Below, in pieces: positions 1 through 64,000 of a stretch of DNA of 64,000 nucleotides. Numbering within the stretch: position 1 is the first letter of the stretch; every line of letters starts with the position of its first letter. The notes beneath the pieces were generated by a model that saw only the letters and a list, made by a program, of their open reading frames with translations, was not told the DNA's origin and made no database searches. The position numbers and the translations under genes were made by a program. Source of the stretch: Nostoc sp. FACHB-152 (lineage in GTDB: Bacteria > Cyanobacteriota > Cyanobacteriia > Cyanobacteriales > Nostocaceae); NCBI RefSeq assembly GCF_014697475.1, contig NZ_JACJRV010000014.1, forward strand, positions 62,001 to 126,000. Reading direction: 5' to 3'.

Positions 1-1826
1 ACTCTGGCGGCTTGGGGATTTTAGCGGGAGATCACCTCAAATCATCATCAGATTTGGGTGTACCAATGGTTGGCGTGGGCTTATTGTATCGCCAAGGTTA
101 CTTTCGCCAACGTTTAAATCGTCAAGGTTGGCAAGAAGATTATTACTTAGATAATCCTTTTCACAGAATGCCCTTAGAGTTAATTCAGAACGAACAAGGG
201 CAACCACTTACTATCCAATTAGAAATTCGCCAACGGCAAGTAAAAGTCCAAATTTGGAAAGTGCAAGTTGGGCGAGTAACATTATATTTACTAGATAGCG
301 ATCGCGAAGACAATGATCCTATCGACCGTTGGCTGACAGGACACTTGTATGGTGGTAACTTAGAAACCCGCATTGCCCAAGAAGTCGTTTTAGGAATTGG
401 TGGTGTCCGCGCCTTAACAGCCTTGGGAATTAAACCTGCTGTTCATCACCTCAACGAAGGTCATGCTGCGTTCTGTACCCTAGAAATTGCCCGTCAAGAA
501 ATCGAACGGACAGGTAAATCCTTCTACGATATTGAAGCCAGCGTGCGGAACAGTTGTGTATTCACCACCCACACCCCCGTTCCCGCAGGTCACGATGTCT
601 TCTCACCTGATTTAATTGACTCTTTCTTTGCCCACTACTGGCCACAATTGCGGTTGTCCCGCGAACAATTTTTAGCCTTAGGGGCGCGGCGACTCGGCGA
701 CCCTTGGGAACCCTTTGGCATGACAGTGTTAGCATTGCGGATGTGTCGTGCTTGCAACGGTGTCAGCGAATTGCACGGCAAAGTCTCCCGTAAGATGTGG
801 ACTGTTCTTTATCCCCATCGCACAGAAGACAGCGTACCCATTGGTTACATTACTAATGGTGTTCATGCACCAACTTGGACTGCACCTTTAATGGCTGATT
901 TGTATAACCAGTATTTAGGCGAAGACTGGAAAACTCATGCAGTTGACCCGCAGATGTGGGCTAAAGTTGACGACATTCCCAACGAAGAATTATGGGCAAG
1001 ACATCAAATCCTCAAAGAAAGATTGATTGCCTACACTCGCTATAAAATTAAAAAATCACGAGAACATCGGGGTGAAGATCATCAACACATTCACGCTGTT
1101 GATAGCTTGCTTGACCCGAATGTACTCACAATTGGATTTGCCCGACGCTTCAGCCCTTACAAACGCGGTGATCTGATTTTACGGGATGCGGAACGAGCAT
1201 TGAAGATTTTTGGCAATCCTCAGCGACCAGTCCAAATTGTGTTTGCGGGTAAAGCACACCCAGCCGATGAAGAAGGTAAACGCATTATCCAGCGTTTGAT
1301 GGAGTGGTGTCACAATTCCGGCATTGTTAACCGCGTGGCTTTTATTGAAGATTACGACATCTACACCGGACAAAAACTCGTGCAAGGCGTGGATGTTTGG
1401 TTAAATAATCCTCGTCGTCCCTTAGAAGCATCTGGTACAAGTGGGCAGAAAGTATGCTTTAATGGCGGAATTAATTGCAGCGTTTTAGATGGTTGGTGGT
1501 GTGAAGGCTACCAAGCTGATGCAGATGGCAAAGGCACTAATGGTTGGGCAATTGGTGAAGATGCTCACACAAGCGATCAAGAATTGCAAGACGGCATAGA
1601 TTCTCAATCACTGTATCATTTGTTAGAGTCAGAAATTGTGCCTCTGTACTATGACCAAGATGAGCAAGGTATTCCTCACCGTTGGTTACAGATGATGAAA
1701 GCATCAATTAAGACCAATGCACCATTGTTCAATACTGACAGAATGATTGCTGATTACGTTTCACAGGTGTATGTCCCAGAAATTGCTGCCCGTGTTGAAC
1801 CAATTTTGGCTAAGATTCTGCTTTAA
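1..1826 (+). CDS. glgP: Alpha-glucan phosphorylase (GT35), 5'-truncated by window edge
   Basis: Glycogen/maltodextrin phosphorylase, a cytoplasmic PLP enzyme that releases glucose-1-phosphate from alpha-1,4-glucan ends. The reading frame is open from base 3, and the first visible residues (SGGLGILAGDHLKSSSDLG) are the conserved glycine-rich motif of the family, so the N-terminus lies upstream and the TTG at 12 is not a real start. The pyridoxal-phosphate lysine lies in the EASGTSGQK motif (codon near base 1449). The spacing and insertions resemble the long 'alpha-glucan family phosphorylase' of cyanobacteria rather than the E. coli MalP type; this subfamily call is from memory. The gene ends at a perfect palindromic terminator. 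The 3' two thirds of the gene are probably present. Family assignment is firm. Confidence 0.95.
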   Translation, partial: SGGLGILAGDHLKSSSDLGVPMVGVGLLYRQGYFRQRLNRQGWQEDYYLDNPFHRMPLELIQNEQGQPLTIQLEIRQRQVKVQIWKVQVGRVTLYLLDSDREDNDPIDRWLTGHLYGGNLETRIAQEVVLGIGGVRALTALGIKPAVHHLNEGHAAFCTLEIARQEIERTGKSFYDIEASVRNSCVFTTHTPVPAGHDVFSPDLIDSFFAHYWPQLRLSREQFLALGARRLGDPWEPFGMTVLALRMCRACNGVSELHGKVSRKMWTVLYPHRTEDSVPIGYITNGVHAPTWTAPLMADLYNQYLGEDWKTHAVDPQMWAKVDDIPNEELWARHQILKERLIAYTRYKIKKSREHRGEDHQHIHAVDSLLDPNVLTIGFARRFSPYKRGDLILRDAERALKIFGNPQRPVQIVFAGKAHPADEEGKRIIQRLMEWCHNSGIVNRVAFIEDYDIYTGQKLVQGVDVWLNNPRRPLEASGTSGQKVCFNGGINCSVLDGWWCEGYQADADGKGTNGWAIGEDAHTSDQELQDGIDSQSLYHLLESEIVPLYYDQDEQGIPHRWLQMMKASIKTNAPLFNTDRMIADYVSQVYVPEIAARVEPILAKILL

Positions 1827-1862
1827 AGTGTTTAAAGAATTGTAATTTTCCTGGTTCAATAG

Positions 1863-1891
1863 AGGGGTAGGTTAACCTACCCCTTTTTTTT
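1863..1891 (+). terminator. Rho-independent terminator after glgP
   Basis: A perfect 22-base palindrome (11-base arms at 1863-1873 and 1874-1884, arm sequence AGGGGTAGGTT) is followed directly by a run of T to 1891. It starts 37 bases after the glgP stop and separates glgP from the Tab2-like gene. Confidence 0.9.
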
Positions 1892-1948
1892 ATCAGAACG
1901 CATATAAACGCAGATAATTTCATCTATATGCATCTACGATTTTAGATT

Positions 1949-2737
1949 ATGAAAATTTGGCAAGCTGACTTTTATCGTAGCCCACAACAAGATGGCACTG
2001 GACAAGTGTTGTGGGAGTTGCTGATTTGTGATGCAAATCGCAGCTTTGAGTATGCAGCTACTTGTCCCCAGTCTGCTGCAAATTCTAGCTGGGTGGAAAC
2101 TCAAATCCAAAAAGCAGCCGGTGAAGAATTACCAAATGTAATTCAAGTGTTTCGACCGCAGTCTTTGAGTTTAATTGAAAAAGCTGGGCGCAGTTTGGGT
2201 ATTTTGGTGGAACCTACCCGCAGGACTGTGGCATTAAAACAATGGTTGCAAGAAAAGCAATCTTCTTTCACTGTAGAGCAACCTGCACCTGTACCGTTAC
2301 CGGAAGACTTGTGGGGTGAACAGTGGCGGTTTGCAACTTTAGCAGCTGGCGATTTAGAAACCGAATTTAGCGATCGCCCCATTCCCATATTATCTATGCC
2401 AGAATTTCTTAAACCCCTCAATCTGGGTTTAGCCTCTACAACTCCTGTTCCTGGCGTAGTTATTTATGGTGGCAGGCAATCAATGCGTTTGGCAAGATGG
2501 GTAGCCGCAGCACACCCAGTAGCCTTAAATTACATTGCTGGTGCGCCCGATGGTTTAATTTTAGAAGCTGGTTTAATAGATAGGTGGGTTTTAGCAACCT
2601 TTGAAGATGTTGAAGTCGCCGCCGCCGCCAAAGTTTATGAACAACGTAAACAGCCAAGTCAAGGGCTACACTTTTTGCTAGTCCAACCGGACGATTCCGG
2701 AATGACTTACACTGGCTTTTGGCTGTTGCAAGCCTAA
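1949..2737 (+). CDS. Tab2/Atab2-like RNA-binding protein
   Basis: A 262-residue protein of the Tab2/Atab2 family (formerly DUF1092), found in cyanobacteria and chloroplasts. Tab2 in Chlamydomonas and ATAB2 in Arabidopsis are needed for translation of photosystem mRNAs such as psaB; the cyanobacterial role is inferred. The N-terminal WQADFYRSP...LWELLICD block and the C-terminal LLVQPDDSG...GFWLLQA block are the family hallmarks, and the length is normal. It starts at ATG 1949, about 60 bases after the glgP terminator, so it should have its own promoter. It is followed by about 500 bases without a recognisable gene. There is no signal peptide or membrane segment, so it is cytoplasmic. Confidence 0.88.
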   Translation: MKIWQADFYRSPQQDGTGQVLWELLICDANRSFEYAATCPQSAANSSWVETQIQKAAGEELPNVIQVFRPQSLSLIEKAGRSLGILVEPTRRTVALKQWLQEKQSSFTVEQPAPVPLPEDLWGEQWRFATLAAGDLETEFSDRPIPILSMPEFLKPLNLGLASTTPVPGVVIYGGRQSMRLARWVAAAHPVALNYIAGAPDGLILEAGLIDRWVLATFEDVEVAAAAKVYEQRKQPSQGLHFLLVQPDDSGMTYTGFWLLQA

Positions 2738-3251
2738 AAAATTTCTCTGTTATGTCAACGTAATTTTGATATAAACTAAGGCTTGTCTGTTTCGATAAAT
2801 AACAATTCTTTGATGGTAGAAGCTCCTCGATAAATCTAGGGAGTCAAGCCAAAATCTCAAACCCAAAATTCAAAATTGACTGAGATAGACAATAGGGAGT
2901 AGGAAAAAGACGACGATTTTGATGTAAATCTTTCCCGTCGCGTAATAGCTGAGGGAAAAAAATTATGTTGTAAAATAGCCTGCCAAAGGAAAGCGCAACT
3001 CAACTCTCGCTTTTGGATGCTTTATGCCGCTTCTCCTAACTCCCTTATTTGTGATGAGATGATTATCCAACTTCTTACACAAACCAAATTGGCTTGCTAA
3101 TAGTTGTTTTTCAACTGCCTGGACTAAATTGACTGGCAAATTCAACCCAAATTTAAAAAAAATCGAAAATTTTGCATAAACTGAGCAACTTTGCCAGTTA
3201 AATGAATATTCAGAACAAATTCAACACGTTAGTTAGATTACTACTTATGTT
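2738..3251. other. Intergenic stretch, no gene recognised
   Basis: This is AT-rich DNA between the Tab2-like gene and the end of the DUF3155 gene. One short minus-strand frame (2963-3145, 60 codons) is open but has no family signature and lies in unremarkable sequence, so it is not called. A heptad-like AATAGGGAGTAGG motif lies near 2890. Confidence 0.5.
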
Positions 3252-3575
3252 TCAGCGTGCAGCTACAGCAACAGCTACAGGTTCTGAACCTGCCGGAGAC
3301 TCTAATGTCCGCAGGCTAGGAAACAAGAAGTGGTTTTCTTCAACGTATTGTGCGCCAAACAAACCCTTTTCTGCCCAGAAATATCGGTCTGTGGTGTGTT
3401 CATTGCGCTTAACGAGTAGCAAAGCGGGTGGCAAGATCCCTTCAGCTTGAATAAATTTTCTTGCTGCTGTCACAGGTTTTTCTTCGCCGCTTTCGATGCT
3501 GTATTGAGGTACATGCTCCAGAATCCGCCGTCCTTCTTGGCGACGACGACTTTTCCTTTTCCGTCTTCTTGCCAA
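3252..3575 (-). CDS. DUF3155 family protein, TTG start
   Basis: A 107-residue basic protein of the DUF3155 family, which is essentially confined to cyanobacteria; its function is unknown. The N-terminus is a dense Arg/Lys block (ARRRKRKSRRRQEGRR) that suggests nucleic-acid or ribosome contact (inference). It is followed by a conserved body containing LLVKRNEHTTDRYFWAEKG and YVEENHFLFPSLR. The start is TTG at 3575: a perfect AGGAGG lies 8 bases upstream (3584-3589), and the family normally begins M-ARRRKRK. A longer TTG frame from 3596 would place the ribosome binding site inside the gene. The C-terminal tail (ESPAGSEPVAVAVAAR) is alanine/valine-rich and less conserved. Confidence 0.88.
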   Translation of the reverse strand: MARRRKRKSRRRQEGRRILEHVPQYSIESGEEKPVTAARKFIQAEGILPPALLLVKRNEHTTDRYFWAEKGLFGAQYVEENHFLFPSLRTLESPAGSEPVAVAVAAR

Positions 3576-3583
3576 CCTAGTTT

Positions 3584-3589
3584 CCTCCT
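3584..3589 (-). promoter_or_regulatory. Ribosome binding site deciding the DUF3155 TTG start
   Basis: AGGAGG on the minus strand, 8 bases before TTG 3575. It is the strongest Shine-Dalgarno match noticed in this part of the window and fixes a non-ATG start. Confidence 0.8.
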
Positions 3590-3858
3590 CTTTCAAGCTA
3601 TTAGATTGTAGTGATAGCTACAAAATCCGTCGTCATTATAAAAGTTTTAGTTTTAAAAAGCAAGAGTTTTTAAAGTTTAGATACAACAAAAGAAATTTTT
3701 TTGAAGACAAATAAATATCAAAACTAGAAAATACATAAATTCTTCATTTACAAGCATTACTGAGAAGATTTAGTTAAGCTTGATTAAATAGAGAGGGAAA
3801 CCCAAATGAATTCTGGGAAATTCCCTCCCAGCCTGTGATCCTGAACAAGAACTGAAAA

Positions 3859-5190
3859 ATGTTAATGTCTGCTAGTTCAGATTTTGTTGCTTTATGCCGA
3901 GAGCAAATAGCACTATTAGCCCAAGGGTTAGGAGCCTCTTTAAGTGTAGTTTATTTAACTCAAGAATTGGTGGAAGCACCAACAGGTGAAGCTAAGTTGA
4001 TTCCAGTGGTGGTGTATCCTGAGACAGCAGGATTACCGCCAGGAGAAGCGGATACTGAGGTAAAAACACGTAAGCAATTGCAAATTAGCAATGTTTTGTT
4101 ATTACCCAAGCAACAAAAAAAATTACTCACAGCAGCTACGGAATCTACTGTTTCATCATCAGATGCCAAAGATTTCCCAGAAGATTATTTCCTCAGTGGA
4201 CACCAAATAGTTTTACCCTTAGTTCATGAGGGTGTGATGATGGGATTATTGGTGGCTTGCAGAGAAGACAGGGATTGGAACCAACAAGAACAAACTACAA
4301 TTGAAAAGATAGTTCAGACTTTAGCGATCGCTTGCGTTTTAGATCAGCGTCGTGCTTGGTTACAGCATCAGCTACATCAACAACAAATCCTGCAAGAACA
4401 GCAGCAAGATTTATTAGATAACTTATTACATCAATTTCGCAATCCTTTAACGGCATTGCGTACGTTTGGTAAATTGCTATTGAAAAGACTACGCCCAGGC
4501 GACCTTAACCGAGACGTGGGTGCGAATATCGTTCGAGAAAGCGATCGCCTGCAAGAATTACTGCAACAATTTGAGCAAGTTATTGACTGGTCACAGTTAG
4601 ATGTCGAACCGCTAGCTTTACGCGCAAGCGAAGACTTTGTAGAAGCAACTGTCCAAAAAGAACCTAAGCCAATTCTCTTATTGCCAGGGACGGGAGAGAA
4701 AGAGACTGATTGCTCTTTAGCTGATTTATTAGCACCATTATTAATTACCGCGAAAGCGATCGCTCAAGAACGAAATCTGAAATTAAAAACGGAAATTCCC
4801 AAAAATTTACCTTTAGTTAGGGTAAATATCAAAGCTTTACAAGAAGTATTGAGTAATATCATTGATAATGCTTTGAAATACACACCCACAGGCGGCAAGA
4901 TTTTGCTCCAAGTAGGGCAGCAAAAAGCAAATTTTTTAGGCATTGCTATTAGCGATACTGGCCCTGGAATTCCGCAAGAAGATATCAAACATTTGGGAGA
5001 AAGACATTACAGGGGTGTACAAGCCCAAACAGAAATTCCCGGTTCAGGATTAGGAATTGCGATCGCCAAACAATTAATCGAGCAAATGCACGGGGAAATT
5101 GAAGTACTCAGCCCAGCAATTACCAACGCGATCGCATCCCCTAATGCACCAGGAACGACGTTTATTATTTGGTTGCCAATTAGTCAATAG
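3859..5190 (+). CDS. GAF-domain sensor histidine kinase, Hik2/CSK-like
   Basis: A soluble sensor histidine kinase of 443 residues. The N-terminal ~170 residues form a GAF-type sensor. They are followed by a Gln-rich helical linker, a dimerisation/phosphoacceptor helix with H191 in LLHQFRNPLTALRTFGK, and an ATPase domain with NIIDNALKYTPTG (N box), ISDTGPGIPQ (G1) and GSGLGIAIAKQL (G2). GAF plus this unusual HQFRNPLTALRTFGK box resembles cyanobacterial Hik2 and chloroplast sensor kinase, which link photosynthetic redox state to gene expression. The orthology is from memory, not a search. No response regulator is adjacent. The start ATG TTA ATG offers two in-frame ATGs (3859, 3865). The stop codon lies in a heptad repeat (AGTCAAT), which contributes the last residues. 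Confidence 0.85.
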   Translation: MLMSASSDFVALCREQIALLAQGLGASLSVVYLTQELVEAPTGEAKLIPVVVYPETAGLPPGEADTEVKTRKQLQISNVLLLPKQQKKLLTAATESTVSSSDAKDFPEDYFLSGHQIVLPLVHEGVMMGLLVACREDRDWNQQEQTTIEKIVQTLAIACVLDQRRAWLQHQLHQQQILQEQQQDLLDNLLHQFRNPLTALRTFGKLLLKRLRPGDLNRDVGANIVRESDRLQELLQQFEQVIDWSQLDVEPLALRASEDFVEATVQKEPKPILLLPGTGEKETDCSLADLLAPLLITAKAIAQERNLKLKTEIPKNLPLVRVNIKALQEVLSNIIDNALKYTPTGGKILLQVGQQKANFLGIAISDTGPGIPQEDIKHLGERHYRGVQAQTEIPGSGLGIAIAKQLIEQMHGEIEVLSPAITNAIASPNAPGTTFIIWLPISQ

Positions 5191-5202
5191 TCAAGAGTCA
5201 AA
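5182..5202. repeat. STRR heptad array at the kinase stop
   Basis: Three tandem 7-mers AGTCAAT-AGTCAAG-AGTCAAA. The first contains the TAG stop (5188-5190) of the upstream kinase. The same bases form the left arm of the 5190-5225 inverted repeat. Confidence 0.75.
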
Positions 5203-5225
5203 AGCAAATTGTCTTGACTCTTGAC
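5190..5225. terminator. Inverted repeat between convergent genes (possible bidirectional terminator)
   Basis: Perfect 12-base arms GTCAAGAGTCAA (5190-5201) and TTGACTCTTGAC (5214-5225) around a 12-base loop, in the 48 bases between the convergent kinase and SLH-protein genes. There is no clear U-tract, so a terminator role is inferred from position and structure only. Confidence 0.5.
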
Positions 5226-5238
5226 CCTGGACTAACAA

Positions 5239-6480
5239 CTATCTGAGAGAGACTAACAAGTTTTGATTGACAGTCATTTGCAAATCGGTGTTTGGGTCAA
5301 TAGCGATTAAATCAACACTATTGCGTCCGAAGAATAAACCAATTAAGCCACCGATGGCAGCACCGCCCAGCACTTCTTCAGTGGCGATCGCGCGATCGCC
5401 TGTCACCGCAGATACTGCCGCCGCCGCGCCAGCACCCAATGCCGTATTTGTGATAATTGAACCCGTACTAGTACCTTTATTGACTGTTTGAGTTTTGGTA
5501 ATTACATTAGAAGTCGCTGCAATATCGTACTCTTGACCAGAAGTTAAAACCAATTTTTGAGCAACGAATTGTGAACCACCTTTTGCAGGTTTGAGTTGTC
5601 CCACAACTTGACTACCAGCCGGAATCACTACAGTACCATCTTGGGTAACTACGTTTTGGTCAACAGTCAGCGTTAGAGGTGCAGTTTCATCCTTGGTCAC
5701 GAGAATTTTTTTAGCCTGGTCATACTTCACAGGAATAACAGCCCCTTGGGGAATCGTTACCGATACAGGTGTTTGTGTTGTAGGTTGAGCAGCAACGATA
5801 TAAGGTGAGTTAATCGCTGAAGCTTGATTAGAACTCACTAATGCTTGGTAGATAAAAGCAGCTACCTGCGCCCTTGTTGCAGTTGCTGTGGGATTGAGGA
5901 ACTTAACATTAGGATAGTTCACCACAATTTGCTTTTCTGTCGCCGCCGCGATCGGACTACGGGCATAGCTAGCAATACTAGAAGCATCGTTGAAGTATTG
6001 CAGAGTGCTTTCAACATTGCTATTAGCAGTATATTCCAGACCGTTAGCAAGGGAAACCAAAACCTGCTGACGGGGAATAGCTTGGTTAGGCTCAAAACGA
6101 TTTCCGGGATACCCAGAAAGGAAGCCAATAGTATAAGCTTGCTGAATAGCTCCAGATGCCCAGTAATTGCTAGGTACATCTACAAAACCGATAGACTGAC
6201 GTTGCGCTGGTTTTTGGAAAGCTTTATTAACCATCGCTGCAAATTGAGCGCGTGTCACCGCTTCTTCTGGACGGAAACTGCCATCAGGAAACCCAGCAAT
6301 TACCCCCCGTTGTGATAATTCTTGAATAAACTGTGCTGCCCAATAATTAGAAGAAACATCAGTAAAAGTAGTTTGAGCAAAAGAAGGTGTAGCTGCCATA
6401 AAAGGTGCGACAGTGCCAGCAGTGATGCTCAAAGCCATGAATGCAGCAGTTCCAGATTGCCAACGATTTAAAGTAAACAT
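5239..6480 (-). CDS. S-layer homology (SLH) domain protein with C-terminal secreted domain
   Basis: A secreted protein of 413 residues from ATG 6480. The signal peptide (WQSGTAAFMALSITAGTVAP...PSFAQ) is followed by three SLH repeats (about residues 36-210, each with a DV.SNYWA-like start and TRAQ-like end), which anchor proteins to the cell wall or S-layer. A ~200-residue C-terminal domain starts VTIPQGAVIPVKYDQAK and holds a glycine/alanine-rich GAGAAAAVSAVTG segment, possibly membrane-associated. That domain is shared with the neighbouring protein at 6815-7519. The start was chosen over ATG 6507 because the paralogue begins at the equivalent point of the signal peptide. The domain's VTIP.G..IPV opening recalls TrbI/VirB10-like secreted domains (weak inference). 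Function unknown; cell-surface location well supported. Confidence 0.85.
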   Translation of the reverse strand: MFTLNRWQSGTAAFMALSITAGTVAPFMAATPSFAQTTFTDVSSNYWAAQFIQELSQRGVIAGFPDGSFRPEEAVTRAQFAAMVNKAFQKPAQRQSIGFVDVPSNYWASGAIQQAYTIGFLSGYPGNRFEPNQAIPRQQVLVSLANGLEYTANSNVESTLQYFNDASSIASYARSPIAAATEKQIVVNYPNVKFLNPTATATRAQVAAFIYQALVSSNQASAINSPYIVAAQPTTQTPVSVTIPQGAVIPVKYDQAKKILVTKDETAPLTLTVDQNVVTQDGTVVIPAGSQVVGQLKPAKGGSQFVAQKLVLTSGQEYDIAATSNVITKTQTVNKGTSTGSIITNTALGAGAAAAVSAVTGDRAIATEEVLGGAAIGGLIGLFFGRNSVDLIAIDPNTDLQMTVNQNLLVSLR

Positions 6481-6814
6481 TAATTTTATGCCTCTACATT
6501 TATTCATTTTTCTGTTAATTACTTAGACAAAGAAGAGAGTAAAAAGTTTCTCATATACTCTATATTTTTGCTTTTTTTCTACAGGTATTTATTACAAAAA
6601 TAAGTAATAGGCAATAGTTAAATAACTATCACCTATTTCCAAGGATTTATTATCTTCAGCCTTAAAATCTATGAGTCTTTGTCTGAATATTTAGACGATA
6701 TCAAGATAAAATAGTTGCAGTAAAATTAATTTTTTTATTTATAAAAATGAAGCGATCGCCTACTATAATTAGCAGCGATCGCTGATGTATTTAAATTCAC
6801 GACTGAAATTTAAG
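6481..6814. other. Spacer between the two secreted-protein genes
   Basis: AT-rich, about 330 bases. It holds a short AATAGGCAATAG heptad fragment near 6605 and two HIP1 octamers about 20 bases apart (near 6753 and 6775). It probably contains the promoter of the SLH gene, but no confident -10/-35 pair was identified. Confidence 0.5.
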
Positions 6815-7519
6815 TTAAAAAGTATTGTTGCGAGTTATGACTAAATTACTTGTCAGCGTGATATCTAAATCCTCTTCTGGTCTCAGAACAAAAACATCAG
6901 CTTGTTTTTTCCGCAGCAACACACTGGCTAAAGCACCCGCAGCACCACCCGCAAGCGGTTCCAAAACTTCTATTCTCTTGTTACCTGTAAGGAGTGAAAT
7001 CACACTAGCAGCACCAGCACCAATAGCTGCATCTGTTAAAATATTGCCAGTGTCAGCACCTTTACTAATTCTTTCAGTTTCGGTGATTGTTTTAGAACGA
7101 GCATTAATTGGTAGTCTGCGACCAGAGGGAAAGACTAATTCGGACGCGACAAACCTAACGCCTCTTGTATTTTGATTATTTCTGTTGTTAGGGTAATCTC
7201 TGCCGTACAAATCAACAGGTTCTAGTCTACCAATAACTTCAGTCTGAGCCGGAATTAAGACGTTTCTATTCCTATCAATAATATCGTTAGCTATTTTCAG
7301 TTTGAGGGACATACTTTCCCCAGGAGTAACTACGACTTTCTCTTTTTCGTAAGTTACAGGTAAGGTTACATTAGCAGGAATAGTAGTTGAGCGTGATTGC
7401 CCAACATTATATTGTGCCTGAGCAGGAGCTAAAGCAATCATTGGAGCGATCGCACCTGTAGTAAGTGCCATTGCCATGAATGCAGCTGTTCCAGTTTTAA
7501 TGCGATAAAGGTGTGCCAT
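6815..7519 (-). CDS. Secreted protein sharing the C-terminal domain of the SLH neighbour
   Basis: 234 residues, function unknown. The signal peptide (IKTGTAAFMAMALTTGAIAPMIALAPAQAQ) closely matches that of the SLH protein at 5239-6480. The mature part aligns with that protein's C-terminal domain: TTIPANVTLPVTYEKEKVVVTPGE, then IPA.TEV.G.L.P, FVA.ELV..SG, a glycine/alanine-rich hydrophobic stretch AAIGAGAASVISLLTGN, and a terminal acidic LRPEEDLDITL motif. The SLH repeats are absent. The two genes are in the same orientation and look like a duplication in which the SLH module was gained or lost. Because both have a signal peptide, both should be periplasmic or outer-surface proteins. The start ATG 7519 is supported by the signal peptide beginning there. 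Confidence 0.8.
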   Translation of the reverse strand: MAHLYRIKTGTAAFMAMALTTGAIAPMIALAPAQAQYNVGQSRSTTIPANVTLPVTYEKEKVVVTPGESMSLKLKIANDIIDRNRNVLIPAQTEVIGRLEPVDLYGRDYPNNRNNQNTRGVRFVASELVFPSGRRLPINARSKTITETERISKGADTGNILTDAAIGAGAASVISLLTGNKRIEVLEPLAGGAAGALASVLLRKKQADVFVLRPEEDLDITLTSNLVITRNNTF

Positions 7520-7743
7520 AACAAAATTAAGTTTATTTCTATGCCATGTGTAATGACGAGGTGTTACGCAGATTGTTTCTCACTAGTTTTGGAACTATCT
7601 AAAGGCATATCCTCCTGGTTAGACCTCTTTACTAAATTTCTCATAAAAGTTGATAAAAAAGGATTACTGATTTTTTATATATTAAAAAACATTTAACACC
7701 CAGATAATAGTTATCATAAAACTCAGTTTTAAAAGGTATAAAA

Positions 7744-8517
7744 TTGCAGCCAAAAAGAAAATTAGATAACTTATGGATTGTACGCTGTTTTTTGTCAGTG
7801 TTACTCGTTGGGCAAGTCTTACTACGGTTACTGCAAGGAAAAACTTACTATCGTAAAATTTTGGGACATATGGAGACGGCTGGCCCAGATTCTATTTTTC
7901 CGGTATTGCTTGTTAGTCTATTTGCCGGGATGATTTTTACTATTCAAACAGCTAGAGAATTAGTAAAATTTGGAGCTGTAAATACTGTCGGTGGTGCTTT
8001 TGCTTTGGCTTTCTGCCGAGAGTTAGCTCCGATTTTAACTGCTAGTATTATCGCTGGACAAGTCGGCTCTGCTTTTGCAGCAGAAATAGGTGCTATGCGA
8101 GTTACAGAACAAATTGATGCACTTTATATGCTGAAAACTGACCCGGTTGATTATCTCATACTTCCCAGGGTTATTGCTTGTTGTATTATGATGCCCATCA
8201 TGATAATTTTCGCTTTAATTACTGGCATTACAGGTGGCATTTTGGTGGCGTTTCAACTTTACAATGTCGAGCCAGAAGTATTTTTAGAATCAGTAAAAGG
8301 TTTTTTAAAACCATCTGATTTATATATTATTTTACTAAAAGGTTTAATTTTTGGAGCCATTGTGTCTATTAATGGTTGTAGTTGGGGCTTAACCACCCAC
8401 GGAGGAGCAAAAGAAGTAGGAAAATCAGCTACAACTGCTGTTGTCACTACTTGGGTAGCAATTTTTATGATGGATTTGATTCTCGCTCTAACTTTGTTTG
8501 AAGAGTCACCTTTTTGA
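7744..8517 (+). CDS. mlaE: MlaE/TGD1-family ABC transporter permease
   Basis: A 257-residue integral membrane permease of the MlaE (YrbE) family, which moves phospholipid or other lipids between inner and outer membranes. In chloroplasts the homologue is TGD1. Five or so hydrophobic segments are visible, with the family's conserved ELAPILTASIIAGQVGSAFAAEIGAMRVTEQIDAL block in the middle and GGAKEVGKSATTAVVTTW near the end. The start is TTG 7744: an in-frame TAA at 7717 blocks longer versions, and AAGG lies 7 bases upstream. The partner ATPase (MlaF) and substrate-binding protein (MlaD) are not adjacent, which is common in cyanobacteria. There is no obvious operon; the following 420 bases contain repeats. 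Confidence 0.9.
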   Translation: MQPKRKLDNLWIVRCFLSVLLVGQVLLRLLQGKTYYRKILGHMETAGPDSIFPVLLVSLFAGMIFTIQTARELVKFGAVNTVGGAFALAFCRELAPILTASIIAGQVGSAFAAEIGAMRVTEQIDALYMLKTDPVDYLILPRVIACCIMMPIMIIFALITGITGGILVAFQLYNVEPEVFLESVKGFLKPSDLYIILLKGLIFGAIVSINGCSWGLTTHGGAKEVGKSATTAVVTTWVAIFMMDLILALTLFEESPF

Positions 8518-8530
8518 AGAAGATAAGAAC

Positions 8531-8572
8531 TATCAAAATCCGATTTAACTAATGAAAATACTTGTGTAGTCA
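8531..8572 (-). repeat. Partial copy of the MITE-like element (right end only)
   Basis: Matches the right end of the element at 53086-53210 in reverse orientation: TATC.AAATCCGATTTAACTAATG followed by ATACTTGTGTAGTCAG. The remainder of the element is absent. It lies 14 bases after the permease stop and is inverted relative to the full copy at 8827-8940. Confidence 0.65.
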
Positions 8573-8826
8573 GCGAAGTTCAGCACCAGCGCAATATAAA
8601 GATAATAAGCTATCGATTTTTTTGCTCTTATTTAGGGTTGGTATATTACTACAACTTAAGTAAAGTTAACTTATTTTATTAAATTTTAACTTACATAAAT
8701 CAGTATCTAGAAAAAATAAATGTAAACAATTAATGATACTCCTGAACTTTGCCAAGAGTAGCTTTTAGCATTAATTAGGAAGCTATCAGCTTAGTATCTA
8801 AGTAACTTTCATAAATATAAATTAAA

Positions 8827-8940
8827 TATAGGGCTAATATTTGATTTGTGAAAAAATCAGTACATTATTACCTGCCTTCTTTGCTATTGCCTCTTGCCTG
8901 ACTACACAAGTATATTCAGTTATTCAACGGATTCCTATAT
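8827..8940 (+). repeat. MITE-like element, full copy upstream of the giant kinase gene
   Basis: About 114 bases. The left end is TATAGGGCTAATATTTGATTT, then AAAAAATCAGTA, an interior with CTATTGCC-type heptads, and the right end GACTACACAAGTAT...ATTCCTATAT. It aligns along its whole length with 33661-33776 and 53086-53210. The ends form imperfect inverted repeats. The terminal TATAT provides the AT of the ATG start codon of the following gene (8939). Confidence 0.75.
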
Positions 8941-11900
8941 GAATATTAATATTGCAGGTTACAAACTCATCGAAGTCCTCTATGACGGTGCTACTACCTG
9001 TGTGTATCGTGCCTTAAGAGACTCAGATAAAACCTCAGTAATTATTAAAGCTCTGAAATCTGAGTACCCAACTATAGAACAAGTATTTAAATTACGACAT
9101 GAATATACAATACTACAAAATTTAGACATAGAAGGGATTGTGAAACCCCTGTCTTTGGATAATTACCAAAATGGTCTAGCGTTAATTTCGTCAGACTTTA
9201 AAGGAGAAACTCTTAAGAATTTTCTTAGTAGTAAAAATTTAACAACTAACATTTTTCTACATATTGCTATTCAATTAGCTTCTATCCTTGCTCAGTTACA
9301 TCAAGCTAATATTATTCACAAAGATATTAAACCTCAAAATATTTTAATTAATCCTACAATATTTAAAGTAAAAATTATTGATTTTAGTATTTCATCATGT
9401 CTAGCTCAAGAAAACCCAACTCCTAGTAATCCCAATTTATTAGAAGGTACCCTCGCCTATATGTCTCCAGAACAAACAGGGAGGATGAACCGCTCAATTG
9501 ATTACCGGACTGATTTGTACTCTTTAGGTATTACTTTTTATGAAATCTTAACAGGGCAACTACCCTTTCAATCCACTGATTTCTTAGAATTAGTTCATTG
9601 CCATATTGCTAAAACACCAGCATCACCTAAAGAAATTAATGCCAACATTCCTTCAGTAGTTTCTGAGATTATCATGAAATTATTAGCCAAAACTGCTGAA
9701 GATAGATATCAAAATGCTTTAGGACTTAAAGCAGACTTAGAAGAATGCTTACAGCAAATACAAGCAACTGGAAAAATCGAAAACTTTAGCGTCGGTCAGC
9801 TTGATTTATATAGTCAATTTATCATTCCCCAAAAACTTTATGGCCGCCAACAAGAAGTTTTTACTTTAATAGAGACATTTGAGAGAGTTAGTCTTGGTAA
9901 AACCGAGATGATGTTAGTTAGTGGATATTCTGGTATAGGTAAATCATCCTTAGTAAATGAGCTTCATAAATCTATAGTTCGCCAACGAAGTTATTTTATT
10001 TCAGGTAAATTTGATCAATTTAAACGAAATATTCCTTATGCTTCATTAATTCAAGCCTTTCAAGAATTGATTCGACAGTTATTAACAGAAACTAGTGAAC
10101 AAATAGCCGTTTGGCAAGCAAAAATTTTAGACGCTCTAGGTTCTAATGCTCAAGTTATTATTGATGTAATTCCCGAAGTCGAACAGATTATTGGGAAACA
10201 ACCAGATGTTCCTCAATTAGGCCCTACTGAATCACAAAACCGATTTAATCGCCTATTTCAAAAATTTATTCATGTATTTGCCCAAAGAGAACATCCGTTA
10301 GTAGTTTTTTTGGATGACTTACAATGGGCAGATTTAGCTTCATTAAAGTTGATTCAGTTGCTTGTGTGTGAGCCAGATATTCAATATTTATTATTGATAG
10401 GAGCCTATCGAGATAATGAAGTCGATGCAACTCATCCTTTAATGCTGACTTTAAAAGAAATTACAATATCTCGTGCAATTGTCAATAATCTTGTTCTCAA
10501 ACCTTTGCAGATTTCCCACGTTGTAGAGTTAATCAGTGATACTTTACGTGTTCAACCTGCACAATTACAGCCACTAGCTGATTTGTTATTTTATAAAACG
10601 CAAGGAAATCCCTTTTTCTTAACTCAAATTCTGAAATCGCTTTATCAAGAAAACTTACTATTTTTCAATTTTAATACCCGTGACTGGCAGTGGGATATTG
10701 AATTAATTAAACAAATTGATATTAGTGATAATGTGGTGGATTTGATGGTCAATCAAATTCAAAAACTATTACCACAAACGCAAAATATATTAAAATTGGC
10801 TGCTTGTATTGGCGACAAATTTACTCTAGAAGTCTTAAGTACTGTTAATGAAAAAACCTTGGCAGAAACAGCAGCAGATTTGTGGGAGTCTCTACAAGTA
10901 GGTTTAGTAATACCTTTGAGTAATGCTTATAAAATACCTTTGGTATTTAATTATGATTTAGCAATTTCTAACTCCAAAATTACTTATAAATTTTTGCATG
11001 ACCGGGTTCAGCAAGCTGCTTACAAACTTATTCCAGATATACAAAAAAAGCAGACTCACTTTAAAATTGGCAATTTATTACTCAACAATACCTCAGCAGC
11101 CCAACTTGAAGAAAATATCTTTGAGATTGTTAACCAACTAGATATTGGTGCGGAAATGATTACACAGCAATCTCAAAAATACGAGTTAGCAAGGCTCAAC
11201 TTGATTGCAGGGAATAAAGCTAGACTATCAAATGCCTATGAAACTGCTCAGAGATATTTAAATATAGCAATTGAACTTCTAGCGGCAGATAGTTGGGATG
11301 TTGAATATAACTTAACATTAGATATTTATGATGCTACCATTGAAGCCGAATATCTTAATGCTAATTATCAGCAAGCTACAAACTTAATTAATATTACCTT
11401 AGCCAAAGCTAAAACAACTTTAGATAAAGTTAGAGTTTATAAAAGAGCAATTAATTTTTATATTGTTACAGCAGATTTACCAACAGCAATTGATATAGCA
11501 TTGCAAACCCTGGAATTATTAGGAGTTCCGATACCAACAGATAGCGAAAGCATCAATATATATTGTGAGCAATTACATCGGGAATTAAAATTTGGACAAA
11601 ATCAAATTGCTCAACTCGCAAATTTACCATTGATTAGCGACCCTGATAAACAAGCGGCAATAGAAGTATTAAATACTATGCCAGGGCCAGTGTATATTGT
11701 CAGACCACAACTGGTAATGCCGATGATGTCAACAATGGTTAGCTTATCAGTAAAGTATGGCAATTGTGCAGCCTCAGCATTTGGCTACTGTATGTATGGT
11801 CTGTTAGTTTCTGGCGTGTTTGAAGATAATGAATCAGCTTATGAATTTGGTCAATTAGCCTTGCGAGTAGCAGATAAATTTAATGATAAAGTCATCAAAA

Positions 11901-14900
11901 CTTGTGCCATTAAAGTATATGGTAGTCATCTGCAATTCTGTAAAGAACATTTGCGCGAAGCTATAGCTAGTTTAAGATTAGCTAGCGAATTGTCTTTAGA
12001 AACTGGCAATATTGAGTTTTTAGGATACGGTAGTTCTGAGTATGGGATCTACTTATTTTTTAGTGGAGAAAATCTAGAAACAGTAGATAAAAAAGTTGCA
12101 CCTTATGTTGACCTAGTTGATCAATTTAAACAAGATTTAGGCATTAATTACATTAGATTAGCTAGACAAGTGACGCTTAATTTGCTTGGGCGGGCTACTG
12201 ATAGACTCAACTTAACAGGTGAAAGTTTCTCTGAAGATACTAACTGGCCAGTTGTTATGGCAGCTAATTGGCAAGTAGTAATATGTTGCTTTCATTTATT
12301 TAAATCAATCCTGGCTTATTTATTTAAAGATTATCAGTTAGCTTTTAAACAAGCAAACTTAGCCCAAGCAAATATTCAAGGTGTAGTTGGAATGCTGATG
12401 GATTATGAATTAAAGTTTTATCATTCTTTAATACTGTTTGCTTATTACCACCAGCTTGATGATAGTGAAAAAGAAAAGTGTATACAACAAGTAGAAACTA
12501 ATCAGAAAAGTTTGGGGTTAAAAGCCTTTCATGCAGCTTGTAATTTTGAGCATAAATATAATTTAGTAGAAGCGGAAAAAGCTAGGATAATAGGGCAACC
12601 ATTACTAGCAATGGAATATTACGATCGCGCTATAGCAGGAGCCAAAGAACAGGGATATATTCAAGAAGAAGCACTGGGCGCAGAACTAGCAGCAGAATTT
12701 TATTTCTCGCGGGGTAGAGAAAACGTTGCCAAAGATTATTTAACCCAATCTTACTATGCCTATATTCAGTGGGGAGCAACTGCCAAAGTCAGAGATTTAG
12801 AAGCAAGATATCCTCATATTTTCTCGCTCATATCTCGAACCGAAACTCATCATGTTCAGAAAAATCAAACCATCAGCGTTACAACTACTGGTACTTCTGA
12901 ATCTCTGGATATAGACACAGTTATGAAAGCGGCGCAAGTTCTCTCTGGAGAAATTGTCTTGGATAAGTTGTTGTCCAAATTGATGCAAATTGTGCTAGAA
13001 AATGCTGGAGCCGAAACAGGATTTTTGATTTTAAATAATTCAGGTAATTTAGTTATCAAAGCCACAGGAAGTATAACCACAGATAAAATAGATTTGGAGC
13101 CAGCCCCGCCGATTGCATCTAACCAGCAGCTACCATTATCATTAATTAACTATGTAGCTCATACTTGTGAAAGTATTGTATTAAACGATGCTAAAAATCG
13201 TAGTATGTTTTCTACAGACAACTATATAATTAATCACCAACCAAAATCTATTTTATGTACTCCAATTATTCATCAAAGTAAACTCATCGGTATCCTTTAT
13301 TTAGAAAATAATCTTACTACTAAAGCATTTACACCAGAGCGTTTAGAAGTTTTACAACTTTTATCATCGCAAGCAGCAATTTCAATTGAAAATGCGCGTC
13401 TTTACAATGATTTAGAAGCATATAATCAGACGCTGGAAGTCAGAGTAGAAGAAAGAACTCTGGAATTACAAGCAAAGAATTTGCAACTCCAACAGGAAAT
13501 TACAGAGCGCCAAAAAGCAGAAGAAGCCGCCGCCGCCGCCAACCGTGCTAAAAGCGAGTTTCTTGCCAGTATGAGCCATGAACTCCGCACCCCTCTAAAT
13601 GGGATTTTAGGCTATGCTCAAATTTTGAAGAAACATCAAAATCTCACAACTCCGCAAAAAAATGGTATCAACATCATTCATCAATGTGGAGAACATTTAC
13701 TAACGCTAATCAACGATATTTTAGACATTTCTAAAATTGAAGCTCGGAAAATGGAACTTTATCCTACAGAATTTTATTTTCTGGGTTTTCTCGAAAATAT
13801 TGTGCAAATCTGTCGTATTCGTGCTGAACAAAAAGGAATTATTTTAAATTATCAGCCACTTTCACCTCTGCCTAAAATTATAAAAGCTGATGAAAAACGT
13901 TTACGTCAGATTTTAATTAATCTACTCAGCAATGCTGTCAAATTTACAGAAAAAGGTACTATCAATTTTTATGTAGGGTATCATGAGGGCAAATTACGTT
14001 TTCAAGTAGAAGATACTGGAATTGGAATTGCCCAAGACCAATTAGAAGAAATATTTTTGCCTTTTAAGCAGGTAGGAGAAGATAGCCGCAAGACTGAAGG
14101 TACAGGATTAGGACTAGCAATTAGCCGTCAATTGGTTGAGATGATGGGTAGTGAAATTAAGGTAAAAAGTACTTTAGGTAAAGGCAGTATTTTTTGGTTA
14201 GATTTAGATGTAACTGAAGTTTTATCGACAATCAATAAATTTGATGAGCGTAACATTATTGGGTTTGTTGGTGAGCGCAAGAAAGTTTTAGTTGTAGATG
14301 ATAAATGGGAAAATCGTTCTGTTTTAGTAAATTTACTAGAACCTTTAGGTTTTGAAGTTATCGAAGCAATAGATGGCTTAGACTGTCTTAATAAAGCATC
14401 AGAGTTTAAGCCAGATGTAATTTTTATGGATTTGGTAATGACGAATATGGATGGCTTTGAAGCCACGCGCCGCCTGAGAATGTTACCAGAATTTCAGGAA
14501 GTAGTAATAATTGCCATATCAGCCAGCGTTTTTGATTTTGATAAAAAGCAGAGTCGAGGAGTAGGCTGTGATGATTTTCTTCCCAAACCATACCGATTTA
14601 TGGAACTTCTAGAAAAATTAAGAGTCTACTTGGGCTTGCAATGGATTTATGAAGAGATAGAAAATGAGCCAAAAGACTTAGAAAATGTTAAATTACAATC
14701 AAAAACTCAAGCTCAAGATTTGATACCTCCAGCAGCAGAAGAAATTTCAATTTTGCTCGATTTGGCAATGAGGGGTAATTTAAGAGCAATTACACAGAGA
14801 ATGGCACAATTAGAGGAGTTAGATGAAAAATTTTTGCCGTTTGCCACTTATTTACGTCAGATGGCCAAAGAGTTTAAAGGCAAACAAATCGTAGATTTTA

Positions 14901-14926
14901 TTAAAAAATATTCACAGTCTACATGA
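8939..14926 (+). CDS. Giant hybrid Ser/Thr kinase - AAA ATPase - GAF - histidine kinase - receiver protein
   Basis: A cytoplasmic signalling protein of 1995 residues, of a class common in filamentous cyanobacteria. Domains in order: a eukaryotic-type protein kinase (about 5-270) with catalytic loop HKDIKPQN (D129) and DFS in place of DFG; an AAA/STAND-like ATPase (about 295-600) with Walker [10 protein letters not shown] near 329-337 and Walker [12 protein letters not shown]; a long helical TPR-like region (about 700-1300); GAF (about 1325-1480); a coiled coil; HisKA with H1547 in [15 protein letters not shown]; HATPase ([26 protein letters not shown]); a receiver with phospho-acceptor D1831; and a ~110-residue helical tail. 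ATG 8939 was chosen because family members start just before the IAGYKLIE strand and the upstream TTG (8894) lies inside a repeat element. It is followed 68 bases later by another hybrid kinase, probably the same signalling locus. The input signal is unknown. Confidence 0.93.
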
Positions 14927-14994
14927 CGTGAATTAGTAGTTAAGTGTGTAAATTATTATCATTTATGACCTCTGCCTAATTTTCATGAGGTTTT

Positions 14995-16995
14995 ATGAAC
15001 ATTGATTTTAATGAAAAAGGTGTCATTTTAATTGTTGATGACACTCCGACAAATTTAGAAATGTTGTTTGAGTTTTTAGCTGATGCCGGATTTACTGTTT
15101 TGGTTGCGGAAGATGGCGAAAGTGCAATCACTAGGGCTGAATATGCCCCACCTGACATCATTCTTTTAGACATACTTATGCCAGTAATTGATGGTTTTGA
15201 AACTTGCCAGCAGTTGAAAGCAAATCCATTAACGCAAGATATTCCGATTATTTTCATGACCGCGCTTACAGAAACCGTGGATAAAGTCAAAGGTTTGAGT
15301 TTGGGCGCAGTTGATTATATTACTAAACCGCTACAACACGAAGAAGTTTTAGCGCGGATTGAACTTCATCTCAAGCTGCGAAACTTAACCAAAACACTGC
15401 AAGAACAAAATCAACTTTTAGAACAAGAAATTTATGAACGCAAGCAAGCAGAACAAAAAATCCGTGAACAAGCTGCTTTGCTAGATATCACTACAGATGC
15501 GATTATTGTGACAAATTTCGATCATCAAATCAGCTTTTGGAATAAAGGGGCTGAAAATTTATACGGATGGCAGGCAAAAGAAGCCATTACTAATAATGTT
15601 TATCAACTTTTATATCAACCAGATATCTTGCCACAACTACAAAATATTCAGAAAAGTCTTGCTCAAAATGGCTGCTGGCAAGGTGAATTACAGCAAGTTA
15701 CTAAACAAGAAAAAAAAATTACTGTTGCTAGTCGCTGGAATTTAATGCGTGATCAAGATGGACAACCTAAATCGATTCTGATAGTTAACACTGACATTAC
15801 AGAAAAAAAACAACTTGAAAGTCAATTTCTTCGCACTCAGCGTTTAGAAAGTTTAGGTACGCTGGCTGGCGGTATTGCCCATGATTTAAACAATATACTG
15901 ACACCAATTTTATCGGCAGCACAACTACTACAGCTAAAACGCCCTGATGCTGATGACTGGAGTCAGCAAATGTTTAGGACAATCGAAACTAACACTAAAC
16001 GTGGATCTGCTTTAGTTAAGCAAGTGCTACAGTTTGCCCGTGGAGTTGATGGTAAGCGAACAGTTGTGCTATTTAGCAATCTATTCTCGGAAATTGAGCA
16101 GATTGTTCATGGCACATTTCCCAAATCCATAGAATTTTCTTTAAATATTCAGTCAGACCTTTGGCCTGTCATGGGTGATGCCACACACTTGCATCAAGTA
16201 CTCATGAATCTCGTAGTCAATGCTCATGATGCCATGACTAACGGTGGGACTCTCAGCGTTTGTGCCAAAAATTTGTTGATTGATGAACAATATACGCGAA
16301 TGAATCTGGAGGCGAATGTCGGCCCCTATATTGTAATTACTGTTGCAGATACAGGAATTGGAATGCCGCCAGAAATCTCAAATAGAATATTTGAGCCGTT
16401 TTTTACGACTAAAGAGATTGGTAAAGGTACAGGGTTGGGGCTTTCAACCGTCAGAGGCATCATCAAAAGCCACGGTGGTTTTATTAACGTGCATAGCGAA
16501 GTTGGCAAAGGAAGTGAATTTAAATTGTTCTTGCCAGCTGTGGAAATGATGGCAAAGTCGCTAACCGAAAATATCGATTTGCCATCTGGAAACGAAGAAT
16601 TAATTTTATTAGTGGATGATGAACCTAAAATTCTCGAAACTACTCAAACTTCATTAGAAAGTTATAACTACAAAGTCGTGACTGCCAATGATGGTATTGA
16701 AGCGATCGCACTATATGCTCACTACCGAGATAAAATCAGTGTGGTTTTGCTAGATATGATGATGCCGCTTATGGATGGTATAATTGCTATCCGCACATTG
16801 CAAAAAATGAATCCGTTGGTCAAAATTGTGGCGGTGAGCGGTGTGGTAGCCAACAATAAAATTACCAAAGATACGACTGTCAACAAATTTATTTCTAAGC
16901 CCTATACAACTCAAGAATTATTGCAAACTGTACACGAGGTTATTTGTCAAGAACCAACCATTTTTGACTCCAGCCGCACCAATCATCTGCTTTAA
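14995..16995 (+). CDS. Hybrid histidine kinase: receiver - PAS - HisKA - HATPase - receiver
   Basis: A soluble hybrid kinase of 666 residues. The first receiver (about 8-125) carries phospho-acceptor D59 in ILLDILMP and ends in the usual K of YITKPLQ. A coiled-coil linker and a PAS domain (about 155-275) follow. The phosphoacceptor helix has H296 in GGIAHDLNNILTPIL, the type seen with NtrB-like kinases. The ATPase domain shows NLVVNAHDAM, VADTGIGMP and GTGLGLSTVRGI. A second receiver with D587 in VVLLDMMMP closes the protein. There are no membrane segments. GAGG lies 5 bases before the ATG. Co-orientation and the short gap suggest co-expression with the giant kinase upstream; its C-terminal receiver could exchange phosphate with this protein (inference). 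Confidence 0.93.
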   Translation: MNIDFNEKGVILIVDDTPTNLEMLFEFLADAGFTVLVAEDGESAITRAEYAPPDIILLDILMPVIDGFETCQQLKANPLTQDIPIIFMTALTETVDKVKGLSLGAVDYITKPLQHEEVLARIELHLKLRNLTKTLQEQNQLLEQEIYERKQAEQKIREQAALLDITTDAIIVTNFDHQISFWNKGAENLYGWQAKEAITNNVYQLLYQPDILPQLQNIQKSLAQNGCWQGELQQVTKQEKKITVASRWNLMRDQDGQPKSILIVNTDITEKKQLESQFLRTQRLESLGTLAGGIAHDLNNILTPILSAAQLLQLKRPDADDWSQQMFRTIETNTKRGSALVKQVLQFARGVDGKRTVVLFSNLFSEIEQIVHGTFPKSIEFSLNIQSDLWPVMGDATHLHQVLMNLVVNAHDAMTNGGTLSVCAKNLLIDEQYTRMNLEANVGPYIVITVADTGIGMPPEISNRIFEPFFTTKEIGKGTGLGLSTVRGIIKSHGGFINVHSEVGKGSEFKLFLPAVEMMAKSLTENIDLPSGNEELILLVDDEPKILETTQTSLESYNYKVVTANDGIEAIALYAHYRDKISVVLLDMMMPLMDGIIAIRTLQKMNPLVKIVAVSGVVANNKITKDTTVNKFISKPYTTQELLQTVHEVICQEPTIFDSSRTNHLL

Positions 16996-17001
16996 ATGAA
17001 C

Positions 17002-17072
17002 TATAGGAATCCGGTTTGATTAATGAACATACTTGTGTAGTCAGGCAATAGGCAATAGTAAAAAAGGCAGGT
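17002..17072 (-). repeat. Half copy of the MITE-like element with STRR core
   Basis: Reads TATAGGAATCCGGTTTGATT, then ACATACTTGTGTAGTCAG, then GGCAATAGGCAATAG. This is the reverse complement of the right half of the 53086-53210 element including its heptad core; the left half is missing. It begins 7 bases after the hybrid-kinase stop. Confidence 0.7.
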
Positions 17073-17143
17073 AAGCTAATCGTCATTTAAATTGCACTCT
17101 TTTTTCGTTCCATCGAACTCACGTTAATGTTAGTGTGGAAACT

Positions 17144-17425
17144 CTAAATTATTTGTGATGTGGAGTATAGTTCTTCGCGGAGAATATTGCCAGAGCGATC
17201 GCAAAATTTCAAACTACCATCTACTTCTACAATTACTTTCAATTTGCTAGTAGAGATAGAAAAATTAGTATCTGTTTGTTCTAAATTGAGTTCTACTTCT
17301 TGCCAATCATGTTTAGCAATTGCATAAGGAATTGGATCTATTCCAGGATTCCAATTAACCTTACTAAGTCATCAGCTAAACAACAAATTTCTAACTCTGC
17401 TAGCTCAAAGTAAAATATAACACTG
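17144..17425 (-). pseudogene. Relic of a GH31 alpha-glucosidase N-terminal region
   Basis: On the minus strand, about 72 codons read VNWNPGIDPIPYAIAKHDW, then QEVELNLEQTDTNFSISTSK and KVIVEVDGSLKFCDRSGN, ending in a TAG at 17144-17146. This matches the beta-sandwich N-terminal domain of GH31 enzymes (compare ETDTNVEITTNE and LSCFDKANRP in the intact gene at 35235). Upstream coding (LADDLVR) continues in another frame after what looks like a one-base deletion near 17365-17370. The rest of the enzyme, including the catalytic domain, is absent, and the 5' end runs into the MATE gene's start region. It is a truncated, frameshifted paralogue; the alignment was made by eye. Confidence 0.6.
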
Positions 17426-17453
17426 CTTGCGTTCTGCTCGGTTGATGATTCAT

Positions 17454-18872
17454 ATGGACAGTAGAGACAGATTGATATCTGAAATTAAACAATGTCTGAT
17501 GTTAGCTGTTCCTTTAGCAGCAGCACAACTGGCTCAATCGGCTACTGGCTTTGTGGATACAGTAATGATGGGCTGGTTAGGAAGTCAGACTATTGCATCG
17601 GGAGGTTTGGGTGCGGCAGTCTTTACTTTTTTACTGTTAATTAGTACGGGTATTGTTTCTGCTGTTAGCCCTTTAGCTGCGGAAGCCTATGGAGCCGGAA
17701 AGCCTGAGCAAATAGGCAAGATTGTGCGCCAAGGATTAGGAATATCTCTACTGTTAGGAATACCGATTGTCATAGTACTTTGGCATGGCAGGACTTTACT
17801 ACTGCTATTGGGTCAGAATGCCGCTACAGCAGCCTTAGCAGAGACTTATTTAAGAGCGATCGCACTGGGTTTTATACCTGGTTTAGGCTTTGCGGTACTT
17901 AAAAGTTTTCTTTCCGCGCTGTCTCAACCGCAGTTAGTAATAATCACTGTTGTGTTAGGTACTTTGCTTAACATTACAGCTAACTATGTTTTGATGTTTG
18001 GCAAATTGGGGCTACCCGCTTTAGGACTAGCTGGGATTGGTTGGGCAAGCACGCTGTCACTTTGGAGTATGTTTATTGTTTTAGCAATATATATATATAG
18101 TCAGCAGCAATTTAGAAATTACCGGATATTTGACACCTCATTTAAATACACTTTTACCCAAGAAAATCGCCGGATTTTTCGAGAAATTTTTCAGGTTGGA
18201 TTGCCCATTGGTGGGCTAATTGCAGTGGAAGCAGGACTTTTCACCGTTGTCACATTTTTATTAGGAAAATTAGGAACTACTGCCCTAGCGGCTCATCAAA
18301 TTGCTTTGCAAACGGCTGGTATGTCCTTTCAGATTGCGCTTGGTATTTCTTTAGCGACAACAGTGCGAGTTGGGCAATTAGCTGGAGAGCAAGATAAGAG
18401 TGGTGTTCGGCTGGCTGGATATGTAGGCATTAGCTTAGGTGCTTTATCTATGGGTATTGCCGGGATTATTTTTTGGTTAATTCCAAAATCGGTTGTTTCT
18501 CTTTACCTTGATATCAACAATCCCAGCAATGAAAACGTAGTGAACCTAGCGGTGAGATTGCTTGTAGTAGCTGCAATTTTTCAAATTGTTGATGGAGTAC
18601 AAGTTACCGCAGCCGGAGCATTGCGAGGATTAAAAGATACGCGAATTCCTTTATTGATTGGTATTTTCGCTTACTGGTGTGTTGGTTTACCGATTGGTTA
18701 TGCTTTGGGCATCTGGTTAGGCTATGGAGCTATTGGTCTTTGGTGGGGATTAGCAATTGGTTTAGCTAGTGCAGCTATAGTCTTGACTTGGCGGTTTATA
18801 GCAGGAGGCAGGGGGCAGAAGGCAGGAGGTAACAATATTAATACTTTCAAGAAACAAGGCAACAGGCAATAG
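17454..18872 (+). CDS. MATE family efflux transporter
   Basis: Multidrug and toxin extrusion (MATE) exporter with 12 predicted membrane helices, normally driven by a Na+ or H+ gradient. The family's AVPLAAAQLAQSATGFVDTVMMGWLGSQ opening and the mid-protein repeat (VGLPIGGLIAVEAGLFTVVTFLLGKLG...AAHQIALQ) are clear. ATG 17454 (MDSRDRLISEIKQCL) gives the usual N-terminus; ATG 17445 and TTG 17427 are longer alternatives without a better ribosome binding site. The last ~25 residues (GGRGQKAGGNNINTFKKQGNRQ) are unlike the family. They are encoded by GGCAGGAGG-type and GGCAATAGG heptad repeats that also supply the TAG stop, so the native C-terminus has probably been replaced. The substrate cannot be predicted. 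Confidence 0.93.
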   Translation: MDSRDRLISEIKQCLMLAVPLAAAQLAQSATGFVDTVMMGWLGSQTIASGGLGAAVFTFLLLISTGIVSAVSPLAAEAYGAGKPEQIGKIVRQGLGISLLLGIPIVIVLWHGRTLLLLLGQNAATAALAETYLRAIALGFIPGLGFAVLKSFLSALSQPQLVIITVVLGTLLNITANYVLMFGKLGLPALGLAGIGWASTLSLWSMFIVLAIYIYSQQQFRNYRIFDTSFKYTFTQENRRIFREIFQVGLPIGGLIAVEAGLFTVVTFLLGKLGTTALAAHQIALQTAGMSFQIALGISLATTVRVGQLAGEQDKSGVRLAGYVGISLGALSMGIAGIIFWLIPKSVVSLYLDINNPSNENVVNLAVRLLVVAAIFQIVDGVQVTAAGALRGLKDTRIPLLIGIFAYWCVGLPIGYALGIWLGYGAIGLWWGLAIGLASAAIVLTWRFIAGGRGQKAGGNNINTFKKQGNRQ

Positions 18873-18886
18873 GCAATAGGGAAGAG
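18858..18886 (+). repeat. STRR heptad array at the MATE stop codon
   Basis: GGCAACA-GGCAATA-GGCAATA-GGGAAGA in tandem. It encodes the last residues of the MATE protein and its TAG stop. A related G-rich array (GGCAGGA/GGCAGAA units) lies at about 18803-18829. Confidence 0.8.
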
Positions 18887-19130
18887 GATTTGATTTGTTT
18901 GTTTCATTCGTAGCGGTTGGCTTGCCGCCAGTGCAGATGCTCCTAAGATTTATGCTGTTTATTTGGCATAAACTATACTTCAATGCCTAATACCATTTCA
19001 CGAAAAGTTTGATACAGATGTAAACCCTGAAGGCTTTGCTGCATCTAAATTTTTTAATTGCGTTAGCGCAGTGGTAGCGAGCCTGCAAGCGTCATTGCGA
19101 ATTGGTATAAGTACCAGTCTTCAAGGCTTT

Positions 19131-19170
19131 ACCTATTGCCTCTATTGCCTGTTCCCTATTCCCTATTGCC
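19131..19170 (-). repeat. STRR heptad array at the hpnG stop codon
   Basis: Plus strand ACCTATTGCC-TCTATTGCC-TGTTCCCTATT-CCCTATTGCC. Read on the minus strand, it supplies the last codons (GNRE) and TAG stop of hpnG. Confidence 0.8.
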
Positions 19171-19887
19171 TTCAATAAGAGATGGAATCAATTTTTCTAA
19201 TACTTTTAAACCTTGTAAAGAGCCACGAATTAATCGCGTGGCGGCTATAGGTTGACGAATGAATCTCCAGGCTAAGGGTAGAGTTTGGAGTGAACCATCG
19301 GCACTGATGGCTGAAGTGAGATTAGGGATATCGCGTTGACAGTCATCACTTACTACTCGGATTACTGTGGCTGCAATTCCTATTTGCTCAAAAAACTCTA
19401 AGGCGGCGAAGCTTTCCATATCTACAACATCAGCCTCGAATAGTTCACCTAAGTGGCGTTTTTCCTTGGCAGACCAGATAACACGATCGCTTGTTAATCC
19501 CTTAACTAAAGATACCTGTTGACGTAACCGAGAATATAATTGAGTAGTGAACAGTTGATCGCATTCTTGTATCTGTCCTTGGTAAGTACAATTTTGATAC
19601 AGTACTATGTCTCCAACGGTATAACGCTGGCTCAAGCTACCACACAAACCCATCACCAGCACCTGAGGTTGAAATAAAGAACTTTTATTTTCTGGCTGTA
19701 TCTGCATTGGTTGTGGGATTTGAGCGAAAAACGATGGCTGTTGTTGCCATTGTTTCAGGTATTGAGTTAAAGGTTTAATCCCAACTGGTATAGACAGAAC
19801 ATCTGGTTTTAAGCCAGTAACTTGACTCAAACCTCGGCATACTGCCTGATACTCTGCACCTTGGGGTACCAAAATAGTATTAATCAT
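19156..19887 (-). CDS. hpnG: Hopanoid-associated phosphorylase/nucleosidase HpnG
   Basis: A 243-residue protein of the nucleoside phosphorylase superfamily. HpnG acts after HpnH and removes adenine from adenosylhopane, giving ribosyl- or phosphoribosyl-hopane on the way to bacteriohopanetetrol. Superfamily signs are the N-terminal strand ILVPQGAEYQAVCRGL, the core VLVMGLCGSLSQRYTVGDIVLY, and the nucleoside-binding VVDMESFAALEFFEQIGI...VRVVSDD segment (ME and the D near the end). Assignment to HpnG rather than MTA/SAH nucleosidase rests largely on context: hpnA, hpnH, hpnI, hpnK and hpnJ all lie within 13 kb. The start ATG 19887 has a G-rich AGGGTGG upstream. The C-terminal residues EGNRE come from a heptad repeat. 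Confidence 0.8.
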   Translation of the reverse strand: MINTILVPQGAEYQAVCRGLSQVTGLKPDVLSIPVGIKPLTQYLKQWQQQPSFFAQIPQPMQIQPENKSSLFQPQVLVMGLCGSLSQRYTVGDIVLYQNCTYQGQIQECDQLFTTQLYSRLRQQVSLVKGLTSDRVIWSAKEKRHLGELFEADVVDMESFAALEFFEQIGIAATVIRVVSDDCQRDIPNLTSAISADGSLQTLPLAWRFIRQPIAATRLIRGSLQGLKVLEKLIPSLIEGNRE

Positions 19888-20115
19888 GTTCCACCCTGAT
19901 TTTCCAGTACCCAGTCATCAGTTTACATAATGTTTTGCGCCATTGACTGTAACAAGATTTTATACCTTGGAAGGCGATCGCTTGAGTTTGCTGCTTTTTA
20001 CTTTCTTCATCACTAAATTAAGTAAAATTGCTCACTAAAAGACAGCAAAGCGTACAAACTTCAAACGATTAATGTAGCATGACAAATAATTGAGTTGCCT
20101 GCACAATCTTCCAAG

Positions 20116-22848
20116 ATGGTAAAGCTTAGTAGCGAAAAATCTGCACGAGAACGCTTCAATATTTCCAAATTGGCAATTGACTTCTCGTGGTTAACAGTGA
20201 GTTTTTGGATTGCTGTGACGGTAGCTGGGCTTTTAGCTTTCAGTTCCCTCAAGTATGCTTTGTTTCCAGATATCACTTTTCCTGTGGTGGTAGTGAATGC
20301 AACAGCACCACTGACAACGGCACTGGATACAGAAGCAAAACTCACTAAACCAATTGAAGAGCGTCTACGTTCCCTAGAAGGTCTAGATAATCTTCGTTCA
20401 TCTGCCTATCCTGGCCAAACTGCCGTGAGTTTAGCTTTTACGGTAGGTACTGATTTAGAAAAATCGACAAAGAAGGTAGAAACTGCATTAAAACAGTTAA
20501 GCCTACCCAAAGGAGCCAACTATAAAATTATCCCGTTAAATCTCAATGAATCAGCCGCCATTAGCTATGCCATTGAGAGTTCCTCACGTAACATCACAGA
20601 TTTAAATAAGGTAGCGAAAGACCAAATTATCCCAGCGATTTCTAAACTTCCAGGAGTCCTAAAAGTTAATTGGTTAGGCGGAGATCCAAATGCTGCACCG
20701 ACATTACCGACAGCACAAACAACTGCGGCTACTCCTTCCCAAGGTGGAAACACACTAGTCCGGTTCAACGGTCAAGATGCACTGGCGTTTCAAGTCATCA
20801 AACGTGGTAGTGCTAACACCTTAGAAGTGGTGAGTCGGGTTGAGAAAGAAGTGCAGAGGCTCAGAAGCAACCTCAAGGATGTCAAGCTCACCTTAGCTGC
20901 TACCCAAGCAGAGTATATCCGTCATGCTACTAAGTCAACAATTGACGCGTTGATAGAAGCAATTGTGTTGTCTATCGTCGTCATCTTTCCTTTTTTGTGG
21001 AGTTGGCGAGCCACCTTAATTTCCGCACTGGCGATTCCTACGTCTTTGTTGGCGACATTTATCGTTATGGCGATTTTCGGCTTCAACTTAGAGACAATTA
21101 CACTGCTGGCTTTGGCCTTGGTAATTGGCAGTATTATTGATGATGCGATCGTTGATGTCGAAAACATCATGCGCCACGTTGAAGACGGCGAAACTCCCCG
21201 CCAAGCTGCATTGTTGGCTACTAATGAAATTGGTTTGACTGTGACTGCGGCCACGTTGACGGCTGTCGCAGTTTTTCTGCCTATAGGTTTGATGGGTGGC
21301 GTAGTCGGACAATTCTTCAAGCCATTTGGTATCACTGTATCGGCGGCGATGTTAGCTTCTATGCTGGTGGCTCGAACTTTATCACCAGTGCTGTCTATAT
21401 ACTGGCTAAAACCTATATCTGCACGACCTCGTAGGCGAGAAGCTAAGACGTGGATAGGTTTTAACCAAGCTTATCGCAACTTACTGCACTGGTCTTTACA
21501 TCATCGCAAGCTAGTTATTGCTTTGGCAGTCCTGAGTCTGGTTGGTGGGATCGCCCTAATTCCACTCATTCCCAAAGGATTTATCCCTAAACTCGATCGC
21601 GGTGAGTTTAATATCACTTATACTGCTCCTTTACCAAATATTCCAGATTTAGCAGCATTACAAAGACAAGCAGCACAAGGCGGACAGCCAAGTTCAGCAG
21701 ATTTAGCAGCTTTACAGAGACAAGCAGGACAAGCGAATGCTTTGCCAATCTCTATTCCTAATCCTTTAAACGATTCTCTAGAGGTTGCCAAGAAATTAGA
21801 AGCAGTTGTCAGAAAATCTCCAGCAGTAGAAACAGTATTTACTACTGTTGGTTCTCGTGAGGGTGAGCCAAATAAAGGTACGCTCTACGTCAAACTGAAG
21901 GAAGACCGCGATATTACTACAGCCCAACTGCAAGATCAATTTCGTACTACCTTACCTAAGCTTAAGGGTGTAACAACCAGTGTCGAAGATATTCAGTTTG
22001 TCGATACAGGTGGACAAAAACCTTTACAAGTAGCATTGCAGGGCAATGATTTAGCAGCTTTAAGCAAAACAGCCAAAGCAATTAAAGACCGCTTGGTGAA
22101 AATTCCAGGGTTTGCGGATGTCACAGTTACAGGTGAAGCCAATCAAAAAGGGCAAGTTTTACAGATTGAGCGTTTGAATAGCCAAAGAGTTGCTTATATC
22201 AGTGCCAACTTGGGACAAAATCTTTCTCTAGGTGATGCTACTGATAAAATAGTGACAGAAGCAAAGCCAATTTTACCTGCTGGTGTTTCTTTAGACTTGG
22301 GCGGTGACTCTGCTCGCTTGGCAGAAGTTTTTGGCAGTTTTGCTTCTACTTTACTGCTATCTGCCCTGTGTATCGTTGTGGTATTGTTTTTACTTTTCAA
22401 AACTTGGATAGACCCGGTAGTAATTGGCGTTTCCTTGCCTTTAGCACTGGTAGGAGCGTTATTAGCACTGTTGTTTACCGAGAGCGACTTCGGGATGATT
22501 TCGCTGATTGGTTTTGTCTTCTTATTAGGACTGGCAAATAAAAATGCGATTTTGCTGGTGGATTATATTAACCAGTTGCGAGAGTCAGGCTTAGAACGCA
22601 CCGAAGCAATCTTGAAAGCAGGGCCAGTGCGCCTCAGACCAATTATGATGACGACTGCTTCCACCATTTTAGGGATGCTACCCATTGCTTTAGGTTTAGG
22701 TGCTGGTTCAGAATTGCGATCGCCTATGGCTGTCGCAATTGCTGGCGGCTTGGTAAGTTCTACAATCCTCAGCTTGATTGTTGTGCCAGTAGTCTATGCC
22801 ATCCTAGATGACTGGTTCCCGCGCTTTCGTCAGGGGGCAAAAAATTAA
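20116..22848 (+). CDS. RND efflux transporter permease (AcrB/HAE1-like), coupled to hpnA
   Basis: Proton-driven inner-membrane pump of the RND superfamily, about 910 residues from ATG 20116 (shorter than the usual ~1030). The first helix is followed by the porter region starting YALFPDITFPVV. TM4 has the proton-relay pattern LVIGSIIDDAIVDVENIMRHVE (DD pair), and TM10-12 include GFVFLLGLANKNAILLVDYINQLRE and RPIMMTTASTILGMLPIALGLGAGSE. Periplasmic loops are shortened, and one holds a duplicated DLAALQRQA motif. The stop TAA overlaps the ATG of hpnA (TAATG at 22846-22850), so the two are almost certainly translated from one mRNA. The pump is not the MMPL-like HpnN, but the coupling suggests a role in moving a hopanoid or related lipid (inference). 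No membrane-fusion partner is adjacent. Confidence 0.93.
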   Translation: MVKLSSEKSARERFNISKLAIDFSWLTVSFWIAVTVAGLLAFSSLKYALFPDITFPVVVVNATAPLTTALDTEAKLTKPIEERLRSLEGLDNLRSSAYPGQTAVSLAFTVGTDLEKSTKKVETALKQLSLPKGANYKIIPLNLNESAAISYAIESSSRNITDLNKVAKDQIIPAISKLPGVLKVNWLGGDPNAAPTLPTAQTTAATPSQGGNTLVRFNGQDALAFQVIKRGSANTLEVVSRVEKEVQRLRSNLKDVKLTLAATQAEYIRHATKSTIDALIEAIVLSIVVIFPFLWSWRATLISALAIPTSLLATFIVMAIFGFNLETITLLALALVIGSIIDDAIVDVENIMRHVEDGETPRQAALLATNEIGLTVTAATLTAVAVFLPIGLMGGVVGQFFKPFGITVSAAMLASMLVARTLSPVLSIYWLKPISARPRRREAKTWIGFNQAYRNLLHWSLHHRKLVIALAVLSLVGGIALIPLIPKGFIPKLDRGEFNITYTAPLPNIPDLAALQRQAAQGGQPSSADLAALQRQAGQANALPISIPNPLNDSLEVAKKLEAVVRKSPAVETVFTTVGSREGEPNKGTLYVKLKEDRDITTAQLQDQFRTTLPKLKGVTTSVEDIQFVDTGGQKPLQVALQGNDLAALSKTAKAIKDRLVKIPGFADVTVTGEANQKGQVLQIERLNSQRVAYISANLGQNLSLGDATDKIVTEAKPILPAGVSLDLGGDSARLAEVFGSFASTLLLSALCIVVVLFLLFKTWIDPVVIGVSLPLALVGALLALLFTESDFGMISLIGFVFLLGLANKNAILLVDYINQLRESGLERTEAILKAGPVRLRPIMMTTASTILGMLPIALGLGAGSELRSPMAVAIAGGLVSSTILSLIVVPVVYAILDDWFPRFRQGAKN

Positions 22849-23825
22849 TGCAGGCTTTTGTCACCGGGGGAACTGGTTTTGTCGGTTCTCATGTAGTGCG
22901 GTTGTTACTGCAACAAGGATACAAGGTTAAGGCTTTAGTACGTCCTAGCAGCAATCTAGCTAACTTACAGGGCTTAGATGTGGAACTGGTCAAAGGAGAT
23001 TTGACTGATCCCAATCTTTGGCAACAAATGATGGGTTGTCAATATTTATTTCATGTCGCAGCCCATTATTCTCTATGGCAAGTAGACAAGCAACTACTAT
23101 ATCGTCACAACGTTATCGGCACACGCAATATCTTGGAAGCCGCCCGCAAAGCTGGGATTGAACGCACAGTCTACACCAGTTCTGTGGCGGCGATTGGCGT
23201 TGGGGCTGGTATTGTCGATGAAACTTACCAAAGCCCTGTGGAAAAGTTGGTAGGTAGCTACAAACAGTCTAAGTTTCTCGCTGAACAAGAAGCGAAACAA
23301 GCGGCGGCTAGAGGGCAAGATGTTGTAATTGTCAACCCTAGTAGTCCGATTGGGCCATTAGATATCAAGCCCACGCCTACGGGAGATATTATCTTGCGGT
23401 TTTTGCGGCGAGAAATGCCCTTTTATCTGGATACAGGGTTGAATTTTATCGATGTGAGAGATGTAGCTTGGGGACATTTACTAGCGTTGCATAAAGGGAA
23501 GTCAGGCGATCGCTATATTTTAGGAAACCAAAATCTTAGCCTCAAGCAGGTGCTAGATCAACTTGCCCAAATTACTGGTATACCAGCACCCCAGCGCACC
23601 ATCCCGTCTTGGATACCCTTGAGTGTGGCTTGGATTGATGAGAAAGTTCTGGCACCCTTGGGCAAAACGCCCTCTGTTCCTGTAGATGGTGTGCGGATGG
23701 CTCAACAACAAATGTATTACGATGCTACTAAGGCAGTTCGAGAATTGGGATTGCCTCAGTCGGACATAAAGCAGGCACTCAAGGATGCCGTGGATTGGTT
23801 TATTGCAGAGGGCTATGTCAAATGA
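22848..23825 (+). CDS. hpnA: Hopanoid-associated sugar epimerase HpnA
   Basis: A 325-residue NAD(P)-dependent epimerase/dehydratase of the extended SDR family. It has the Rossmann GGTGFVGSH motif at the N-terminus, VYTSSVAAIG around the catalytic Ser, and the YxxxK pair in SYKQSK. HpnA is found with hopanoid genes in many bacteria, but its exact reaction is not settled; modification of the side-chain or head-group sugar is the usual suggestion. Its ATG overlaps the stop of the RND gene, and a heptad-like TTGACTAT array plus hpnH follow about 90 bases downstream in the same orientation, giving a likely RND-hpnA-hpnH transcription unit. HpnA rather than a generic epimerase is supported by this context and by the NPSSPIGP.D.KPTPTG segment typical of the subfamily. 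Confidence 0.87.
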   Translation: MQAFVTGGTGFVGSHVVRLLLQQGYKVKALVRPSSNLANLQGLDVELVKGDLTDPNLWQQMMGCQYLFHVAAHYSLWQVDKQLLYRHNVIGTRNILEAARKAGIERTVYTSSVAAIGVGAGIVDETYQSPVEKLVGSYKQSKFLAEQEAKQAAARGQDVVIVNPSSPIGPLDIKPTPTGDIILRFLRREMPFYLDTGLNFIDVRDVAWGHLLALHKGKSGDRYILGNQNLSLKQVLDQLAQITGIPAPQRTIPSWIPLSVAWIDEKVLAPLGKTPSVPVDGVRMAQQQMYYDATKAVRELGLPQSDIKQALKDAVDWFIAEGYVK

Positions 23826-23835
23826 AAGGCAGAAA

Positions 23836-23875
23836 ACAATTGACTATGGACTATTGACCCTTGACTATTGACTAT
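23836..23875 (+). repeat. Heptad-type tandem array between hpnA and hpnH
   Basis: Imperfect tandem copies of TTGACTA (TTGACTAT, GGACTATTGACCC, TTGACTATTGACTAT) lie in the hpnA-hpnH gap. This is the STRR type seen elsewhere in the window, with a different 7-mer. Confidence 0.65.
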
Positions 23876-23916
23876 TTCTGTGTGGTTGTATCTATCAAAG
23901 AGGAGTGACAACTAAA

Positions 23917-24936
23917 GTGGCGATTAATTTACAACAAGCAATGGATATTGGGAAGTATCTTGTAACTCAGCGTCTTTTAGGGCGCAAACGCTTCCCTTTG
24001 GTATTGATGTTAGAACCACTATTTCGCTGTAATTTAGCTTGCACTGGTTGTGGCAAAATTCAGCATCCTGCCGAGATTCTTAAGCGCAATCTCACACCCC
24101 AAGAGTGCTTTGCGGCTGTGGAAGAGTGCGGCGCGCCTGTAGTTTCCATTCCTGGAGGAGAACCGCTACTTCATCCCCAAATTGATGAGATTGTGCGGGG
24201 GTTAGTGGAACGCAAGAAGTATGTTTACTTGTGTACCAATGGTTTGTTATTAGAAAAAAGCCTTGATAAATTTCAACCTTCGCCTTACTTGACTTTCAGC
24301 GTCCATTTAGATGGAATGCGCGAGTGGCATGATAAATGTGTAGATCGCAAAGGTGTGTTTGATATTGCGTTACAAGCGATTCGGGCTGCTAAAGCTAAAG
24401 GATTCCGCGTCACTACTAACACCACTATCTTTGAAGGTGCAGATGTCAAAGAAATGCAGGAATTCTTTGATTTTCTAGAAAGTCTGAATATTGATGGGAT
24501 GATGATTTCTCCTGGCTACAGTTATGACTGGGCCCCAGATCAAGATCATTTCTTGAAACGCGAACAAACCCGCGCCCTCTTCCGCGAAATCCTCACTCCC
24601 CACACCTCAGGTAAGAAAAACTGGAACTTCAATCACAATCCTCTTTTCCTCGACTTTTTGATTGGGGAAAAAGAATACGAATGCACACCTTGGGGTAGTC
24701 CCAGTTATAGTGTCTTAGGTTGGCAAAAACCCTGTTATTTGTTGAATGAAGGGTATTACTCCAGCTTTAGGGAATTGCTAGATAAAACAGACTGGAGTAA
24801 GTACGGCCGCGCCAGTGGTAATCCTAAGTGTGCTGATTGTATGGTTCACTGTGGCTACGAACCAACTGCTGCGATGGATGCGATGCAACCGCAAAACATT
24901 GCCCGTTCTTTGGGTACTGTGTTTGGTAGAAGTTAG
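23917..24936 (+). CDS. hpnH: Radical SAM adenosyl-hopene transferase HpnH
   Basis: HpnH joins the 5'-deoxyadenosyl group of SAM to diploptene (hopene), forming adenosylhopane, the first committed step to extended (C35) hopanoids. It carries the radical SAM CX3CX2C iron-sulfur motif in [12 protein letters not shown] (C38, C42, C45) and the GGEPLLHP motif. The C-terminal extension has further cysteines ([15 protein letters not shown]) consistent with a SPASM/auxiliary-like domain. The GTG start at 23917 was chosen because AGGAG (23901-23905) lies 11 bases upstream and family members begin [14 protein letters not shown]. The in-frame GTG at 23905 overlaps the ribosome binding site itself. The length (339 residues) fits the family. 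It probably belongs to one transcription unit with the RND gene and hpnA. Confidence 0.93.
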
Positions 24937-24951
24937 ATAAATTTAGATGTC

Positions 24952-24973
24952 AGGGCGCAAGGCTTTGCGCCCT
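24952..24973. repeat. Hairpin after hpnH
   Basis: 9-base arms AGGGCGCAA and TTGCGCCCT with a 4-base loop, 16 bases after the hpnH stop. No T-run follows. It resembles the small GC-rich palindromes scattered in these genomes and could still protect or end the hpnH mRNA. Confidence 0.5.
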
Positions 24974-25002
24974 ACCATAAAGATTACGATATAGATAAAC
25001 CA

Positions 25003-25359
25003 ATGAATGTAGTTTTATCTATGCTTACTAAACAAATTACAGAGTATTTTAACTTTATTTCTTCTGAAGATATTAGACTTAAAAACTCAAGAATTGGGAT
25101 AGAAACAATTCTGTATGAATATCTTGATTATGGACGTTCGCCAGAAGAAATTGCTCAGATTTACCAAACTATTTCTTTAGAGCAAGTATATGCAACTATT
25201 CTTTATTATCTGCAAAATAAAGAAGCTATGAGTGTATATATGAAAAACTGGCTAGAACATGGACATAAAATGCGAGAACAACAAAGATTGAACCCGCCAC
25301 CAGTTTCAGAAAAACTGGGTCAACTCAGAATAGAAAGACAAGCTAAAAAGCAAGCATGA
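25003..25359 (+). CDS. DUF433 family protein (antitoxin-like), orphan
   Basis: 118 residues with the DUF433 core: NSRIGIETILYEYLDYGRSPEEIAQIYQTISLEQVYATILYYLQN. This helix-turn-helix-like fold is common in cyanobacterial VapB45-type antitoxins paired with DUF5615 PIN-like toxins. No toxin gene is adjacent; the next gene is hpnI on the other strand. It is therefore either a solitary regulator or a leftover of a toxin-antitoxin pair. An alternative start is ATG 25021. It lies between hpnH and hpnI but has no known tie to hopanoids. Confidence 0.8.
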   Translation: MNVVLSMLTKQITEYFNFISSEDIRLKNSRIGIETILYEYLDYGRSPEEIAQIYQTISLEQVYATILYYLQNKEAMSVYMKNWLEHGHKMREQQRLNPPPVSEKLGQLRIERQAKKQA

Positions 25360-25389
25360 CGCTGAAATAGATGCGATCGCTATTGTAAT

Positions 25390-26568
25390 TTAATTTTGTA
25401 TTTCTTCTACAGTGGTAAGAAATACGGGAAGAGAATCTGGTTCTAGGGTGACTAACTTACCTTCTCTAGTTAATCTTAGTTGGTGTCCGTGCCATTCAAT
25501 TGTTCCACCAACAAAGCCACAACACCATATAACAAAGTGCAGTAAATCCCACAACGGAATCAGCCAGAAATACTTTTTGGTAACTAGGTCATTCAGTAAA
25601 ATCGCCCCAACTATCCAACCCATCACTAATCGTATTGTCCAAACTATTGTTAGGTTAATCCAACCTATTGTTGAACCTTTTGTAACTATTAAAAATAGTA
25701 AGCTAGTAACTGTACCATAGGTAAGAATTAGTCCGAGATAACCCCAAGGGCGAGAGAATCTGATACCACGCGCCCAACGAATCTGGCGTTGTAAAGAATT
25801 GACAATAGTGCTGTCGCCTAATACGTGTTCAACCACATAATTAGATAAGACTACTTTGTATCCTGCTTTGGCTGGTAAATTACCTAGTTGAAAATCGTCA
25901 GCTAAATAATCAGCGATCGCTTCAAATCCACCAATTTTTTCTAAGACTGATTTGCGAATTACAATTGTCGAACCGAAGGCGAATTTTATCCCTTCTATTT
26001 GATTGCTAACTAGCACGCCTGGATGAAAATCTGTAGCTGTCCAGATTGCTTCTAATGTTGTCACCCATCCTTTAATTAGGGAACGATATAAACAAGTAAC
26101 AACTCCTACATTCTCAGCTTGCAATGGTTGAATAACAGTTTGTAAATAATCTGATTTAACGCGAATATCACTATCAGCAATCACTAAAATTTCGTGTTTT
26201 GCTTGAGTTAATGCGTTGGCTAAATTGCTGACTTTGAGGTTCGCTCCCAGGATGCGATCGCTCACAACTAGAGTAATATCTATATCAGGGAACTTTTGAA
26301 TAATTTTCTCAACAACTTTTATGATTGGATCTTGGTGATCGCGCACAGCAAAAATAATTTGAAAATTGAGATAATCTTGCTGGCAAAATGAGACAAGATT
26401 ATCTTCAGCATCACTGTCTAGCCCACACAATGGTTTTAAAATAGTTACAGGTGGATGAAACTCAGGATTGCTAGGTTGGGGCTGACGTAAAAAGGCGATC
26501 GCTGCATAAATTCCATAACAGTAAAACAGAACAGCTGACAAGCAAAAGCACCACAGCAGCAAGAGCAT
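25390..26568 (-). CDS. hpnI: Hopanoid glycosyltransferase HpnI
   Basis: A 392-residue membrane-bound family-2 glycosyltransferase resembling ceramide glucosyltransferase. HpnI adds N-acetylglucosamine to bacteriohopanetetrol, the first step towards glucosaminyl-BHT and BHT cyclitol ether. It has an N-terminal membrane anchor (LLLLWCFCLSAVLFYCYGIYAAIAF), the VTILKPLCGLD opening of the catalytic domain, DSD (132-134), DDFQLG (224-229) and QRQIRW (261-266) forming the D,D,D,QxxRW set, and two or three C-terminal hydrophobic segments. It is divergent from the ABC exporter gene at 26913 with 344 bases between them. The HpnI subfamily is supported by the presence of hpnK and hpnJ nearby. Confidence 0.88.
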   Translation of the reverse strand: MLLLLWCFCLSAVLFYCYGIYAAIAFLRQPQPSNPEFHPPVTILKPLCGLDSDAEDNLVSFCQQDYLNFQIIFAVRDHQDPIIKVVEKIIQKFPDIDITLVVSDRILGANLKVSNLANALTQAKHEILVIADSDIRVKSDYLQTVIQPLQAENVGVVTCLYRSLIKGWVTTLEAIWTATDFHPGVLVSNQIEGIKFAFGSTIVIRKSVLEKIGGFEAIADYLADDFQLGNLPAKAGYKVVLSNYVVEHVLGDSTIVNSLQRQIRWARGIRFSRPWGYLGLILTYGTVTSLLFLIVTKGSTIGWINLTIVWTIRLVMGWIVGAILLNDLVTKKYFWLIPLWDLLHFVIWCCGFVGGTIEWHGHQLRLTREGKLVTLEPDSLPVFLTTVEEIQN

Positions 26569-26912
26569 ATTTATCCTCAGTAGAAGCCAGCATTAACTCA
26601 CGCCCAAAAACAATCTGCCTCTGTTGATTTCATTCAGTTTGGTTAGTAGCTGCACTGTTTTTAGGATACTAATTTAAGATTTTTGTCAAGTTATTTTTTG
26701 AGATATAAAACATCAAAGCCAGAATTTTTTATATTAATAATATATATGGCTTTTGCCTTTTAACTCTATAATAATTTAGATTTTCTTTATAAAAAAGTTA
26801 TGCCTTTCAGATGACAAAGCTATGACTTTGGGAAGATATATGCAAAATTTATTAATATTAAATATTTCTCCTATCCCTAGGAAACAACTTAAGTACTGTT
26901 TAATCAATTGTC
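26569..26912. other. Divergent promoter region between hpnI and the ABC exporter gene
   Basis: 344 bases, very AT-rich near 26700-26880, between two divergently transcribed genes. It must hold both promoters. No single -10/-35 pair stands out, and no repeat was recognised. Confidence 0.5.
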
Positions 26913-28541
26913 ATGAATCTAATTTACTTTCTCTTACGTTCTTCCTGGAGGATGGTGGCGATCGCAATTGTCACGGGATTTTTAAGTGGCGGTAGTAGCG
27001 CGGGACTGATCGCTTTAATCAGTAGTGCGGGTACTGACATCACGCACCCAGCCTTAGCAAACATAGCTTGGGGTTTTTTAGGTTTAGTAATTGTTGCTTT
27101 GATTACTAGCATTATTTCGCAAATAATGTTGATTCGCCTATCTCAAGATGCCATTTTGCAATTACGAATGCGGTTGAGTCGGCAAATTCTCACTTCTGAA
27201 TTAAGCCATTTGGAACAGCTAGGTAATCCCCGACTACTGGCGATTTTGACAGAGGATGTGCAAGCAGTTGCTAATGCTGTGTATGTAATTCCTTTTCTTT
27301 GTATTGATTTAGCGATCGTTTTAGGATGCTTAGTATATATCACTTGGTTGTCTTGGCAAGTATTATTAGTTCTTTGTGGTTTGATTGTAGTCGGTGTAGG
27401 CAGTTGTCAATGGTTAATTGCTAGAGGCGGAAAATTACTAGCGTTAGCCCGTGATGACCAAGATTTATTATTTAAGGATTTTCAAAATCTTACTCAAGGA
27501 GTTAAAGAACTTAAACTTAATTATCAACGTCGCCAAGTATTTTTAGAAAAAAATTTGCAATCAACAGCTATTAAATTTCGGCGGCACAATATAGGGGGGT
27601 TAAATTTTTTTGCGGCTACTACTAGCTGGGGAAAACTACTATTTTTCTTTGCGATTGGTTTTTTATTATTCGCACTGCCAAAATTAATTACTATCACTCC
27701 TCAAACTATCTCAGGATATGTTCTCACATTTACTTATTTGATGTTGCCAATGGATAACATCATTAACAATATGCCGCAAATGAGTAAAGCTAATGTTGCC
27801 TTACAAAAAATAGAATCTTTGGGTTTATCTCTGGCTAGTCGTGCAGAAGTATTAACTGTCCCACCTGCATTAAAGACTTCATGGCATACCTTAGACTTTG
27901 AGGGCATAACTCATCGCTACTATAGAGAACAGGAAGAACAAGGCTTTATTCTCGGCCCGATTAACTTGAGCGTTTATCCTCAAGAATTAGTATTTATTGT
28001 GGGTGGTAATGGTAGCGGTAAATCTACTTTAGCCAAGTTAATCACTGGGCTTTACATTCCTGAAAATGGGGAAATTATATTTGATGGTGAATTAATCACA
28101 GACCAAAATCGAGAGTGGTATCGCCAACATTTTGCAGTAGTATTTTCGGACTTTTATTTATTTGATGAACTTTTAGGATTAACTAGTAGTAATTTAGATA
28201 ATTTAGCCGAGAGTTACTTAAAACAACTCCAGTTAGATCGCAAAGTAAAAATTCACAATGGTAAACTTTCAACTACTGCTCTTTCTCAAGGACAACGTAA
28301 GCGTTTAGCTTTACTAACTGCGTATTTAGAAGACCGACCAATTTATTTATTTGATGAGTGGGCTGCTGATCAAGATCCATATTTTAAGGATTTATTTTAT
28401 ACCCAGTTATTACCACAATTGCGAGACAAAGGGAAAACAGTGCTAGTAATTAGTCATGACGATCGCTATTTTCATCTAGCAGACCGGATCATCAAACTAG
28501 ACTACGGCAAAATTGAGGCAATTAAAGATGGCAGAAGCTAA
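26913..28541 (+). CDS. PvdE/SyrD-type ABC exporter (cyclic peptide export family)
   Basis: A 542-residue half-transporter with an N-terminal six-helix membrane domain and a C-terminal ATPase: Walker A GGNGSGKSTL near residue 364, signature LSQGQRKRLAL, and Walker B IYLFDEWAADQDP near 475. The DEWAADQDP form and the truncated helical segment before the signature are typical of PvdE/SyrD/MicroJ-type exporters linked to siderophore or cyclic-peptide export. No peptide synthetase is in the window. It stands between hpnI and hpnK, and its 3' end overlaps the DUF2237 gene by 14 bases. Its substrate may be a small peptide, or, from context only, a hopanoid-related molecule. Confidence 0.9.
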   Translation: MNLIYFLLRSSWRMVAIAIVTGFLSGGSSAGLIALISSAGTDITHPALANIAWGFLGLVIVALITSIISQIMLIRLSQDAILQLRMRLSRQILTSELSHLEQLGNPRLLAILTEDVQAVANAVYVIPFLCIDLAIVLGCLVYITWLSWQVLLVLCGLIVVGVGSCQWLIARGGKLLALARDDQDLLFKDFQNLTQGVKELKLNYQRRQVFLEKNLQSTAIKFRRHNIGGLNFFAATTSWGKLLFFFAIGFLLFALPKLITITPQTISGYVLTFTYLMLPMDNIINNMPQMSKANVALQKIESLGLSLASRAEVLTVPPALKTSWHTLDFEGITHRYYREQEEQGFILGPINLSVYPQELVFIVGGNGSGKSTLAKLITGLYIPENGEIIFDGELITDQNREWYRQHFAVVFSDFYLFDELLGLTSSNLDNLAESYLKQLQLDRKVKIHNGKLSTTALSQGQRKRLALLTAYLEDRPIYLFDEWAADQDPYFKDLFYTQLLPQLRDKGKTVLVISHDDRYFHLADRIIKLDYGKIEAIKDGRS

Positions 28542-28899
28542 AAATGTCATAGGCACAGATTTGCAGCTTTGCTGTACTTCGCCCATGACTGGATTTTACC
28601 GCGATGGTTTTTGTAGTACAGGTGGTCAAGATGTGGGAATGCACGTTGTCTGCGCCCAAGTCACAGCCGAGTTTTTGGAGTTTACCAAATCTCAAGGTAA
28701 CGACCTGAGTACACCAATGCCACAATACAATTTTCCGGGATTACGGGCTGGCGATCGCTGGTGTTTATGTGCAGCACGTTGGCAAGAAGCTCTAGAAGCT
28801 GGTGTAGCACCGCCTGTAGTCTTAGAATCTACCCACGCTAGAGCCTTAGAGGTCTGTTCTTTGGCAGATTTAAAAGAATACGCCCTTGCTGCGTCCTAA
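28528..28899 (+). CDS. DUF2237 family protein overlapping the ABC gene
   Basis: 123 residues from ATG 28528. DUF2237 is a small conserved domain of unknown function. Family signs are NVIGTDLQLCCTSPMTGFYRDGFCSTG, GMHVVCAQVTAEFLEF, the S.G.DLSTP motif, and a terminal AGDRWCLCAARW...PPVVLESTHARALE block. Several conserved cysteines (including a CxC) suggest metal or redox chemistry (inference). The ATG lies inside the ABC exporter gene (14-base overlap), so the two are probably translationally coupled. Its 3' end overlaps the convergent hpnK gene by 30 bases. The upstream in-frame TTG at 28513 is less likely as a start. Confidence 0.88.
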   Translation: MAEAKNVIGTDLQLCCTSPMTGFYRDGFCSTGGQDVGMHVVCAQVTAEFLEFTKSQGNDLSTPMPQYNFPGLRAGDRWCLCAARWQEALEAGVAPPVVLESTHARALEVCSLADLKEYALAAS

Positions 28900-29781
28900 A
28901 GCATCCAATTTTTGGTAATTAGTCAACTCAAAATTATTGGCAATCAATAGTTTACGTACTTGGTGGCTCAACAGGGCAGCGAGTTCCGCTTTACCTGACC
29001 CTGGTGGGCCATTAAGTGCTTCTCCTACTTGCACATCTGCGGGATGACAATAAATTTCTACCAAGTTTGACCCAATTTGCGGTATCAGTCCCAGCAAGTA
29101 TTTTTCTGTGACATTGCCAGTTTGCAATAACCCGTAGACTTTATCAGTAAAATTAATGCCGTGCGATGTTAGCAAAGTTTCACCATAACGGCGCAGTTGG
29201 GTAAACACGCCTGACCAGATTAATTTAGTTAGTAGGTCTTGACGGGTGAGTTTCAGAGTCTTCCCAAGTTCTTCCGAGGGTAGCCGGATAAAACGGATAT
29301 CAAACTCTGGTGCTAACTCCACTAAAATTTGCAACACAACTGGATGAACGTGCAGGTGTAAATGCCCATCTACATGAGAAAGTGGTAAACCAGAGGCTTG
29401 GAACTTGATTAACTGGGCGCGAATTTCTTGGCGAAGTTCTGCACGGGCGGCACTTTGGAATTGATAACGCAACCCAGCTAAAAAAGAACTATTAGGGAAG
29501 TTACCTTGGGAGTCAACTAAATGGGGAATTTGTTCTGGGGGTAAGACAGAACGACCACAGACCAAAACTAAATGTAAGCCAACGGCTAAGTCGGGGTGTT
29601 TTTGGGCGAGTGCGATCGCTTCTTCGGCAGCATCACCAGTTACCATGAAGCTGGTGCTGGTGAGTATGCCTTGTTTATGTGCTTTGATAATTGCTTGATT
29701 TACACCGCGAGAAAAACCAAAATCATCGCCGTTAATAATGGCGAAACGACGACTTGAGTTGAGGATTTCTTGAGGGTTCAT
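28870..29781 (-). CDS. hpnK: Hopanoid deacetylase HpnK
   Basis: A 303-residue protein of the ChbG/YdjC-like carbohydrate deacetylase family. HpnK removes the acetyl group from N-acetylglucosaminyl-BHT made by HpnI, giving glucosaminyl-BHT. The metal-binding motif GDDFGFSRGVNQAI is at the N-terminus, and SHVDGHLHLHVHP supplies histidine ligands. A C-terminal EIYCHPADV segment completes the family pattern. The ATG at 29781 is clear. Its end overlaps DUF2237 convergently. A PEP-CTERM gene, then hpnJ and a squalene synthase gene, follow upstream on the same strand, but the gaps (over 100 bases) suggest separate promoters. Confidence 0.9.
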   Translation of the reverse strand: MNPQEILNSSRRFAIINGDDFGFSRGVNQAIIKAHKQGILTSTSFMVTGDAAEEAIALAQKHPDLAVGLHLVLVCGRSVLPPEQIPHLVDSQGNFPNSSFLAGLRYQFQSAARAELRQEIRAQLIKFQASGLPLSHVDGHLHLHVHPVVLQILVELAPEFDIRFIRLPSEELGKTLKLTRQDLLTKLIWSGVFTQLRRYGETLLTSHGINFTDKVYGLLQTGNVTEKYLLGLIPQIGSNLVEIYCHPADVQVGEALNGPPGSGKAELAALLSHQVRKLLIANNFELTNYQKLDALGRSKGVFF

Positions 29782-29898
29782 GGAGTGTGGAGTGTGAGAA
29801 AAGAAAGAGAGTAGAGAAAGAGAAAATCAACTACTTTCTCATTAAAAAAAAGATGCAAACCCTTGAAGATCTATTTAAGAATTTTTTTGAGCTTCTTG

Positions 29899-30480
29899 TC
29901 AATTAATTTTATATAGTTTGTTACCTTTAAGTGTTAAAGTTACACCGAGAGTTCCAATGGCGAGTAAGCTAACAATAGATGTGGGTTCAGGAACGCTGAT
30001 TATAGTTGCAGAAAAACTAATAGGTAGCTCACTATCTTCTGTTCCTAAATTTTCAAAACCTGCTATAAATGGCGGTGCAGAAAAAACTTCTAAATAACCT
30101 GGTATCGGCAAAAAACTAGCGAAAAACGGACTAGAATAGTTTCCTCCTGATGTAAAATATCCGAAACCGTCACCCGTTAACTGTTGAGTATTCAAACTAA
30201 TTAAATTATCAACTGCAAAAGGTTCATTTCCTGGTATCGGAGTCCCTGGCGGTTGCAAACCAAGAATTGTTTCGCCATTGCGTATACCAGTAATTCCAGT
30301 AATCAGATAAAAACCCGAATCGTTAGGTGTGTTATTAGTTATGAAAGTACCACTCGCTGTTATACCAGTACCAGAATAATTCCAGTTCCAATTTAAAGCA
30401 GAAGCGGCTGGCATTGTGCCAAAAACTAATCCAGATGTACCAGCGAAAGCTGTAATAGATGATAGAACTAGATTTTTCAT
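29899..30480 (-). CDS. PEP-CTERM sorting-domain protein
   Basis: A secreted protein of 193 residues, function unknown. It has an N-terminal signal peptide (NLVLSSITAFAGTSGLVFG...ASALN) and a C-terminal VPEPTSIVSLLAIGTLGVTL segment followed by a lysine: the PEP motif, hydrophobic helix and basic end recognised by exosortases. The middle is Gly/Asn/Thr-rich beta-type sequence (FITNNTPNDSGFYLITGITGIRNGE), a pattern common to small cyanobacterial PEP-CTERM proteins. It sits between hpnK and hpnJ, but nothing ties it to hopanoid synthesis. There is no exosortase gene in the window. Confidence 0.85.
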   Translation of the reverse strand: MKNLVLSSITAFAGTSGLVFGTMPAASALNWNWNYSGTGITASGTFITNNTPNDSGFYLITGITGIRNGETILGLQPPGTPIPGNEPFAVDNLISLNTQQLTGDGFGYFTSGGNYSSPFFASFLPIPGYLEVFSAPPFIAGFENLGTEDSELPISFSATIISVPEPTSIVSLLAIGTLGVTLTLKGNKLYKIN

Positions 30481-30614
30481 AGAGGTTGTTAGTATAATCT
30501 CGGTTGTTGTCGTTTGAGTTAAGCTACAGCGTAATCAAAAACCAATGGCAGTTTAACACCAAAGATAACTACCTCTATGAGTTCTAGCCAATATTCGTGT
30601 CAGAGGTCTAATAT

Positions 30615-32060
30615 TTAACTAGACTGGGCGTGGGCAATTGCTTGAGTCCGGCGTTCCTTCAAGTAGGCGAAAAACTCCCCACCTTCCCGTAAGCGACGCA
30701 CTAGCATTTGGCGGTCTGTAACCATTTCCCGCACAATGGGGATGATGGCTTTGGGACGGAAGTAGAATTTGCGATACATCCGTTCAACTGCATCTTCAAT
30801 TTCGGCACTGGAAAGGCTGGGATATTGCAGGGTTGAGGTTTGAATGCCAGAGTTAGCTACTAAAGATTGGTTAGTAAACCAGTCGTTCGCTTTGGCTTGT
30901 TCATAAAGTTCTGTCCCTGGGTAGGGTGCGGCGATGGAAACTTGAATTGTGTGGGGGCTAAGTTCGCAAGCAAAGCGGATAGTTTCTTCTACGGTTTCTT
31001 GGGTTTCAATTGGTAGCCCAATAATAAATGTACCGTGGACGGTAATTCCTAATTTGTGGCAGTTTTTCATAAATTCTCGTGCCACTTCTAATTTAATGCC
31101 CTTTTTAATGCGGTTAAGAATTTCTTGATTACCTGATTCAAAACCAACCAACAGCAAGCGTAAACCGTTGTCACGTAGTTGTTTGAGGGTGTCGTAGTCT
31201 AGGTTAGCACGGGCATTACAACTCCAAGTTAGGTTGAGCCGCTTCATGTATTCGCTAATTGCGATCGCCCGATGTTTATCGATAGTAAAGGTGTCATCAT
31301 CAAACATATACTCCCGCACTTTGTCACCAAAAATGGCTTTGGCTTCGGCCATTTCTCGTCCAACAACTTCCGGGCTTTTGTGGCGGTAGAGATGCCCACC
31401 AATAGTTTGCGGCCAAAGACAAAAAGTACATTTAGCCGGACAACCGCGCCCTGTGTAAAAAGAAATATAAGGATGTTGCAGATAACCGATGAAATACTTC
31501 GTAATATCTAAATCACGAGCGTAAACTGGTAGGACGCTTGGCATCGCATCCCAATCATGAATTAACTCGCGCTCTTCATTATGATGAATTTTACCGAAGC
31601 GATCGCGGTAACTCAATCCTTTAATGTCATCCCAAGGTTTACCTTCGGCTAACTCTTTACAGGTATAGTCAAATTCATTGCGACACACAAAGTCAATAAC
31701 AGGATTATCCCGTAAAGTCTCCTCTGGCAAAACTGCCACGTGCGCCCCGACAAAACCAATCTCCACACCGGGATTTTTGGCTTTAATTGCTTCAGCACAC
31801 TTCACATCGTTAGCCAATGATGGCGTACTAGTGTGCATAATCACTAATTCATAATCTTGAGCAATTTGCAGCACATCATCCACAGTTTGGCCATGTGGTG
31901 GGGCATCTACCAACTTGCTACCGGGAACCAATGCCGCAGGTTGCGCTAACCATGTCGGATACCAAAATGATGTAATTTCGCGTTTGGCTTGGTAGCGAGA
32001 ACCAGCACCGCCATCAAACCCATCGAAAGAAGGAGGACTAAGAAATAAGGTTTTCTTCAC
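30615..32060 (-). CDS. hpnJ: Hopanoid radical SAM protein HpnJ
   Basis: A 481-residue B12-binding-type radical SAM enzyme. HpnJ converts glucosaminyl-BHT into BHT cyclitol ether by ring contraction of the sugar. A Rossmann-like N-terminal half (IMHTSTPSL..., VEIGFVGAHVAVLPEE) resembles a cobalamin-binding domain. The iron-sulfur cluster motif is GRGCPAKCTFCLW (C207, C211, C214). Further conserved segments are MFDDDTFTIDKHRAI and LLVGFESGNQEILNRIKKG. The start is GTG 32060 with AAGGAG 8 bases upstream. Together with HpnI and HpnK this completes the known three-step head-group pathway. Confidence 0.93.
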   Translation of the reverse strand: MKKTLFLSPPSFDGFDGGAGSRYQAKREITSFWYPTWLAQPAALVPGSKLVDAPPHGQTVDDVLQIAQDYELVIMHTSTPSLANDVKCAEAIKAKNPGVEIGFVGAHVAVLPEETLRDNPVIDFVCRNEFDYTCKELAEGKPWDDIKGLSYRDRFGKIHHNEERELIHDWDAMPSVLPVYARDLDITKYFIGYLQHPYISFYTGRGCPAKCTFCLWPQTIGGHLYRHKSPEVVGREMAEAKAIFGDKVREYMFDDDTFTIDKHRAIAISEYMKRLNLTWSCNARANLDYDTLKQLRDNGLRLLLVGFESGNQEILNRIKKGIKLEVAREFMKNCHKLGITVHGTFIIGLPIETQETVEETIRFACELSPHTIQVSIAAPYPGTELYEQAKANDWFTNQSLVANSGIQTSTLQYPSLSSAEIEDAVERMYRKFYFRPKAIIPIVREMVTDRQMLVRRLREGGEFFAYLKERRTQAIAHAQSS

Positions 32061-32381
32061 CGATATCTCTCCTTAATATTTATGCTAGATATTTACCTAA
32101 TCCCTGTATTTTTTTAATTTACAGCAGTAGATTTTTTATAGTGGTTTATTAACTATAAATTTAGACTCATCTGCAATACTACTGTAATTGATTTGGCATA
32201 CTTAATTTTGGGTTTTATTTGAAATACAGACGTGTATTTATCGCGTCTGTATTTCTAGTTATTTGCTTTTTTAGATTTACGATGTCGTTCAAAATTGGGG
32301 TTAACAATCAAAATACACCAAGATCTAAAATCAGCACTATTAAACTTGAGCTTATTTAATCAATAGTAGTTATCAAAGTTA
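32061..32381. other. Spacer between hpnJ and the squalene synthase gene
   Basis: 321 bases of AT-rich sequence that should contain the hpnJ promoter. A weak palindrome (AATACAGACGTG...CGTCTGTATTT near 32222-32255) follows the squalene synthase gene and could be involved in ending another transcript. No ORF was recognised. Confidence 0.45.
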
Positions 32382-33212
32382 TTAACTAGCTTTGACATTC
32401 ATACTATTTAATTGTTCAAGAAGGGCTATGACATCGCTACGGCTGAGTTTTTCTTTACCATTAGCTAGAGCGTCAATCGTACCATGTGCCAAAGCCAAGG
32501 GAATTTGGCAAAAGTTTAAAGCAGGCCCAGCAGGTAAAGCCTGAGTATAAGCATCTGCCAAGGCTAAATTACGCAGTGCATACTCTTGCATTTTGTTTGC
32601 AGTCCAATCTTCTGGGAAGAAGTTTACACCACGCCCCTTATCTTCAATATGGTTACGCAAGATGTTTACCGCTTGTAAGCCACGGCCAAAGCCTATTGCT
32701 AAAGTCCGGTTGGTTTGGGTGCCATCGTACCAAGTCCATAAATCTGAAAGTAACAGCCCAACAGCACCTGCAACCCCAAAAGTATAACGATCTAAATCAG
32801 ATTCTGTTTCAATTTTCCAATTTTTTTCTGCCCAATAAGCCATACGGTCAGCCATTGCGGCGGTAGCATCCCAAATTCGTGGTGCAATGGTTTCAGGGGC
32901 TAACAAAGACCATTCCCTTACCCTCAAGGTCACTTCTGCTAAGATATCTTCATAGCCGCTAAATCCTGCGGAGAAAGCATCAACTGCAAAGCCATCAACT
33001 CCGGCTTGCAAGGTCAGACTAATTTTGTGTAACAGTTGTGCCTTTGTAGAGTTATCGAGTTCTGGATGATCTTCAATTTCATCAATGGCACGCATACACA
33101 AGTATGCTGAGGCAACTGCTTCTTGCAATCCTGGCGGTAAAATACTAATTGGAATATAAAAAGTTCGACTAGTTTCTTTGAGGATTTGCAAGGCATCACC
33201 ACGTAAATCCAT
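32382..33212 (-). CDS. Squalene/phytoene synthase family protein, probably squalene synthase
   Basis: A 276-residue head-to-head isoprenyl synthase. The first aspartate-rich motif is D44-EIED (residues 44-48) and the second is ILRNHIEDKGRG (about 186-197). The arrangement LQAVNILRNHIED...NFFPEDW resembles the eukaryotic-type squalene synthase pattern (LQKTNIIRDYLED...FWPQEIW) more than phytoene synthase. Given the surrounding hpn genes, it most likely condenses two farnesyl diphosphates to squalene, the precursor of hopene; phytoene synthase cannot be fully excluded by eye. The usual C-terminal membrane helix of eukaryotic enzymes is absent. Squalene-hopene cyclase is not in this window. Confidence 0.82.
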   Translation of the reverse strand: MDLRGDALQILKETSRTFYIPISILPPGLQEAVASAYLCMRAIDEIEDHPELDNSTKAQLLHKISLTLQAGVDGFAVDAFSAGFSGYEDILAEVTLRVREWSLLAPETIAPRIWDATAAMADRMAYWAEKNWKIETESDLDRYTFGVAGAVGLLLSDLWTWYDGTQTNRTLAIGFGRGLQAVNILRNHIEDKGRGVNFFPEDWTANKMQEYALRNLALADAYTQALPAGPALNFCQIPLALAHGTIDALANGKEKLSRSDVIALLEQLNSMNVKAS

Positions 33213-34345
33213 GTTTCCACTCCCCTCTCTTAATTTTTACACCACATGAAGTTGATTGTCTGATGATCCGGGATATATTTTTTACTCAATTTAACAAGCT
33301 TTAGACGCACTAGTATTTCATCTAAAGATTAATAGTCTTTGTATCATAATTAACGAAAAATTCAAACTTATGAAAGTCATGTCTAGTATATAAGACTTTG
33401 GCTGCTGAAATTTGTTCGGTATTATTTTATGCCACTAGTCAGCATAATTTTTTGCTGTAAATATCAACAATTATGCTAAAATTTGGGTTTTTACCTCTCC
33501 AAGTTGTGCAGTAGCTATATTCCATTAAAGCGTTTGGATGATCTCCAAGCAGTAGAAGCGATCGCCCATACCAGTATTATTCCGATAAAATATTTCTCTG
33601 TTCTCTTTTAAGCGATCGCATCAAATATCTCCCTACCTTACCAGTAGTGTATCACCAGGCTATATAGGATTCATCTTTGATTTCTGAAAAAAATCAGTAT
33701 ACCTTTCTTCCTTCTTACCTGTTCCCTATTGCTTCTCTACACAAGTATTTTTAGTAATCAAACTATATTTTTATATCAAGCAGTTTATCTTATTTAAGTT
33801 AATACAATAATTTAAAATTGCCGTGCTATTATAGGTAATTTATTTTTACTGATAAATCACTTTGTATCTAAAAATTTTTAACTTATCAATAACAAAATAT
33901 TTTTACTATATAAAAGGGAGAGAGAAAAAGAAAACTTGTAAAATAGTTTTCCTTTTCTTTCTCTGCCTTAATTGTCTTCAAGCCTATGCAGAGTGTAATT
34001 TTAATTTACACTCTACTTTACTCCTATCTTGGTTCCAGCTTAAGCTTTGGTTTTTGCAAAATGTATCTGTATCACGATAGAAATAAAAAATCTACTCTAG
34101 TAGGGATGCGATCGCTAAACTCATCCCAAAAACTAATAATGATTTGCTGCAAGATATTAAAATATATTAATATCTGCTTAAACAAAAGTTAAATCAAGGA
34201 AATATTAATCTAAAAACAATTGAAGATGATCAATTAAAAATCAAAATTTCCCCTTGATTATTTATAAAATATTTCGCAGGAGAGATATACATATTAACCA
34301 AAATAATGGCAGAAATTATTATATAGTTTATCTATAATTTGCAAA
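33213..34345. other. Long intergenic region with a repeat element
   Basis: About 1.1 kb without a convincing gene. It contains three HIP1 octamers and the MITE-like copy at 33661-33776. A short frame near 33510-33600 reads YIPLKRLDDLQAVEAIAHT and might be a gene relic, but it is too short to assign. Two overlapping frames at 33862-34192 are AT-rich with no family signature and are not called. Confidence 0.5.
33661..33776 (+). repeat. MITE-like element, full copy
   Basis: 116 bases, from TATATAGGATTCATCTTTGATT to ATCAAACTATATTTTTATAT. The left half has CTGAAAAAAATCAGTATACC. The interior CCTGTTCCCTATTGC is heptad-like, and the right half has CTACACAAGTATTTTTAGTA. It aligns along its length with the copies at 8827 and 53086. 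Confidence 0.75.
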
Positions 34346-34864
34346 ATGTCAGTAATTTCTCAGAAATTTGCGCTCATTAATTGCTTGTTAATGCTGACAT
34401 TGCTCATAGCTTGTAGCCGTTCAACTAGTAATGAAGACTTCAAAAAGGAAAAGCGAAATGTGTCTTCTTGGTCAGCAACAGCACAGATAGTCGGGAATGC
34501 TTGGATTCAAGGTAATTTACCAAATCAGTACGCTCAACAAACTTTACATAAAACGCAAATAGAACTATTAAAAGCAAGAGAAAAAATATCAAAAATTCAG
34601 CTATCTAATAATGCTAATCAACCCCAGCAATTACTATTAATAGCAAAGATATTACAAATAGCCAATCAAACTGAGGAAATATCGCAAGCGATCGCCCAAA
34701 AGTGGGGCGCGAAACATAGCCAACCCTGGAGAATTCCTTGGTCAAAAGTGCTGGATGTTGGGATTGATGTAGATATCGATGTAGAAGCCGAAGAAACGCC
34801 AGCATTAGCCTATGAAAAATGGCTGCGCGATCGCATTATCAAAAAAATTCCGGGGGCGGAATAA
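34346..34864 (+). CDS. Putative lipoprotein, unknown function
   Basis: 172 residues. A signal peptide ends in a lipobox LLIAC (acylated Cys23), so the protein should be membrane-anchored outside the cytoplasm. The rest is helical and Gln/Asn-rich (QYAQQTLHKTQIELLKAREKISKIQ; LLIAKILQIANQTEEISQAIAQKWG). No family was recognised. An odd VDIDVEAEETPAL acidic stretch lies near the C-terminus. The stop codon overlaps the start of the PRC-barrel gene (TAATG), so the two are coupled, and the GH31 gene follows 44 bases later in the same direction; all three probably form one operon. Confidence 0.75.
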   Translation: MSVISQKFALINCLLMLTLLIACSRSTSNEDFKKEKRNVSSWSATAQIVGNAWIQGNLPNQYAQQTLHKTQIELLKAREKISKIQLSNNANQPQQLLLIAKILQIANQTEEISQAIAQKWGAKHSQPWRIPWSKVLDVGIDVDIDVEAEETPALAYEKWLRDRIIKKIPGAE

Positions 34865-35190
34865 TGACAACTCGTGAAATTCATGTAGAACTACTTCTAG
34901 GTAGACAAGTCTTAGATTCCACAGGTAAAGCTGTTGGGCGCATTGAAGAAATTTGTGCCGAACAACAAGGCGAAGAATGGGTAATCAAAGAATATCTGAT
35001 TGGCTACGCCGCCATCTTAGAAAGATTATCGGCTTGGAATATTGGTATAGCAATTTTGCATCTCTTAGGAGCGCATAAAATTCACGGTGGTTATACAGTC
35101 CCTTGGAATCAACTAGATTTGACAGACCCACAAAAACCACGTCTGCATTGTAGTTTAGATAAATTAAAATCGTTAGCTCAAAATTCCTAA
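34864..35190 (+). CDS. PRC-barrel domain protein
   Basis: 108 residues from ATG 34864, which overlaps the stop of the lipoprotein gene (TAATG). The first ~60 residues fit a PRC-barrel (VELLLGRQVLDSTGKAVGRIEEICAEQQGEEWVIKEYLIG), a small beta-barrel fold found in photosynthetic reaction-centre subunit H and in RimM. The middle contains a hydrophobic AAILERLSAWNIGIAILHLLGA helix. Its role is unknown; PRC-barrels usually mediate protein or RNA contacts. The longer frame from TTG 34819 is rejected because it runs through the upstream gene's coding sequence. Confidence 0.82.
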   Translation: MTTREIHVELLLGRQVLDSTGKAVGRIEEICAEQQGEEWVIKEYLIGYAAILERLSAWNIGIAILHLLGAHKIHGGYTVPWNQLDLTDPQKPRLHCSLDKLKSLAQNS

Positions 35191-35234
35191 ACAGCAAACT
35201 ACTAAATTAATTACTTAAAATTTAGATATCAATC

Positions 35235-37598
35235 ATGCCGCAATATTTTGGAAAATTACCCACCACCAACCAACCTTGGACAACAGTTGGAGCAATACAA
35301 TCTGTTAATAAAAATGAACGCACTATTGAATTTGAAACTGAACATTCACGCCTCACTATTAGCATCCTTGCAGAAAATTTAATCCGTGTCCGTTTTTCAC
35401 CCAATGGGGAATTTATGCCTCGTCGTCCTTGGGCGGTAACTGTAGATGATGCTGAGTGGAAACCAGTAGTTTTTGAAATGCAAGAAACTGACACGAATGT
35501 AGAAATTACAACCAACGAAATTCGGATCTGCATTCAAAAGCAAAATTGTCATCTTAGCTGCTTTGACAAAGCAAACCGTCCCTTTGCCCAAGATGCAGAT
35601 ATGGGTATAGGTTGGCGTTTAGGTGCAGTTGCAGGCTGGAAACAAATCGCAGCTGATGAGCATTTCTATGGCTTTGGTGAACGCACAGGTTTTTTGGATA
35701 AACTCAGCCAAGTTAAAACTAACTGGACAGTTGATGCTTTAGACTACGATGCACTCACCGATGAGATGTACCAAGCAATTCCGTTTTTTATGGCGTTGCG
35801 TCCAGATGTCGGCTACGGCATATTTTTCAACACCACATTTTGGAGTCAATTTGATATTGGTGTAGAACACCCTGGTGTGTGGAAGATGGAAACTCGTGGC
35901 GGTGAGTTGGACTATTACATTATTTATGGCCCCCAACCTGCCCAAATTCTTCGTACCTACACCGAGTTAACCGGGAGAATGCCGCTACCGCCCAAATGGG
36001 CATTAGGTTATCATCAATGTCGCTGGAGTTATGAGTCAGAAAATATTGTGCGCGAATTAGCCCAAGAATTTCGCCAGCGTCGCATTCCTTGTGATGTGAT
36101 TCACCTCGATATTGATTATATGCGCGGTTATCGAGTCTTCACTTGGAGTCCTCAGCGTTTCCCTGACCCAAAAAAATTAATTGGTGATTTGGCAAGCGAT
36201 GGCTTTAAAACTGTGACCATTATCGACCCTGGTGTGAAATATGAACCAGAGGCGAATTATCACGTTTTTGACCAAGGTTTAGCCAACGATTATTTTGTGC
36301 GAAAAGTTGATGGCGCATTGTTTCACGGCTATGTTTGGCCAGAGAAGGCGGTGTTTCCTGACTTTTTACGTGCAGATGTGCGGAATTGGTGGGGTGATTT
36401 ACAAAAAAGCCTCACGGATGTTGGTGTGGCAGGTATTTGGAATGATATGAACGAACCCGCTATCGATAATCGTCCCTTTGGGGATGGCGGGGAGAAGGTA
36501 TGGTTTCCCTTAGATGCGCCGCAGGGGGATGCGGGGGAGCAGGGGAGCAGGGGAGCAGGGGAGAATAGCACTAATCATGGTGAGGTGCATAATTTATATG
36601 GGTTGATGATGTCGAAGGCTTGTTATCAAGGGTTGGAAAGGCATCGAGAAGGGGAGCGATCATTTGTATTAACGCGTTCTGGTTATGCGGGGGTGCAGCG
36701 TTGGTCTTCGGTGTGGATGGGTGATAACCATTCGTTGTGGGAGCATTTAGAAATATCTTTGCCGATGCTTTGTAATATGGGGCTTTCGGGTGTCGGGTTT
36801 GTCGGTTGTGATATTGGCGGGTTTGCTGGAAATGCAACTGCGGAATTGTTCGCCCGTTGGATGCAAGTAGGAATGTTATACCCCTTGATGCGTGGACATT
36901 CGGCGATGTCTACTGCTCGTCATGAACCTTGGGTATTTGGCGATCGCACTGAAAATATCTGTAGAGAATATATTAATCTGCGTTACCAGCTTTTACCCTA
37001 TATTTACAATTTATTTTGGGAAGCTGCCACAATCGGCGCACCAATTTTAAGACCATTACTCTACCATTTCCCTAACGATACTCAAACTTACTCGCTTTAC
37101 GACCAAGTACTTTTAGGCCCATCACTGATGGCTGCACCAGTTTATCGTCCTGGTGTAGAACATAGAGCCGTCTACTTGCCTGCTGGTAATTGGTTTGACT
37201 GGTGGAGTGGCGAATCTTATCAAGGGCCTATTCAAATTCTGGCTGATGCACCACTGGAAAAAATGCCACTTTATGTGCGTGGCGGTGCTGTAATTCCTAT
37301 GCAGCCAGTGATGCAATATGTAAATGAATTGCCATCTCATGAAATTCGTCTACGGGTTTGGCCTGGTAATAGTGAATACACTTTTTATGAAGATGATGGG
37401 CAAACATTTGATTATCTCAATCAAAATTTTTCTTTAAGAACAATTCGAGTAGTTACAAATCAAGACCACACAATCGTAGAAATAAGTATTAATGAAGGCA
37501 AATGGACACCACCACAACGTGAAATAATTGTTGAACTTGTTGGTATTGGTGAACAACGTTTCTCGGATTATGGTCAAGCAGTCAGCTTTAATTTCTGA
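35235..37598 (+). CDS. GH31 alpha-glucosidase
   Basis: A 787-residue glycoside hydrolase of family 31 (alpha-glucosidase/alpha-xylosidase type) that releases glucose from alpha-glucans or oligosaccharides. It has an N-terminal beta-sandwich (ETDTNVEITTNE), a catalytic (beta/alpha)8 barrel with the nucleophile D404 in GIWNDMNEP, the GDNHSLWEHL and GCDIGGF segments, and the C-terminal RGGAVIPMQPV beta domains. No signal peptide, so cytoplasmic. An in-frame 8-bp tandem repeat (GGGGAGCA, 36534-36561) inserts residues GDAGEQGSRGAGEN between the VWFPLDAPQ and HGEVHNLYG family motifs. It probably forms an operon with the two small genes upstream. A broken paralogue lies at 17144-17425. Confidence 0.94.
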   Translation: MPQYFGKLPTTNQPWTTVGAIQSVNKNERTIEFETEHSRLTISILAENLIRVRFSPNGEFMPRRPWAVTVDDAEWKPVVFEMQETDTNVEITTNEIRICIQKQNCHLSCFDKANRPFAQDADMGIGWRLGAVAGWKQIAADEHFYGFGERTGFLDKLSQVKTNWTVDALDYDALTDEMYQAIPFFMALRPDVGYGIFFNTTFWSQFDIGVEHPGVWKMETRGGELDYYIIYGPQPAQILRTYTELTGRMPLPPKWALGYHQCRWSYESENIVRELAQEFRQRRIPCDVIHLDIDYMRGYRVFTWSPQRFPDPKKLIGDLASDGFKTVTIIDPGVKYEPEANYHVFDQGLANDYFVRKVDGALFHGYVWPEKAVFPDFLRADVRNWWGDLQKSLTDVGVAGIWNDMNEPAIDNRPFGDGGEKVWFPLDAPQGDAGEQGSRGAGENSTNHGEVHNLYGLMMSKACYQGLERHREGERSFVLTRSGYAGVQRWSSVWMGDNHSLWEHLEISLPMLCNMGLSGVGFVGCDIGGFAGNATAELFARWMQVGMLYPLMRGHSAMSTARHEPWVFGDRTENICREYINLRYQLLPYIYNLFWEAATIGAPILRPLLYHFPNDTQTYSLYDQVLLGPSLMAAPVYRPGVEHRAVYLPAGNWFDWWSGESYQGPIQILADAPLEKMPLYVRGGAVIPMQPVMQYVNELPSHEIRLRVWPGNSEYTFYEDDGQTFDYLNQNFSLRTIRVVTNQDHTIVEISINEGKWTPPQREIIVELVGIGEQRFSDYGQAVSFNF
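36534..36561 (+). repeat. GGGGAGCA tandem repeat inside the GH31 gene
   Basis: Three complete copies of the 8-mer GGGGAGCA followed by a partial fourth. It stays in frame because three units equal 24 bases, and it encodes a Gly/Glu/Ser-rich loop not expected in the enzyme family. Confidence 0.85.
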
Positions 37599-37927
37599 GA
37601 AAAATTTTTGACTAAAATAGATTCTTTGTAATTATTAGACTTATTGCAAAAGTCGTTATGTACGCGCTTTTCTTTGCGTCTTCCCTGCGGGTACTCCTGC
37701 GGAGAACTCGAAGAGTAGCTGCTAACGCGTCTACGCGCGAGACAAAAAGGTTTATGTAAAAGGTCTATTTTTTCTTAACTTAACTTTTGTAAGGAAAAAT
37801 CTACATCTCGATAGAGGTAATACTAAACGAAAGATAGTAGCATAAGAAATAATAAATAATCAAAAAAATAACCCGCAAAAAAGCTAAAACATCATAACAT
37901 CTAGTATTAGTGCGGTTATAAAACTCA
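37599..37927. repeat. Intergenic region with GC-rich interspersed repeat
   Basis: The middle (about 37650-37750) is GC-rich and palindromic (TGCGTCTTCCCTGCGGG, CTGCGGAGAAC, TAACGCGTCTACGCGCGAG). It resembles the short interspersed repeats widespread in Nostoc-type genomes. The rest is AT-rich; the promoter of the hybrid kinase gene is expected in the last 150 bases. Confidence 0.55.
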
Positions 37928-40900
37928 ATGAGCAACGGCAACCGCTTGCAGCTGCAAGATAAAAGAAATTCAATAGTGGCACAGGTTGCAGGTGCAATCG
38001 CTATTGTGGTCGGTAGTTTAGTACTGCTTGGGTGGTTGTTCGATATTGAATTTTTCAAGCGAGGCAGCTACGCCAGTTGGGTAACAATGAAAGCAAATAC
38101 AGCCCTCTGTTTTGTACTTTCAGGGATATCGTTGTGGCTGTCGCAAATAAGCAGAAACAAGCAGCCTGATTTAGGTTTAGCGGCAGAAAAAGTAGCAGAA
38201 ACATCTATCTATTTTTGGTTGGCAAGAGTAGGTAGTATAGGGCTAATAGTGATTGGCTCCTTGACAATACTGCAATATTTATCTGGTTGGAATTTAGGCA
38301 TTGACGAGCTACTATTTCGGGACTCACCAAATGCTGTTTTGACACCTTATACAGGTAGGATGGGGTTTAATACAGCATTTAACTTGATATTAGTTGGTTG
38401 TGCTTTAGAACTATTAATAAATCCCAAAAGCGATCGCAGCTATTTGTATAGTCAAATTTTCACCTTAATCGCTGGTGTCATATCCTTGCAGGCATTGATC
38501 GGCTATATCTATGATGTAAAAATTCTCTATAGCCTTAGCGCTGCAACCACCTCTATGGCAATACACACAGCAATATTATTTATTGTGCTGTGTGTAGGGA
38601 TTCTGTGGGCGAGTGCAGACCAAGGATTGATGCAAGTCGTCGTGAGTGAAACATACGGCGGCTTATTGGCACGTCGCTTATTGATAGCAGCGATCGCTGT
38701 ACCATTATTAATAGGGTGGTTCATTGTTCAAAGTCAACGTGCCAGACATTATGACCCAGCTTTTGCTATATCAGTTTTTGCGATTGTCCTGATTGTCGTT
38801 TTCGCTTTTTTAGTGTGGCAATGTGCAGCAATTGTTGAACGCCTTTGTTATAACAACGAGCGAAATCAAAAAGCACTGCAAGCTTATGAAGAAAAACTCA
38901 GAAGTTTTGTAGATTCTAACGTGATTGGAATTTTGTTTGGAGATATTTACGGCAATATTTCCCAAGCAAATGATGAATTTCTGGGGATGGTTGATTATAC
39001 GCGAGAAGATTTACTGGCAGGCCGATTAAAGTGGAACGAAATTACCCCACCAGAGTATCTAAATTTAGATGAGCAAGGAATTGCCGAAGCCAAGGCAAAT
39101 ACAAATGGTGCTTGTACTCCATATAAAAAAGAATATCTACGCAAAGATGGCAGCCGCATTCCGGTATTAATCGGCTACGTACTAGTAGGAGAAGAACGCC
39201 AAGAAACTATAGGATTTATTCTTAATTTAAGCGATCGCGCTGCCGCCGAAGCAGAACAACAAAAACTAGTATCATTAATTGAAAATAGCTCTGACTTTAT
39301 CGGTCTTACTACCATTGAAGGTCAATCATTCTATCTAAATAGGGCAGGTCAACAGCTAGTCGGACTGTCGGAAATCGACGACGTGAAGCAAAAGACAATT
39401 TTAGATTTTGTCCTGCCCAAAGACAGAACTTATTTGCAAAAATATATTTTACCCAGCGTTATCGAACAAGGTCATTGGCAAGGAGAATTCACTTTTCGCA
39501 ACTTCCAAACAGGCCAAGCAATACCAGTCGATTTCCACATCTTCACAATTACAGATAGAAACACAAACCAGCCAATTGCCTTAGCAACAATAACGCACAA
39601 CATCACAGAACAAAAGCAAGCGCAAGAAAAAATACTGCAACTTAATCGAGACTTACAAAGGCGGGTTTCCGAGTTGCAAACTTTGCTGGATGTGATTCCC
39701 ATAGGAATTGGCATAGCCGAAGATCCCGAATGTAAAACTATTAAAGTTAACCCTTGCTTTGCTAAACAACTAGGCATTCCTCTAGACACAAACGCTTCCC
39801 TCAGCGCGCCTGTCCAAGAAATGCCCACAGCCTTTAAGGTTTACCGTGAAGGCCGAGAACTATCGCCAGAAGAATTATCCATGCAGTATGCTGCAAAGCA
39901 TGGTGTAGAAGTTTTAGATTTAGAAGTCGATGTTGTTCATGAAAACGGCCAAGTCACCAAGTTATTAGAATACGTTGCACCTTTATTTGACGAAGAAGGC
40001 AAGACTAGAGGTTGCATTGGGGCATTCTTAGATATTACTAGCCGCAAGCAAGCAGAACAATTACAGCAGAATCAACAAAAATGGCTGGAAGAGGTATTAA
40101 ATTTAATGCCCAGACCATTATTGTTTATTGAACCAGGAACAGCGCGGGTGACATTTGCCAATCGTACAGCAAATGAATTAGCTGGCGGTGAATTTCCGCA
40201 AGGTATACCAGCCGAAGAGTATCACACAGCTTATTACTGCACAGATGCCGTAGGCAATCAGATTCCTAACGACCAAATGCCAGGAGTAAGGGTGGCTCGT
40301 GGTGAACGTTTGCATGGATTTGAGATGGACTGGCATACTAGCCAAGGTGTACATTCCTTATTAATATTTGCCGATACCATCCCCGCTATGCATGGTCATC
40401 CAGCAACCTGCGTGGTGGTATTCCAAGATGTGAGTAAACTCAAACAAGCCGAAAAAGCACTATCTTTAGGTAATCAAAGATTACAGTTGTTATTTGGGAC
40501 AGCCAGTGCTTTACTTTCTAGTCAACAACCATTAACTTTAATTGATAGTCTATTCAGCAAACTAGCACAACAAATTGGCTTAGATATTTACTTCAACTAT
40601 GTGGTTGAAGATAACTCCAAAGTCATGCGTTTGGCTTCTTATCGAGGCTTTGGTGAAGAATTAGCGAAACAAATTGAGCGGTTGGAATTTGGGCAAGCAG
40701 TGTGCGGTACAGTAGCGCAATGCGGTCTGCCAATTTATCTAGAAAATGTCCAACAATCAACCGATCCAAAAACCCAATTGATTCGCTCTTTGGGAGTAAA
40801 TGCTTATTACAGTTATCCACTCATAGCCCAAGGGCGACTATTAGGTACACTTTCCTTTGGTAGCTGCACACGCTCATACTTTACAGAAAACCAAAGAGGC

Positions 40901-42259
40901 ATGATGCAGGCGGTTTGCGATCAAATTGCGATCGCAATTGAAAGGTCAAATTTAATTGCTTCCTTGCAGCAGCAAACCGAACAGTTGCAAGAAACCAATC
41001 GAATGAAAGATGAGTTTTTAGCCATACTTTCTCATGAATTGCGATCGCCTCTCAATGCTATTCTTGGTTGGGCGCAACTGCTGCGAGGTCGTAAACTTAG
41101 CGATACCCAAATTGCGAAGGCTCTAGAAACCATTGAGCGCAATGCTAGAAACCAAACCCAGATGATCGAAGACTTACTCGACATCTCACGGATGATTAGA
41201 GGTAAGTTAAGGTTAAATGTTTGCACTTGCAATCTGATATCAATTATTGAATCAACAATAGAAACTGTTAGTTTAGCTGCTCAAGCCAAAGGAATTCAGC
41301 TGCAATTTTATGTAGATAATCACGGTGTACAGCACAAGCAAACTACAACAGCACCTTGTATTTTTTATCCGCCCCCAGAGAATATAGTTCAACAACAGAC
41401 ACATTCTCAGCCACAATTTTTAATTTCTGGGGATAGCGATCGCTTACAGCAAATCATCTGGAATTTACTATCCAATGCGATTAAGTTTACACCCCAAGAC
41501 GGCAAAGTAGAAATCAGACTGTCTCAAAGTATCGATGACAATCAAGAATTCCGCAGTAATAAAACAGGCTACGCACAAATCCAAGTGATTGATACAGGTA
41601 TTGGCATTAAGCAGGAGTTTTTGCCTTACGTCTTCGACCGCTTTCGACAAGCCGATAGTTCCAGCACCAGGGCGCACGGTGGTTTAGGGTTAGGTTTAGC
41701 AATTGTTCGTCACTTAGTCGAGTTACATGGCGGTACTGTGCAAGCGGATAGTTTAGAGGAGGGGCAAGGCACGACATTTACAGTTAAATTACCCTTAATA
41801 TTGCCCAGTCAGGAAAATACACCCACAGCTTTCAGGCACACAAATGTAGACTTTTCTGAGATGCCTGTATGTCCATCTCTTGCAGGTGTACGGGTGTTAG
41901 TAGTGGATGACGAAGCTGATACGCGTGACTATATAAGTACAGTATTGCAACAATGTCAAGCCGAAGTGCAAACCGTCAGTTCCGCCCAAGAAGCATTGCA
42001 AATGATTTGCCAATGGAAACCAGATGTGCTAGTCAGCGATATCGGTATGCCGCAAGAAGATGGATATTCCTTGATTCGTAAATTGCGATCGCAACCTCCA
42101 GAACAAGGCGGTAAAATTCCCGCAGCCGCCTTAACTGCCTATGCTAGAGCCGAAGATAGAATGCGTGCTATTCAAGAAGGTTTTCAACTACATTTGCCTA
42201 AACCAATTCAACCAGCAGAATTAGCCACAGTTGTTGCCAGCCTTGTGGGAAGAACTTGA
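37928..42259 (+). CDS. Membrane hybrid histidine kinase with PAS and GAF domains and receiver
   Basis: 1443 residues. The N-terminal ~300 residues hold about eight hydrophobic segments (for example AGAIAIVVGSLVLLGWLF; LLIAAIAVPLLIGWFIV), a MASE-like membrane sensor of unknown ligand. Three to four PAS domains follow (about 325-450, 450-575, 590-720, 725-850), each ending in RKQAEQ- or KQAQE-like linkers. Then come a GAF domain (about 860-1010), HisKA with H1036 in LAILSHELRSPLNAILGWAQLL, HATPase (NLLSNAIKFTPQDG; VIDTGIGI; GGLGLGLAIVRHL), and a receiver with D1371 in VLVSDIGMP. The ATPase domain has a ~30-residue loop insertion (TTTAPCIFYPPPEN). It stands alone, so its partner is encoded elsewhere. 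The hairpin at 42255-42274 overlaps the stop codon. Confidence 0.93.
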   Translation: MSNGNRLQLQDKRNSIVAQVAGAIAIVVGSLVLLGWLFDIEFFKRGSYASWVTMKANTALCFVLSGISLWLSQISRNKQPDLGLAAEKVAETSIYFWLARVGSIGLIVIGSLTILQYLSGWNLGIDELLFRDSPNAVLTPYTGRMGFNTAFNLILVGCALELLINPKSDRSYLYSQIFTLIAGVISLQALIGYIYDVKILYSLSAATTSMAIHTAILFIVLCVGILWASADQGLMQVVVSETYGGLLARRLLIAAIAVPLLIGWFIVQSQRARHYDPAFAISVFAIVLIVVFAFLVWQCAAIVERLCYNNERNQKALQAYEEKLRSFVDSNVIGILFGDIYGNISQANDEFLGMVDYTREDLLAGRLKWNEITPPEYLNLDEQGIAEAKANTNGACTPYKKEYLRKDGSRIPVLIGYVLVGEERQETIGFILNLSDRAAAEAEQQKLVSLIENSSDFIGLTTIEGQSFYLNRAGQQLVGLSEIDDVKQKTILDFVLPKDRTYLQKYILPSVIEQGHWQGEFTFRNFQTGQAIPVDFHIFTITDRNTNQPIALATITHNITEQKQAQEKILQLNRDLQRRVSELQTLLDVIPIGIGIAEDPECKTIKVNPCFAKQLGIPLDTNASLSAPVQEMPTAFKVYREGRELSPEELSMQYAAKHGVEVLDLEVDVVHENGQVTKLLEYVAPLFDEEGKTRGCIGAFLDITSRKQAEQLQQNQQKWLEEVLNLMPRPLLFIEPGTARVTFANRTANELAGGEFPQGIPAEEYHTAYYCTDAVGNQIPNDQMPGVRVARGERLHGFEMDWHTSQGVHSLLIFADTIPAMHGHPATCVVVFQDVSKLKQAEKALSLGNQRLQLLFGTASALLSSQQPLTLIDSLFSKLAQQIGLDIYFNYVVEDNSKVMRLASYRGFGEELAKQIERLEFGQAVCGTVAQCGLPIYLENVQQSTDPKTQLIRSLGVNAYYSYPLIAQGRLLGTLSFGSCTRSYFTENQRGMMQAVCDQIAIAIERSNLIASLQQQTEQLQETNRMKDEFLAILSHELRSPLNAILGWAQLLRGRKLSDTQIAKALETIERNARNQTQMIEDLLDISRMIRGKLRLNVCTCNLISIIESTIETVSLAAQAKGIQLQFYVDNHGVQHKQTTTAPCIFYPPPENIVQQQTHSQPQFLISGDSDRLQQIIWNLLSNAIKFTPQDGKVEIRLSQSIDDNQEFRSNKTGYAQIQVIDTGIGIKQEFLPYVFDRFRQADSSSTRAHGGLGLGLAIVRHLVELHGGTVQADSLEEGQGTTFTVKLPLILPSQENTPTAFRHTNVDFSEMPVCPSLAGVRVLVVDDEADTRDYISTVLQQCQAEVQTVSSAQEALQMICQWKPDVLVSDIGMPQEDGYSLIRKLRSQPPEQGGKIPAAALTAYARAEDRMRAIQEGFQLHLPKPIQPAELATVVASLVGRT

Positions 42260-43242
42260 TTGGGTTTAATCAAGGGGAATAGAGAACCGCCAAATGCCTG
42301 AGATATCAATACTGTAAAGTTATATTTATATTTTTAGATAGCAAATTCGAGTTCTATTGACACTGGTAGAATTATGCTAATTGCTGTTCTGTGAATTTGT
42401 ACAAATAAAGACTATAAAGCTAGCACCTAAAGACATTAGGGATTGTCACTAAAGAAATGTCACGTAAGCGAATTTATACAATCGCTGTAAATCAAAATTT
42501 GTTTTGAAGGGATGTATTAGTGATTTCAATAATGAAAGGCAAAGCTGATCCCAGGGATGTAAATGATCCAGACTGGGAAATATCAAGCCTTTGCTTCCTA
42601 TCTCACAAACATTTGACCGCCCCCGTCAGGTAAATGTACGAGAGAAATAATTAATGAAATGTTTGACGTTCTGTATGAAGGATGTACCTAGCTTGTGTTA
42701 CCACATAAATTACTGCCTTGGCAAACCATTTGTAACTATTTTCACCACTGGTAACGTAAGCGGAATGTGTAATGAAAGCCTCAGAAACCACTGTTAATGG
42801 CTATTTAGAACACTCAAGACTTTAATAGTGAGAACTTTGATCGTGTAATTCAGCAATTATGGAACACCAAAATTGATGTATTTTCTAGTACTCAATTGTG
42901 GGTTTTAAATATGTCTAAAAATTGGATTTTTTAGCGTACATTTGTATGCTGAAAAAAATACCTCTGCCTAAGTAAAGATGATGAAATTTCCCAGAACTAT
43001 GATTTACCTAGCAATGATTTAACTACTTAATAATACGTGAATTCGATAGACCTCTCCCTAAGAGTCTGCCTCTCCTAAAAAGCTGGGAGTTAAGAAAATT
43101 CAGGATTTTATTCACCCTCTTTTCGTAGGTTGGGGGTGAGGTCAAAACAGAGAGGAGTCGAACTCACGTTAATCATCATTTGCAAACAGGCTCTTAGAAA
43201 AAATTTTAATTCTTAGTAATTCATCCTCAAGGAGTATCTACA
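42260..43242. other. Long intergenic region, no gene recognised
   Basis: 983 bases rich in stops in all frames. A CTTGATT/AATCAAG hairpin (42255-42274) straddles the stop of the upstream gene. Near 43156 the string TCGAACTCACGTTAAT also occurs at 17112, which suggests an interspersed repeat end. A clear ribosome binding site (AAGGAG, 43230-43235) precedes the next gene. The length leaves room for a leader RNA or an unannotated sRNA, but no known structure was identified. Confidence 0.5.
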
Positions 43243-46200
43243 ATGTCACAACGGCATTTTAAATCCTGGACTCATACTTTATTTTTTGCTTTGCCATATA
43301 TAGGTTTAAGTCAGTTAGTTCCCCTGCAAAATTCAGCAATAGCAGTTAGTTTAGAACCAACTTTACTAAATTCTATTAAAAAGACTCATACTAGCGAATT
43401 CTCCGGCAAATTGGCTCAAAATCTAAATGTAGAAATTGAAAACCTCGATGGAGTACCATTTTCAGATCGTTTAGTATTTAGCCGTATTGGTAGTCTGACA
43501 AACCCACCAAGTAATGGAGTACACAATATTGCGACATTACGGGTGAAAAATACAGGCACTGAGCCATTCGAGATTACTGGTTTGCCAATTACAGGCCCTT
43601 GGCAACTCGCAACTAGTATTTCACTACCAATCACTATTGCACCCGGAGGTCAACTTAATATTCCAGTGCAATTTCAAGCGACTAGTGGCGATATTCATAA
43701 CGGCACACTCACCATTGAGTCAAATAATGTTCAACAACCAAGCAAAGTTGTGCAACTATCGGGTTTTTGGCAGAGTGAATCAGAAAATGGGCAAGAACCA
43801 AATCTTCGTGAAATTTTGGAAGTGTTTGGCTACACAACAGTCATCACCAAACCTGGACAAAGGCTCAACCGTCAAGGATTGCTTGAGGCTGTTGGCGATG
43901 AAGTCCTATCTCCATACTGGCAGCGAGCTGATATATCTCAGCCAGTAAAAGTGCGTCAACTAGCTGCTTATCATAATCAGGGGCCAACCGCTACGCTGTA
44001 CTGGCATAACAAGGGCAGTAATACTTTGACCAGTATCTTTACCCATACCCGCGCTGATGGACAAACACTACTGCCTCGCAGAGCGGGCGCGCTTGCTTTC
44101 CCCGCAGAAGGCACATTTGTTCCTGACACAACAATATTTGGTTTTAACCTCGATGGTGAGTGGAGCGACCCGACTAAAAATAACCAAGCGGTAGATCGAA
44201 GAAATGGTTGTCTTGGACTTTGCGGTCATCATGTTCGTGTTTGGCCAGTTAAAGATCGGCAGGGATTAATCATTCCCAATACTTGGTTAATGACAATGGA
44301 CTACGCCGGGATCAACTATGACTACAATGACAATGTTTATTTAGTTAGTAATATCAAACCAGAACAATCGCTACCAGGAATTGTCCAGACGAATAATTTT
44401 CAATTAACTTCTAGCTTTGTGCCTACTGCCAGCAATAAATCTACAAAAATTACCCCTCTTGTCAAGATGAGCGGCACCAAGCTAGCAATTAATGCTGAAA
44501 CTGATACAACTACTCAATCCAACGATACGGTAACGGCCACCGATGAAGTGATGAGTGCCATCGATGAAGCAGTGAGTGCCTTTGATGAAGTGGTGAGTGC
44601 AACCGATGAAAATAATACAACTACTCAGACCAACGATACGGTAACGGCAACCGATGAAAATAATACAACTACTCAGACCAACACCCTGGCAACGGCGACG
44701 AATAATCGTCCCTCGATAAGGTCAACTAATCCAACTGATAATCAGACAAATGTCTCTCCCAAGATCTCAATCGCAGCAGATTTAAATCTTCCCAACGGTG
44801 GAATTGCGGTTAACAGCCTTTCAGCCTCAACCGTCAAGCTAATCGATCTCAGCGATAACACACAAGTTGAGGCAACTTTAAATACTTCTGCCGGCGGAGA
44901 TGTGATTGTCCTAGTTCCGATAAAACCACTTAAATCGAATACTCAATATCAGTTAAAAATCACAGAGGGTGTTCAAGATACCAATGGCAGTGCATTTTTA
45001 CCTTATAGCATTAGTTTCACAACAGGGACGCTAGAAAACATAAACAGCCAAATATCTTTTGAGCAAATTTATCAACTGAACGTACCTGATAAACCTTATA
45101 CTACGGTTGTGATTGGCCCTGACAATCAACTCTATGCTGCTACTTTAGAAGGTGAAATTTTACGCTTTCCGATCAGTGACACTGGGGATCTGGGTACGCC
45201 ACAAATAATTTCTTCATTGCAGACTGCCAATGGTGGCAACCGAAGTATTATTGGTATGCATTTTGATCCGTCGTCAAAAGATGCAAGCAACCTAATTTTA
45301 TGGGTAACAAATAACGACTCTTTGTATAAAATTGGTAAAGCACCGGACTGGACTGGAAAAATTACCCGCCTTAGCGGCCCCAACCTAGAGACAGTACAAG
45401 ACTACGTAGTTGGTTTACCACGCTCGGTTCGAGATCACCTAACAAATAGCATAGAATTTAAGGCTAACGAACCAGATATACTTTATGTATTGCAGGGCAG
45501 TAATACTAGTACTGGCGCAGCAGACACGACTTGGGGTAATCGTCCTGAGCGGTTGTTAAGTGGTGCTGTATTACGAGTTGATTTATCCAAAATCATTTCA
45601 CCTCCTTTAGACGTGAAGACAGAGGATGGCGGAACCTATAACCCCTTGGCACCCGGTGCGCTCGTAACTATCTTTGCCAGTGGTATACGTAATGGTTACG
45701 ATATGGTTTGGCACAGTAATGGTCAGTTGTATGTGCCTACCAATGGTGGAGCAGCTGGTGGTAATGCACCAAGTACACCTATCCCCTTACCTGATAGCTG
45801 CCAAAACCGTATCGATAAAGCTACTAATGGGGCTTATACCAGTCCATCTGTACTTGACATTAACAATATAGGAACGCAGCGAGATTATCTGTTTCGCGTT
45901 GTTCAAGGTGGTTACTATGGTCATCCCAATCCCCAGCGTTGTGAGTGGGTTTTGAATGGAGGTAATCCTACAGAGAATGCAGACCCAAGTCAGGTGAATG
46001 AATATCCTATTGGTACTTTACCTGACCGCAATTGGAAAGGTAGTGCCTTCGATTTTGGAGAGCATTTTTCACCCAATGGCACCATTGAATATCGAAGTAA
46101 CGTTTTCAGTGGAAAGCTTCAGGGCAAACTGCTGGTGGTACGTTACAGTGCAGGTAAAGACATCATTGTGCTAACACCAGGTGGGCCAAACTTGGATATT

Positions 46201-46383
46201 AAGAATTTCCAAACGGGTATTCCTGGGTTCACTGGCTTTAGCCCCAGTCCATTAGATTTGATTGAAAATCGCAATAATGGATATATCTATGTAGCCCAGC
46301 TTGATCAAAATACTGGCACTGGTAAGATTACGCTTTTACGCCCATTTAATTTGGAAAACACAACAGGCGATCGCGCTGACTAA
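43243..46383 (+). CDS. Secreted mosaic protein: HYDIN-like, Ig-like and beta-propeller domains
   Basis: 1046 residues. A signal peptide is followed by an ASPM-SPD-2-HYDIN-like beta domain (about 60-175: SLTNPPSNGVHNIATLRVKN, FEITGLPITGPW). Next is an uncharacterised region with LREILEVFGYTTVI and HTRADGQTLLPRRAG. A low-complexity Thr/Asp/Asn linker with DNA tandem repeats (44542-44697) follows, then an SbsA/Big_5-type Ig-like domain (about 490-590: NVSPKISIAADLNLPNG...FTTG), and a C-terminal six-bladed-propeller-like part related to PQQ-dependent sugar dehydrogenases (GIRNGYDMVWHSNGQLYVPTNGG; SPLDLIENRNNGYIYVAQ). Its substrate is unknown; it probably acts outside the cell or in the envelope. 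The start is supported by AAGGAG 7 bases upstream. The 3' end overlaps the convergent STAND gene by 38 bases. Confidence 0.82.
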   Translation: MSQRHFKSWTHTLFFALPYIGLSQLVPLQNSAIAVSLEPTLLNSIKKTHTSEFSGKLAQNLNVEIENLDGVPFSDRLVFSRIGSLTNPPSNGVHNIATLRVKNTGTEPFEITGLPITGPWQLATSISLPITIAPGGQLNIPVQFQATSGDIHNGTLTIESNNVQQPSKVVQLSGFWQSESENGQEPNLREILEVFGYTTVITKPGQRLNRQGLLEAVGDEVLSPYWQRADISQPVKVRQLAAYHNQGPTATLYWHNKGSNTLTSIFTHTRADGQTLLPRRAGALAFPAEGTFVPDTTIFGFNLDGEWSDPTKNNQAVDRRNGCLGLCGHHVRVWPVKDRQGLIIPNTWLMTMDYAGINYDYNDNVYLVSNIKPEQSLPGIVQTNNFQLTSSFVPTASNKSTKITPLVKMSGTKLAINAETDTTTQSNDTVTATDEVMSAIDEAVSAFDEVVSATDENNTTTQTNDTVTATDENNTTTQTNTLATATNNRPSIRSTNPTDNQTNVSPKISIAADLNLPNGGIAVNSLSASTVKLIDLSDNTQVEATLNTSAGGDVIVLVPIKPLKSNTQYQLKITEGVQDTNGSAFLPYSISFTTGTLENINSQISFEQIYQLNVPDKPYTTVVIGPDNQLYAATLEGEILRFPISDTGDLGTPQIISSLQTANGGNRSIIGMHFDPSSKDASNLILWVTNNDSLYKIGKAPDWTGKITRLSGPNLETVQDYVVGLPRSVRDHLTNSIEFKANEPDILYVLQGSNTSTGAADTTWGNRPERLLSGAVLRVDLSKIISPPLDVKTEDGGTYNPLAPGALVTIFASGIRNGYDMVWHSNGQLYVPTNGGAAGGNAPSTPIPLPDSCQNRIDKATNGAYTSPSVLDINNIGTQRDYLFRVVQGGYYGHPNPQRCEWVLNGGNPTENADPSQVNEYPIGTLPDRNWKGSAFDFGEHFSPNGTIEYRSNVFSGKLQGKLLVVRYSAGKDIIVLTPGGPNLDIKNFQTGIPGFTGFSPSPLDLIENRNNGYIYVAQLDQNTGTGKITLLRPFNLENTTGDRAD
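44542..44697 (+). repeat. Tandem repeats in the linker of the mosaic protein
   Basis: Three 21-bp units (44542-44604) encode DEVMSAI, DEAVSAF and DEVVSAT. Two 48-bp units follow (44602-44649, 44650-44697), encoding TDENNTTTQTNDTVTA and TDENNTTTQTNTLATA. Both unit lengths are multiples of three, so copy number can vary without a frameshift. Confidence 0.85.
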
Positions 46384-49300
46384 CTTTAGGGTTAGTCTTG
46401 AAATAGTCATGTAGCAAATTACAACCCCGCTCTAGTAAATTCTCTAGTTTGAGATCTACTAAAGGACGGAAAATCACCATACCTTTACCACTGCCTGCTG
46501 CCAAAGTATTGCCATCCGGGCTAAAAGTAACACTAGTTAATTCTTTTTTATCGCCTTTGAGCGCAATCAATAATGTTCCATCGCTGTTCCATAGCTTGAG
46601 TTTATCGTCGCTGGCAGCTACTATCATGCTGCCAGTAGGACTAAAACTCACGCTAATAAAACTGTCGCCATCTCCAGGCAAATCATTAAGTAATTGACCG
46701 TCGCGGCTCCAAAGTTTCACAGTGCTATCAATACTAGCTGAAGCTAAAGTTTTACCATCTGGCGACCAAGCCACGCCATTTACCGGACGGCTGTGACGGT
46801 TTAAGGTATGCAGCAGTTTGCCGTCCCGACTCCAAATAATTACTGTTTTATCGTCGCTAGCCGAGGCTAAAAATTTCCCATCAGGGCTAAAATCTACCCA
46901 ATTCACAGCATCTTTATGCCCTTTTAAGATGTTGAGTTGTTTACCATTCCGATTCCAAAGCCTTACTGTTGCATCCTTACTAGCCGAGGCGATGATTTCA
47001 CCATCACCAGACCATGCTACACCCAAGACTGTATCTCCATGTCCTGCTAAAGTATGCAGCAATTTTCCGTCACGATGCCAAAGCTTGACGGTTTTATCTT
47101 TACTGGCTGAGGCAAGGTTTTGACCATCAGGTGACCAAGCTACACCCCAAACTTGACCCTGATGACCTTTGAAGGTGCTTAAAAGTTGCCCTTTACTATT
47201 CAACAGCCTGACAGTGGAATCACGACTGGCTGCGGCTATAGTTCGACCATCAGGGCTAAAACTGATACTTGTAATCCAGTCTTGTTGGTTGCTGTTGGGT
47301 TTACGTAACAACACATCATCCCAGTGCCAAAGTTTCACAGTTTTGTCACGACCAGCCGAAATGAGAGTCCGACCGTCAGAACTAAAACCCACACTATTGA
47401 CCCAATTATTATGTCCCCTGAGTGTTCCTAGCAGTAAACCTTGAGGACTCCACAACTTGATTGTTTCATCAAGGCTAGCTGAGGCGATTGTATGACCATC
47501 GGGACTCAAACTCACACTAGTGATTTCTGCTGTATGTCCTGACAAAGTTTTGAGCAGCTGACCTTGCAGATTCCATAGTTTAATTGTCTTATCTAAGCTT
47601 CCCGAAACAATAGTTTGACCATCACTAGACCAAGCTATACTTTTGACCGCATCATCATGTGCTTGCCAGCTTTTGAGTAATTTACCTTCTCGGTTCCATA
47701 ACTTGATGCTGGCATCAGCACCAGCCGAGGCAATCATTTTACTGTCTGGCGACCAAGCTACGCTCAAAACTGCACGTTTATGTCCGTTTAAGGTACGGAG
47801 TAATTTTCCGTCACGACTCCAAAATTTTACTGTTTTATCGGTACTGGCTGAGGCTAGAATTTGTCCATCGTGGCTCAAACTTACAGAATTAACGCTAGCC
47901 TGATGACCTCTAAGAGTGTTGAGTAGTTTACCTTCCCGGCTCCATAATCTTACGGTCTTGTCTTGACTACCAGAGGCAATCATTTGACCATCCTGGCTCA
48001 AACTTACACTATTGACTATATCCTCATGTCCCTGAAGATTTCTGATAAAAGTACCATCAGCACGCCAGAGGTTAATTGTATTATCGGCACTACCTGAGAC
48101 AATTAAAGAGCGATCGCTTTGCCAACGTCCAGGGCTACTACTCAATACTGCACTATTAACACCACCCATATGTCTATCTAGGCTGTTAAACTCTTTCACT
48201 CCCGCAACTGCTTGATACAACGCCGTCTGCACTTGCTGTTTTGTTGAGGAGTCTACCCAAAGTGCTTGTTGTAATTTCCTGCCGGCTTTTATCGCTTCTT
48301 TTAAAGCATCAATACCTTTTTGGGAAGCAAATAGAGCCTCACTGGAGACACTCAGGGTTTTAATTTCACTATCTAAAACGCTGATGATGGATACTGATAA
48401 GCCAAAGATAGCGAGAAATGCCACCGATAAGGCCACTTTCAGCGAACGATTTAATCGGGTTTCGTTGATTCGTTGCTTTTCTTTAGCTTCTGCTAGTTGT
48501 GCTGTTAATTCTTTTTCTTTTAGCTCGGATCTTAATTGCTCAATTTCCAACTGGCTTAATTCTTCGCGCTTGCGTAATTCCCGCAATTCTGCCACTAAAT
48601 CTAACCCTTGTTGCGGCTGTGCTTCTGTCAGTCTGGCTTGTTGCTTTTTTTGCCGCAGTTCGATCTTCAGGCGTTCAATTTCAGATTGACTTTGATCTAC
48701 TTTGCGACGTAACTGATTGAGTTTGGCTTGTAAACTTGATTCTTGTTCTTGCAAGTAACGAATCAAGTCAACTAAGTAATCATGAATTAATTGATATCGC
48801 TCTGGCACATCAGGAAATAGCACTACTAACCCAGAGCTTACTAAAATATCTAAAACTAATTCTAATTTACTCGCATCTTCTAATTCGGCAATTTCTGTAG
48901 CTAATTCGGCACGAGTTTTAAAAGGTCTTTGATTAGTTTCATCTGTGAGTAAATATAAAACAAGTAAAGCCGCCCGTTCATTTTCTGGGCCGCAGTCCTT
49001 GATTAATTCCTTGATATAACGCTCAATCAGTTTGTTTGGTCGATATGGTTGATATTGCTCTAAAGTATTAATTCTTTCATCTTGTAGTTGTGCGCCCACA
49101 ACTTGCAATTCAATTGGTCTAACTTCTCCTAGATCTGCTGATAAATCTTCTACCAAAGCATCAATTAAAGCTCCTTCTAGGTGCATCTGAGAACGTTCTG
49201 TTAACTTTTGAATGATGACTTTGGCATATTCTGGCGAGAAATTATTTAATTGATAACGAATATTTTTATCCAGGATATTATAATCGATTGCTTCTAAGGC

Positions 49301-51460
49301 AGACAGATTTTTAAATTCTAACAAGCGATGTAAATAATCTTCTCGTAAGGAAAAGACTATTTTCACGAAAGAAACATTCAAACAATCGCGTAAAAATATG
49401 TCAAATTCTTGTCTTTGGGCTGTTGTATTACAAGTAAAGAAAAACTCTTCAAATTGGTCAAAAATTAAAACTGTAATTAAATGATTATTCGCATTTTCGG
49501 TTAATTTGGCTAAAATACCAGCAGTAGTTATGGGTGTGTTGAGGTCAGATATGGCTACTGCGATCGCTTCTTCTTTCTTAATTTGAGACATTGCCTCAGT
49601 TAAGTCTTTACCTAATTCCCTCACCCAATCTGTATAAACTTGCACAACTACAGGCACGGCAATTTGATCGCCAACGGTACGATTTTGTAATGCTGGTACT
49701 AATCCGGCACTAACGGTAGAACTTTTACCTACGCCTGACGGGCCGTGAATCACCATCAGTTTTTGGTCAGCGCGGCTAATTTTGCCAATTAAGTTATTAA
49801 TATCACCTTCTCTTCCAGAAGCCGCAATTTCTAAGGCGACGCTGCTAGTACCAAAAGGAGACATCAAGGCGGGGTTAGTTACTTGTCTTTGGGGTTGCAA
49901 GCGTCCCGCCCCAATGAAAGCCCGAAAACCATATTGCTGCTCAACAGAACGCCGTTTCTGTCTGATAGTGTAAGCTTCGAGATATCGCCCAGCCGCAAAG
50001 TAAAGCGATCGCAATATCCGTAACAAGCGAATATAACGATGGGCATTATATTGATGGGTGCTGTGTTCTAAAGCATAAGGCAGTTCTTTTGCAGCTTTAT
50101 CTAAATATTCATTCGCAACTTCATAGTCGCCTAAACTTTGCTGTGCTTCTGCTAAAACTAAATAATAAATTTGCGCCAGTAATAAGGGAAATAAATATTG
50201 ATGGGAAGCACCATGTTTTTGGGCTTCTCCTAATTTCAATAAAGATACATGAGCTAAAATACTCGCTTGCATCCACCGCGACTGCTGCAAAGCAACTTGT
50301 GCCAAAAAACCATAGTCGCAAGCTAATTGAATATGACTACCATAAATTTGATGCAACTCTAAAGATTTTTGCGCTACAGTCTGCAATTCTGACCACTCTT
50401 GTAGATGTTCTAAAACCTCAGCCAGTTGACCAATAAATTCGGCAACTATATCGGGTCGTTGCGCCAACTGTAAAACATTACATGATTGCTCTAAATAAGA
50501 TTTAGCTGTGTCCCAATAGCGGCGATTTTCAGTTTGATTCTGCTCGGCAATGCGGGAATAACATAACCCTAAATAATAGAGTAATACTCCTTGGCGAACT
50601 AAAGGCGAAGTATGATTACTGAGGATATCTAATTCTGTATTCCAGGTATTAGGAATTGTCTGGGGATAATTTTCTGATTCATTCTGTAATGCTAATTTTT
50701 GCCATACAGCCAAGCTTTGTTGAAAATGAGTTAAGGCTGGTTGAATGCGATCGCTAACATAATTATCTAAACCAAAGACAAATTCTAAACTAGCGTATAG
50801 TTCTGACTCTAAGGTAATGCCACGATGTCGCAACTCTTTAATTGCATAGTGGAGTTCATCGTTATGTTGCCCTACTTGCTCTAAAGTAAAGTAATTCTCT
50901 GTATCTTGAATATCTCGATGCTGTGCAGTTTGTATAGGTAGAACTGTGGCGAATAACGAGTCGGTTTCTTGGCGCAAAAATTCTTGCAATTGCGCCGTCG
51001 TCATTTCAAAGCGAATTGGTGTCGCCGCCCAACTAGCAAAATCTGGGGCTAAACGTACTACTTTCTGCAATATCTCATCATTCACCCAAAAAATCATCGG
51101 GAATGAGTGACTTTTGGGAAATTCATCACGGATTTGATTTATGGAGCTAAGTAAGTCATCAATGCGCTCTACTGACTCTAAACCTAAAATGTTTAATGCG
51201 GCTGGTTGTTGCTCATCGGTGCGAATTTGCACGTGAATAGCACTATAAAGACTTCTCGCATTGCGAGGTACAACTAGTTTTAATATCGAGCCTAGTGAAA
51301 AAGTCTCTAATTGTTGCAATATTTGCTCTTGCAAAACATGATAGTTGCAACACACTAAAACTACAGAGAATTGTCCACGTGATAGGGAAATTGCTCTTCC
51401 TAAACTCCGTAGCGACCTTTCATTGGCAGATTTTATGTCTGCTTGTGTGTGTTCAACCAT
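46346..51460 (-). CDS. STAND ATPase with TPR region, membrane helix and 14 WD40 repeats
   Basis: 1704 residues. The N-terminal ~180 residues (FSVVLVCCNYHVLQEQ...; FPMIFWVNDE) look like a P-loop-type fold without a Walker A motif. TPR-like helices follow to about 540. The STAND-type ATPase (nSTAND1-like) has Walker A GPSGVGKSS near 573-581 and Walker B VLIFDQFEEFFF near 665. After a helical lid (about 750-890) and a charged coiled coil (about 905-1000) comes one membrane helix (VALSVAFLAIFGLSVSII, about 1005-1028). Fourteen WD40 repeats (about 1085-1680) make two seven-bladed propellers, many units nearly identical (LASASKDKTVKLW). Such proteins act as ligand-triggered switches, in some cases in anti-phage defence; the role here is inferred. 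The start overlaps the upstream ATPase gene by 28 bases, so the two are coupled. Confidence 0.9.
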   Translation of the reverse strand: MVEHTQADIKSANERSLRSLGRAISLSRGQFSVVLVCCNYHVLQEQILQQLETFSLGSILKLVVPRNARSLYSAIHVQIRTDEQQPAALNILGLESVERIDDLLSSINQIRDEFPKSHSFPMIFWVNDEILQKVVRLAPDFASWAATPIRFEMTTAQLQEFLRQETDSLFATVLPIQTAQHRDIQDTENYFTLEQVGQHNDELHYAIKELRHRGITLESELYASLEFVFGLDNYVSDRIQPALTHFQQSLAVWQKLALQNESENYPQTIPNTWNTELDILSNHTSPLVRQGVLLYYLGLCYSRIAEQNQTENRRYWDTAKSYLEQSCNVLQLAQRPDIVAEFIGQLAEVLEHLQEWSELQTVAQKSLELHQIYGSHIQLACDYGFLAQVALQQSRWMQASILAHVSLLKLGEAQKHGASHQYLFPLLLAQIYYLVLAEAQQSLGDYEVANEYLDKAAKELPYALEHSTHQYNAHRYIRLLRILRSLYFAAGRYLEAYTIRQKRRSVEQQYGFRAFIGAGRLQPQRQVTNPALMSPFGTSSVALEIAASGREGDINNLIGKISRADQKLMVIHGPSGVGKSSTVSAGLVPALQNRTVGDQIAVPVVVQVYTDWVRELGKDLTEAMSQIKKEEAIAVAISDLNTPITTAGILAKLTENANNHLITVLIFDQFEEFFFTCNTTAQRQEFDIFLRDCLNVSFVKIVFSLREDYLHRLLEFKNLSALEAIDYNILDKNIRYQLNNFSPEYAKVIIQKLTERSQMHLEGALIDALVEDLSADLGEVRPIELQVVGAQLQDERINTLEQYQPYRPNKLIERYIKELIKDCGPENERAALLVLYLLTDETNQRPFKTRAELATEIAELEDASKLELVLDILVSSGLVVLFPDVPERYQLIHDYLVDLIRYLQEQESSLQAKLNQLRRKVDQSQSEIERLKIELRQKKQQARLTEAQPQQGLDLVAELRELRKREELSQLEIEQLRSELKEKELTAQLAEAKEKQRINETRLNRSLKVALSVAFLAIFGLSVSIISVLDSEIKTLSVSSEALFASQKGIDALKEAIKAGRKLQQALWVDSSTKQQVQTALYQAVAGVKEFNSLDRHMGGVNSAVLSSSPGRWQSDRSLIVSGSADNTINLWRADGTFIRNLQGHEDIVNSVSLSQDGQMIASGSQDKTVRLWSREGKLLNTLRGHQASVNSVSLSHDGQILASASTDKTVKFWSRDGKLLRTLNGHKRAVLSVAWSPDSKMIASAGADASIKLWNREGKLLKSWQAHDDAVKSIAWSSDGQTIVSGSLDKTIKLWNLQGQLLKTLSGHTAEITSVSLSPDGHTIASASLDETIKLWSPQGLLLGTLRGHNNWVNSVGFSSDGRTLISAGRDKTVKLWHWDDVLLRKPNSNQQDWITSISFSPDGRTIAAASRDSTVRLLNSKGQLLSTFKGHQGQVWGVAWSPDGQNLASASKDKTVKLWHRDGKLLHTLAGHGDTVLGVAWSGDGEIIASASKDATVRLWNRNGKQLNILKGHKDAVNWVDFSPDGKFLASASDDKTVIIWSRDGKLLHTLNRHSRPVNGVAWSPDGKTLASASIDSTVKLWSRDGQLLNDLPGDGDSFISVSFSPTGSMIVAASDDKLKLWNSDGTLLIALKGDKKELTSVTFSPDGNTLAAGSGKGMVIFRPLVDLKLENLLERGCNLLHDYFKTNPKVSQRDRLLCFPN

Positions 51461-52767
51461 GATTTAAATTTTTGTGTCTCTGCTATAACTGGGTTGACAG
51501 CAAACCAAGTTCCTCGATGATCGCGGTATTCAAAGACAAACAAGCTGCGTAAGAGGGCGTGATAACCAATATCACCACCAACTCTTTGCTGTTCTACCAC
51601 CTGAAAAATTAGTTCCCATTCATGGGCATCGATAGCGTGAGCGCGGTAGTCTCTTTGGCGTTGAATCACTAGCTCTACGCAGTCACGCTCAAAAGGTGGA
51701 TCTTGTTCTCTGAGACAGTCGAACAGTAGCCCTAGTAAATCGCGTACATGACCACCGCTAATCAAGCACAATCGATCTAAAGTTTCTAGGTGATCAAATA
51801 TCTCTGTAATTAAGCCTAACCGATCGCTCGGCTCGATGTCAGGAAAGGCTCTAGCTAACACCATTTGCCGCATCAGTGTTAACCCTTGGTTAAATATTTC
51901 CCCAGAACGCAGGCGCACGGGTATCATTGGTAAAACTTTTGGGGCGACACCCCCACCTAATCGATGCTGAAGTTCGGCACTATCGTTAGAGAAAATTAAA
52001 GATAAGGGAATAGTGTAAACTAAATGACACGCTAATTTGCGTAACTGTTCACCACGTTCAATAAACAAGTATTCTGGCAGCGATCGCCCAGATGGTAAAG
52101 AACGAATTGCCACCCGATCTAAGTTATCAACAATAACTACTAAACCCTTTTTCCCTTGAGTCTTAAGTTCTTTGGTTGCACGTTCTAGCAGTTCTTTATT
52201 GATCGACTGCAAAATATTTTGGGTACGTGGTTCGAGGTAGTCTCTTAATCGCCGTCGCAGTTGCGGACTTTCTTTAGTTTTGGCGGTGATTTTAGCTATC
52301 CCTACAGATAATTCCGCCTCCACTCCCAAGTCGATTGGTGTTTGCAAAAAATCGATAACTTCTGTAAACAATTTTGTGAAGTAGCTAGGCTTGAGCCGGA
52401 TTTTTCTGGCTTCTAGACTTTCGCTGACTTGTCCGGCGATCGCTAGTAAAATATCTGTGATATCTACGTCAGCCATTTCTAAGACATGGGTAGACTCAAA
52501 ATAAACTACATGAAATTGTTGCTCTTCTAACTCCGCTTTCAAGCGCAATAATTCTGTAGATTTCCCACAACCTAGATGTCCTGTAAACAACTGACAAGTG
52601 GGGTTATCAGGCGAAATTCGCGTAATTGTACGTAGCAAAGCCTCAATAATTTTGCCACCCCGCACCGCAGCAAAATCGATATAGTAGCGGCGATCGCTTG
52701 CATCCCCCATCACTAGCGGTCTACTAGGATTACAAGCCTGATAAAATCTTTCTAAATCTAAATGCAT
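51433..52767 (-). CDS. P-loop ATPase coupled to the STAND-WD40 gene
   Basis: 444 residues. Walker A is GHLGCGKSTELL (63-74) and Walker B is VVIVDNLDRV (210-219). An alpha-helical C-terminal part contains ISGGHVRDLLGLLFDCL (sensor/lid-like) and a terminal winged-helix-like portion. The pattern recalls AAA/KAP-type or STAND-like ATPases; no precise family was recognised. The gene is first in a two-gene operon: its last 28 bases overlap the start of the 1704-residue STAND-WD40 gene. No nuclease, protease, TIR or pore effector domain is visible in either protein. It starts at ATG 52767; the preceding 680 bases carry no gene and should hold the operon promoter. Confidence 0.85.
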   Translation of the reverse strand: MHLDLERFYQACNPSRPLVMGDASDRRYYIDFAAVRGGKIIEALLRTITRISPDNPTCQLFTGHLGCGKSTELLRLKAELEEQQFHVVYFESTHVLEMADVDITDILLAIAGQVSESLEARKIRLKPSYFTKLFTEVIDFLQTPIDLGVEAELSVGIAKITAKTKESPQLRRRLRDYLEPRTQNILQSINKELLERATKELKTQGKKGLVVIVDNLDRVAIRSLPSGRSLPEYLFIERGEQLRKLACHLVYTIPLSLIFSNDSAELQHRLGGGVAPKVLPMIPVRLRSGEIFNQGLTLMRQMVLARAFPDIEPSDRLGLITEIFDHLETLDRLCLISGGHVRDLLGLLFDCLREQDPPFERDCVELVIQRQRDYRAHAIDAHEWELIFQVVEQQRVGGDIGYHALLRSLFVFEYRDHRGTWFAVNPVIAETQKFKSWLNTHKQT

Positions 52768-53447
52768 AACTAATATAATTCACTCTCTAAACAATAGGGA
52801 TAGTGCCACCTGTTAAATAAATATATTTCTTTTAATTAATTTAGTCATTGCTCCCCTAAAATTAACTAAAAGCTCTATTTTAATTAGGAGATTCTCAAAA
52901 ATTTAATTAATATTTATTTTTTAGATCACACAGTACAATTGCTGTTCCTTGACTGCGAAAGCATATAACTCTATTTATTTTATTTAAAAAATCAGTTTGT
53001 TGTGTAGCCTTGAAGTTTTTAACTACGCTAACAATAATTAATTTCGGCTAGTATTTATATTTTTTACCAGAATAAATATAAAACATATATAGGACTCATA
53101 TTTGATTTCTGAAAAAAACTCAGTATACCTTTATTCCTTCTTTCCTATTGCCTATTGCCTATTGCCTGACTACACAAGTATGTTCAGTAATCAAACCAGA
53201 TTCTTATATACAAAAAGTGTTGAGTTTACATAACAGAGTCAAAACTACATTGTGTAGTAACTCTGAACTTTAGTAACTCAACACTGCTAAAACTCCTGAA
53301 TCAGACTTGATTACCAAAATTTTGCCTGCCTAAGCTATTGCGCCTACAAGTTGCACAATTTAAATTGTAGGGGAAAGCTTTAAATGCTCTCCTCTGCTCC
53401 CCTGCTGTTTAAACTGCTTTCTTAGGTGTTTAATAGCTTATCACCTA
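52768..53447. other. Intergenic region upstream of the ATPase/STAND operon
   Basis: 680 bases, AT-rich. It includes the MITE-like copy at 53086-53210 and should contain the operon promoter in its first ~300 bases. A short C-rich GCTCCCCTGCTG string near 53392 recalls the GGGGAGCA repeat seen in the GH31 gene. Confidence 0.5.
53086..53210 (+). repeat. MITE-like element, best-preserved copy, with STRR core
   Basis: 125 bases. The left end is TATATAGGACTCATATTTGATT and the reverse complement of the right end is TATATAAGAATCTGGTTTGATT, i.e. inverted repeats over ~22 bases with a few mismatches. Similarity continues inward (CTGAAAAAAACT against CTGAACATACTT). The core holds three CCTATTG heptads. 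There is no coding capacity. TA-rich borders are compatible with TA target duplication as in IS630/mariner-derived MITEs (inference). Confidence 0.8.
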
Positions 53448-53684
53448 TCAAGATCTACAACTCCCATCTCGGAGACAATCTCCAGTTTGATCTTCTCTAG
53501 ACGATATTAGCCACGGTGCTAGATTTGGTTGAGTGTTTATACTATGACTATGGCTAATAAAAGCAGTAGAGATAGACATTGGGGTGTTGACAGTTAGCAG
53601 ATTACCACTACTAGCCAAACTGAGTTCCGCATTGTACAAATAAGCCGGTAATGCTATCAGCCCAATGCAAATTATCCTATTCAT
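53448..53684 (-). CDS. Small secreted protein, uncertain
   Basis: A 78-codon frame with a plausible signal peptide (MNRIICIGLIALPAYLYNAELSLASS) and GAGG 5 bases before the ATG. The mature part is short and Ser/Asn-rich and ends in GDCLRDGSC, where two cysteines could form a disulfide. No family was recognised. Signal peptide and ribosome site favour a real gene, but the composition does not exclude chance. Confidence 0.4.
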   Translation of the reverse strand: MNRIICIGLIALPAYLYNAELSLASSGNLLTVNTPMSISTAFISHSHSINTQPNLAPWLISSREDQTGDCLRDGSCRS

Positions 53685-54321
53685 ACAAACCTCAGCGAAT
53701 AATTTCCGCTTGCTCTATCTTAGATGCCACCTTGATGAATCGGAATTTCTCAACTGAGCATTGTCGGTTGATGTTGTGTCAATTTATGCAATGCTACTGC
53801 CCGCAGAGACGTGATTTTTTAAATATCGGTTCCATCCCTATGTAGGTTACAGGATGGGCATAACTCACAAGATGGCTTCTTCTTTAATTATGCAGTCCTT
53901 ACCATAAAAAAACCGGAAACAAACCCGCAATTAGAAAGAAATAAGATTTCGTTAGTTGGTTTTTGAGTTAGAAATTACATCCAGAGCGGCCAAAAGGCTT
54001 CGCCTTTCCCTTTTCCTCGCTTGCAAAACTATATTTTGCAAGAGACACCATGAATAGAATTTACAACAAGGGTATGAAAATGTCTTCCCTTTACACCCTT
54101 ACACCCTCATACCCATACACCCAATAAGGTTCGGATAAGCATTTTGAACTAAGAATTGGTTTGGAGAAAAGGTTACTGGGTTTGGGTTAAAGCTTTTTTC
54201 TTCCCCTTTCCCCCAACGCCTTTCCCCTTTAACCGAACCGTATTACCCCTACACCCATTTTTAAGGCAGGTCTACTATCCAATGTGGCACGGGCGTAAGG
54301 GAGTAATAGAATAGTTAACAA
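53685..54321. other. Intergenic region upstream of tatC with repeats
   Basis: 637 bases. It contains GC-rich palindromic pieces (GGCTTCGCC near 53997), an ACACCCTT-type tandem array (about 54093-54122), and the candidate inverted-repeat element at 54122-54246. No gene was recognised. Confidence 0.5.
54122..54246. repeat. Second MITE-like candidate upstream of tatC
   Basis: About 125 bases bounded by CAATAAGGTTCGGATAA on the left and TTAACCGAACCGTATTA read back from the right: inverted ends sharing AATA.GGTTCGG.TAA. It is inserted next to an ACACCC-rich array that resumes after the right end (CCCCTACACCC). Only one copy is seen in the window. Confidence 0.5.
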
Positions 54322-55137
54322 ATGTTGCCTAATAGCCTACTCATGACTCCTTCACAAGAAGCCGACACTATTATTAATCCTGATATTGACCTAGAAGGAC
54401 AAGGCAATTCTGAAACTGATCCTCTTGATGAGTTGCCTGGTGAAGTCGAAATGTCTCTTTTCGACCACCTAGAAGAGTTACGACAGCGAATTTTTTACTC
54501 ATTGATAGCTGTAGTCATATTTGTTATTGGCTGTTTTCTAGCTGTCAAGCCACTTGTTCAATTACTCGAAGTGCCAGCCCAAGGGGTAAAATTTCTTCAG
54601 CTTGCTCCTGGCGAGTATTTCTTTGTCTCTATTAAAGTCGCTGGCTACAGTGGACTGGTACTTTCTAGTCCTTTTCTCCTTTATCAAATTATCCAGTTTG
54701 TTCTGCCAGGATTGACACGCCGTGAACGCCGCTTACTGGGGCCGATAGTTTTAGGTTCGAGTGTGTTATTTGTTGGTGGGTTAGTATTTGCCTATTCAGT
54801 TCTTATCCCCGCAGCTTTAAAATTTTTCATTAGTTATGGTGCAGATGTAGTAGAACAACTGTGGTCAATTGATAAGTACTTTGAATTTGTACTGCTGCTT
54901 TTATTTAGCACTGGTTTAGCATTTCAAATTCCGATAATTCAATTGTTGCTGGGGAATTTGGGAATTGTCTCGTCAGACAGAATGCTGTCTGGTTGGCGAT
55001 ATGTGATTATGGCAGCAGTAATTTTGGGTGCTGTTCTCACACCTTCTACTGACCCTCTTACTCAAGGTTTGTTAGCAGGTGCAGTTTTAGGGCTTTATAT
55101 AGGTGGGATTGGTTTAGTTAAACTCACAGGCAAATGA
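54322..55137 (+). CDS. tatC: Sec-independent protein translocase TatC
   Basis: A 271-residue polytopic membrane protein, the signal-peptide receptor of the twin-arginine translocase. The family start [18 protein letters not shown] is preceded by a ~45-residue acidic extension common in cyanobacteria. Six hydrophobic segments are visible, with the conserved [31 protein letters not shown] and [11 protein letters not shown] regions. The Rieske protein encoded 0.9 kb downstream is itself a Tat substrate in cyanobacteria and chloroplasts, so the neighbourhood is functionally coherent. ATG 54343 is an alternative start. No tatA/tatB is in the window. Confidence 0.95.
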
Positions 55138-55501
55138 CACAAATAACTTTTGAGAATTTACCCAAAAACTCACATCAGCTTCCAAACCTGAAATAGACTT
55201 TGGTGATTTAGGCATCAAAAAATATCTTGCCCAAATTACCAAACTTTATTAACCAAAATATTTAGAAGATTTAAGATTTTAGCTATTGCTAATTTTTGTC
55301 CAAGTAAAATTGCTGATGTCATTGCAGTAATTTTTAGATGTAACAAAGAAGTGTTAAAGTATTACTTTAGTTAATTAAATATTGTGCCTGCAAGCACAAT
55401 AATCTTGTAGTTAAATTTTTGAATAATTACTCAATAAATATCTGAAAAAGGAGTAGGTTTTACAGCTTTAGTTATTCCTAACTCCTGCCTGCTACCTCCG
55501 T
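55138..55501. other. Intergenic stretch after tatC, no gene recognised
   Basis: 364 bases of AT-rich DNA between convergent tatC and the DUF3067 gene. A possible gene relic (PKNSHQLPNLK and IKKYLAQITKLY fragments) is not supported by any continuous frame. Confidence 0.45.
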
Positions 55502-55810
55502 TTAGATTATCCATTCAGAAGCGCGATCGCCTAAATCAAGGGGAATACTAACCGCTTTACCAAGACGGGGGCGATCGCGTGTTTGAGCAATAAAATTTTG
55601 TACCTGCTCCGTACCACCTAAAGCATTAAGATAATTAGCGATGCTCTCAAGATGTTCTTGGTACTCTGCCTCTGTGAGAGGAAAAGAAGCTTGCTCTAGA
55701 TATTTCCACATCACTTGGAGAAATATCTTGCCTTGAGTACGGCGGAACTGGACATCGTAAGAATGTCCCCACTTATCAAGCAACAGTTGGTGTAATTCCT
55801 TTCCTGTCAT
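55502..55810 (-). CDS. DUF3067 family protein
   Basis: 102 residues from ATG 55810 (MTGKELHQLLLDKWGHSYDVQF). DUF3067 is a small soluble family of cyanobacteria and plastids with no established function. Conserved features are the KWG.SYDVQ opening, LQVMWKYLEQASFPLTEAEY, and a C-terminal GKAVSIPLDLG. AGAG lies just upstream of the ATG; the TTG at 55822 would be a longer alternative. The gene is divergent from petC with a 229-base gap, which should contain both promoters. Confidence 0.85.
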   Translation of the reverse strand: MTGKELHQLLLDKWGHSYDVQFRRTQGKIFLQVMWKYLEQASFPLTEAEYQEHLESIANYLNALGGTEQVQNFIAQTRDRPRLGKAVSIPLDLGDRASEWII

Positions 55811-56039
55811 AGCTTCTCTCAATTAGATTTTACATTTAGTTATGATGTTAAGTTCCGTAACTCAAGTATGATAGGGATATAAAGAAATGTAATGCTAACA
55901 GAAAAGATGCTCAAAGTATCTTGCAACAAAGAAGTTTAGCATCATTGGTTAGCATTTCGACCTAGACAAGAGTTGCTCAAGTATTAGTACTCTTGTCAAA
56001 ATGCTTAGACAAAATATACAAAGAGCGAGCGCGTAGGAT

Positions 56040-56579
56040 ATGGCTCAATTTTCGGAATCAGCAGACGTGCCAGATATGGGCCGTCGTCAATTCATGAACC
56101 TGCTCACTTTTGGGACTGTCACTGGAGTAGCTCTGGGTGCATTGTATCCCGTTGTTAACTACTTTATTCCTCCTGCTACCGGTGGTGCAGGTGGAGGTAC
56201 AACCGCAAAAGACAGTCTAGGCAACGATGTGAGCGTTAGCCAATTTTTAGATAGCCATAACGTAGGCGATCGCACCCTCGTTCAAGGATTGAAGGGCGAC
56301 CCGACCTACATTGTGGTTGAAAGCAAAGAAGCGATTACCGATTACGGGATCAACGCTGTTTGCACTCACTTGGGTTGTGTTGTTCCTTGGAACGCTGCGG
56401 AAAACAAATTTAAATGTCCTTGCCACGGTTCTCAATACGACGCAACTGGTAAAGTAGTTCGAGGCCCTGCACCACGTTCTTTGGCTTTAAGCCACGCCAA
56501 AACCGAAAACGACAGGATTGTTTTGACCCCCTGGACTGAAACCGACTTCCGCACCGGCGAAGAACCTTGGTGGGCTTAA
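56040..56579 (+). CDS. petC: Cytochrome b6f Rieske iron-sulfur protein
   Basis: 179 residues. It transfers electrons from plastoquinol to cytochrome f in the b6f complex of the thylakoid membrane. A twin-arginine-like GRRQFMNLL followed by one membrane helix makes up the N-terminus. The [2Fe-2S] ligands are C108 and H110 (CTHLGC) and C126-x-C128-H129 (CPCHGSQ); C113 and C128 belong to the conserved box pair, and the Pro loop GPAPRSLAL is intact. Length and N-terminus match the cyanobacterial family. It is followed by petA after a 119-base spacer that is largely heptad repeat, so petC-petA should be co-transcribed as in other cyanobacteria. Confidence 0.97.
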
Positions 56580-56585
56580 TTTATC

Positions 56586-56657
56586 AGTTAACAGTGAACA
56601 GTTAACAGTGAACATACTTGATCACTGATAACTGATAACTGATAACTGATAACTGTG
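56586..56657 (+). repeat. STRR array in the petC-petA spacer
   Basis: Two copies of CAGTTAACAGTGAA, then about four to five tandem ACTGATA heptads. It occupies most of the 119-base spacer of a presumably co-transcribed operon and ends about 40 bases before the petA start. Confidence 0.85.
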
Positions 56658-56698
56658 ACTATTGACTACTTCATCCAAGAATCGTTGTCCTTATAGAG

Positions 56699-57700
56699 AT
56701 GAGAAAAGCCTTTACAACAGCGAGCTTAACTCGCAGTGCTAGAGCAATTACTAGAACATTGCTCATAGCGATCGCTACAGTAACATTCTTCTTTACTAGC
56801 GATATTGCTCTGCCTCAAAGTGCTGCTGCTTATCCCTTCTGGGCGCAGCAAACCTATCCAGAAACTCCCCGCGAACCGACAGGTAGAATCGTTTGCGCTA
56901 ACTGTCACCTAGCAGCCAAGCCAACCGAAGTAGAAGTACCTCAATCAGTGCTGCCAGACACAGTATTTAAAGCTGTGGTCAAAATTCCCTACGATACCAG
57001 CGTGCAGCAAGTTGGTGCAGATGGTTCTAAAGTTGGCTTGAACGTCGGCGCAGTGTTAATGCTACCCGAAGGCTTCAAACTTGCTCCTGAAGACCGCATT
57101 CCTGAAGAACTGAAAGAAGAAGTCGGCGATACCTACTTCCAAACCTACAAAGAAGGTTCAGACAACGTTGTCATTGTTGGCCCCTTACCCGGCGAACAAT
57201 ATCAAGAAATTGTCTTCCCAGTTCTGTCTCCTAACCCTGGAACTGACAAAAATATTCACTTCGGTAAATATGCAGTTCACGTAGGCGGTAACAGAGGACG
57301 CGGACAAGTTTATCCTACTGGCGAAAAGAGCAACAACACAGTTTACAACGCTTCCGCTACTGGCACCATTAGCAAAATCTCCAAAGAAGAAGATGGTGAT
57401 GGTAACGTTAAATATTCAGTGAATATCACAACAGAATCGGGTGATGTCGTTACTGATAAAATTCCTCTAGGCCCAGAACTGATTGTTTCTGAAGGACAAG
57501 CAGTAAAATCTGGTGACGCTTTGACCAATAACCCCAACGTTGGCGGTTTCGGTCAACAAGACACAGAAATTGTACTGCAAGATGCCAGCAGAGTTGGTTG
57601 GTTAATTGCCTTTATCGCGCTGGTCATGTTGGCTCAAGTAATGCTAGTTCTCAAGAAGAAACAGGTTGAAAAAGTTCAAGCTGCTGAAATGAATTTCTAA
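56699..57700 (+). CDS. petA: Cytochrome f
   Basis: 333 residues, the c-type cytochrome of the b6f complex that passes electrons to plastocyanin or cytochrome c6. A signal peptide ends at SAAA, so the mature protein starts with Tyr45 (YPFWAQQ), whose amino group is the axial haem ligand. Haem attachment is CANCH (C66, C69, H70). The large and small lumenal domains ([19 protein letters not shown]) and a C-terminal membrane anchor ([19 protein letters not shown]) are complete. A strong terminator follows at 57726. Confidence 0.97.
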
Positions 57701-57725
57701 AATTCTCTGATATATCCTTTTTTAT

Positions 57726-57753
57726 AAAGACAGGCAATCCGCCTGTCTTTTTT
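57726..57753 (+). terminator. Rho-independent terminator of petC-petA
   Basis: Perfect 10-base arms AAAGACAGGC (57726-57735) and GCCTGTCTTT (57741-57750) with a 5-base loop, followed by more T. It starts 26 bases after the petA stop. Confidence 0.93.
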
Positions 57754-58209
57754 AGTTTTTGTTTAGATTAAACTCTTCTATTGCATTGTTCAAATACCCG
57801 ACTTCTTAAAGAAATATGAAATATTGCTGCTCAAGAATGATTGATGATTGCTATGTAACATAACTAAATAAAATATATAACTTCAAGATTCCATTTAATT
57901 ATTAATGCCAAAACAAACAGAAACAATAATGGTGAGGCTTTTTCTAGATTTTTTAATAAAAGAGGCTATGAAAAATTCTACTGCTCTTGTTCCATATACT
58001 GAAAAGATGAGTAATGAAATAAATGATTTACTCAAAGATGTAACTTGAGATTAATAGCTGTATTTACCTGTAATGAAGGCAATTATTCTGGTGGATATTA
58101 GTGATTTGACTATGGCAGTAAAGAATAATACACAATATGATTAGTTATTCTTCCTTTACGGTAGAACTATTGCACTGAATAACTGTCTAGTTACTTACTA
58201 AATTATCTT
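57754..58209. other. Spacer between petA terminator and WD40 gene
   Basis: AT-rich stretch. Apart from the possible 47-residue ORF at 57905-58048, nothing was recognised. The promoter of the WD40 gene is expected in the last ~100 bases. Confidence 0.45.
57905..58048 (+). CDS. Possible small protein, 47 residues
   Basis: The ATG at 57905 opens a 47-codon frame with RLFLDFLIKEAMKN, then ALVPYTEKMSNEINDLLKD. The VPYTE.MS.EI..LL pattern recalls the C-terminal part of small cyanobacterial proteins seen from memory, possibly antitoxin-like. No clear ribosome binding site is seen and no partner is adjacent. It could be a truncated remnant. Confidence 0.4.
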   Translation: MPKQTETIMVRLFLDFLIKEAMKNSTALVPYTEKMSNEINDLLKDVT

Positions 58210-59148
58210 ATGGATACATTCTCTTCAGAGAATTTACAAAACTTGATATCAGTTCAAATTTTAAAAGGTCATTCTAATAGCATTCTTTCTCTTGCCTTTA
58301 GTTCTGACGGAAAGATGCTAGCAAGTGCGAGTCAGGATAAAACCATCAAAATTTGGAATCTTTTAACTAATAAAGAGTCTCATACTCTGGAGGGCATTGA
58401 AAAGTCCTCATGGTTTGGAAGTGTGAATTCGGTAGCTTTCAGCCCAAATAATAAAATCTTGGCAAGTGGAAGTGACGATAAAACTATTAAGTTATGGGAT
58501 TTATCCACTGCTAAAGAAATTTTGACTTTTAAAGGGCATGAAGAGAAAGTTTACTCTGTGGCTTTCAGCCCAGATAGTAAAATTTTAGCTAGTGGAAGTC
58601 AAGATAAAACTATTAAGTTATGGTCAATAGAAACAGGTAAAGAAATAGCTACTTTTCATGGTTTATCAAGTGATGTTATATCTGTGGTTTTTAGCCCAGA
58701 TGGTAAGATTTTAGCTGGGGCAACTAAGGATAAAATTATTAAAATTTGGTATTTAACTAAACAAAAAGTTCAAACTATCAATACAGATTCGGATTGGTTT
58801 TCCGATATTAAATCTATAGCTTACAGCCCAGATGGGAACATTTTAGCTAGTTCTAGCCAGAACAAAAAGATTAAGTTATGGAATATAGCAACTGGCAAAG
58901 AAATCTGTTCACTTACAGGACATAATGATGAAGTTTGTTCGGTGGCTTTTAGTCCTAATGGGCAAATATTAGCTAGTGGTAGTAAGGATAAGACTGTTAA
59001 ATTATGGCAAGTAAAAACTGGTAAAGAGATTCGTACTTATCAAGGTTTTAACGAAGCAGTTTACGCTGTAAGTTTTAGCTCTGACGGCAAGAAAATAGCT
59101 GCTGGTGGTGGAGATAAAAAAATTATGCTTTATCCTTCTGGATATTAA
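58210..59148 (+). CDS. WD40 repeat protein, single seven-bladed propeller
   Basis: A soluble protein of 312 residues made almost entirely of seven WD40 repeats. Each repeat has the GH...SV.FSPDGK.LAS.S.DKTIKLW pattern: the blades end with KTIKIW, KTIKLW, KTIKLW, KIIKIW, KKIKLW, KTVKLW and KKIMLY. It has no enzymatic, membrane or signal segment. It is probably a scaffold for protein contacts. It is unrelated in position to the 14-repeat STAND protein, but its blades are of the same cyanobacterial type. Confidence 0.9.
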   Translation: MDTFSSENLQNLISVQILKGHSNSILSLAFSSDGKMLASASQDKTIKIWNLLTNKESHTLEGIEKSSWFGSVNSVAFSPNNKILASGSDDKTIKLWDLSTAKEILTFKGHEEKVYSVAFSPDSKILASGSQDKTIKLWSIETGKEIATFHGLSSDVISVVFSPDGKILAGATKDKIIKIWYLTKQKVQTINTDSDWFSDIKSIAYSPDGNILASSSQNKKIKLWNIATGKEICSLTGHNDEVCSVAFSPNGQILASGSKDKTVKLWQVKTGKEIRTYQGFNEAVYAVSFSSDGKKIAAGGGDKKIMLYPSGY

Positions 59149-59288
59149 CCTTAATTTTCTTCAGGTTAATCAATTAAAGATGTATAAATTAAGCTGATGC
59201 AGGCTAATATTTAATTTAATATTTGAGAACGTCAAGTTAAGTGGTTAAAGATTTGGGATTAGTTGTCTAGCACAGGAGAAAGTTTTAT

Positions 59289-59312
59289 TGAGGCGCGAAA
59301 ATTCGCGCCTCA
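59289..59312 (-). terminator. Hairpin downstream of trxA (possibly bidirectional)
   Basis: 11-base arms TGAGGCGCGAA (59289-59299) and TTCGCGCCTCA (59302-59312) with a 2-base centre, 74 bases beyond the trxA stop and 140 bases after the WD40 stop. Short T/A tracts flank both sides, so it could end either convergent transcript. Confidence 0.6.
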
Positions 59313-59385
59313 TAAACTTTTTGACAAAATTTACCTAAAACTAAAGCAAATGAGCTTCTCAAAAGGACTGTATTACCGATTGAGT

Positions 59386-59715
59386 TTAAACCGTCACGTA
59401 CTTTTCCAAAGTGGTAGCTAATGTACTTTTGGGTACGGCACCAACGACCATATCAACTTTTGCCCCATCTTTAAAAATCATTAATGTGGGAATGCTGCGG
59501 ATACCATACTGACTAGCCACTTGGGGATTTTCATCAGTGTTGACTTTCACAACTTTGAGATTCCCTACGTACTGAGCGGCAATTTCCTCGACAACAGGAG
59601 CTACCATGCGGCAAGGGCCACACCAGGGAGCCCAAAAATCAACTAAAACAGGTACACTGCTTTCGAGTACTTCTTGCTTAAAAGTAGAATCTGTAACTTC
59701 TGCGGCTGCTGACAT
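59386..59715 (-). CDS. trxA: Thioredoxin
   Basis: 109 residues. Disulfide reductase with the active site WCGPC (residues 31-35), the cis-proline loop [10 protein letters not shown] and the terminal GAVPKSTL segment. The length is that of bacterial m-type thioredoxin, which in cyanobacteria is reduced by ferredoxin-thioredoxin reductase and regulates carbon metabolism. The ATG at 59715 is unambiguous. Upstream on the same strand are the Yfr1 sRNA gene and then guaB3, an order reported in other cyanobacteria. Confidence 0.96.
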
Positions 59716-59956
59716 TCCTAAAAACCTTTGATAATTACATTTCTGAGTTTCGTGAAAATTCTACCATAGCAAAAACATCAGCTTTTAAGAGTAAGGGTGT
59801 ACATTTGCTAAGAAGCTCAAGAATTTATTCACAATCATCAGATCCAGAATTGATTGCAAAGTCCTGCGGAGCCACTGCGTTGCTTGAGTTCCCATAAAGC
59901 AAGCATCCCCCAACTTTTAGCTGTGGTGAGTGCCAATATTGTATTGTTTAAATAAA

Positions 59957-60029
59957 CATAAGGAACCGCCCGAACAGTAGTCCGGGCGGAGTGTGGTGTG
60001 AGGAGTGAACGGAAACATGCGTCTCCGCT
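59957..60029 (-). ncRNA. yfr1: Cyanobacterial small RNA Yfr1
   Basis: The minus strand shows the full Yfr1 layout. A 5' hairpin (CGGAGAC...GTTTCCG, loop GCAT) is followed by the ultraconserved unpaired motif ACTCCTCACAC (59996-60006) and CACACT. A 3' terminator hairpin with arms CCGCCCG and CGGGCGG (59966-59989) and a short T-rich tail close the RNA. Yfr1 is a trans-acting sRNA that pairs through this motif with mRNAs of outer-membrane proteins (shown in Prochlorococcus). Its place between guaB and trxA is the reported genomic context. The ends are estimated from the -10 box and the hairpin. Confidence 0.9.
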
Positions 60030-60035
60030 TTCTCT

Positions 60036-60063
60036 ATTGTAGGCGACATACGTGATTTTTCCA
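60036..60063 (-). promoter_or_regulatory. Promoter of yfr1
   Basis: Minus strand -10 TACAAT (60036-60041) and -35-like TGGAAA (60058-60063) separated by 16 bases. The -10 box lies 7 bases before the first base of the 5' hairpin segment. Confidence 0.7.
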
Positions 60064-60210
60064 GTTGATTATTTAAGAGTCTGGAAAAATTTCTTGAACA
60101 GTTTCAAGTAGATATTTCTAAAAGATTAGGTATGAGTACTGAGTAATATAAAAACTTTATTCCTTTTAGTTCCTATTTCGTCATCCCTAATCCCTAGTTT
60201 ATTATGCCTC

Positions 60211-61374
60211 TTATTTACCCATGCCTAATTGTTGAGCTTTTTGGTAGACTTTACCCTCAGTTAATAACGAGGGAGCAATCACAACTTCAACTTGTTGCAT
60301 TTCTTTGATGTCTTTGGCTCCCAAAGTACCCATACTAGTTTTTAAAGCTCCTAACAAATTATGAGTGCCATCATCTAAACCTGCTGGGCCGATGAGGATT
60401 TGCTCTAAAGTTCCAGTAGTACCGACTTTAATGCGAGTTCCACGCGGTAGCACTGGGCTAGGAGTTGCCATTCCCCAATGGAACCCGCGTCCTGGGGCTT
60501 CGGCGGCTCTAGCAAAGGGTGAACCAATCATTACGCCATCAGCACCGCAAGCGATACATTTACAGATGTCTCCACCAGTGATTAAACCACCATCGGCAAT
60601 GACAGGCACATACTTGCCAGTTTGCTGATAGTAATCATCGCGGGCGGCAGCACAATCTGCGATCGCAGTTGCTTGGGGTACACCCACACCTAACACCCCG
60701 CGAGAAGTACAAGCTGCACCAGGGCCAATACCCACCAATACCGCAGCTGCACCAGCCTTAATTAAATCCAAGGTGACTTCGTAGGTAACACAGTTACCCA
60801 ACACCACAGGCATGGGCATAGAACGGCAAAATTCGGCTAAATCAAGGGTAACTATCGACTCAGGCGATAAGTGTGCCGTAGACACTACTGTAGCTTGGAT
60901 GAAAAATAAATCAGCCCCAGCTTTAGCAACTGCCTCACCATATTTGCTTGCTCCGGCGGGTGTGGCACTCACGGCTGCAATACCGCCTTGTTCTTTAATT
61001 TCCTGAATACGTTTGGCAATTAATTCTGGCTTTATTGGTTCGGCATAAAGTTCTTGCATTAAGGAGACAAATTCATCCTTTCCTACAGAGGCAATCCGAT
61101 CTAGGATGGGGTTTGGATCAGCATAACGAGTTTGAATACCCTCTAAGTTGAGGACACCTAAAGCACCTAACTGTGACAAGCGCACAGCCATACCGACATC
61201 AACAACCCCATCCATTGCACTAGCAATAATTGGGATTTGCCGTTCGATATTGCCAATTTTCCACCTAGTATCTGCCAAACTAGGATCTAATGTTCTTTTA
61301 CCGGGGACTAATGCAATTTCATCAATACCGTAAGCCCTGCGAGCTGTTTTCCCCCGCCCAAGTTGTATGTCCAC
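60211..61374 (-). CDS. guaB3: GuaB3-type IMP dehydrogenase family protein
   Basis: 387 residues from GTG 61374. A (beta/alpha)8-barrel protein of the IMPDH/GMPR superfamily lacking the CBS (Bateman) domains of ordinary GuaB. The loop [17 protein letters not shown] carries the catalytic cysteine (C222), and [10 protein letters not shown] and [13 protein letters not shown] form the nucleotide-binding regions. GuaB3 is a cyanobacterial/actinobacterial branch reported to have IMP dehydrogenase activity (IMP to XMP, guanine nucleotide synthesis). GTG 61374 gives the family N-terminus [16 protein letters not shown]; the TTG at 61392 is less likely. Yfr1 lies 180 bases downstream. Confidence 0.92.
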
Positions 61375-62146
61375 GCTCTTAACTTTTCTCAAAACTGTTC
61401 TAGCTAGGGTATCAAATTGTGAGGAGATTTGCAGCGATTTTTTTTCTAGTAATTATGAAGATGTTTCAGATTTAAAAATAGAGGTTAGAGGCTAGGGGCT
61501 AGAGACTAGACTAACAGTATTTTTAGACTCTCTATGTGTAATTTCTGGTAGGGGGTTTAGCTGGAATAGGGACAACAGTGAAAGAAAGTTTTGTATTCCT
61601 TGGGTATGAGATGTATTGAATTGCTGACTAGTTGAGGTAGGCAGAATCGAAGGAGAAAGAAATTTTGTGATCGCAGCATCAACTGGCGATCGCTATTACT
61701 ACAAAACTAGCAAGTTTATGCATGATTGCTGACACTTTACCCAAGTTTTATCGAAGCTTATATTGTTGCTGAGGTAGGTAAAAGTTAGCGATCGCTGCAC
61801 CTCATCTTCCCAATTTTCAGCTAATCTCAACGTGTATAACAACGCTGATACTGAGAAATTATTTATCAAGAAAATTAGATGTGTCAGCCAATTACAGTAA
61901 TTTTATTTTTAACTCAGTACAGGTATTTAAATACACAAATCAATTACAGATATAAACTCATAAAATCTCAACCTCTTACTAGTGCCGCAATGTAAAGTGC
62001 AAAACAGAGAAAAAACCAAATTCTTCTTTTATCGCCTATTGCCTGTTGCCTATTACCTATTGCCTGAATAAACCCTGAATCTTGGCTGTAAACGCAACTC
62101 TGTTGTTACGATAATTTCATATGAGATTTTTTTAGATGTTGTAGCC
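61375..62146. other. Intergenic region between guaB3 and mutS2
   Basis: 772 bases. It contains a GGCTAGA-like tandem stretch (about 61487-61512), several HIP1 octamers, and an STRR array at 62032-62067. No gene was recognised. The divergent promoters of guaB3 and mutS2 must lie here. Confidence 0.5.
62032..62067 (+). repeat. STRR heptad array upstream of mutS2
   Basis: CGCCTATTGCC-TGTTGCC-TATTACC-TATTGCC-TG: about four to five tandem 7-mers of the TATTGCC type, ending about 80 bases before the mutS2 start. Confidence 0.8.
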
Positions 62147-64000
62147 TTGATCCAATCGGAAACTTTAGAACTCTTAGAATGGTATCGCCTCTGCCAGCAT
62201 TTGGCGACATTTGCGGCAACAAAGCTAGGGGCGATCGCATCAACTAATTTACAAATTCCTACATCCCAAGCAGTTAGCGAACAGTTGTTAGCCCAAACTA
62301 AAGAGGTTTATCAACTAGAAAGTCAGCTAACGACTAGCTTATCTTTTGACGGTATTCAAGATATTGGTGATGCTATCAAACGTGCCGAACTCCAGGGGAT
62401 TTTGGCTGGCGATGAACTATTGGCGATCGCAACTACGCTTGCGGGTGCGAGAAATTTGCGGCGTGTAATTGATAACCAAGAAAATATACCAGTATTAACC
62501 CAATTAGTAGCAGATTTACGCACTTACCCAGAAATAGAACAAGAAATTCACCGTTGTATTGATGAACGGGGACAGGTAACTGACCGCGCTAGCCAAAAAC
62601 TAGGCGAAATTCGTGATGAGTTGCGGCGATTACGCAGTCAAATTAACCAAAAACTGCATAATATTTTACAAGCTAAATCTAACGCGGTTCAGGAACAGAT
62701 AATTACCCAACGGGGCGATCGCTTTGTTATCCCCGTCAAAGCCAGCCACAAAGATATTATTCCTGGTATTGTTCACGATACTTCTACCAGTGGTGTCACC
62801 TTGTACGTAGAGCCGAACTCTATCGTGCCAATGGGGAATCAATTGCGGCAAACGCTAAAAAGAGAACAAGCAGAAGAAGAAGCAATTCGCCGCGTTCTGA
62901 CTGAACAAGTAGCAGCAGTTACCCCAGATTTAGAAAGGCTGTTAGCAATTGTCACAACCCTAGATTTAGCGACAGCGCGATCACGTTATAGTTACTGGCT
63001 AAAAGCCAATCCTCCCAGATTTATCAACCGCGAGTCACAAGAAATTGTTACTTTGCGCCAGCTACGTCATCCTTTGTTAATCTGGCAGCAACAACATGAG
63101 CAAGGTCACGCTGTAATTCCCGTAGATTTATTAATTAGTCCTCATATTCGGGTAGTGACAATTACCGGACCGAACACTGGGGGTAAAACTGTCACCTTAA
63201 AAACTCTCGGTTTAGCTGCATTAATGGCTAAGGTGGGTTTATTTGTTCCCGCCCGTGAACCTGTAGAAATGCCGTGGTTTGACCAAGTATTGGCAGATAT
63301 TGGGGATGAACAATCCCTCCAGCAAAGTTTATCGACATTTTCAGGGCATATTCGCCGGATTAGCCGGATTCTAAATGCTTTAGGAAATGAAGAACAACCC
63401 AATTCCCTCGTTCTACTTGACGAAGTAGGTGCAGGTACAGATCCAGCCGAGGGTAGTGCCTTAGCGATCGCACTTTTACAATACTTAGCCCAAAACGCCC
63501 AGCTAACAATTGCCACAACTCACTTTGGCGAACTCAAAGCCCTGAAATACGAAGATGCGCGGTTTGAGAATGCTTCAGTAGAATTTGATGAAGCAACATT
63601 ATCGCCTACCTATCGTTTATTGTGGGGAATTCCAGGACGTTCTAATGCGTTGGCGATCGCCCTACGTTTGGGTTTAAAACCAGAAGTAGTGGAACAAGCC
63701 AAAACTCAAGTAGGCGAAGCCAGCGACGAAGTAAACCAAGTGATTGCGGGGTTAGAAGCGCAACGCCGCAGCCAAGAAACCAAAGCCGCCGAAGCGCAAA
63801 AATTATTGCAGCAAGCAGAAAGGCTATATAAAGAAGTATCCGACAAAGCAGCAGCTTTACAAGAGCGAGAAAAATCACTACGGGCTTCACAGGAAGTGGC
63901 AGTTCAACAAGCGATCGCCCAAGCAAAAAGCGAAATTGCCCAAGTCATTCGCCGCTTGCAAAAAGGCACACCCACAGCCCAAGATGCCCAGCAAGCTACC
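62147..64000 (+). CDS. mutS2: Endonuclease MutS2, 3'-truncated by window edge
   Basis: The frame is open from TTG 62147 to the window end (618 codons); MutS2 is normally ~800 residues, so the C-terminal Smr nuclease domain lies beyond. MutS2 is a MutS-related ATPase that suppresses recombination and acts on stalled ribosomes in some bacteria. The N-terminus TLELLEWYRLCQHLATFA, the core RGDRFVIPVKASHKDIIPGIVHDTS, Walker A ITGPNTGGKT (about 339-348) and LVLLDEVGAGTDP (about 421) are clear; ATTHFGELK follows. A long Lys/Glu/Gln coiled coil begins near residue 530. The TTG start is chosen because homologues begin M-IQSETLELLEW; no strong ribosome site is seen. Confidence 0.93.
   Translation, partial: MIQSETLELLEWYRLCQHLATFAATKLGAIASTNLQIPTSQAVSEQLLAQTKEVYQLESQLTTSLSFDGIQDIGDAIKRAELQGILAGDELLAIATTLAGARNLRRVIDNQENIPVLTQLVADLRTYPEIEQEIHRCIDERGQVTDRASQKLGEIRDELRRLRSQINQKLHNILQAKSNAVQEQIITQRGDRFVIPVKASHKDIIPGIVHDTSTSGVTLYVEPNSIVPMGNQLRQTLKREQAEEEAIRRVLTEQVAAVTPDLERLLAIVTTLDLATARSRYSYWLKANPPRFINRESQEIVTLRQLRHPLLIWQQQHEQGHAVIPVDLLISPHIRVVTITGPNTGGKTVTLKTLGLAALMAKVGLFVPAREPVEMPWFDQVLADIGDEQSLQQSLSTFSGHIRRISRILNALGNEEQPNSLVLLDEVGAGTDPAEGSALAIALLQYLAQNAQLTIATTHFGELKALKYEDARFENASVEFDEATLSPTYRLLWGIPGRSNALAIALRLGLKPEVVEQAKTQVGEASDEVNQVIAGLEAQRRSQETKAAEAQKLLQQAERLYKEVSDKAAALQEREKSLRASQEVAVQQAIAQAKSEIAQVIRRLQKGTPTAQDAQQAT

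Follow-up and report, generated by a model that had tools for sequence, protein, structure and literature searches.

Organization of the gene pair

Two overlapping genes of Nostoc sp. FACHB-152 raise the question of what kind of switch a P-loop ATPase may form with a large STAND protein bearing WD40 repeats and a putative membrane helix, and whether such a pair serves defence or the cell's own signalling. The window, that is, the whole stretch of 64,000 nucleotides analyzed here, derives from a genome of 8.6 Mb and holds both genes on its minus strand. Gene 1 (51433..52767) was assigned by its ORF and Pfam matches to the KAP-like P-loop ATPases of the AAA+/STAND clade and encodes 444 aa, and gene 2 (46346..51460) encodes a scaffold/sensor protein of 1704 aa. 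The two ORFs and their overlap of 28 bases are as an earlier note on this DNA had described them. Gene 1 has its closest named relatives in Nostoc (95–96% identity), and the pair was present in all 18 ortholog loci fetched, indicating that the arrangement is not due to chance.

Gene 2 (all coordinates on the minus strand) is ordered as N-domain, TPR, nSTAND1, coil, one TM-like helix and 14 WD40 blades. The earlier note had overlooked that residues 1–185 form a separate domain, here termed the N-domain; its picture of the remainder held for the nSTAND1 module, the 14 blades and the single TM-like segment, and was less secure for the two helical parts. In particular, the TPR-like helical region (residues 190–530; 49871..50893) is conserved in homologues but matched TPR_12 with only 26.2 bits against a cut-off of 30.1, and the charged coil-like linker (residues 936–1003; 48452..48655) was read by eye from the translation. 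The nSTAND1 NTPase (residues 549–912; 48725..49816) matched PF20703 with 109 bits (cut-off 27.1) and has an intact Walker A motif, which was found in 91/91 relatives; together with the WD40 repeat sensor (468 bits), this match places gene 2 in the STAND class.

A single TM helix is predicted at residues ~1005–1029 (48374..48448), where the Kyte–Doolittle profile peaks at 2.47 (residues 1011–1029) between the STAND and WD40 parts and positive charges lie on the N-side; a second, weaker hydrophobic stretch lies at 863–886, within the STAND module. The TM-like segment was observed in 79 of 91 relatives, with K/R enriched on its N-side in 67 of these 79 and depleted in 1. The positive-inside rule links flanking charge to TM orientation, and the excess of K/R on the N-side thus suggests that the propellers are probably outside, across the membrane. 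The WD40 region (46433..48175) scored 468 bits in 13 Pfam stretches, and 14 blade registers fit the sequence, the last two of them poorly conserved; relatives mostly have 14 as well. Among solved structures, 2ymu matches best, with 728 bits over four stretches, and the predicted folding into two 7-bladed propellers is adopted from the available part of the WRAP description (PMC9218822).

The ATPase encoded by gene 1

Gene 1 matched KAP_NTPase (PF07693; 35.5 bits, cut-off 20) and AAA_22 (28.8 bits, cut-off 27), whereas no TIR domain was detected by Pfam. Its Walker A region, GHLGCGKST (residues 63–71; 52555..52581, minus strand), was located in alignment A1, in which G63, G66, G68, K69, S70 and T71 are invariant among 13 sequences, and the Walker A pattern is present in 113/113 members of the gene 1 family; the Walker B motif reads DNLDR. 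The predicted fold is AAA+, with a C-terminal part that appears winged-helix-like in the secondary structure of the model, and the model matches ORC/Cdc6, TnsC and CED-4 too. A search of solved structures by sequence gave no convincing relative (best E 0.44). From the intact Walker A motif, gene 1 is predicted to be an active ATPase. Two other proteins of the ATPase family (L138 6242–8332 and L185 3585–5609) have N-terminal extensions of ~240–250 aa without a Pfam match at E 0.01.

A predicted pseudo-ATPase as the constant partner

The N-domain (residues 1–185; 50906..51460, minus strand) gave zero Pfam matches at E 0.5. Its predicted structure is an AAA+ fold, and a Walker A motif was found in 0/106 N-domains, which together indicate that the domain is probably a pseudo-ATPase, that is, a predicted catalytically dead AAA+ module. 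The agreement with gene 1 is one of predicted folds only, as hhalign found no sequence relation between the two (probability 0.6%). Foldseek returned no match reaching E 0.001 for the N-domain model among 50 rows, a few of which are helicase domains rather than AAA+, and a sequence search of solved structures with the front of gene 2 gave no convincing relative (best E 0.75).

Within the 36 genomes searched, 30 of which contain the ATPase, at least 106 of 111 ATPases have an N-domain just downstream on the same strand, counting ATPase matches of >900 bases and N-domains from 0.2 kb of overlap to 2.5 kb downstream; since the count relies on the N-domains listed, the misses may be overstated. 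The median distance between the aligned ends is 71 bp. Were the two genes unrelated and neighbours by accident, only ~0.1 case would be expected by an arithmetic estimate, so that this reading, to which we give a negligible probability, is refuted for practical purposes; the coupled pair of two different ATPases proposed in the earlier note is thus borne out, and its members are not rarely adjacent. The N-domain follows the ATPase regardless of what comes next, be it STAND-WD40, STAND, TPR or nothing. Among the fetched loci, which lean to close relatives, TPR-STAND-WD40 is the commonest continuation, the others being TPR-STAND, TPR only and nothing; for the type found in the window, the order N, TPR, nSTAND1, TM and WD40 is nearly constant, with 13–15 blades in intact orthologs.

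Counting distinct ATPase sequences by script, we obtained ATPase:N-domain ratios of 1:1 in 119 loci, 2:2 in 3, 1:0 in 11 and 1:2 in 2, with 2 further loci that are orphan N-domain loci fetched on purpose. L185 is falsely among the 119, its N-domain belonging to a second, cut-off pair, and L134 and L162 were scored 1:2 since an insert splits one N-domain. Of the 1:0 loci, L135, L149 and L194 reach the contig end shortly after the ATPase, L183 is a fusion within a VMAP operon, L179 has a weak N-domain under the length cut, and the other 6 are without explanation. The three operons found with two ATPases carry two N-domains: L048 combines AAA-TPR-ATPase and ATPase with N-N-TPR-STAND, and L182 and L184 combine ATPase and ATPase-TIR with the same N-N-TPR-STAND order. 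As L182 and L184 look homologous, the 2:2 arrangement represents about two independent events. The computed support for the pairing consists of an N-domain that is predicted to be AAA+ and has no P-loop, its constancy as the partner of gene 1, and the ratio of about 1:1 in nearly all loci.

Similarity profiles over 122 single-pair loci gave a median rho of 0.89 for true pairs vs 0.40 after re-pairing. When applied to the 2:2 loci, the test had a mixed outcome. The ATPases agree best with the N-domain of the same rank in both L182 (0.50 vs 0.39 and 0.78 vs 0.60) and L184 (0.40 vs 0.30 and 0.63 vs 0.39), but for N-domain 1 of L182 the value is higher with ATPase 2 (0.60) than with ATPase 1 (0.50). 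In L048, N-domain 2 is well fitted by the second ATPase (rho 0.94), whereas the extra ATPase chooses neither (0.44, 0.48).

The N-domain can also occur alone, as 40 of the 148 N-domains listed have no upstream ATPase, including short orphans in 11/11 genomes of the genus. In the host genome, short orphan proteins of this kind are encoded at L188 6017–6682 and L189 5851–6387, and the similar short ORF in the 11 genus genomes spans 172–224 aa, the G007 copy having a stop inside the match. The neighbours of the orphans in the host genome, inspected by eye, offered nothing informative. It is possible that these proteins are trans-acting regulators of the ATPases.

Distribution, conserved position and selection

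A family member was detected at E 1e-10 in 65 of 292 sampled cyanobacteria, including 31 of 32 genomes of the window's family. Matches per genome range from 0 to 9. The ortholog itself, at ≥75% identity, was found in 24 of 36 family genomes, being missing in 12, and in 11/11 genomes of the genus. In the window, the pair has as its divergently transcribed neighbour tatC (54322..55137, plus strand; Pfam/NCBIfam and synteny), followed in the conserved neighbourhood by petA, encoding cytochrome f (56699..57700, plus strand; Pfam and synteny). The ortholog adjoins tatC in 18 of 27 loci with at least 3.5 kb of upstream sequence (33 loci minus six with short upstream sequence), and petA is there too in 10 of those 18; in a separate set, which shares some genomes with the first, the same adjacency was observed in 9/18 loci. 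Within the genus, only 2 of 10 relatives (L034 and L042) show it, indicating that the place has changed within the genus. The earlier note had regarded a housekeeping position in all strains as decisive against its proposal; the tatC-side position goes some way in this direction, but not for all strains, as the ortholog is confined to 24 of the 36 family genomes.

Mean dN/dS among 10 genus members (whole-region means rather than single sites, leaving out L038 with its split frame) was 0.049 for the ATPase, 0.088 for N, 0.067 for TPR, 0.076 for STAND, 0.083 for coil and TM, and 0.126 for WD40, the fastest-evolving part. The window's copy is therefore under purifying selection, WD40 included. 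Its tatC-side position in many Nostocaceae, combined with this selection, indicates that we are not dealing with a mobile defence gene that evolves fast. Departures from the regular form occur among the 18 fetched ortholog loci: L048 has an ORF without WD40, and in L038 (8308–13393; G005) the N-domain lies in a different frame from the remaining gene 2, the two frames overlapping, which may be a frame error, a broken gene or a natural split.

The Pfam scan covered 15 other ORFs of the window, which resemble housekeeping or signalling genes. The window also encodes a 312-aa protein with 7 WD40 repeats (58210–59148), directly after petA, of which L042 has a shorter piece only, and a 2010-aa hybrid (8894–14926) that combines a Ser/Thr kinase with AAA_16, GAF, histidine kinase and receiver domains.

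Links to defence and conflict systems

The earlier note had considered a membrane-linked conflict or signalling role plausible and suggested looking for defence islands. The conflict links observed are confined to relatives, namely TIR fusions, a VMAP-MoxR operon fusion and plasmid copies; the window itself has no effector enzyme. A C-terminal TIR domain is fused to the extra ATPase in two relatives, L182 and L184 (116 and 110 bits); among the matches listed for 292 cyanobacterial genomes (best 3 per genome), both parts of this fusion were covered only by the starting genome, G079. The plasmid relatives comprise 9 records, including one acidobacterial plasmid and a conjugative Acaryochloris plasmid, on which two tyrosine recombinases flank the pair. 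No matches at all were found in viral contigs or phage records, and a phage or viral origin was rejected.

The VMAP-MoxR operon (L183 1976–7767; VMAP-C 117 bits) is located on a plasmid of Nostoc sp. C057. Here, a protein annotated as SAV_2336-related ends in an ATPase of the gene 1 type, and its gene adjoins the MoxR and VMAP genes. This protein would be the vWA component because of its gene's place, with no vWA domain listed there by Pfam, and the next protein in the operon, of 164 aa, has hydrophobic stretches. No second fusion of this type was whole among the matches listed (best 2 per genome), the G056 match covering 1–629 of 974. The stand-alone members of this ATPase subfamily have an N-domain downstream in 5 of the 5 cases looked at.

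The surroundings were scanned with PADLOC (E 1e-10) using two sets of 70 neighbours each, one taken from 13 ortholog loci and the other from 25 paralog or other loci; a script picked them randomly among ORFs of 150–900 aa that contain neither ATPase nor N-domain. The ortholog neighbours matched 8 models, a TPR model by 4 proteins and the others by 1 each. The paralog/other neighbours matched 47 models, 25 of which were listed, each with one protein; many of these matches are to PD-T4-6 models, apparently from one kinase-like protein. No recurrent defence gene or system appeared in this coarse scan of 70 + 70 neighbours, and this result, the tatC-side place and the purifying selection together speak against a defence island around the window's copy.

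Proposed mechanism and alternative explanations

We propose that the two genes together encode a membrane-anchored AAA+/STAND switch with an ATPase/pseudo-ATPase pair as its core, a reading that we favour with moderate confidence. Mixed assemblies of active and inactive AAA+ subunits are known from clamp loaders and ORC. Similarly, the N-domain may dock gene 1, so that active and inactive AAA+ units assemble together and the state of gene 2 would depend on the ATP state of gene 1. A signal would be taken in by the propellers, which probably lie across the membrane, and nucleotide-driven assembly or oligomerization of nSTAND1 would relay it. The output may be the TIR domain fused to the extra ATPase in rare relatives; in the common form, it may come from the membrane segment or from a partner acting in trans. 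As for the trigger, conflict or cell-death surveillance in filaments has about an even chance and appears slightly likelier than plain envelope signalling.

The main alternative is that the pair monitors a condition of the cell's own, such as export, membrane or filament state, at the envelope or thylakoid, rather than invaders. The tatC-side ortholog in 18/27 loci, its retention at ≥75% identity in 24/36 family genomes, the family member in 31/32 same-family genomes of another sample, the dN/dS of 0.049–0.126 across parts, the 13–15 blades of intact orthologs and the housekeeping or signalling character of the 15 other scanned ORFs all favour such endogenous signalling; indeed, neither the conserved position nor the purifying selection fits defence better than signalling. 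Against this stand the TIR fusions, the VMAP-operon fusion, the plasmid paralogs, the variation from 0 to 9 matches per genome and the ortholog missing from 12/36 family genomes at 75% identity, which leave this explanation a serious one that falls somewhat short of an even chance. By comparison, it is very unlikely that the pair is a classical immune receptor of the NLR kind whose WD40 sensor diversifies, as in the HET genes of fungi or the Nostoc punctiforme WRAP protein. STAND and 14 WD40 blades do occur together, 2ymu is the best solved match, and WD40 evolves fastest, but the blades of the window are diverged (22–68% identical among the 13 compared), orthologous blades remain 73–93% identical between the window and L042, and blade number is nearly constant. 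The dN/dS of 0.126 over the WD40 region as a whole and this ortholog identity led us to reject hypervariability at the whole-region level; low dN/dS together with diverged blades that are conserved across orthologs argues against a hypervariable immune sensor in the window's copy.

Returning to the ATPase/pseudo-ATPase switch, we consider it an evenly balanced conjecture that the core is a general split-AAA+ module, in which a live ATPase recognizes a dead AAA+ docking tag, one per ATPase, and the same pair mounts a STAND-WD40 membrane sensor, a TPR scaffold or a TIR effector across filamentous cyanobacteria. If so, the dead domains that occur as orphans at other places in the genome would be trans-acting regulators. 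If the pairing holds, it would provide a testable logic, with a constant core and interchangeable modules, for the widespread class of large WD40/TPR/STAND proteins of cyanobacteria, several of which are annotated as hypothetical in database records. It would also be a bacterial parallel, within an apoptosome-like architecture and in simple multicellular hosts, to the mixed AAA+ assemblies of clamp loaders and ORC. Part of this repertoire would be stable and kept in place rather than a mobile defence gene.

Comparison with known systems

The view of the earlier note that no named system matches the pair is supported by PADLOC and the literature searched. The best PADLOC match of gene 1 is PDC-S20, a candidate model only (28.4 bits), and for gene 2 HEAT-ARM_XIII scored 138.5 bits, its best stretch falling within the WD40 repeats, and LmuB scored 14 bits; no strong match of both proteins to one named anti-phage system was obtained with PADLOC. 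Among KAP NTPases (PF07693), whose gathering score gene 1 exceeds, the Walker B motif is DDLDR, compared with DNLDR in gene 1, and TM segments are inserted in the P-loop domain. The gene 1 model differs in matching ORC/Cdc6, TnsC and CED-4 too, and no KAP system with an N-domain partner, nor any KAP-like ATPase and pseudo-AAA+ pair, was found described in the literature searched, mostly the accessible text of open papers.

Two-gene STAND systems are already known. The accessible part of Kaur et al. 2021 (PMC8195603) describes nSTAND1 as well as nSTAND2 systems of two genes, one of whose STAND modules is eroded; in these, an active STAND-type ATPase is accompanied by a degenerate one fused to variable modules; a toroidal hetero-multimer was proposed, and the inactive partner "most commonly" bears a GT4 or HEPN effector. 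The window's pair is likewise an operon of two genes in which one AAA+/STAND module is active and the other degenerate (Walker A 113/113 vs 0/106; folds predicted). It differs in that PF20702 matched neither gene 1 (E 0.01) nor residues 1–185 and 191–1103 of gene 2 (E 0.5), and that the dead domain precedes TPR and then a second ATPase, nSTAND1 with WD40. Pfam listed no GT4 or HEPN for the same residues of gene 2, an absence that is compatible with the "most commonly" of the paper. What is new is probably the N-domain as a constant, predicted pseudo-AAA+ partner of the gene 1 family.

The WRAP operon (Npun_R6612), as far as the available part of its description goes, has a STAND-WD40x14 protein beside a TIR-STAND protein, its 14 blades forming two 7-bladed propellers and being nearly identical through recent amplification (PMC9218822). 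Both operons are cyanobacterial and encode two STAND ATPases, one of which ends in a WD40 region of 14 blades. However, the WRAP partner has an N-terminal TIR, whereas gene 1 has none and the relatives' TIR is C-terminal on extra ATPases, and the window combines diverged blades with a pseudo-AAA+ domain. STAND targets diversified by DGR have been described as well (PMC10907252, in the part available). The iSTAND and VMAP MoxR-vWA ternary systems, described in the accessible part of Kaur et al. 2020 (PMC7159879), are similar in having an inactive STAND as a core part, and a gene 1 relative is fused into such a VMAP-MoxR operon in L183; in contrast, among the ORFs scanned, to which the 179-aa ORF at 56040 and small ORFs do not belong, the window's pair is flanked by tatC and the gene of a Big_5-domain protein rather than by MoxR or vWA genes. 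In broader terms, the pair resembles by analogy the switches that animals and plants use in immunity and cell death, differing from the Apaf-1/CED-4 apoptosome and plant NLRs in its two genes, its predicted pseudo-ATPase docking domain and its putative TM helix.
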